The notes under the pieces: generated by a model
The model's input: the letters and a program-made list of their open reading frames with translations, nothing else
What the model was told of the DNA's origin: nothing
Database searches by the model: none
IMG/VR virus record: IMGVR_UViG_3300015262_000034
Span: 1 to 24,980 of that record
Direction: 5' to 3' (one strand)
DNA length: 24,980 nucleotides
DNA from: a virus
Made by a program: the position numbers and the translations under genes
In this document: positions 1-24,980 of the stretch, in pieces
Position numbering within the stretch: the first letter of the stretch is position 1
Layout: each line of letters begins with the position of its first letter

Positions 1-238
1 CCAGCCGCTTGGCCAGCGGCCCAGTGTCGTACTTGCTCAGGTACTGGTCGCCGCCCAACTCATGCACGTACCGAAACTGGCCCGACTCATGCCCGACCTG
101 GGCAATGAACGCGGCCATCCGCAGCCGGGTGTTGATCTGGTAGCGATCCATCGCCAGATTCAGCGCAGACGCAAAAACGCCGGCTTGCTTGCCGGCGTTC
201 GGGAGGATTTGCAGCAGCTGCTGCTCGGTGATTGGCAT
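1..238 (-). CDS. Endolysin, GH19 chitinase/lysozyme-like (3' end outside window)
   Basis: The frame starts at the ATG at 238 and is still open at position 1, giving about 79 N-terminal residues. The stretch with F-I-A-Q-V-G-H-E-S-G-Q-F (residues about 44-55) and the following Y-V-H-E-L-G-G match the catalytic region of glycoside hydrolase family 19 lysozymes of Pseudomonas and enterobacterial phages; the Glu in HESG is the expected general acid. Such enzymes cut the peptidoglycan glycan strand once a holin opens the inner membrane. No signal peptide is visible, so release should depend on a holin. The start is supported by a GGAGAAGAG ribosome site. It follows the fibre chaperone gene by 14 bases. 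The candidate holins are far away, upstream of the terminase genes. The family call is from motif recognition and is fairly secure. Confidence 0.85.
   Translation of the reverse strand, partial: MPITEQQLLQILPNAGKQAGVFASALNLAMDRYQINTRLRMAAFIAQVGHESGQFRYVHELGGDQYLSKYDTGPLAKRL
173..199 (-). terminator. Terminator-like hairpin inside the endolysin coding start
   Basis: On the minus strand a perfect 9-bp stem, AACGCCGGC with GCCGGCGTT, encloses a 6-base loop (AAGCAA), and the right arm runs into a TTTTT tract. It begins about 40 bases inside the endolysin gene. The shape is that of a Rho-independent terminator, but it also encodes conserved-looking residues (NAGKQAGVF), so it may be chance or a true attenuator. 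Confidence 0.35.
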
Positions 239-252
239 GCTCTTCTCCAGAG

Positions 253-678
253 TCAAGGCTGCGTCGGCCAGATCGGACTGGCCTGAGTGAGATCAACCCG
301 ATTGACCGCAACCCGGTACTGCTTCCACTTCTTGAGTAGCGCGATTTCTTGAGCAGTCGCCTCATCGAGATCGACAGCATCCTGTAACGGCGCAATGGCC
401 AGGGTTGCCTGAGCGAGCAGGTAGTCGCGGGTCGAGGTGTTGACTGCCTTGATTTCTTCCGGTGTCGGCTGATACGGAACCGGTGCGGCGAAGGTGGTGC
501 CGTCATAGGTCCAGCGCTGGCCGGGCATCGGATCAAGTCCAGTGATTTCGACGCACGCATCCACAAAGCTTGCGGGAAAGCACAGCTCAATGGCGTACTG
601 ATTGCCATCAAGATCCAGGGTCGGTGTCACCAGCTCATCAACCACACCGTTTTCCACATGGGCATAAATTCGCATCAT
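253..678 (-). CDS. Tail fibre assembly chaperone (Tfa-like)
   Basis: The protein is 141 residues from the ATG at 678, which overlaps the stop of the fibre gene as ATGA; a second ATG at 675 is equally possible. The site GGGAG lies 5 or 8 bases upstream. An N-terminal segment opening MMRIYAHVENGVV, a central W-T-Y-D-G-T-T-F and a C-terminal helix ending K-K-W-K-Q-Y-R-V-A-V-N-R-V-D fit the caudoviral tail fibre assembly family (lambda Tfa, Mu gpU, P2 gpG type). These proteins help trimerise the fibre tip and may stay bound to it. Translational coupling to the fibre gene just upstream supports a cognate pair. Longer in-frame starts upstream lie inside the fibre gene and were not chosen. Confidence 0.85.
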   Translation of the reverse strand: MMRIYAHVENGVVDELVTPTLDLDGNQYAIELCFPASFVDACVEITGLDPMPGQRWTYDGTTFAAPVPYQPTPEEIKAVNTSTRDYLLAQATLAIAPLQDAVDLDEATAQEIALLKKWKQYRVAVNRVDLTQASPIWPTQP

Positions 679-1547
679 GCGTACTCCCAAATAATAACGA
701 TGCCGCCCAGACCTGATCCGCCGGACAAAGTGGCAGAGCCACTGGCACCACACGTACCGCCGCCGCCGGTGCCGTAGTTCAGAGCGTTGCCGCCGTTGCC
801 ATTCAAAACGCCGCCATTGCCGCCGTTACCGAATTTTGACGCCCCGCCAAAGCCACCAACACCGAAAGAGGCGCTGGTGCTGGACGAGATGCCGTTGGTG
901 ACGCCACGAGTTCCGTAAATATTGCCGCCAGTTGGTGCCGCGGTCGCTACGCCGTTGCCGTTGATGATCGGAGACACTTGATTATTCAACAGGCCACCGC
1001 CGGCGCCGCCGGCCGCTGAGATCAGAGACCCTACCGAGCTAGTGCCGCCAGTGCCGCCTGCCGCCCCTGCACTGGCTGTACCTGCTGCACCCACTGTGAC
1101 TACTTGGCTGGCGCCGATCGAGGCAGCCAAGAATCTTCCGATAGCGTAGGCGCCTGGCGCGCCTGGCGCGCCCAGGCTGATATTGCCAGCGCTCGGAATA
1201 GTGATGCCCGCGCCGCCGCCACCGCCGCCCTGGTCCTCAATGATGCAGCTCACCATTCCAGGCGTTGGGGTATAGGTGCCAGACGCCGTAAAGATCTGCA
1301 CGCCAATAAGGCGGCCGGCATATCTGGTGGCCGAATCCAGCGGACCAAGGTCAATCCACAGTGTGTTTGCACTATCACGCTGTCGAATTCTTCCTGTCCC
1401 GGTATCCGCCCAGAGTTGGCACGGGTACGAGGGACTTGGCGCCGAGGCGCCGCTGCATTGAGATGCCAGCGCTTTTAACGCAAGGTTTAAGTCAGCGCGC
1501 ACCGCGAGGCCCGCGCCGTTGTCCACAGTCATATCGTGCTGCGACAT
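675..1547 (-). CDS. Tail fibre protein with glycine-rich C-terminal domain
   Basis: The product has 290 residues. The first 80 or so form an N-terminal segment that probably joins the tail tip. From about residue 84 (IQIFTASGTYTPTPGM-like strand) to the end it is dominated by Gly, Ala, Ser and Asn, with a run of six Gly near residue 110 and many GGxGG blocks, closing with GLGGIVIIWEYA. This pattern is typical of glycine-rich phage fibre tips; some such adhesins pack as polyglycine II helices with exposed loops that read the receptor (known for gp38-type adhesins, inferred here). The start ATG follows the J stop after three bases. The next gene is a Tfa-like chaperone, as expected for a fibre. 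It is likely the host-range determinant. Confidence 0.85.
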   Translation of the reverse strand: MSQHDMTVDNGAGLAVRADLNLALKALASQCSGASAPSPSYPCQLWADTGTGRIRQRDSANTLWIDLGPLDSATRYAGRLIGVQIFTASGTYTPTPGMVSCIIEDQGGGGGGAGITIPSAGNISLGAPGAPGAYAIGRFLAASIGASQVVTVGAAGTASAGAAGGTGGTSSVGSLISAAGGAGGGLLNNQVSPIINGNGVATAAPTGGNIYGTRGVTNGISSSTSASFGVGGFGGASKFGNGGNGGVLNGNGGNALNYGTGGGGTCGASGSATLSGGSGLGGIVIIWEYA

Positions 1548-1550
1548 AAA

Positions 1551-4500
1551 TCAGTATCCCTTTGAGATGTAATCAATCGAGCGCCCCGATTGGGCAACCC
1601 CGCTGGAATTTCGGATGAAGACCGTGAAGCCGGAGACAGTCTTGGCAGATACATCGAGGTAATCGCCAGGCGATAGCCCTTGAGCGGTCAGGCTGACTGC
1701 TGGGCTTGCTTTGAAAGGAGGCGAATAGGTGATGGTTCGGCCAGCCGCAGACACCACCAGATCATTCCCGCTCTCGATGCGATCTGGCATATCGATCGTG
1801 ACCTCAAGAGTCGACACGTCGATCCAGTTCGTCGCGAGCAGAACCTCACCACGAAGCTGGAAATCAAACATCCTGGCGCGGTAGTCCCCAACAACAAACG
1901 GCTTCCAGGCCGACCAAACGGCAGGAAAAACATCCGATGTGCGGACCCACAGCGAGAGCGAAGAGCCAACGGGTGGATCGCCGTCAATACTGACCATCGA
2001 GTCAAAATCAACGATCGTGTCGACGTAGCTGCCATCGTCATACAGAACGGCCTCGACGTTCGCTGTCAGGCGGCAGTCGTAGACATTCCCAAGATCTGAC
2101 GGGGAGGCAAAGCTGTAGGTCATGGTCAGGGCAGAGCCTCCGTACTTGTCGAGCTCCCCGATCCATGCATCAACGTCAGGTAAGTCGTCAAATAAGCCCA
2201 CGGCCGCCATCTTGAGCACGCCGCCAGCAACCGCCGCATTCACTGCAACGCCAGGGAACACTGGAGACTCGGTGACCGTCAGGACTACGTTTTCCGGCAA
2301 TGGCACTTGAGCGTCAGACCAAACCTCCGTGATGGGACCGCCAATTCCTGAGGAATCGACTGCGCGCGCAAGGTATTTTCCGGGAAGCAACGAAACTACC
2401 GAAGATGTTGATCGGCCAGCTACTTCGGTCAATGGCAACGCTGAATCCCAACTGGCGGAAGTGTTGCGCGACTGACGGATATTGATGCTACCGCCGAGCT
2501 TCACGTCCAGTTCCGGCACTGGATCCCATGCCAGTGTTGCAACGCTGTTGATGACATCCAGCCGTAGACCGATTAATGCCGAAGGCGGAGCCAATAGCGC
2601 CTGAGCGGTATAGCTTTGAAGCGATGCAGGTCCGGACAGGCCAAGCACTGATTTTGGTGTTACCCGAACCGACCATAGGCCGGCAGAAGCCGAATCAAAA
2701 TCAATGTTTGGCGTGGATACCTCGGAAACGTATTCCCAGTTCCCGCCTGGCTTCATAACCTCTACTTGATAACGCATGGCGCGCACTGGCTGAGACCAGC
2801 TGACCGAGAGCCTGGCCGCCGCAATACCGGTGCCGGTGTCGTAAAGCGATTCGAGGAACGTCAGCTGCCCAACCGCTGCAGGGGCTCCAAGATTGACGAT
2901 GCTCGTTGGCGCATCGACATCAGGAATGCCAAAGTCCACCTCATCGAACTTTCCAGAGTCGTAAGCGACAGCGCTGATCACGTAGGTCCCATCGTTCCCT
3001 TCGGTGATGCCGATCACGCGAAACTTCTGCGTGTCCAGAGCAGAACCAGCGAACGCCCAAGGCGCAGAAGCCAATGGCGCAGACGGCAATGCTGGAGAAA
3101 CGCTAACAAACGTGGCACCGGTCGAAACGGTGACGTTCCGGCTGGCGTAGCTGCCGTCGGAAAGGATGACGCTGATGACGCCGGTGCCGCCGAGCCCAAT
3201 CGGCGCATCCAGCAGCAAGGTGGTAGTCGTACTGCCGGTCAGCAGCCGGCCCCCATTACGAGCGCCGGCCCGGTTCGCGTCGGCAATATCGATAATGTCG
3301 CCCGGCAGCGGGATTGCACCGTCTGCACCCACGGCGAACGTCACTGCCTCGCTTTCAGCAAAAAGTAACCATCGACCAAGACGTCTGGCCTGGCCGCGAG
3401 AAGTGCAGCCCACAGCGACGACGTCGCTTTGCTGGATGCGCCCCCATTTGGCAATCAGCTCAGGCCGCTCAATGATTTCCACTGACTGTTTGTACTGCTG
3501 AAACGGATTGTTCCAAGTGACTGCTGCGACGTTATAGCGCTGATCCGAGGCAACAGATTGATAGCTGAAGTCGCCACCAACGATGTTCGCGTTATTGAAT
3601 AGGTAGCGGCTGGAGCGTGGGGAATCTTGCACCGCGGTAAGCGTGCCGCCAGCCCAGAAGCAAATGGCGCGGAAGACCGACACCATGTCGTTGACCAACT
3701 TCCACGCGTCCTGCTGCGTAGTCAGGGCGAGATCGCAGACAAAACGCGGCTCGACGCCACCTGTGCCGTAGCCATTCGGCACCATCACGTCACAGTATTG
3801 GGCAATGCTGTACAGCGCGTATTTATCGATCAGGGTTGAGTCGAGCAAGCCCCCCAGCCCATAGCGGGTATTGGTGAGCATGTCGTACCAGACCCACGCC
3901 GGATTGTTGTTCCAGGCGCGCTTGAACGTGCCGTCCCATGAGCCGGCGTAGGTCCGTGCGATCGGGTCGTAATTGGTCGGAACAAGGATCTTGATGCCCT
4001 GAACCATGAACGCCATGCGCGGGATGCTGGAAAATTGCTGGGCGTCTATCGAGATGCCGACCATTGCCGTGTTGGGGTAGCGCAGCTTTTCATCCCACAA
4101 CAGCGTCATGCTGTCGAAGAACGTGCGGTTCTGAAGCGAGGCGCTGGCCGAGTCAGGCGAAAGCCGTGTCAGTCGCACATAGCGGGGGAAGCCACCAGAA
4201 GGCGGGAGACGCACGTAGTAAGAAAACTGCGTACGACTCATCGTCTTGCCATCGATTGCCAAGTCCGTGCACAGCAGAAACCAGGCACCACCGCCTACGC
4301 GGCCTTCAATTCGAAATTCTGCTCGGGCGCCGGTCGTGTCGCCGTTCTGGGTGTTTTGTGTGGATAACTGCGGAGTGCTGACAGTGACGCGAACTGCGTC
4401 CACGTCCACGTCCGTGATCGCGCGCTCGGACGCAACGCCGTACTTGAGTTCAACCCCTACTGTCTGCTCAGCCTCAAGGCCGGTCATCGGCATGTAGGCC

Positions 4501-4766
4501 TGTCCTTGCGTCCCGTAGCGGAAGTCCACGCTGACATTTGAGAAGTTGTAGGTTGAATCGCCATTCTGGAGCGGGACATCATCGAAGAAGATGTTCATCA
4601 ACCCGTAAGGTATTCCGTTGATCTCACCCTCGCTGATCGCGTGCAGGATGCGGACATGCTGACGGGAGCGAAGGCTATCAGGCGCCTCAACAGCGGCCCG
4701 GACGGTGCCAGTGCTGCCTCCGCCACCTTTCCCGCCGCCTTTGCGGCCAACAATGAGTTCGCTCAT
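1551..4766 (-). CDS. Tail tip attachment protein, lambda J-like
   Basis: The product is 1071 residues from the ATG at 4766, which overlaps the stop of gene I as ATGA; an ATG seven codons earlier lies inside gene I and was not used. The N-terminus is Gly-rich (GRKGGGKGGGG), followed by S-R-Q-H-V-R-I-L-H-A-I-S-E-G-E-I-N-G, the usual opening of J-type proteins. The middle carries the W-N-N-P-F-Q-Q-Y-K and G-R-W-L-L-F-A-E-S-E region of the tail hub domains. Later parts look like fibronectin type III modules (roughly residues 640-760 and following), and the C-terminus is beta-rich. In lambda, J forms the trimeric tip and binds the receptor; here receptor binding may be shared with the separate fibre encoded just downstream. 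It is close in size to lambda J (1132 residues). Confidence 0.93.
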   Translation of the reverse strand: MSELIVGRKGGGKGGGGSTGTVRAAVEAPDSLRSRQHVRILHAISEGEINGIPYGLMNIFFDDVPLQNGDSTYNFSNVSVDFRYGTQGQAYMPMTGLEAEQTVGVELKYGVASERAITDVDVDAVRVTVSTPQLSTQNTQNGDTTGARAEFRIEGRVGGGAWFLLCTDLAIDGKTMSRTQFSYYVRLPPSGGFPRYVRLTRLSPDSASASLQNRTFFDSMTLLWDEKLRYPNTAMVGISIDAQQFSSIPRMAFMVQGIKILVPTNYDPIARTYAGSWDGTFKRAWNNNPAWVWYDMLTNTRYGLGGLLDSTLIDKYALYSIAQYCDVMVPNGYGTGGVEPRFVCDLALTTQQDAWKLVNDMVSVFRAICFWAGGTLTAVQDSPRSSRYLFNNANIVGGDFSYQSVASDQRYNVAAVTWNNPFQQYKQSVEIIERPELIAKWGRIQQSDVVAVGCTSRGQARRLGRWLLFAESEAVTFAVGADGAIPLPGDIIDIADANRAGARNGGRLLTGSTTTTLLLDAPIGLGGTGVISVILSDGSYASRNVTVSTGATFVSVSPALPSAPLASAPWAFAGSALDTQKFRVIGITEGNDGTYVISAVAYDSGKFDEVDFGIPDVDAPTSIVNLGAPAAVGQLTFLESLYDTGTGIAAARLSVSWSQPVRAMRYQVEVMKPGGNWEYVSEVSTPNIDFDSASAGLWSVRVTPKSVLGLSGPASLQSYTAQALLAPPSALIGLRLDVINSVATLAWDPVPELDVKLGGSINIRQSRNTSASWDSALPLTEVAGRSTSSVVSLLPGKYLARAVDSSGIGGPITEVWSDAQVPLPENVVLTVTESPVFPGVAVNAAVAGGVLKMAAVGLFDDLPDVDAWIGELDKYGGSALTMTYSFASPSDLGNVYDCRLTANVEAVLYDDGSYVDTIVDFDSMVSIDGDPPVGSSLSLWVRTSDVFPAVWSAWKPFVVGDYRARMFDFQLRGEVLLATNWIDVSTLEVTIDMPDRIESGNDLVVSAAGRTITYSPPFKASPAVSLTAQGLSPGDYLDVSAKTVSGFTVFIRNSSGVAQSGRSIDYISKGY

Positions 4767-5380
4767 GCGGGGATTGCCTCTGCCCAAGTGCCGACGCCGA
4801 CCACACTCGAACCCACAAGCATTTGCCCGTAGACGATGGGGACCGGAAGGCCTTGTTGTGTGGAGTTGAACGCGCCGTTGAACAGGTACGAAGGCTTGTT
4901 CTCAGTGGTGGCCTGCTCTTGCTGGTTTGGCGTTTTTGGCGCGGGGGTCAGCATTTGCAGAATTCCGCCGGCGACCATGCCGATACCAACACCGATCAGG
5001 GCGGCGCCAACTGGCGCAGCGCTGCCGAAGCTCATACCTGTTACAACTACGCCAACTACGATCAATGCGGCACCGAGCACGGTCTGAAGAAGCCCGCCGC
5101 TCTTGCTCCCGCTGATAACTGGAACGATACGAATTTCACGAGTGCCGCCAAGGGTGAAGTGATCGGTGCCAACGTTTTCCCGATTACGGAAAATGGCAAA
5201 CCGGGTACCGCTGCGGGATGTCGAAGCGACGAAGTCCTCAAACCCTTCGATGGTGTGCTTGAGTGCGCTGAATGCCTCTTGGGTCGTTCCACTTTCCAGA
5301 TGACGGACGTGCTTGCGACCAAACTCTTTAGCCAGGCTGCCGGACAGCAGAATCGTGGTCATGGTGTTGGCAGCGGCCAT
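4763..5380 (-). CDS. Tail assembly protein, lambda I-like
   Basis: The 205-residue protein fits the lambda tail assembly protein I family: an N-terminal ubiquitin-like part with G-S-L-A-K-E-F-G-R-K-H near residues 14-24, then a Gly/Val/Ala-rich hydrophobic segment (about residues 95-145), and a C-terminal part with Y-L-F-N-G-A-F-N-S-T-Q-Q-G-L-P-V-P-I-V-Y-G, a motif shared by this family. It is needed to make the tail tip but its exact job is poorly known even in lambda. The start at 5380 has a GGAGAAAAGT site. The stop overlaps the start of J. Unusually, a lipoprotein gene and a Rho-independent terminator separate it from K, so it may depend on readthrough. Confidence 0.92.
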   Translation of the reverse strand: MAAANTMTTILLSGSLAKEFGRKHVRHLESGTTQEAFSALKHTIEGFEDFVASTSRSGTRFAIFRNRENVGTDHFTLGGTREIRIVPVISGSKSGGLLQTVLGAALIVVGVVVTGMSFGSAAPVGAALIGVGIGMVAGGILQMLTPAPKTPNQQEQATTENKPSYLFNGAFNSTQQGLPVPIVYGQMLVGSSVVGVGTWAEAIPA

Positions 5381-5397
5381 ACTTTTCTCCAGGCAAT

Positions 5398-5420
5398 AAA
5401 AAACCGCCCGTAGGCGGTTT
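5398..5420 (-). terminator. Rho-independent terminator between lipoprotein gene and gene I
   Basis: On the minus strand an 8-bp perfect stem AAACCGCC / GGCGGTTT closes a TACG loop, and the right arm continues as a run of six T in total. It sits 17 bases after the lipoprotein stop and ends 18 bases before the start of gene I. Confidence 0.85.
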
Positions 5421-5436
5421 CTGTGATTTCAGCGGG

Positions 5437-5772
5437 TTAGATGCAGGTTTTTGCTGTGTCCTTCCATCCCTGAGTTCCAGCCCAGTCGGAAGACAGGAAA
5501 ACTTTTACGTTGGACCCAGAGCCGTTCCCATCAATCGCAGCGATGGCTATCGTCCCGGCGAACAGCGATGAGACGGCAATTTTGTAACCAGTGTCAGTTT
5601 CAATCGAACTGGTCGAAGAGTTGAGCTCTTGCCATTTCGGGGCAAGACATCGGGCAAGGCTCTGCGGAGACTTCTGGGAAGACCCAGAGAATGATGGCGC
5701 GCCTGCCTGAAGTCCTGCCGTTGTGCATCCGGCCAGCATGACTGTGATCAGTAAAGCAAGAGCGTTGCGCAT
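5437..5772 (-). CDS. Small secreted lipoprotein (moron-like, function unknown)
   Basis: The 111-residue product starts with MRNALALLITVMLAGC, a type II signal peptide with a clear lipobox (L-A-G-C) and Cys16 as the lipidated residue. Thr at +2 would predict outer membrane sorting. The mature part is Ser/Gly-rich with two further Cys (about residues 42 and 110) that could form a disulfide, and a W-A-G-T-Q-G-W-K stretch near the C-terminus. It has a strong GGAGG site 6 bases before the ATG, its own terminator 17 bases after the stop and a 58-base AT-rich upstream gap. It breaks the otherwise standard K-I tail order. Lipoproteins encoded in phage tail regions, such as Cor of HK022, phi80 and N15, block receptors against superinfection; a similar role here is inference only, with no sequence match claimed. 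Confidence 0.8.
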   Translation of the reverse strand: MRNALALLITVMLAGCTTAGLQAGAPSFSGSSQKSPQSLARCLAPKWQELNSSTSSIETDTGYKIAVSSLFAGTIAIAAIDGNGSGSNVKVFLSSDWAGTQGWKDTAKTCI

Positions 5773-5830
5773 ATTGAGCCTCCGAGGATTTTGCCGACTC
5801 TAGCAGGGAAGATACGCAAAAATACAGGGC

Positions 5831-6538
5831 CTATCGGGTGTAGCGCATGATATGGGTCGTGCATTCGCGATAGGACCTGCCGTAGACCTCTTTACAGCTC
5901 AGCCGGCCGTAGAGGTGATGCAGCAGCACATCGCCTTCCAACCAGATAGCACCGTGGCACGGGGTCGGGCTACCGATAGCCATGACGATCAAGTCGCCTG
6001 GCTCTGGAGTGTCTACTGGTACAAACCCTGCGCGCTCGAAGTTATCGACGTACAGGTTCTCCCCGTTGTGCCACCAGTCGTCCTTGCGGTGGAAGTCCAT
6101 CAGTGTGATACCGAGCACTTGTCGGTAGTAATCACGGACCAGGGTGTAGCAGTCGATGACGCCATGGACAAAGACCCGACCTTCCAGCGGCAGTTCGCCA
6201 GTGGCTGGCATCTCGTGCCACGTTGCAACTCCGTTGACCAAGCCGACTATCCACCAAGCGGTGCGGCTTGCCGCGTGGCTCGCCATGTCGTGCAGGCTCG
6301 GCTCGGGGCCGACGTCCGGATGAGAGTGGACGATCACGACGATGTCGCCCATGTCTTCGGCGGCAGCGTAATCCTCTGGGTGGAGGATAAAGTGATCCGG
6401 TTCGTCCGACTGGTTGCGGCACTGCACGTATCGGGGCTTGCCGCCAACGCTGACAACCAGCCCGACGGATTCGCGCGGGTACTCGGCAAAGGCATGCGCC
6501 TCGGCATCCGCTCGGCACCGGTTGAATAATTCGCTCAT
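5831..6538 (-). CDS. Tail tip peptidase, lambda K-like (JAMM + NlpC/P60)
   Basis: The protein has 235 residues and two enzymatic domains. Residues 1-110 carry a JAMM/Mov34 metalloprotease signature: Glu23, then H71-S-H73-P, Ser81 and Asp84, which fits the H-x-H-x10-D zinc motif. Residues 120-235 form an NlpC/P60 cysteine peptidase with D129-C130-Y as the nucleophile, H195 in P-C-H-G-A-I-W and a following His pair. Homologues sit at the tail tip and may cut peptide cross-links in the cell wall during DNA entry. The start chosen is the ATG at 6538, one base after the L stop and 8 bases after a GAGG; a longer frame starting inside L is less likely. All catalytic residues appear intact. Confidence 0.93.
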   Translation of the reverse strand: MSELFNRCRADAEAHAFAEYPRESVGLVVSVGGKPRYVQCRNQSDEPDHFILHPEDYAAAEDMGDIVVIVHSHPDVGPEPSLHDMASHAASRTAWWIVGLVNGVATWHEMPATGELPLEGRVFVHGVIDCYTLVRDYYRQVLGITLMDFHRKDDWWHNGENLYVDNFERAGFVPVDTPEPGDLIVMAIGSPTPCHGAIWLEGDVLLHHLYGRLSCKEVYGRSYRECTTHIMRYTR

Positions 6539-6539
6539 A

Positions 6540-7232
6540 TCAAAGCCTCGGGACGCTGGCGATGCCGGGGAATCCGCCAAAAGGCAGTTCACCATTCTCG
6601 CCGAAGCGCATCTTGCAGCCTCTCAGGGATCGGCTGCATTGATCCTTTGCTGGATCGCTGGTGGGTGCGTTCTGATAATCCGCAACAGCGCCGCCGGCAT
6701 ACCCGCATTCGCCTGAGCGGTAAGCCCATAGGCATGTTCCTGCAATCACTTGGCGCCGTGGCAGCTTTACTCCGTGCAGATCAAGCGGAGAGCCCAGATC
6801 AAACTCGATTGCGGCCGGCGTTTCATTCGCCTTACGCGTGATAATCCATGTTTCGACTGGGTACTCTTCCGAAGGGTTGGCCGTAGGGTTGCCAGCTACG
6901 AAGTTGACCGCATCAAGGTACTTGACCAGCGTTCGACGGCGCTTGAGCTTCGCGCCGAGCAGATCTTCGTACTGTCGGCATAGAGCCGAAATGGTCCCCC
7001 CGAAGTTGCCAACCTGTAGCTTTGGCCGGGCCGGCGAGCCCTGGCTTGGCGTTGCAAACTCAGAGGCATCGATTGGCCACGGAGTATAAGTGTTGCCCTG
7101 CCAGATAACCGTGCCGAGATTTTCGTTTACTTCAGCGCAGAATCGAAGTGTCTGGTCAGGCAGCACCAGTTCGAAGCCTTCCCAAATCGACAGCCCGCCA
7201 GTAAGTGAAAGCTGACCTTGAAGAGCGGTCAT
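6540..7232 (-). CDS. Minor tail protein, lambda L-like, Cys-rich C-terminus
   Basis: The 230-residue product matches the lambda minor tail protein L family across its length, with L-Q-V-G-N-F-G-G near residue 73 and E-E-Y-P-V-E-T-W-I near 124. The C-terminal domain holds four conserved Cys, C167, C176, C199 and C206, spaced C-x8-C-x22-C-x6-C, followed by L-P-F-G-G-F-P. In lambda L this region has been reported to bind an iron-sulfur cluster; here that is by analogy. It acts at the tail tip with M, K, I and J. The start overlaps the M stop as ATGA. A separate short gene at 18641-18883 repeats this Cys domain. Confidence 0.93.
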   Translation of the reverse strand: MTALQGQLSLTGGLSIWEGFELVLPDQTLRFCAEVNENLGTVIWQGNTYTPWPIDASEFATPSQGSPARPKLQVGNFGGTISALCRQYEDLLGAKLKRRRTLVKYLDAVNFVAGNPTANPSEEYPVETWIITRKANETPAAIEFDLGSPLDLHGVKLPRRQVIAGTCLWAYRSGECGYAGGAVADYQNAPTSDPAKDQCSRSLRGCKMRFGENGELPFGGFPGIASVPRL

Positions 7233-7558
7233 TCGTAAACCTCCTCAAAGGTTGCTGAAATGCTGTCGACGCCGCGGGCAACGTCTGTTCGCGTCCACTC
7301 TCGACAAACAAAAACACCGATCGAATGACCGGGGTGCGTGTAGTTGAAGGATTCAATGCCGCCGCGTATGGCAAGAAAGGAGTCGATGGCATCGATTTCC
7401 GAAGATATTCGCTTGAACACCAGCGAGTACTTCCGCGGCTGTCGGTTGATCCCGGTTCCCTGCCGCTGCTCGTACCCATCGCCGAACTTGATCACCTTGA
7501 CCCTTGGGGCGACAGACCGGGAGGCGTCATATGTCGCTCGCCATGTAAATGTCAGCAT
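7229..7558 (-). CDS. Minor tail protein, lambda M-like
   Basis: The 109-residue protein has the family's features: an F-T-W-R opening, V-K-V-I-K-F-G-D-G-Y-E-Q-R near residues 20-32, G-I-N-R-Q-P-R-K-Y-S-L-V-F and a closing A-T-F-E-E-V-Y. These match phage minor tail protein M, part of the distal tail (tip) structure around the central hub. The start at 7558 is preceded by an almost perfect ribosome site, TAAGGAGGT, which includes the stop codon of the tape measure gene; expression should be strong and coupled. Its stop overlaps the start of L. Confidence 0.94.
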   Translation of the reverse strand: MLTFTWRATYDASRSVAPRVKVIKFGDGYEQRQGTGINRQPRKYSLVFKRISSEIDAIDSFLAIRGGIESFNYTHPGHSIGVFVCREWTRTDVARGVDSISATFEEVYE

Positions 7559-7567
7559 GCTACCTCC

Positions 7568-10381
7568 TTAAGTGAGTTGCCCGCCGTTGCGGCGCTGCCT
7601 GGCGATTTCCTGCTGGGCCACAACCTTCATGGCTTCGGCGAACTTCGCCGGGTCAGGAATTACTGACTGGCCTTCGGGCGCATCCACGTAGAAGTTCATG
7701 GTGACTGGCGTTCCGCCCCCGCTCCCTCCGCGGATGCCGAGACGACCTTGCGAGTCGCGCGCCAGAGGCACGATCGCTTCAGGTCCGGCCTCACCCATGA
7801 CGCCAGTCTTGCCGCCAGCCATCCCGAAGGCGGTCGGCGAGCTAACGACGCTATTGGAGAATGCGCCGCCATTGGCAAACATCTGCACGCCGCCTGCCCA
7901 CGCGCCGCCATTCGCCTGGAAGTAGGTGGATGAATATCCGGCCTGTGACGCACCAAGGTTTGACGAGTTCGCACCAGCAGACCCTGATGCAAGGCCGTTG
8001 CCGTTACCACCACCGCCGAAATAGGAGCTCGCCGCGCTGACTGCCATGCCGAACAAACCGCTCAGCGCCGACGAACTGGCTTGGCGCAAGGCGATCTTGG
8101 CCATGTCAGCCAATACTGACTTCGCGAAGTCGCTGAACGACAGCTTCCCAGTCAAGGCGAACTGCGTGATGGCGTCTTCCATGGAGCTGAACGCGTTGGT
8201 GAACAGGCTTTTCGTCTGCCCGGCCACGTCACGCGATGACTCCAAGTAGTTCTCCCAGGCCGACGACGCGCCGGCGGTCCAGCTGCCTTGTGCCGAGGTC
8301 ATGTCGTCGTAATTGGCGACCACCACGTTGCGCAGCTCCTGTTGGCTCTGTGCGACGGCTTTCAGCTTGGCGTTGTACTCGTCGAGGCTCATGCCGCGCG
8401 AGCCATCGCCGTACTGGTTGGCCAGGTCAATGCGCTGGGCGTTGGCCTTGTCATCGATGCCGTTGAATTGTCCTGAGAGGGCTTTCTGACGGTCACCCAT
8501 GCCAAGCCCGGCGGCATCGCGCTGCCCTTGTTGGCGCAACGTGATGGCCTGCTGCTGCAAGGCATCGGTGTAGGTCTTGATCGCCAAGGCCTGCTTCTTG
8601 ACCCGGCCCTCTTCATTGGTCGCGAGCACTTCAAGCTCGCTGTCGGCGTCCTTCTGGGCCTTGACCATGCTGGTGCGGGCGTCGGCGATCTTCTGATCCA
8701 GCTGGATCCGTTGTTCTCCAGTCGTTCCCGACTTGTCCTTAACGGCTTCCAGTGACGCAATCTCAGCCTGATAGGCTCCAGTGACCTCTTCACGCTCTGC
8801 CCGGATCAACGCGGTGCGCTGGTCGAGATAGTTCTGCTGCGTGATCAGTCCAGCCTTCTGCTGCGCCTCAAGCTCCTTGGTGGAGTTTGAATAGGTAGCC
8901 TGCAGATCCTTGATCGCGTTCTGGGCGTCGTTGTAACCGGTCAGGTTGAGCTGATTGGCCTTGCCGGCCGGGTCCTTGTTCTTGTCCTTAATGTTCTGGA
9001 TGTTCTTGGCGACGACGTCGGCCTGGACCAGCGGGTTGTTGGGGTCTGCCTTTCGCAGATCCTCGACGTCCCGCTTGTACTCCTTGATCAGCTTGTTACG
9101 CTTTTCCTCGTTGGTGAGGTTCGCATCGCTGAGCACCTTCAGCTTAGCGGCGGCATCGACCCCTTTGCTTTGGATCTCTACCCGATCACCTTCGGCCTTG
9201 GAGTTTGCCTCGATCTGAACCTTGGCGCGCTTGAGCGCGTCAATCTGGCCTTCAATGAACTTCGTCGACTCGCTGTTGGCACCGAGGGTGTCGGGAAATA
9301 GGTTAGAAAGGAATCCATCCTTACGAGCCGCGAGCAACTTCTCGCGCTCAGCGATCTGAGCGTCGATCGACTGCGTGCGGCCAACGTCCAGGGTCGCATC
9401 CAGCGCGCCGGCGGCGGCCGACTTGACCTTCTTCCAGGCGCTTTCAATCAGTCCGAGGTTGGCCGTGACGTCAGTCGTCCGGGTTTTGATCGTATCGGCA
9501 TAGGTGTCGGTCAGCAGCTTGGCGGCGCCGATGGTGTCGCCCTGCTCTTTCAGCGCAACGATCTGCGAGTAAACCGAGGCCGTCAGGAAGTTGTACTGGT
9601 CATTCAGCGTCTTCGCGGCGGCGACCGGATCTTTGCCAATCGAAGCAAACTCGGCAACCGTCTCTTCGATAGCCTTGCCCGTTGTCGCTTGCATCTGGAG
9701 CGCGGCCGTAGCCACGACGCCAAAGCTCTCACCCGCGATCTTGCTGTTACCGGCCAGTTGAGCCAGCACTTCAGCAGCCGCACCGGTGGTCCCGATGGTC
9801 GAGCTGATTTGCGTGGCCAGCGAGCTCAGTTGGTCGGCGCTGGTGCCGGCCGCATTACCGGACAGGAGCAACGCCTTGTTGTACGCCGATGCCTCTTCAC
9901 TGCCCTTGTAATAGGCAAGACCAAGGCCGGCCGCAGCAGCCGCAGCCAGGGTGAACGGGTTTACCAGGCCAGCAACGTACCCACCCAGCGCACGCGCAGC
10001 AGGACCAATACCGCCAAACATGTCCTTGAGTTGACCGCCTTGTTGCAGCAGCACAGTCAGCGGAGACTGACCACCCTGCAAGCTGGTCACGATGTCGGTG
10101 AATTGAGCCGGGACACCGCGCAGCGCGGCAGCAGTTTGTTTGGCGGATACGCCGACGGCCTCTGTCTGCTTGCCGAGTTTGGCCGTGGCCGCCTCAGCCG
10201 CTTTCGTCTCGGCCGTCATCTCCTTGATAGATATCCCGGCCTTTTTGCTACCGGCACCAAGGCTTTCCGTGGCCTTCTCAGCCTTCGCGCCAGCCTGCGC
10301 CAAGCTGTCCAGTTCCGTGGATGCCTTGGCTACGTCACCGGTCTCTACCTTGATCCCAAGGCTGGCGATGTCTTGTGTCAT
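7568..10381 (-). CDS. Tail tape measure protein
   Basis: At 937 residues this is the second longest gene, lies between the G/GT chaperones and M, and has the usual tape measure layout. Residues about 60-200 hold the prophage tail length domain (A-A-L-R-G-V-P-A-Q-F-T-D-I, S-L-Q-G-G-Q-S-P) followed by a hydrophobic, membrane-like stretch (Y-V-A-G-L-V-N-P-F-T-L with an Ala run). Residues about 330-690 are long, charged alpha-helix with coiled-coil character. Residues about 720-800 (S-S-M-E-D-A-I-T-Q-F and G-K-L-S-F-S-D-F-A-K) are the lambda-type C-terminal domain. It sets tail length and is thought to help DNA cross the inner membrane. The AGGAG site lies 7 bases before the ATG. From the length alone, a tail of roughly 130-140 nm would be expected by the usual scaling. 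Confidence 0.95.
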   Translation of the reverse strand: MTQDIASLGIKVETGDVAKASTELDSLAQAGAKAEKATESLGAGSKKAGISIKEMTAETKAAEAATAKLGKQTEAVGVSAKQTAAALRGVPAQFTDIVTSLQGGQSPLTVLLQQGGQLKDMFGGIGPAARALGGYVAGLVNPFTLAAAAAAGLGLAYYKGSEEASAYNKALLLSGNAAGTSADQLSSLATQISSTIGTTGAAAEVLAQLAGNSKIAGESFGVVATAALQMQATTGKAIEETVAEFASIGKDPVAAAKTLNDQYNFLTASVYSQIVALKEQGDTIGAAKLLTDTYADTIKTRTTDVTANLGLIESAWKKVKSAAAGALDATLDVGRTQSIDAQIAEREKLLAARKDGFLSNLFPDTLGANSESTKFIEGQIDALKRAKVQIEANSKAEGDRVEIQSKGVDAAAKLKVLSDANLTNEEKRNKLIKEYKRDVEDLRKADPNNPLVQADVVAKNIQNIKDKNKDPAGKANQLNLTGYNDAQNAIKDLQATYSNSTKELEAQQKAGLITQQNYLDQRTALIRAEREEVTGAYQAEIASLEAVKDKSGTTGEQRIQLDQKIADARTSMVKAQKDADSELEVLATNEEGRVKKQALAIKTYTDALQQQAITLRQQGQRDAAGLGMGDRQKALSGQFNGIDDKANAQRIDLANQYGDGSRGMSLDEYNAKLKAVAQSQQELRNVVVANYDDMTSAQGSWTAGASSAWENYLESSRDVAGQTKSLFTNAFSSMEDAITQFALTGKLSFSDFAKSVLADMAKIALRQASSSALSGLFGMAVSAASSYFGGGGNGNGLASGSAGANSSNLGASQAGYSSTYFQANGGAWAGGVQMFANGGAFSNSVVSSPTAFGMAGGKTGVMGEAGPEAIVPLARDSQGRLGIRGGSGGGTPVTMNFYVDAPEGQSVIPDPAKFAEAMKVVAQQEIARQRRNGGQLT

Positions 10382-10403
10382 GCCTTTCTCCTGACAATAA
10401 AAT

Positions 10404-11098
10404 TCACTTCGCCTCAGCCATGACAGCGAGCGCTTCGGCCTCCATTAGTTGAAGGTCAGGAAATAGTTCGGGGATTTGCCGCTTCTTGATGCCAATGAGC
10501 ACCGCCACTTCCCGGATAACCGAGTAGTCGAGCCCGGTCGCTCCTGCGGCACCGGTGCGCCACTGAGTGCCGAGTGCATTGAACAGGCGGAAGACCGGCC
10601 AGTTATCCGGCCAGATCTCCATTTCATCCTCTTCAAAGTCATCGACGCCCAGGCCGAACAATGAAAGCTCATCGGCCGACGCACGCGGCCCGTACATGGC
10701 GTGCGCAGCGGCGATCAGTTTCCCCGTCGGGCTACCGCATAGGCAGCCTGATAGGCATCCAGCACAGCAGCCGGAGCACCGACGCAAGTGGTAGCCAGTT
10801 CCAACAGCGCTTCTTCCGTGAACTCATCATCGAAGCCCCAGCCGACCACGACCTCTTTCAACTGGCCGACTTCCAGCGCGATCTGGCCCGCAGTCGCGTC
10901 TTCCCACGTCGCGCCGCCCTTGATCGACTCCTTGATCAGCGCATCGCGCTCGGCGTTCCACTTGTCGTAGTACTTCGACAGCTCCTTGCGGTCGCGGTAC
11001 TTGAACTCGAACTCGACCTTGATCGGGTCGAGGCCGACACGCGGGATCTCGACTTCAGCCTTGAACGTGGCGTTCTGGGCAATCTTGAAACTGGCCAT
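10404..11098 (-). CDS. Tail assembly chaperone GT fusion made by -1 frameshift
   Basis: This is the extended product of the next entry. At the end of the 127-residue G-like frame the sequence reads CGG GGA AAC TGA; slipping back one base on G-GGA-AAC opens a second frame that adds 104 residues, giving a fusion of about 231 residues. The added part (M-Y-G-P-R-A-S-A-D-E-L, then D-N-W-P-V-F-R-L-F and T-Q-W-R) looks like the DUF1799 / lambda T-type domain. In lambda the G and GT proteins load the tape measure and recruit tube subunits. The only internal ATG (10697) has no ribosome site and lies in a predicted loop, so frameshifting is the likely route of expression. The coordinates span both frames. 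Confidence 0.85.
10675..10724 (-). promoter_or_regulatory. Programmed -1 ribosomal frameshift signal
   Basis: The slippery heptamer GGGAAAC lies at 10724-10718 in the correct phase (G-GGA-AAC) and is followed at once by TGA. Five bases later begins a stem-loop: GCCG pairs with CGGC, then after a small bulge G plus CGCACGC pairs with GCGTGCG plus T, then GCC with GGC across a C bulge, leaving an ATGTAC loop. The arrangement matches a canonical bacterial -1 signal. Confidence 0.88.
10715..11098 (-). CDS. Tail assembly chaperone, lambda G-like
   Basis: This 127-residue acidic, helical protein (M-A-S-F-K-I-A-Q-N-A-T-F at the start, ending A-Y-A-V-A-R-R-G-N) sits directly between the tail tube and tape measure genes, the standard site of the tail assembly chaperone. 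The N-terminal part is beta-rich and the rest helical. It should bind the tape measure protein and keep it soluble until tube polymerisation, and is absent from finished virions in lambda. The start at 11098 has a TAAGGA site formed by the tube gene stop. The stop TGA directly follows the slippery heptamer, so this is the major, non-shifted product. Confidence 0.9.
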   Translation of the reverse strand: MASFKIAQNATFKAEVEIPRVGLDPIKVEFEFKYRDRKELSKYYDKWNAERDALIKESIKGGATWEDATAGQIALEVGQLKEVVVGWGFDDEFTEEALLELATTCVGAPAAVLDAYQAAYAVARRGN

Positions 11099-11107
11099 GT
11101 GGTTTCC

Positions 11108-11755
11108 TTACGACAGGTAGCGAGTAGGAGCAGCTTGCAGGGCCAGGGATACTTTGCGCGTCAGGATGTTGCCGCGCGCGACCTCTGGCTGCAGCGAGAA
11201 CGAGGTGTAGGCGCCGTAGTACAGCTTGTCAGTGCCAGGCAGGTTCAAGCGGGCGGCCTGTACGGTCTGCGCGGCGTCAGCGGCCTGGACAATTGGCACA
11301 TAGGCCAGGGTCGGATCGTCAGCAACAGTCAGCACCATGCTCGCAGCGGCCTTATCGGTCGGGATCTGGCGGCCTTGGGCGTCTTCGAGGAACACGACGT
11401 CCTGATAGTTCTGGTCGCCACCGGAGAACGCCACATCGGTGATCTGCGGAATCTGCACCCAGGTCAGGATCTTTTTCAGGCTGCCTACACCAGAGCCAGC
11501 CGGGTAAATGGTAGTGCTGGTGGTATCGACGCCTTCCAGGGTGATCGCGGTCGCAGTAGCGGCCGAGACGCGGACGACCTTGTTGTTCAGCGCGGTCCAG
11601 CCGGAGGTGACCAGAACGATATCGCCAACAACCAAGGTCGCGCCGACAACGGTGCAGATCGCCGAGGTGGCATTGGTGATTGCCGAGAACGGCAGCGCAG
11701 CGGCGTAGGTGGCGGCATGTTCAAACGTGCCGCCATTCGGGATCTTGTAGCTCAT
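11108..11755 (-). CDS. Major tail tube protein
   Basis: The product is 215 residues from the ATG at 11755 (M-S-Y-K-I-P-N-G-G). A start ten codons earlier is possible, but its ATG abuts the T-tract of the terminator upstream, so the shorter form, with GAGG about 10 bases upstream, is preferred. The protein is beta-rich with alternating Val/Thr/Ala strands and few charged runs, as expected of tube-forming proteins, and lies between the tail terminator and the G/GT chaperones. It would stack as hexameric rings around the tape measure. The call rests on position, size and character more than on a single motif. Confidence 0.85.
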   Translation of the reverse strand: MSYKIPNGGTFEHAATYAAALPFSAITNATSAICTVVGATLVVGDIVLVTSGWTALNNKVVRVSAATATAITLEGVDTTSTTIYPAGSGVGSLKKILTWVQIPQITDVAFSGGDQNYQDVVFLEDAQGRQIPTDKAAASMVLTVADDPTLAYVPIVQAADAAQTVQAARLNLPGTDKLYYGAYTSFSLQPEVARGNILTRKVSLALQAAPTRYLS

Positions 11756-11783
11756 CGGGGGTATTCCTCTTTGCAGAAATGAC

Positions 11784-11805
11784 AAAACCCGCTCAATGGC
11801 GGGTT
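11784..11805 (-). terminator. Rho-independent terminator just before the tail tube gene
   Basis: On the minus strand AACCCGC and GCGGGTT form a perfect 7-bp stem with a CATTGA loop; the right arm runs into TTTT (11787-11784). It sits 23 bases after the stop of the tail terminator protein gene and about 30 bases before the tail tube start. Confidence 0.8.
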
Positions 11806-11827
11806 CTGGGTTTGCCCAATGGGCGGA

Positions 11828-12250
11828 TTAGGTTGTGGTGTCGGCCCGGTACTGGATCGACAGCGGCAGCGTGGTGGTCGTGTCGCCCGACTGGGCCGAG
11901 GAAGTTGCCATCGGCGCGCGGACGTACACGGTGAAAGTCGTCTTGGTCAGGCCTAGGTTGTTCGGGAACAGCGCGGCGATCTCGTCGGCGATCCCTTCAG
12001 CGGCGCCGCGACCGATGCCGGCCTTGGTTACTACGCTCACCTGAAAGATGCCGCGGTAGGCCGTGTGCTTGCCTTCGAGGTCTTCGCTGGTCGTATTGGC
12101 TGGCAGCAGGAAGGCTTGCAGGTAGGGCGAGCCGTCCGCCGGTGGCGTGAAGGCGACGTCTTCATAGGCAATCGGCAATGCCGGAACCCGGGCGGTTGCC
12201 CACGTCTTCAGGCGGCCTTCAAACAGGCTGCGGATGATCTTGTCTGACAT
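11828..12250 (-). CDS. Tail terminator protein (lambda U / DUF4128-like)
   Basis: The 140-residue protein begins with a helix (I-I-R-S-L-F-E-G-R-L-K-T-W-A) and continues with A-Y-E-D-V-A-F-T-P-P and Y-L-Q-A-F-L-L-P-A-N, then R-G-I-F-Q-V-S-V-V and a helix before L-F-P. This pattern is common in tail terminator proteins of lambda-like siphoviruses, which cap the tube at the length set by the tape measure and provide the joint to the head. The gene sits between the neck protein and the tail tube gene. The start overlaps the upstream stop by one base (TGATG), pointing to coupled translation. Confidence 0.8.
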   Translation of the reverse strand: MSDKIIRSLFEGRLKTWATARVPALPIAYEDVAFTPPADGSPYLQAFLLPANTTSEDLEGKHTAYRGIFQVSVVTKAGIGRGAAEGIADEIAALFPNNLGLTKTTFTVYVRAPMATSSAQSGDTTTTLPLSIQYRADTTT

Positions 12251-12879
12251 CAGGGAAGCTCCGAGACGGCTTTATTGATGAACATCTGCACCTCAAGGAC
12301 CGAGATGCGGACCATGCCGGCGGGCGCCTGGCTTGAATGCCCGTACTCGAGCGGCTGGCCGTAAGGAAGGTTATTCATCATCCAGATGGTGCCGACCTGA
12401 GTCGTGAAGCCCTGAATGACACCTACCCCCTCGCCTTTCGAGTCATTGCCTGAAGGGTCGATACGCTCAAGCGTGCCGGTCTTGGCCACGTCGAACGACA
12501 CTTGCCAGTTGCCCCTGAATCGGCCGCCGACGTAATCCTTGCCGGCAACTAGTCCATTAACATCGAAGTTCTGATCGCGCTCAGCCTTGGTCAGCGGCTT
12601 TGCATACTTCACGCCACGCCTTAGGTTTCCGGTGCGAGTGAAGTTGCTTGAATCCATGTTGATGTTCATGTTGCGAACTTCGACATGCGCGTCATAGGCG
12701 TCGGCGACAGCCTTGTTCTTTCCGCGGTATGCCACGTTGGCCGCCCAGAGCTCTTGGTTACCGACGGGGGATCGATCCACCACGGCGCTCAGCAGGTCGA
12801 TGGCGACCTTCTTGATGACGATCTCGGCATTGCCCTTCGCCTTCTCGGCGAACGCCTTCAGGTCCAGGGAGAAACTCAT
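12250..12879 (-). CDS. Tail completion / neck protein (HK97 gp10 or lambda Z-like)
   Basis: The 209-residue product contains I-D-L-L-S-A-V-V-D-R-S-P-V-G-N near residues 28-42, the typical motif of the HK97-gp10/lambda-Z group (helix then VxxSPV), R-F-R-G-N-W-Q-V-S-F near 120, and P-Y-G-Q-P-L-E-Y-G-H-S near the C-terminus, which is also common in the group. Such proteins act at the head-tail joint or complete the tail for joining. It overlaps the gene before it (ATGA) and the tail terminator after it (TGATG). It is longer than HK97 gp10, with an insertion in the middle. Confidence 0.83.
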   Translation of the reverse strand: MSFSLDLKAFAEKAKGNAEIVIKKVAIDLLSAVVDRSPVGNQELWAANVAYRGKNKAVADAYDAHVEVRNMNINMDSSNFTRTGNLRRGVKYAKPLTKAERDQNFDVNGLVAGKDYVGGRFRGNWQVSFDVAKTGTLERIDPSGNDSKGEGVGVIQGFTTQVGTIWMMNNLPYGQPLEYGHSSQAPAGMVRISVLEVQMFINKAVSELP

Positions 12880-13265
12880 TTTCGGGCCTGCACGCTGAAA
12901 CCGACGTTGAGGCCGGCGTAATTCCAGGGTTCGACGTTCTGCACCGTGTAGGTGTCGCCGTCGAAAAGGATCTTGTCTTGGCTGGCGGGCTTTGGCATAT
13001 CGACGCCGGTCAGCAGCGCAGGGGAGATGAGCAGCTTGACGTCGCCCTGCTTGATGCGGGAGCCGTCGATGTCGCTTTGCTTGTAGGTATCGCGAAAACC
13101 TGAGCCGTCGTATTGCGTGGTTGTGTCCGGCGTGGTGCCGGTCTCCGGGTCGTATTCACCGGTGGAAACGTGGATCACCGACAGCTCCAGGCCTTTACCG
13201 CCCTTGCTGCGCGGCGCCAGCATCCGGGTCGCCGTCACTTTGGCTCGATCATAGATGTCGGTCAT
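12876..13265 (-). CDS. Head closure / head-tail joining protein
   Basis: The 129-residue protein is mostly beta-strand with a helical N-terminus (I-Y-D-R-A-K-V-T-A-T-R-M-L). It has K-Q-G-D-V-K-L-L-I-S, then D-K-I-L-F-D-G-D-T-Y-T-V-Q-N-V-E-P and a final strand S-V-Q-A-R. The phrase for a stored value followed by an 'xxYxVxxVxP' strand is typical of small head closure or stopper proteins. It lies between the connector and the neck protein, the usual place. Both of its ends overlap neighbours by ATGA. The exact family cannot be fixed from the sequence alone. Confidence 0.7.
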   Translation of the reverse strand: MTDIYDRAKVTATRMLAPRSKGGKGLELSVIHVSTGEYDPETGTTPDTTTQYDGSGFRDTYKQSDIDGSRIKQGDVKLLISPALLTGVDMPKPASQDKILFDGDTYTVQNVEPWNYAGLNVGFSVQARK

Positions 13266-13768
13266 GAGCGCACCATGGAGATGCTGCTGCTCGACCCTTC
13301 GATAAACTGCGCCATCATCTTGTCGGTCTGGCGGTAACGGACCACGCCGTCACTGTCGAGGTATTCGGTTTTCAGTGGGCCGACCGTCTCGGACTTGATG
13401 ATCCGATCAATGTCTTGGTCCAGCTCACCCTGTCCAGCCTTGAAGGCCATCTCAGCGCAGGTCTGGGCCATTGGATTTGGCACCGCATCGCTCGGCCAGT
13501 ATTCGCAACGGGCGCCATCCTTACGGCGGGCCTCGTAGCGGGGCCACGACAGTGCCTGGGTAGATTTGACCCGGTAGCCATAGAAGCGCATGCCGTAGGT
13601 GCGTTCGATGTAGTCCGTGCCTCTGCGCAGCGCACGCTCCTTGTCGATCGTGCTCAGCGTGGACCAGAGCGTATTGCCGCGCGCATCGTGGTACGAGTCG
13701 GCATAGGCGACCGTGCACAATGATTCGGCATCGGCGCGACCTGTACCGTCTTCGGTGATGAGAGCCAT
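13262..13768 (-). CDS. Head-tail connector, DnaT-like family protein
   Basis: The 168-residue product opens with E-D-G-T-G-R-A-D-A-E-S-L-C-T-V-A-Y-A-D-S-Y, the signature of phage proteins annotated as 'DnaT-like ssDNA-binding', which are in fact helical adaptor/connector proteins placed at the portal exit. It continues with K-E-R-A-L-R-R-G-T-D-Y-I-E, then S-W-P-R-Y, and ends in a helical, Ser-rich tail. Its place directly before the head closure gene fits an adaptor that binds the portal ring. I see no reason to assign DNA replication. The start lies 3 bases after the preceding stop codon. Confidence 0.82.
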   Translation of the reverse strand: MALITEDGTGRADAESLCTVAYADSYHDARGNTLWSTLSTIDKERALRRGTDYIERTYGMRFYGYRVKSTQALSWPRYEARRKDGARCEYWPSDAVPNPMAQTCAEMAFKAGQGELDQDIDRIIKSETVGPLKTEYLDSDGVVRYRQTDKMMAQFIEGSSSSISMVRS

Positions 13769-13771
13769 GTG

Positions 13772-14749
13772 CTACCCCAGCGGGAAAGGTTGTGTTTGCC
13801 CGGCGAGCGGACGTGTGTTCGTTTGGCCGTTGAGCGGATAGACCGGAGCCTGCCCGGAAAGCGGCAGAGCCTGGGCCAGTCCGCTCAGTGGGTAGACCTG
13901 AGTCATTCCGTCGAGCGGGTGCGGCCTGGCGTTGGCATCACTGCCCGAGGCGCTGCCTGCCGCCGGAGCAAACGACACTTCGTCGATGGTCCCGGACGTT
14001 GTGGCCGATCCAGCAGCAGTGATTGCAGGCGCCGTGAAGATGATCAGGGCGACGGCGCCCGCGGCGTACACCGCCGGCTGTGCTGAACCTGTAGGAGCGG
14101 ACAGCCCAATGGCGGACAGCCCAGCAGCCTTCAATGCGCCACCGACGGCAGTTGCGCCTGTGGGAGCGAGGGTGACCAATGCAGGCGCTGCCGAGGCATT
14201 ACCATTAACCGACGTACTGCCCGATGCCGAACCATTCGGTGCGGCCTGGGTAACGCTGGCCAGTGAGGCCGACACACCTGCCGAGCCGGAACCGTTCACG
14301 ACCGGCGAAGTCAGCGACACAAAAGCGAGTGTCGCGGATCGTGTCGCAGATCCGTTGGCGCTTGCGGTTGGTGCGCTTGCAGTGATCGCAGCAGGAGCCG
14401 CAGACCGCGAAGCGCTACCAGTGCCAGACGATGCAGGCGCAGACAGCGCCATCGAATCCGTAGCAGCACTGGCCGAGCCATTGACGACGGTCGAGGCCGA
14501 GGCAGAACCCAGCGGAGCCGCCTGTGTCACTTGGCTCAGCAAACCAGATGCCGCCGCCGATGCTGAAGCGCTGGCAGCCGGAGCGCCCAAGGCAACCCCT
14601 GCCACCAGCCCGCTCGCCACTGCATCGCTGCCAGCCTGCCAGAAACCGGAAACTATCGCCGCCGCGGCCGGAGATTCAGGCCGAAAGGTGTAGAAGTCGA
14701 CGGTCGCTACACGTCCAGAAGGGGCGCTGCGCCAAACGTTTTTGGCCAT
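13772..14749 (-). CDS. Repeat-built virion protein, possibly a head or neck fibre
   Basis: The 325-residue product has a short N-terminal part (residues 1-45, with V-D-F-Y-T-F-R-P-E-S) and then about ten degenerate repeats of roughly 20-28 residues. Each has a hydrophobic strand, A-P, then a G-S-A-S or N-G-S-A-S turn. A second repeat ends the protein: five PLxG nonapeptides plus a partial PLG. Ala, Ser and Gly dominate and charged residues are very rare, so composition differs sharply from neighbours. Solenoid or fibre folding is a guess from the periodicity. It lies between an unknown virion gene and the connector genes in the head module, so a head or neck decoration is plausible. The ATG is preceded by GGTGACGTC. 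Confidence 0.75.
   Translation of the reverse strand: MAKNVWRSAPSGRVATVDFYTFRPESPAAAAIVSGFWQAGSDAVASGLVAGVALGAPAASASASAAASGLLSQVTQAAPLGSASASTVVNGSASAATDSMALSAPASSGTGSASRSAAPAAITASAPTASANGSATRSATLAFVSLTSPVVNGSGSAGVSASLASVTQAAPNGSASGSTSVNGNASAAPALVTLAPTGATAVGGALKAAGLSAIGLSAPTGSAQPAVYAAGAVALIIFTAPAITAAGSATTSGTIDEVSFAPAAGSASGSDANARPHPLDGMTQVYPLSGLAQALPLSGQAPVYPLNGQTNTRPLAGQTQPFPLG
13775..13918 (-). repeat. Five-copy 27-bp coding repeat (PLxG nonapeptide)
   Basis: The last 48 residues of the protein read as PLDGMTQVY, PLSGLAQAL, PLSGQAPVY, PLNGQTNTR, PLAGQTQPF and PLG. Pro1, Leu2 and Gly4 never change; position 5 is Gln in three copies. The DNA copies have diverged at many bases, so this is an old, selected repeat rather than a fresh expansion. 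Confidence 0.9.
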
Positions 14750-14753
14750 GACG

Positions 14754-15551
14754 TCACCCGTTTACGATTTCAAACATCAGCTCAAAGCCGCCGGTTGACG
14801 TGCTGTCAGGTTGAACCACCGACATTAGTGCGCTATCGGCAAAGACCTGCGGCATGCCGGTCTTCATGAAGTCGTGCGTGTCACCACCGTTCGCCAGCAG
14901 GACGCGCCCAGCCCAAAGGCGGCGCAGCACCAGCACGTTGAAGGTACCGACGGTTGAAACCGTGCTGGTCACCGACTCAATCGTCCGGACGCCTGTGTCG
15001 CCCGTTTGGAGTGGCAGCTGAAGCATGCGGTTGGCGATCGGGGCGATGCCTGTAGCAATCGTGCCAGTCGTGCGGCCCGTCACCCCATCCTGATTGGTGT
15101 AGGTGATTGCGATGCTCTGGTTGCCCGTGAAGGCTGTGACGGCCTCAATCCAGATATCGGTGCCGGTGAAGTCCGTTCCGCCTGGCACGCGCGACGAGTA
15201 GCTCGGCTGAGATGTAAGTGTGGTCGCAGCGTTGAATGCGTAGGCGCCAGCCTTGAACAGGCAGTCGAACAGGTGCAGCCGGCAACTCACCGTCGCACCA
15301 AACGTGATGTTGGTGATGTAGCCAAGGTTGCTGCCTACGAATGCATTGATTGGCGGGAAGCCACCGTTTGCATCGGTCGGCACAGTCCCGTTGGCTGTGT
15401 TGGAGCCTGCCAGCGTACCCGAGCCCGGGTTGCCGCCAGCGTTAATCACCTGAGTCGGCGCTACTGCCACCGAGGTGATTACGTTGGTCTTGACGATCTG
15501 CACCCGCTGCGTCGGTGCCGCAATGAGCTGGTCAAGCGACGTAATAGCCAT
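14754..15551 (-). CDS. Virion structural protein of unknown role
   Basis: This is a 265-residue protein with no motif I can assign. It begins with a helix (I-T-S-L-D-Q-L-I-A-A-P-T-Q-R), then is beta-rich with many Thr, Gly and Ser; its C-terminal half has T-F-N-V-L-V-L-R-R-L-W-A-G-R-V near residue 205 and closes F-E-L-M-F-E-I-V-N-G. Two Cys lie close together near residues 91 and 97. There is no signal peptide or membrane segment. It lies in the head module between a 139-residue unknown and the repeat protein, with 3-10 base gaps, so it is most likely a capsid-associated or decoration protein. The start has GGTGAT upstream. Confidence 0.7.
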   Translation of the reverse strand: MAITSLDQLIAAPTQRVQIVKTNVITSVAVAPTQVINAGGNPGSGTLAGSNTANGTVPTDANGGFPPINAFVGSNLGYITNITFGATVSCRLHLFDCLFKAGAYAFNAATTLTSQPSYSSRVPGGTDFTGTDIWIEAVTAFTGNQSIAITYTNQDGVTGRTTGTIATGIAPIANRMLQLPLQTGDTGVRTIESVTSTVSTVGTFNVLVLRRLWAGRVLLANGGDTHDFMKTGMPQVFADSALMSVVQPDSTSTGGFELMFEIVNG

Positions 15552-15559
15552 CAGATCAC

Positions 15560-15979
15560 CTAGCGGTTGACGTAGAGCGGAGTGGAGAGCGTCACGGTGA
15601 AGCTGCCCGCCGTACTGGTGACAGTGCCGCCGAAGTCCACGAAGGTGACCAGTTCGTCAGTGGCAGCCGTGCCGACCGACTTGTAGATCCATGCGCCGAC
15701 TGCGCTGATGGTCGCGCCCGTCCAGGCTGCCGGGTTGCCGAAGGTCACTGCGACACGGTTGTTCGCCGTATCGACCGCGCCCACGCTGCAGGTGACCGTC
15801 GCGCCGCCAGTGGCATAGGTGCCAGAAGCAGCTACCTCAGTCACCACGTCGTTGCGGAAGTCGAAGGTGTCCAGCTCGGTCTCGGTCGGTACCGCCGAAA
15901 CCAGCAGCATCTTGAACGTGCCGGAGAAGTAGGCATCAGCCATACGCTTCGGCAGGAATAGCGAATTAGCTGATGCCAT
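15560..15979 (-). CDS. Probable virion protein downstream of the capsid gene
   Basis: The 139-residue product opens M-A-S-A-N-S-L-F-L-P-K-R-M-A-D-A-Y-F-S-G-T-F-K-type helix and strand, followed by a beta-rich body with many Thr, Val, Ala and Gly (F-G-N-P-A-A-W-T-G-A-T-I), and ends in strands T-V-T-L-S-T-P-L-Y-V. The all-beta character and position three bases after a small post-capsid gene suggest a head decoration or accessory virion protein. I recognise the general type from other Pseudomonas phages but no defined function. Confidence 0.7.
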   Translation of the reverse strand: MASANSLFLPKRMADAYFSGTFKMLLVSAVPTETELDTFDFRNDVVTEVAASGTYATGGATVTCSVGAVDTANNRVAVTFGNPAAWTGATISAVGAWIYKSVGTAATDELVTFVDFGGTVTSTAGSFTVTLSTPLYVNR

Positions 15980-15982
15980 GGG

Positions 15983-16141
15983 TTACTCCGGGGTTTTCAC
16001 GTCTTCTGGCTTGTTCTTTGGAGCTTTGGCCGGCTTCGATTCGCCGAGCAACTCATGAAATTTAGGGTCGAAATCTTCCTCGTTGATCTCAACGAAGTCG
16101 CCCTGGTCATCGCCCCACGGTTTCACTTGAATAACTGACAT
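15983..16141 (-). CDS. Small acidic/Lys-rich protein after the capsid gene
   Basis: This 52-residue ORF starts M-S-V-I-Q-V-K-P-W-G-D-D. Its first 33 residues are acidic, with a D-F-V-E-I-N-E-E-D-F-D stretch, and the rest is Lys/Pro-rich (S-K-P-A-K-A-P-K-N-K). It has a very good ribosome site (GGAG, 6 bases from the ATG, then a run of A) and its stop lies three bases before the next start, so it fits the operon exactly. Small charged proteins at this site occur in many head modules (compare lambda W or FI by position only). The function is unknown; the gene call itself is well supported by spacing and signals. Confidence 0.75.
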   Translation of the reverse strand: MSVIQVKPWGDDQGDFVEINEEDFDPKFHELLGESKPAKAPKNKPEDVKTPE

Positions 16142-16158
16142 TTTTTTCTCCACTGAAG

Positions 16159-16180
16159 GCCCGGAGCCGAAGCCCCGGGC
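16159..16180 (-). other. Strong hairpin with UUCG tetraloop after the capsid gene
   Basis: The minus strand GCCCGGGGC and GCTCCGGGC arms pair over nine base pairs (one G-T) closed by a C(TTCG)G loop, a very stable tetraloop. There is no T-tract after it, so it is not a standard terminator. It starts 7 bases after the capsid stop codon and may protect or limit the capsid mRNA. Confidence 0.75.
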
Positions 16181-16187
16181 GTTCCGA

Positions 16188-17360
16188 TTAGCCCAGCAGG
16201 ATGCCCGAGTGGCGAGGAGCGATCATTTTCACGCCCCATGCCAGGTTGATCTCATACCGCACTTGGCGCTTCTGCTTGTAGATGGCGAACTCGTAAGTCA
16301 GCCCCGACACAGGGTCGGTCACCAGCATTACGTCGTCAGCCGCATCGCCGCCGTCTGGCATCGCAGGTGCGCGAGTAGCCAGCTGGATAGCCGAACGGTG
16401 GAAGAACATGTTGCGGGTAGCGGCAGCCACAACGGTGATCGCCTTGGCGGCCGCGCTCATTGCAACGCGCAGGCCAGGCTCGGCGATGGTGATCGAACCA
16501 CCGTTGGAGGTGTCGGCATCACCCGAGACAACAACATACTTGTTGGTGTCGCCGGCGAAGGTGACGATGTCGCCTGCGAGGATGGTGCCAGTACCAGCAG
16601 AAGCCAGCGTGATGACGGTCGCGCCAACAGCGTAACCGGCAGCGTTGGTGGTGGCAGCAGCGCCAGTACCCACAACAACGCCTTCACGCACCTGCGCCGA
16701 GTTGTGCAGCAGCATGCCTTGGTATTCACCCAGCGCGCCTTGACGCAACAGGGCTTCGGACTGAGCGCCGCCAGTGTTGGTCTGGAACAGGGTCGACATC
16801 TTGCCGCGGATGTTCGCAACAGCCGCGCCACCGAGGACCATGTGCATGTCGCTTTGTGGCGCGCCGTTGTCGTCCAGGATCTTGCGGGCCTGGGCGAAGT
16901 CGCTCAGGTCGCCAGCAGTGCCGAACGGCGTGGTGCCGGGGGTGCCGTAGGCGCGCGAGGTATTGATGTGCAGAGCAGCGAGATCGGATTCGACTTCGTT
17001 GGTCAGGGTGCGGATGGCTTGGGCGATACGCTGGGCGTTGATGTCGCCCAGGGTGCCGGCGTTACGCAGGCCCAGAGTTTCCTCACCAGTGATGCCGAAC
17101 GGCACCGAACGCGCCTTGCTGATGGTCATCTGCACGTTGCCGATGGTCTGGTTCGGGGTGTCAGCAGCATAAGCCGCAGGAACCAGATCTTCAGCAGCCA
17201 TTGCGCCAACAACTGGCGAAACAACGGCTTGGCCGACAGCTGCACGCTCTGCAGTGGAGTCGCGGGATACGGCCGGGATGAAACCGACCAGCTCGCGGGA
17301 TACAACGTCCATCGCTTCCTGAATGGAAGGGATCAGACTGGTGAGGGTCAAAGTGCCCAT
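16188..17360 (-). CDS. Major capsid protein, P22 coat-like
   Basis: The 390-residue product follows the scaffold gene and has features of the P22 coat protein group within the HK97 fold: an N-terminal helix (L-I-P-S-I-Q-E-A-M-D-V-V-S-R-E), the E-loop-like region (Q-T-I-G-N-V-Q-M-T-I-S-K), then G-I-T-G-E-E-T near residue 90, a helix with Q-R-I-A-Q-A-I-R-T-L-T-N-E-V-E, an inserted beta-rich domain at about residues 225-300, and the C-terminal R-Y-E-I-N-L-A-W-G-V-K. The insertion domain is the part that sets P22-type coats apart. No cleavage site or protease gene is evident, in line with P22-type maturation. The start has GAGGT about 9 bases upstream. The length is slightly under P22 coat (430). 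Confidence 0.9.
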   Translation of the reverse strand: MGTLTLTSLIPSIQEAMDVVSRELVGFIPAVSRDSTAERAAVGQAVVSPVVGAMAAEDLVPAAYAADTPNQTIGNVQMTISKARSVPFGITGEETLGLRNAGTLGDINAQRIAQAIRTLTNEVESDLAALHINTSRAYGTPGTTPFGTAGDLSDFAQARKILDDNGAPQSDMHMVLGGAAVANIRGKMSTLFQTNTGGAQSEALLRQGALGEYQGMLLHNSAQVREGVVVGTGAAATTNAAGYAVGATVITLASAGTGTILAGDIVTFAGDTNKYVVVSGDADTSNGGSITIAEPGLRVAMSAAAKAITVVAAATRNMFFHRSAIQLATRAPAMPDGGDAADDVMLVTDPVSGLTYEFAIYKQKRQVRYEINLAWGVKMIAPRHSGILLG

Positions 17361-17373
17361 GCGGTGTTACCTC

Positions 17374-18129
17374 TTAATCGACAATCTTGATTTGCGCCTT
17401 GATCGCCGCTCGTTGATCGAGGGGGCTCATGGCTTCGTATTGGGTTCGTTTCATGGTCTTGGCCCCCATCTGCACGTTGCTCTGTTGCGAGCCACCGCCA
17501 TTGGCGTTGGCTGGGAACCAGTGCGGAGCCTTTTCTTTCATGTCGCTGAACCACTCCTTGAGCGTCAGCGGCTTGCCGTCCTTGCCGAATGCGTCTTTCA
17601 CGGCGACAGGGTTGCCCTCGTCGTCGAGCTTGAAGGTCGCACTGGCACGGAGCAGCGCGTCATCGATTGCGTACTGGTGGAGGCCAGCAGCGGTGGCTTC
17701 TGCGCGGATGCCGTTTTCAAGGACTCGGCGACTGAACTTGTCAGCCCGGGTCTCGGCAGCTTCGCGTGCGGTACGTTCTTTGGCGGTTTCCTGTTCGAAG
17801 CCGGCTTTCATGCGCGTGGTGCGCTTGTCGAGCACTTCGTCGATCTTGCCGGCAGCAATCAGGCCGGCTTCTTCGTCGTTGGCGAACTTCGAGAGGATGT
17901 TCCGAACCGCATCAGGGTCGATGCCTTCGAAACGAGCAGCGTCTTGTTTTGCCGCCTTGAGCGACCCCAGCAATTCACTGTTCTTGGTCTTGAGGCCAGT
18001 CACAGCCGCTTCAACAGCTGCTGCTACCTTGGCGTCGAAGTCCTGGGTGTCGTTGCCGCCACCGTTGTTATTGACGTCGCCACCAGTCTCTTCCGCCATC
18101 AGCGGATACCACTTGCCGAAAATAAACAT
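17374..18129 (-). CDS. Capsid scaffolding protein
   Basis: The 251-residue product is highly charged and helical, lies directly upstream of the capsid gene and has the typical scaffold layout. Residues 12-30 are disordered and Gly/Asn-rich, residues about 30-150 form long coiled-coil-like helix (A-K-V-A-A-A-V-E-A-A-V through T-A-R-E-A-A-E-T-R-A-D-K), a central part reads H-Q-Y-A-I-D-D-A-L-L-R-A and the C-terminus is basic, ending A-I-K-A-Q-I-K-I-V-D, which suits coat binding. It would fill the prohead and leave before packaging. The start at 18129 has AAGGGG 8 bases upstream; an ATG ten codons later lacks a site. Two terminators precede it. Confidence 0.85.
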   Translation of the reverse strand: MFIFGKWYPLMAEETGGDVNNNGGGNDTQDFDAKVAAAVEAAVTGLKTKNSELLGSLKAAKQDAARFEGIDPDAVRNILSKFANDEEAGLIAAGKIDEVLDKRTTRMKAGFEQETAKERTAREAAETRADKFSRRVLENGIRAEATAAGLHQYAIDDALLRASATFKLDDEGNPVAVKDAFGKDGKPLTLKEWFSDMKEKAPHWFPANANGGGSQQSNVQMGAKTMKRTQYEAMSPLDQRAAIKAQIKIVD

Positions 18130-18167
18130 CTGCTAACCCCTTGGGTCTGTTGGCCGCCTGGCGGCAA

Positions 18168-18193
18168 TAAAAAGCCCCGTCATGGACGAGGCT
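18168..18193 (-). terminator. Rho-independent terminator 2 before the scaffold gene
   Basis: On the minus strand AGCCTCGT and ACGGGGCT form an 8-bp stem (one T-G pair) with a CCATG loop, and the right arm leads into a run of five T. It is the second of two tandem terminators and lies about 40 bases before the scaffold start. Confidence 0.82.
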
Positions 18194-18211
18194 TGTGTGA
18201 ATCGCGTGCAT

Positions 18212-18238
18212 AAAAAAGCCCCGGCGGATGCCAGGGCT
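18212..18238 (-). terminator. Rho-independent terminator 1 before the scaffold gene
   Basis: On the minus strand AGCCCTGG and CCGGGGCT form an 8-bp stem (one T-G pair) with a CATCCG loop, followed by a run of six T. It is reached first by transcription from the packaging genes, and the second terminator follows 19 bases on. Confidence 0.86.
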
Positions 18239-18296
18239 GTTTGAATAGGTGGGGTGTCCGGTGCTGATCTCCGGCTAGAGCTATATCGTGGTCTTC

Positions 18297-18380
18297 TTAT
18301 GGCGGTTCGATCAGGTAGGCCTCTCGGCCCTTGCTCATCCGTCGCGCACCCTTCCCACAACACCGATTCAGCAGTCGCAT
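18297..18380 (-). CDS. Possible 27-residue leader-like ORF
   Basis: An ATG at 18380 opens a 27-codon frame (M-R-L-L-N-R-C-C-G-K-G to L-I-E-P-P) ending in TAA at 18297; a second in-frame ATG at codon 15 would give 13 residues. It starts 12 bases after the stop of the zinc-ribbon gene and ends about 60 bases before tandem terminators. There is no strong ribosome site. It may be a chance ORF; a leader peptide role is only a thought from its position. Confidence 0.2.
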   Translation of the reverse strand: MRLLNRCCGKGARRMSKGREAYLIEPP

Positions 18381-18392
18381 TCACCCCATAAA

Positions 18393-18644
18393 TTACGTGA
18401 CAACAACGCGCTCCCCATTCAGCAGGCACACGACGCAAAGCAGCGCCTTCGTCCCGCCAGTTGGCTTGCCGTTCTTCATCATGACGCCGATCTTGGACTC
18501 GATCACTTCCCTGCCGCCACATCGATGGCACTGAACCATCGTCGCAGGCTTCGGCATCGCACGCACACGACGACGCACCTGCTCGGCCGTGGTATCCGGT
18601 GGAGCGGTGCCGTCGATTACGTGGAAGCGGTTTTTTTCGGTCAT
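18393..18644 (-). CDS. Small zinc-ribbon-like protein
   Basis: The ATG at 18644 overlaps the previous stop (ATGA) and gives 83 residues. The N-terminal third is Arg-rich (E-Q-V-R-R-R-V-R-A-M), followed by C39-H-R-C42 and C70-V-V-C73, two CxxC knuckles 27 residues apart, which should bind one zinc ion. Between them lies K-N-G-K-P-T-G-G-T-K. Proteins like this occur beside packaging genes in Pseudomonas phages, with no proven job that I know of. Nucleic acid binding is a fair guess from the zinc knuckles and basic charge. A longer frame starting upstream inside the preceding gene is rejected because the coupled start fits better. Confidence 0.75.
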   Translation of the reverse strand: MTEKNRFHVIDGTAPPDTTAEQVRRRVRAMPKPATMVQCHRCGGREVIESKIGVMMKNGKPTGGTKALLCVVCLLNGERVVVT

Positions 18645-18883
18645 GCCTTTGGCTTGAGATCGTCTTCGATTGCTGCGCGAGGGAATCCGCCAAATGGCAG
18701 CGTATCGCTGTCGGCGAAGCGCAGCTTGCAATCGGCCAATGTATTGTCGCACCGGTCTTTATCGCATGGGTTGCCTTGTGTGTCCGTGGACAGTGGCGGT
18801 CCTGAATACCCACATTCTGCTGACCGATAGGCCCAGTCGCAAGGCCACTCCTCCAGAACCTTCACCCCAGCTATTTCAGTCAT
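18641..18883 (-). CDS. Stand-alone copy of tail protein L Cys-rich C-terminal domain
   Basis: This 80-residue protein has C15-D-W-A-Y-R-S-A-E-C24-G-Y, C45, C52 and L-P-F-G-G-F-P. The spacings C-x8-C and C-x6-C and the final motif equal those at residues 167-222 of the L-like tail protein encoded at 6540-7232 (C-L-W-A-Y-R-S-G-E-C-G-Y and L-P-F-G-G-F-P). It lacks the rest of L. It has one extra Cys (C40). The L domain in lambda is reported to bind an iron-sulfur cluster, so metal binding is likely here. It lies between the MuF and zinc-ribbon genes in the head region, not with the tail genes. The ATG at 18883 follows AGAGG; the stop overlaps the next start. Confidence 0.82.
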   Translation of the reverse strand: MTEIAGVKVLEEWPCDWAYRSAECGYSGPPLSTDTQGNPCDKDRCDNTLADCKLRFADSDTLPFGGFPRAAIEDDLKPKA

Positions 18884-18895
18884 GCCGATGACCTC

Positions 18896-18916
18896 TGACC
18901 TTTGCGTGAAAGGTCA
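18896..18916 (-). other. Perfect hairpin after the MuF gene stop
   Basis: TGACCTTT and AAAGGTCA form a perfect 8-bp stem with a CACGC loop, two bases after the MuF stop codon and about 12 bases before the next start. The right arm lies next to the GAGG ribosome site of the small Cys-rich gene, so it may tune that gene's translation. There is no T-tract. Confidence 0.6.
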
Positions 18917-18918
18917 TT

Positions 18919-20034
18919 CTACGCTGCAATGCGTGCGAATGCTGCGGCATCACGCTGCCTCATAGCGTCGAGAGTCAACCATTCCCCTGTCGGCGAATAG
19001 AAGTCCTCCAGATCCAGCCTGCCATCCTTCAGCAACTGAGCGCGCACCGGGCCGAGCACCTCGATCTTGCGGGCGTCCGACTGGCGGTTGAGCCATTCGC
19101 TGTAGGTGGTGCCGCCGGGGACTTGGCCATCCATTGAGGCGCGCTGGGCCGGGGTCATCTCATCGAGAGGAATCCCCAACTCTTTCCAGCTCTTCGTCAC
19201 GGGAGCCGACGTCGAGCGGCAGCACCAGTGAATCTTGCCCGGGCCTTGTAGCCAAGGCACCTTGTGGCCGATGGGCTTGTGCGTGACAGCGGTGTACTGG
19301 AGCTGATCGCGAATGCGGCACATCGGCGATGTCTTGTTGTCGAGGGTCGAAACCCAACGATCAGCCTTGATGATCTCTTCGTTGGCCTTGACGAACTCAT
19401 CCCGCGCAGTCGCTGCGGTATGGCTCACAGCCGTCCTGACGACCGCTGCAAGGTCTTTGCGGGGCCGCTCAAGGAACCCATCAGCGTATCCGGTAGCCCG
19501 AGAGCCACGAATGCCGCGGATGATCTGGTCAGTCGTCTTGCCTTCGAGGTAACCGGTGCGGATGGCGTTGCGGACTTTGACCATGCGGTCGGACGCGATC
19601 TCCGTACCCCAGTCCTTGAGCAATCTGCCCTGGAACGGTCGAGACATCGCAGCCGCGTAAGCCTGCTCGGCGCTGACACTGGCAATCGGGAAGCGAACCT
19701 GCACCGGATTAGGGATGGCTGACTCGAACAATGCTCGCTGCCAACTCACCTCGTAGCCTGCCAACTCCTTAAGGTCGTTCTGTAGCTCTTGGGCGACTGA
19801 TGCATAGGCCTGACTGTTGATCAGTCTCACCTGATCCAGCAGCAGTTCCAGGCGCTCAACCGTGAAGGATTCGGCCGGTAGACGCTCCAATGCAGCAGAC
19901 AAGGCCGCCGAAAGGTCAGCATCCGACCTGTTCAGCAGCGCAATGATCCGCCGGACCACGCCAACCTTATATTTCTCGAGCGAGACAGCGTGATGGATCT
20001 GTTCGTCCTCGATCACAAGATTGACGCTGGGCAT
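18919..20034 (-). CDS. Minor head protein, MuF / SPP1 gp7-like
   Basis: The 371-residue product begins one base after the portal stop (TAA then ATG). Its N-terminal 130 residues are helical and likely hold the portal. Residues about 140-300 form the MuF/SPP1 gp7 domain: G-R-L-L-K-D-W, then Y-L-E-G-K-T-T-D-Q-I-I-R-G-I-R-G, A-V-V-R-T-A-V-S-H-T-A, then W-V-S-T-L-D-N-K-T-S-P-M-C and H-W-C-C-R-S-T. Gene order portal-MuF is standard. In SPP1, gp7 binds the portal and is needed for correct DNA exit. The last 70 residues add E-W-L-N-R-Q-S-D and G-E-W-L-T-L-D-A. I see no separate toxin domain of the kind fused to some MuF proteins. Confidence 0.9.
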   Translation of the reverse strand: MPSVNLVIEDEQIHHAVSLEKYKVGVVRRIIALLNRSDADLSAALSAALERLPAESFTVERLELLLDQVRLINSQAYASVAQELQNDLKELAGYEVSWQRALFESAIPNPVQVRFPIASVSAEQAYAAAMSRPFQGRLLKDWGTEIASDRMVKVRNAIRTGYLEGKTTDQIIRGIRGSRATGYADGFLERPRKDLAAVVRTAVSHTAATARDEFVKANEEIIKADRWVSTLDNKTSPMCRIRDQLQYTAVTHKPIGHKVPWLQGPGKIHWCCRSTSAPVTKSWKELGIPLDEMTPAQRASMDGQVPGGTTYSEWLNRQSDARKIEVLGPVRAQLLKDGRLDLEDFYSPTGEWLTLDAMRQRDAAAFARIAA

Positions 20035-21426
20035 TTAGAGCGCTCCTAGGCCTGGGCCTTGCAATTGGATTTTGGCCTGCTCCTCCTCCCACTTGATGTC
20101 GCTCGACACCACGTTGCGGCGCTGCATCTCCGAGAACAGCGTCTCGTCGGACAGGCGGCCTTGCGATGCCATGTTGAGCAACAGTGGGAGGGTCGTCTCG
20201 AGGGCAAAGTCCACGTCGAAGTTGCCCTGCACCTGCACATGACCACCCTCAGGCAGCCCGCTCAACTCAGCGAAGTGCTGAAGGATCTGGTCTAGCGCGT
20301 CCTCCAGCCCGCTTGCCATGGTCTGAAGCGGGCTCAGCTCCTGAGCCGCCTCTTCCTCGGCTTGCGTGGCAGTCTTAACGGCTTGCTTGTCCTTCTGGAG
20401 CAGCTTGGCCCCAGCGACTCGCATCTGGTCTTCAAGGTCAGCCAGCGACGTGCGGCCAGCCTCGATCGAGGCGCCAGTGTGTTCGACCCACTCCATCTTG
20501 CCGTTGGTTGGCAGCTTGGTAGCGGACGCAGTGCCGACCTTCAGCTCCCAGGTATCGTCGTCGATGCCCGAGATGGCCAGCATCGGCACCCGGGCAACGT
20601 GCAGGATGTTGTCCTGATCGCTCTGGGACTGCCAGTGCTTGGCGTTGAGGTAGGCCAGCTCAAGCAGTGGCGGCTTGGCTGTCATGAAGCCTGTGCGGTC
20701 GGTATAGAGAGTCGTCAAGGGGATGTGATCGAGAGAGGTTGCACCCTCGTCAACCAGCACCCATGCCTTCTTCCCTTCAACTTCCTGCTCGCGGTAGACC
20801 ATCCATGCGCCGGGGATCAGTACGCGGATCTGCTCGATGCACTTGATGCCGAACAGGCCATCTTCTTCCTCAACCGATTCCTTGTAGCGGAACTGGGTCA
20901 GGACGTGCTCGCCGCCGCTGTTGCTGGTACGCCAGCCGATCACCTGCTGAGGGCGGATCATGATGGCGTAGGGGCGGGCCTTGACGGCTTGAGCGTCAGC
21001 CAGGGTGACCAGCTGCTCAGTGTCGCCGCTCGGCGTGATGTTCGGGTATTCGGCTAATGCGTGGCACAGGCCGTGTGACAGCGCCTGGGTGAAGAATGAC
21101 TTCGCCCAGACCTGCAGGTTGTTGCCTTGGCGATCGAAATCCTGAGTCAGGTCGTCAATCGCAGGCGGAACGTCATCACCCAGCACGATCGGCTCAGCGA
21201 ATACGCGCCCGGTGTTGTTCTTGACCGTCTCGCGGTAAGCAGGGAACAGGGTAGAGAGGCTGAGCCGCTTGCGGTAGTCCTCGCCCTCTTCCTTCGGCCA
21301 CTTCGGCAGCAGCGCTTCACCAGCCTCGCGCATCGCCCGGGTGCCGCCCATCAAAGGATCGACGATGGCCCAGTCTTCGCGCATGGCGTCTACTGCCGGT
21401 AGCGTTTTACTAGGATCATCGGACAT
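20035..21426 (-). CDS. Portal protein, DUF4055 family
   Basis: The 463-residue product lies between the large terminase and MuF genes and fits phage proteins of family DUF4055, which act as portals. Recognisable parts are L-M-G-G-T-R-A-M-R-E-A-G-E near residue 25, Y-R-K-R-L-S-L-S-T-L-F-P near 51, N-N-T-G-R-V-F near 69, a central W-Q-S-Q-S-D-Q near 260, and a long acidic helical segment with E-E-E-A-A-Q-E-L-S-P-L-Q near 355. As a dodecamer it would form the packaging channel and DNA exit. The start comes three bases after the terminase stop, with only a weak TTGAG site, so translational coupling is likely. Confidence 0.9.
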   Translation of the reverse strand: MSDDPSKTLPAVDAMREDWAIVDPLMGGTRAMREAGEALLPKWPKEEGEDYRKRLSLSTLFPAYRETVKNNTGRVFAEPIVLGDDVPPAIDDLTQDFDRQGNNLQVWAKSFFTQALSHGLCHALAEYPNITPSGDTEQLVTLADAQAVKARPYAIMIRPQQVIGWRTSNSGGEHVLTQFRYKESVEEEDGLFGIKCIEQIRVLIPGAWMVYREQEVEGKKAWVLVDEGATSLDHIPLTTLYTDRTGFMTAKPPLLELAYLNAKHWQSQSDQDNILHVARVPMLAISGIDDDTWELKVGTASATKLPTNGKMEWVEHTGASIEAGRTSLADLEDQMRVAGAKLLQKDKQAVKTATQAEEEAAQELSPLQTMASGLEDALDQILQHFAELSGLPEGGHVQVQGNFDVDFALETTLPLLLNMASQGRLSDETLFSEMQRRNVVSSDIKWEEEQAKIQLQGPGLGAL

Positions 21427-21429
21427 GGT

Positions 21430-22704
21430 TTAGATTCTCAAAGGTGCGGTAGAGGCGGTGCGCTTGACGATCGGGAACAGGTGAGCCAGCGGGTAACCGC
21501 CAGCGTCGAGGACGTGATCGATTCCGCTGGACTTGTCGGGCATGCCATTCTTGTCGTAGGCCTGTTGTTCCAGGCCGTCAGTCAGATGCGGGCAGCGATG
21601 CGTGTTGACCTTGAAGCGCCGCTCGCCCTGTCCGTTGAGGATCAGTGCGTTGACGGCGTTCACGCGGTCGGCAATGGCAGGGTTCGTCGAGTTGACCCGA
21701 ACAGAAAGCCCTGCCTGCTTGATGATGCTAAGGTCCGACTCGCTGGCGTTCTTGCTGCTGGAGTTCTGCCCGGACGCATCAGGAAACACCTGAACTGCGT
21801 GACCATTGAGCTTGTATCGCTCATTGAACAGTGCGGCCATCTGCGGCGTATCGCGCCCATCGACGATCTCGTCAACTGCAATAGGCCAGCCATCACGCAA
21901 CACATAGACCACCGCGCTCATCTTCAGCCGGTTGAAGTCCATGCCGATCAGGACTGGCTCCCCCTCTTGCAGTGTCGCGTCAGAGTGGTTCAGCACCCTA
22001 TCGAAATCCGGGTACACACTGCCAGATGTCAGGTTGGTGAACTTGCCTTCAAGGTAGGCCGAGATCAGCGCCGGCGGGTAACTCTCGCGCAGGCTCTGCT
22101 CGTAGTCCTCAGGCAGGAACGGGTTGGAACTGGTCGCCGCCTGGATCATCACGTAGCCAGGCTTTGGATTGCGGCCCCAGGTGTCGTAGACGAACTGGTA
22201 GCCTTCAGGTGTCGTGTAGGCCGAGACCCGGTTGAATGGTTGCTCAAGGCCAGAAGGACGCTGCCTGTTCCGCGCAATGATCTTGCGCCAGGCCATCTGC
22301 GCCTGAACCTTCTTCAGCGTGTCGATCTCGTCGACGTGCGCCCGGTATGACTCGTAACCGATGATGCGGGCCGGATTCTCCAGCGTCCGCAGCACGAAGT
22401 CGCCGCAGTTGGGCGAACTCGTGTAGATGATGTTCTCTTGCTTGTTGTACTTGTAACGGATACCCATGTCCGAAAGCTTCTCTTCCATGCGCGGAGCAAG
22501 GATGAGGCGCACAAGGTCATAGGTCGGCTCGTACAGTGCGATCAAGGCGCTGGACGATGCCAGGGCGTCTCTCAGCGCGCAGTTGGCAAGAGTTTCAGTC
22601 TTGCCCGTACCGAATCCGCCGACAAACGCCGGATACTTATCGGTCAGTTGATAGAAGTCAGCCTGAGGCTGCGTCATCTGCAACCGCAGCGTCCTTCCTT
22701 CCAC
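21430..22704 (-). CDS. terL: Terminase large subunit
   Basis: The 424-residue protein has the complete packaging motor plus nuclease layout. Walker A is G-G-F-G-T-G-K-T at residues 29-36, Walker B with catalytic Glu is A-H-V-D125-E126, and the coupling motif is T-S-S-N near 191-194. The RNase H-like nuclease domain has Asp256 in G-M-D-F-N, a second Asp in F-P-D-A-S near 314, and Asp396/Asp400 in G-I-D-H-V-L-D. It cuts concatemers and drives DNA into the prohead. The GTG at 22704, with GAGGTGG upstream and a 47-base overlap with the small subunit gene, is the likely start; an ATG nine codons on is the alternative. The strategy (cos or headful) cannot be told from this sequence. Confidence 0.95.
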   Translation of the reverse strand: MEGRTLRLQMTQPQADFYQLTDKYPAFVGGFGTGKTETLANCALRDALASSSALIALYEPTYDLVRLILAPRMEEKLSDMGIRYKYNKQENIIYTSSPNCGDFVLRTLENPARIIGYESYRAHVDEIDTLKKVQAQMAWRKIIARNRQRPSGLEQPFNRVSAYTTPEGYQFVYDTWGRNPKPGYVMIQAATSSNPFLPEDYEQSLRESYPPALISAYLEGKFTNLTSGSVYPDFDRVLNHSDATLQEGEPVLIGMDFNRLKMSAVVYVLRDGWPIAVDEIVDGRDTPQMAALFNERYKLNGHAVQVFPDASGQNSSSKNASESDLSIIKQAGLSVRVNSTNPAIADRVNAVNALILNGQGERRFKVNTHRCPHLTDGLEQQAYDKNGMPDKSSGIDHVLDAGGYPLAHLFPIVKRTASTAPLRI

Positions 22705-23197
22705 CTACCACCTCGATCTCGATTCTGGTCACCGGTGGCAACTCTGGAGGATTCGTTTTCAGCAGCTCGGCGCGGGTTCGCTCAAGGCTTTCAATGCGAG
22801 CAGTCAGGCGATCGATCAAGCCGGAGTAGTCGCGCACCTTGCTGGTGGTGGTTGTTCCGCCATGCTCGCCAGTCTCATGCTTCTCGCTGTCGACCTCCAG
22901 CTCATTGCCGAACTCGTTCTCGCGGCCCAGCGCACGCATCAATCGAATGCGCGTCAGGCGCAACTCGTCATCGACGCGGCCAAGCTCAATGCCAGCGAGC
23001 GCATCGTTCTCTTCATCGGTCAGGAACTTGCTGTAGATGGATCCGGGCTTCGCGGCCTTCCTGTTGCCAGTCTGATCACCTGGAACCTTCGGGCCACTAC
23101 TCTTGCCGCCGTGGAGCTTGCAGCGAGGGGAACCCGGTACTGCGTGACGCTTGCATGGTTCCCCGTTGCCGCGCTTTGATGCGCCGCATAGGGCCAT
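22658..23197 (-). CDS. terS: Terminase small subunit, HGG-motif type
   Basis: Starting from the ATG at 23197 (GAGG 8 bases upstream) the product is 179 residues; an ATG four codons earlier has no site. The N-terminus has C4-G-A-S-K, C15-K-R-H, and C26-K-L-H29-G-G-K, a C-x10-C-x10-C-x2-H pattern that is widely found in phage small terminase-type proteins ending in HGG. The middle is helical (E-L-R-L-T-R-I-R-L-M-R-A-L) and a second helix (R-L-T-A-R-I-E-S-L-E-R-T) would aid oligomer formation. It lies immediately upstream of and overlaps the large subunit gene. It should bind the packaging start site and recruit the large subunit. The gene pair, not only the motif, supports the call. Confidence 0.85.
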   Translation of the reverse strand: MALCGASKRGNGEPCKRHAVPGSPRCKLHGGKSSGPKVPGDQTGNRKAAKPGSIYSKFLTDEENDALAGIELGRVDDELRLTRIRLMRALGRENEFGNELEVDSEKHETGEHGGTTTTSKVRDYSGLIDRLTARIESLERTRAELLKTNPPELPPVTRIEIEVVGGRKDAAVADDAASG

Positions 23198-23235
23198 AGT
23201 CAGCCTCATTCATGGGGTTCGGTTTTCGCAACGAT

Positions 23236-23273
23236 TCATTCAATGCATTCGAACGTCATTCAATGATCATTCG
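23236..23273. repeat. Direct repeat cluster (CATTCAATG / CATTCG) upstream of the small terminase gene
   Basis: The plus strand has TCATTCAATG at 23236-23245 and again at 23256-23265, exactly 20 bases apart (about two helical turns), each followed by CATTCG (directly, or after AT). CATTC occurs four times in the cluster and a fifth time at 23207-23211. It covers the end of the 71-residue gene and most of the 70-base gap before terS. Confidence 0.85.
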
Positions 23274-23482
23274 ATGTCTACAACTTCGATGTGGCCCCAC
23301 ACTGGATGGATGTCAGCGTGCTCGCCGTCACTCGATTTGATCGGATCGTCATACACGACGGCAATGCCTGCGCTGGTATCGGCGTAGATGACGAATCGTG
23401 TCCGCTCGCCATCGATGAACACTAGGCGTCTGCCCCGGCCATCATTGAACCAATGAACATGGCTTCCTGATTGGCCGCTCAT
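23267..23482 (-). CDS. 71-residue protein of unknown function
   Basis: The ATG at 23482 overlaps the stop of the HslV-like gene (ATGA), so the two are translationally coupled. The protein is mostly short beta-strands (R-L-V-F-I-D-G, R-F-V-I-Y-A-D, G-I-A-V-V-Y-D-D) with several His and Asp residues (S-H-V-H-W at the start, H-A-D-I-H-P-V-W-G-H-I near the end). There is no signal peptide, membrane helix or Cys. It could be a small beta-barrel partner for the hydrolase. No family is recognised. The stop lies inside the repeat cluster upstream of the terminase genes. Confidence 0.72.
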   Translation of the reverse strand: MSGQSGSHVHWFNDGRGRRLVFIDGERTRFVIYADTSAGIAVVYDDPIKSSDGEHADIHPVWGHIEVVDIE

Positions 23483-23913
23483 TCTTCCACCTTCACAGTG
23501 AGCGTTCTGATCTTGCCGCCAGTGCAGCTGTCACGCTTCATGGCCATCTCTACGGCTTGGTAGGCAGATGCACCCATGTCCATTGCGGTGTAAGCGTGAT
23601 CGGAGCCACTGCCTAGCGCATAGGGACGATCAGGAAGCACCTGACTCTTCTCAATGCCGTCTTCGTCGTCGTGGCTGATGTACCAGACCTCACCCTCGAC
23701 CACTACCAGTGCACTCATCTGCACGGAGGTTTGAGGCTCACCGAAATAGGCATCAAGCAGCTTGTGAGCACCACTGAGGCTACCGCAGACAACGAACTTC
23801 ACCCCTTCACGCTCCAGGCACTTCTCGAAGTCGTCATAGACAATGGTGCCGCTACTGGTGGTTGCTCGACCGTCATAGGCGATGATGCCGTCCTTGTAGG
23901 CGATGGTCGTCAT
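23479..23913 (-). CDS. HslV/proteasome-like N-terminal nucleophile hydrolase
   Basis: The 144-residue product starts M-T-T-I-A-Y-K-D-G-I-I-A-Y-D-G-R, the pattern of HslV and other proteasome-type subunits. Removing Met exposes Thr2 as the nucleophile; Asp14 and Lys31 (D-D-F-E-K) fall near the expected catalytic Asp and Lys; Y-A-L-G-S-G-S-D at about 97-104 matches the conserved GSG region, and M-D-M-G-A-S-A-Y-Q-A-V-E-M-A matches the helix after it, with C-T-G-G-K-I near the end. It is shorter than HslV (about 174). No HslU-type ATPase is seen in the window. The target is unknown; the scaffold or a host protein are possible. The ATG has AAGGTG upstream, and the stop is coupled to the 71-residue gene. 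Confidence 0.82.
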   Translation of the reverse strand: MTTIAYKDGIIAYDGRATTSSGTIVYDDFEKCLEREGVKFVVCGSLSGAHKLLDAYFGEPQTSVQMSALVVVEGEVWYISHDDEDGIEKSQVLPDRPYALGSGSDHAYTAMDMGASAYQAVEMAMKRDSCTGGKIRTLTVKVEE

Positions 23914-23933
23914 TAGGTTTCACCTTTTGGCAC

Positions 23934-24104
23934 TTACTGTTGAGTGTCGACCAACTTGACCGTGATGCCGCGAGCGACCCACCAGCCCACCCTGTCCATG
24001 TTTGGCTCTAGGCCAGTCAGGTCACAGGCGAAGCCGATGGCACGCAAGTAGACGCGCAACCACCAGGCCAGCTTGATGCTTACCGCGATGCTGCAGGTCT
24101 TCAT
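23934..24104 (-). CDS. 56-residue protein with WW-R-Y core (small paralogue B)
   Basis: The ATG at 24104 overlaps the previous stop (ATGA). The 56-residue protein reads M-K-T-C-S-I-A-V, then L-A-W-W-L-R-V-Y-L-R-A-I-G-F-A-C-D-L-T-G-L-E-P and W-W-V-A-R-G-I-T-V-K-L. The middle is one amphipathic or membrane-touching helix with paired Trp. It resembles the preceding small protein in the W-W-x-R-x-Y and G-L-E stretch. I recall similar small proteins in Pseudomonas phages with no known function. Codon usage and tight coupling support it as a real gene. Confidence 0.7.
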   Translation of the reverse strand: MKTCSIAVSIKLAWWLRVYLRAIGFACDLTGLEPNMDRVGWWVARGITVKLVDTQQ

Positions 24105-24280
24105 TGCTCACCCTCGTCGCGCGGCTCGATCTCGCGATACCGGGTCGCCTTCCGCCCTTGGGCTTCGAGCTTCTCGGTGTCGACTTCCAGGCCTGCCATG
24201 TAGGCGAAGGCGTTCACGGATACCACGTACAGACGGAACCACCATGGGTGATAGGCAGTCAGGAATACTTTCCGGGCCAT
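24101..24280 (-). CDS. 59-residue protein with WW-R-Y core (small paralogue A)
   Basis: The frame from the ATG at 24280 encodes 59 residues: M-A-R-K-V-F-L-T-A-Y-H-P-W-W-F-R-L-Y-V-V, then V-N-A-F-A-Y-M-A-G-L-E-V-D and an acidic/basic tail (K-A-T-R-Y-R-E-I-E-P-R-D-E). A weak GGTGA lies 4 bases before the ATG. The W-W-x-R-L-Y and A-G-L-E pattern is shared with the next gene, pointing to tandem duplication. The frame stays open upstream for at least 30 codons with coding-like sequence but no usual start codon, so the true start is uncertain. The function is unknown; a helical membrane-associated protein near the holin candidates is plausible. Confidence 0.65.
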   Translation of the reverse strand: MARKVFLTAYHPWWFRLYVVSVNAFAYMAGLEVDTEKLEAQGRKATRYREIEPRDEGEQ

Positions 24281-24335
24281 ATCGTCACCATGGATGTAGA
24301 GAGTGGCGCCCGCACGAAGCCAGGCACCCTTTGGT

Positions 24336-24563
24336 TTAAACGGTTGGTTTGTCGGCGACCGGTGTGATGCTCGACTGAGGGATCGCGCGCACTACAGCGA
24401 TGGCGGCCGCGAGTAAGCCATTCACCGCGGCGAACAGGCCCGGGCTCACGAGCGCCTGGAGCGATGGCCAGAAATACGCGATGGTGTTGAGCAGCGCCAG
24501 AAGGCCAGCCAGTTGGACGCTGTACATCTTCCAGAGCTGCTGCCATTGGGGAATCAGGTTCAT
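24336..24563 (-). CDS. Small membrane protein, holin candidate 2
   Basis: The ATG at 24563 overlaps the preceding stop (ATGA) and has GAGG 10 bases upstream; it gives 75 residues, M-N-L-I-P-Q-W-Q-Q-L-W-K-M-Y-S-V. Two hydrophobic segments follow, about residues 16-32 (L-A-G-L-L-A-L-L-N-T-I-A-Y-F-W) and 42-60 (F-A-A-V-N-G-L-L-A-A-A-I-A-V-V), then a short polar tail. The small size, two membrane helices and pairing with another membrane gene fit a class II type holin or holin-like protein, as found in this place in many Pseudomonas phages. No activity can be shown from sequence. Confidence 0.75.
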   Translation of the reverse strand: MNLIPQWQQLWKMYSVQLAGLLALLNTIAYFWPSLQALVSPGLFAAVNGLLAAAIAVVRAIPQSSITPVADKPTV

Positions 24564-24889
24564 GTCTTGTCCGCCTCTTTGGTGTTGTTCAGGCATTGCT
24601 CGCAGTGCAGGTATCGGCACAGCCAGCCCTTGACGATGGGCCAGTGATTGGCGACGAACCAGTGCCTCAGTCCAGCCAATGCCAGTGCTCCGTGAAATGT
24701 GACGCCGGCAGTGGTCGGGGAGACAAACACCGTCTCGGCCCGAGTCACGATCGCAAAGCCGGCCAGCATGATCGTCGCGTAGATGACCTTGCCGACAATC
24801 CCGTCATGGACACGCGAGCTCAACATGCACCACATCGCCCATAGGCTGATGATGCCAACGAACACGGTGCTCAACGTTTGAATGCTCAT
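24560..24889 (-). CDS. Membrane protein, holin candidate 1
   Basis: The 109-residue protein has strong hydrophobic segments at about residues 5-23 (L-S-T-V-F-V-G-I-I-S-L-W-A-M-W) and 33-50 (V-I-Y-A-T-I-M-L-A-G-F-A-I-V), and a weaker one at about 61-80 (T-F-H-G-A-L-A-L-A-G-L-R-H-W-F). The C-terminus is polar with H-C-E-Q-C. The start follows GGAGGGAG, 3 bases after the upstream stop. It is coupled to the next membrane gene. Two adjacent small membrane genes before the terminase genes suggest a holin/antiholin or holin plus accessory pair; that role is inferred from context. Confidence 0.72.
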   Translation of the reverse strand: MSIQTLSTVFVGIISLWAMWCMLSSRVHDGIVGKVIYATIMLAGFAIVTRAETVFVSPTTAGVTFHGALALAGLRHWFVANHWPIVKGWLCRYLHCEQCLNNTKEADKT

Positions 24890-24892
24890 GGA

Positions 24893-24980
24893 TTAACTCC
24901 CTCCGAACTTCGAGCGAACAAGCGCCCAAAGGTCAGCGGCTTTAATGGCGCGGTTGACGGCAGTCATCAGCGATCCACCG
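24893..24980 (-). CDS. C-terminal end of an unidentified gene (5' part outside window)
   Basis: A frame open from the window edge ends in TAA at 24893-24895. The last 24 residues from an internal ATG read M-T-A-V-N-R-A-I-K-A-A-D-L-W-A-L-V-R and end F-G-G-S, a plausible helix and tail. Its final codons contain the GGAGGG site that serves the next gene, and the stop lies three bases before that start, which supports a real coding end. The product cannot be named from this fragment. Confidence 0.5.
   Translation of the reverse strand, partial: GGSLMTAVNRAIKAADLWALVRSKFGGS

Follow-up and report, generated by a model that had tools for sequence, protein, structure and literature searches.

The window, the whole stretch of virus DNA that was analysed, is 24,980 bases long. 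An earlier note on it had described an open reading frame of 144 amino acids at 23479-23913 on the minus strand, and this reading frame was found exactly as described. Its product is a small phage relative of the protein-cutting subunit of the proteasome with an intact active site, and it is referred to here as PPH. The genes around it lie on a single strand in the order holin-like genes, two small genes, PPH, a gene of 71 amino acids, and the small and large subunits of the terminase; the same-strand run then continues with a portal gene (DUF4055), a MuF-like protein, a scaffold, a P22-type coat protein and lambda-like tail genes. The features of the locus are as follows.

24560..24889 (-): holin-like gene (PHROG 2508)
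24336..24620 (-): holin-like gene (PHROG 1356 / Pfam DUF7940)
24101..24280 (-): second small gene, weakly PHROG 9557-like (E 0.015)
23934..24104 (-): small gene 5' of PPH with a hydrophobic stretch (PHROG 9557, E 1.3e-17)
23914..23933 (-): leader with a Shine-Dalgarno-like AAGGTG directly 5' of the PPH ATG, seen in the sequence
23479..23913 (-): PPH, a 144-aa proteasome-like Ntn hydrolase (PHROG 1040 match, AlphaFold2 model, superposition, conservation)
in 23479..23913 (-): PPH active-site residues Thr2 (nucleophile), Asp14, Lys31, Gly44, Ser102, Asp128 and Thr131
23479..23482 (-): overlap of PPH and the 71-aa gene, 4 nt, stop/start ATGA (TGA/ATG), from the sequence and the ORF list
23267..23482 (-): 71-aa gene, PHROG 3540 (E 4e-19), function unknown; a loose neighbour and not an obligate partner
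22658..23209 (-): terminase small subunit (PHROG 1889, E 3e-11)
21430..22704 (-): terminase large subunit (Pfam PF03237, E 2.2e-14; PF17289, E 5.3e-14)
17374..18129 (-): scaffold protein (Pfam Phage_scaffold, E 5e-4, under its cut-off), the candidate substrate in a hypothesis disfavoured below
16188..17360 (-): P22-type coat protein (Pfam P22_CoatProtein, E 3.6e-11)

The coat protein match agrees with the P22-type capsid that had been proposed for this virus. The tandem small genes at 23934-24104 and 24101-24280 (-) overlap each other, and the PHROG 9557 family stands 5' of PPH in about one third of the loci.

The PPH protein is matched end to end, over residues 1-144, by PHROG 1040, annotated as 'peptidase HslV family' (E 5.1e-40). 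A Pfam search with the 144-aa protein returned nothing significant, and an NCBIfam search at E<=1 matched no HslV model; the sole match was TIGR03634 (archaeal proteasome beta), which scored 17.5 bits and so stayed far below its curated cut-off of 224. The PHROG 1040 match, the 334 relatives found in viral contigs and a low dN/dS ratio indicate that the reading frame is not a chance one. The PPH family was described in 2021 by Fuchs, Alva and Lupas as proteins of about 140 residues that tailed phages and prophages encode; they lack a propeptide and helix H2 but have helices H1, H3 and H4, a Thr-Asp-Lys triad and an oxyanion Gly (PMC8665760). The window protein has 144 residues, begins with MTT and is encoded alongside terminase, portal, coat and tail genes; the only helices in its AlphaFold2 model are at 46-56, 104-112 and 117-127, with H2 absent, and its catalytic set consists of T2, D14, K31 and the oxyanion G44. 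Thus, every listed PPH feature that could be checked is present, no distinguishing difference was seen, and the window protein is an ordinary member of the family. From length, phage context and motifs, and not from the authors' alignment, we infer that PHROG 1040 corresponds to PPH. In the literature, nothing on the function of PPH was found beyond PMC8665760.

An AlphaFold2 model of PPH, built with 32 homologues as input, reached a pLDDT of 93.8 and a pTM of 0.88. The best PDB matches returned by Foldseek were proteasome beta subunits, HslV and BPH. In VIA-align superpositions, the model fitted E. coli HslV with Z 16.3 (2.5 Å over 136 residues), yeast beta5 with Z of about 15.2 and BPH with Z 15.1. 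The Ntn sandwich had been named beforehand as the fold on which the earlier reading depended, and the predicted fold is that of an Ntn hydrolase that superposes on HslV. Thr2, Asp14, Lys31 and the GSG motif were located at the positions previously assigned to them, and residue 2 of the model superposes on the catalytic residue 1 (Thr1) of HslV, proteasome beta and BPH, which places Thr2 at the position of the nucleophile once Met1 is removed. We regard the predicted fold and intact active site as very nearly certain. The absence of helix H2 may alter ring assembly or prevent it.

A search of PDB sequences with the PPH family profile found proteasome beta chains (best E 1.8e-8), with beta5-type chains aligned. 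In this alignment, the PPH motifs AyDSR, GSGs and RDxxTGG fall on the beta motifs containing D17, R19, K33, S129, D166 and S169. Structure ranks HslV first, with gaps of about 1 Z unit, while the tie of the sequence to proteasome beta is clearer. The label 'HslV-like' holds in that HslV is the nearest solved fold, but the sequence motifs (AxDSR, GSGS, RDxxTGG) are those of proteasome beta, and NCBIfam does not assign the protein to HslV. With HslV (ClpQ), PPH shares the Ntn fold, the Met-Thr-Thr-Ile start, the Asp and Lys of the triad and the GSG; however, it is about 30 residues shorter, lacks H2, carries the C-terminal RDxxTGG of proteasome beta type, and has neither an NCBIfam HslV match nor a recognised HslU gene in the window. 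With the 20S proteasome beta subunit, it shares the equivalents of Thr1, Asp17, Arg19, Lys33, Ser129, Asp166 and Ser169, as well as the best PDB sequence matches, but it is shorter and has no propeptide, no alpha subunit and no H2. BPH of Thiobacillus denitrificans (5OVS/5OVT), a group I relative with the same Ntn fold and no known unfoldase, is a longer product of a bacterial gene with a long acidic pore loop, whereas PPH in the window is a phage gene product.

The earlier note had remarked that a partner ATPase is missing from the window, and no HslU-type ATPase could be made out among the genes of this 24,980-base virus fragment. PPH might borrow HslU from the host, or mix with host HslV, and so redirect ATP-dependent degradation to chosen proteins. 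The nearest solved folds are HslV chains, HslUV complexes included; no phage unfoldase accompanies PPH; and 33 of 35 cellular PPH loci are in genomes of Pseudomonas, which carry HslUV. Nevertheless, the proteasome-beta-like rather than HslV-like sequence motifs and the missing helix H2 speak against this scenario, and we consider it unlikely. A second possibility is that PPH is an Ntn hydrolase but no degradative protease, acting instead as a specific ligase or processing enzyme of the connectase kind. The proteasome-like superfamily contains the monomeric ligase connectase, and new quaternary structures in it were expected by Fuchs et al. (PMC8665760); PPH itself is minimal. However, PPH retains the full catalytic network of proteasome beta, Asp128 and Thr131 included, and its model has no connectase-type helical S3/S4 insertion; this possibility is distinctly unlikely.

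The conservation of the active site had been put forward as a check of the reading, and no homologue without Thr2 was encountered. Thr2, Gly44, Gly101, Gly103 and Asp128 were invariant in all 133 aligned homologues, divergent ones included; this count was made with the initial Met assigned by script. Nearly invariant were Lys31 (132 of 133), Asp14 and Ser102 (131 of 133 each) and Thr or Ser at position 131 (132 of 133). The single Lys31 exception, in a Caulobacter phage, is probably a misalignment, and the two homologues without Asp14 have a Tyr (L073/L010) and, in a Vibrio phage, a Glu. The Tyr-bearing gene, at 3998-4426 of L010 and the same in L073, is otherwise intact and is the sole such case among the close relatives. 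In the unedited data, M/V/L-TT is the start of 124 of the 125 PPH loci, the remaining one being a truncated match, and this direct start indicates that there is no propeptide. The dN/dS ratio between PPH and relatives of 95-98% identity was about 0.03-0.07. Since purifying selection is strong and the active site is among the most conserved positions, PPH is most plausibly a functioning enzyme.

The 71-residue gene to which the earlier note had PPH coupled belongs to PHROG 3540, and the overlap of 4 nt between the two reading frames makes translational coupling plausible. In several other phages, an overlap of 4 nt joins a PHROG 3540 gene to the start of a PPH gene that follows it. From these overlaps, one could suppose that the two genes form a dedicated pair of an enzyme with its adaptor, inhibitor or antitoxin. 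The wider distribution does not bear this out. First, the idea that the 71-residue gene always accompanies PPH was contradicted, as a PHROG 3540 gene lies near PPH in only 13 of 125 distinct PPH loci. Second, the order varies: in those 13 loci, it is mostly upstream of PPH, while in the window it is downstream, and a near relative of the window (L188) has the order PHROG 3540, PPH, terminase. Third, among 44 close PHROG 3540 homologues, 15 have PPH within 5 kb and 29 do not. Finally, an overlap of this kind with the start of PPH is seen for many small genes of unrelated families. On these grounds, the fixed pair is dismissed, the coupling is dense packing in a variable region, and the proposal that the 71-residue gene serves PPH as its own adaptor or inhibitor finds no support in the gene distribution; we consider a dedicated pair extremely improbable. 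Another fixed upstream partner was also sought among the genes that overlap the PPH start, which belong to PHROG 9557, 3540 and 15190, to lysozymes, to short membrane proteins and to many other unrelated families, and the candidate was rejected.

PPH lies a short way upstream of the genes for terminase, portal, scaffold and coat, and the head genes examined in the window include no further recognisable prohead protease. Both observations would fit a capsid or scaffold protease that removes the scaffold or trims a head protein of the P22-type capsid. Phages sampled by scaffold and by terminase, independently of PPH, were also considered. A capsid maturation protease should be present with every copy of the same scaffold and coat, but PPH is absent from the whole records of L186 (scaffold 95% identical, 50.8 kb) and L191 (82%, 54.5 kb), whose completeness is uncertified. 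These two and six further records without PPH (48.9-54.7 kb), likewise of uncertified completeness, match PPH-bearing relatives in length. Of the 26 loci whose TerL shares 80% identity or more and whose upstream DNA is long enough, 12 carried PPH at the slot and 14 lacked it. The whole records of 17 relatives in which the slot holds no PPH did not contain one elsewhere either; the completeness of these records is again uncertified. In addition, PPH loci divide between two families of major head proteins (32 versus 33 loci) with zero overlap. Thus, PPH looks optional for the same head machinery. The suggestion that PPH serves scaffold turnover is weakened by these results, since some phages with a near-identical scaffold or terminase have no PPH, and since the capsids found together with PPH belong to different families. 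Moreover, the P22-type scaffold is normally released intact. In the PAK_P3 myovirus, PPH lies near DNA ligase and helicase genes, and in Shewanella phage 3/49 it stands among replication genes, which also argues against a capsid protease. Taken together, we regard this function as very unlikely. PPH as a virion component was rejected too, on weak evidence: the text on the PAK_P3 virion proteome names structural-region proteins together with gp160, gp166 and gp72, and not the PPH product (PMC4309531). The expression class of PPH in PAK_P3 is not given in the main text of PMC4933390.

Downstream sequence of 3.5 kb or more was present at 113 PPH loci, and 102 of these have one of two large-terminase families there; the sample was chosen by similarity to the window and so mostly describes Pseudomonas-type phages. 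Several different types of terminase small subunit stand between PPH and the large terminase. Elsewhere, PPH adjoins a terminase gene (Caulobacter CcrSC), lies between the head-completion and head-closure genes, that is, among head-tail connector genes (Vibrio phage 1.147.O), or is near holin and spanin genes (some other phages). A divergent member is found in Jersey-type Salmonella phages and in E. coli phages such as Sciku and 590B. This divergent lineage, at 1964-2395 of L265, has FDxxTDG instead of RDxxTGG and matches 264 Salmonella phage records as well as E. coli phages. The presence of PPH among connector or replication genes in other phages indicates that a late accessory role is not general.

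The slot that separates the lysis genes from the packaging genes behaves like a site of interchangeable cargo, comparable with the bor and lom genes of lambda. In a blastn comparison of the window with L191, the leader that precedes PPH in the window (23914..23933) was found before a different gene, that of a HExxH protein, and other relatives have other small genes in the slot. The slot of L191 (3679-4089, 136 aa) and that of L186 (3137-3538) hold a homologous HExxH protein (PHROG 882, with weak SprT-like similarity). PF18894 (PhageMetallopep) occurs near PPH in 40 of 130 loci, mostly as the next gene after it; in L122 and the 39 further loci, this putative phage metallopeptidase, with HELYH, adjoins PPH or lies near it. 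PHROG 513 names the PF18894 protein a transposase, which seems to be a mislabel. That metallopeptidases generally substitute for PPH in a 'peptidase slot' was considered and found unsupported, because, of the 51 loci in the terminase-sampled set whose slot holds no PPH, only three had an HExxH ORF upstream, and two of the three look accidental.

Proteasome relatives are rare in viruses, and the results place two new constraints on PPH function: the active site hardly differs even between very dissimilar phages, and phages with nearly identical head genes may carry the gene or lack it. Together, these constraints speak for an accessory proteolytic role and against capsid maturation. With somewhat more confidence than doubt, we favour the reading that PPH is a threonine peptidase, probably a homo-oligomer, and an optional accessory of the late operon in the holin-terminase slot that most likely modulates host or competitor proteins. 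Under this reading, Met1 would be cleaved off by the methionine aminopeptidase of the host, leaving Thr2 exposed, which is also what happens in bacterial HslV. The free Thr2 would then serve as nucleophile and general base, helped by Asp14, Lys31, Ser102, Asp128 and Thr131, while Gly44 would contribute to the oxyanion hole. As the examples of HslV and BPH suggest, the enzyme probably acts as a homo-oligomer. Because no unfoldase gene travels with PPH, it would cut short or already unfolded polypeptides or borrow a host unfoldase. Judging from the position in the operon, expression would be late, and PPH would most likely act, late in infection, on proteins of the host or of competitors and not in building the virion. 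A bolder version, which we hold only tentatively and think rather unlikely, is that PPH works as a stand-alone viral mini-proteasome, that is, a minimal threonine peptidase without H2 and without an ATPase of its own, carried from phage to phage as an interchangeable accessory gene, which eliminates particular proteins of the host or of competitors late in infection. To our knowledge, no described viral system works in this way. The divergent PPH genes in E. coli phages, such as those of Sciku and 590B, would make the question of function testable in laboratory strains.

One further observation concerns the head genes of the window. An ORF of 80 amino acids (18641-18883, minus strand) is flanked by the MuF-like head gene on one side and the gene for the scaffold on the other. 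It repeats, as a separate protein, the Cys-rich C-terminal portion of the lambda gpL-like tail protein that the window encodes at 6540-7232, with 50% identity over 60 aa (E 7e-18; PHROG 18), and a gpL-type Cys-rich domain amid head genes was unexpected.
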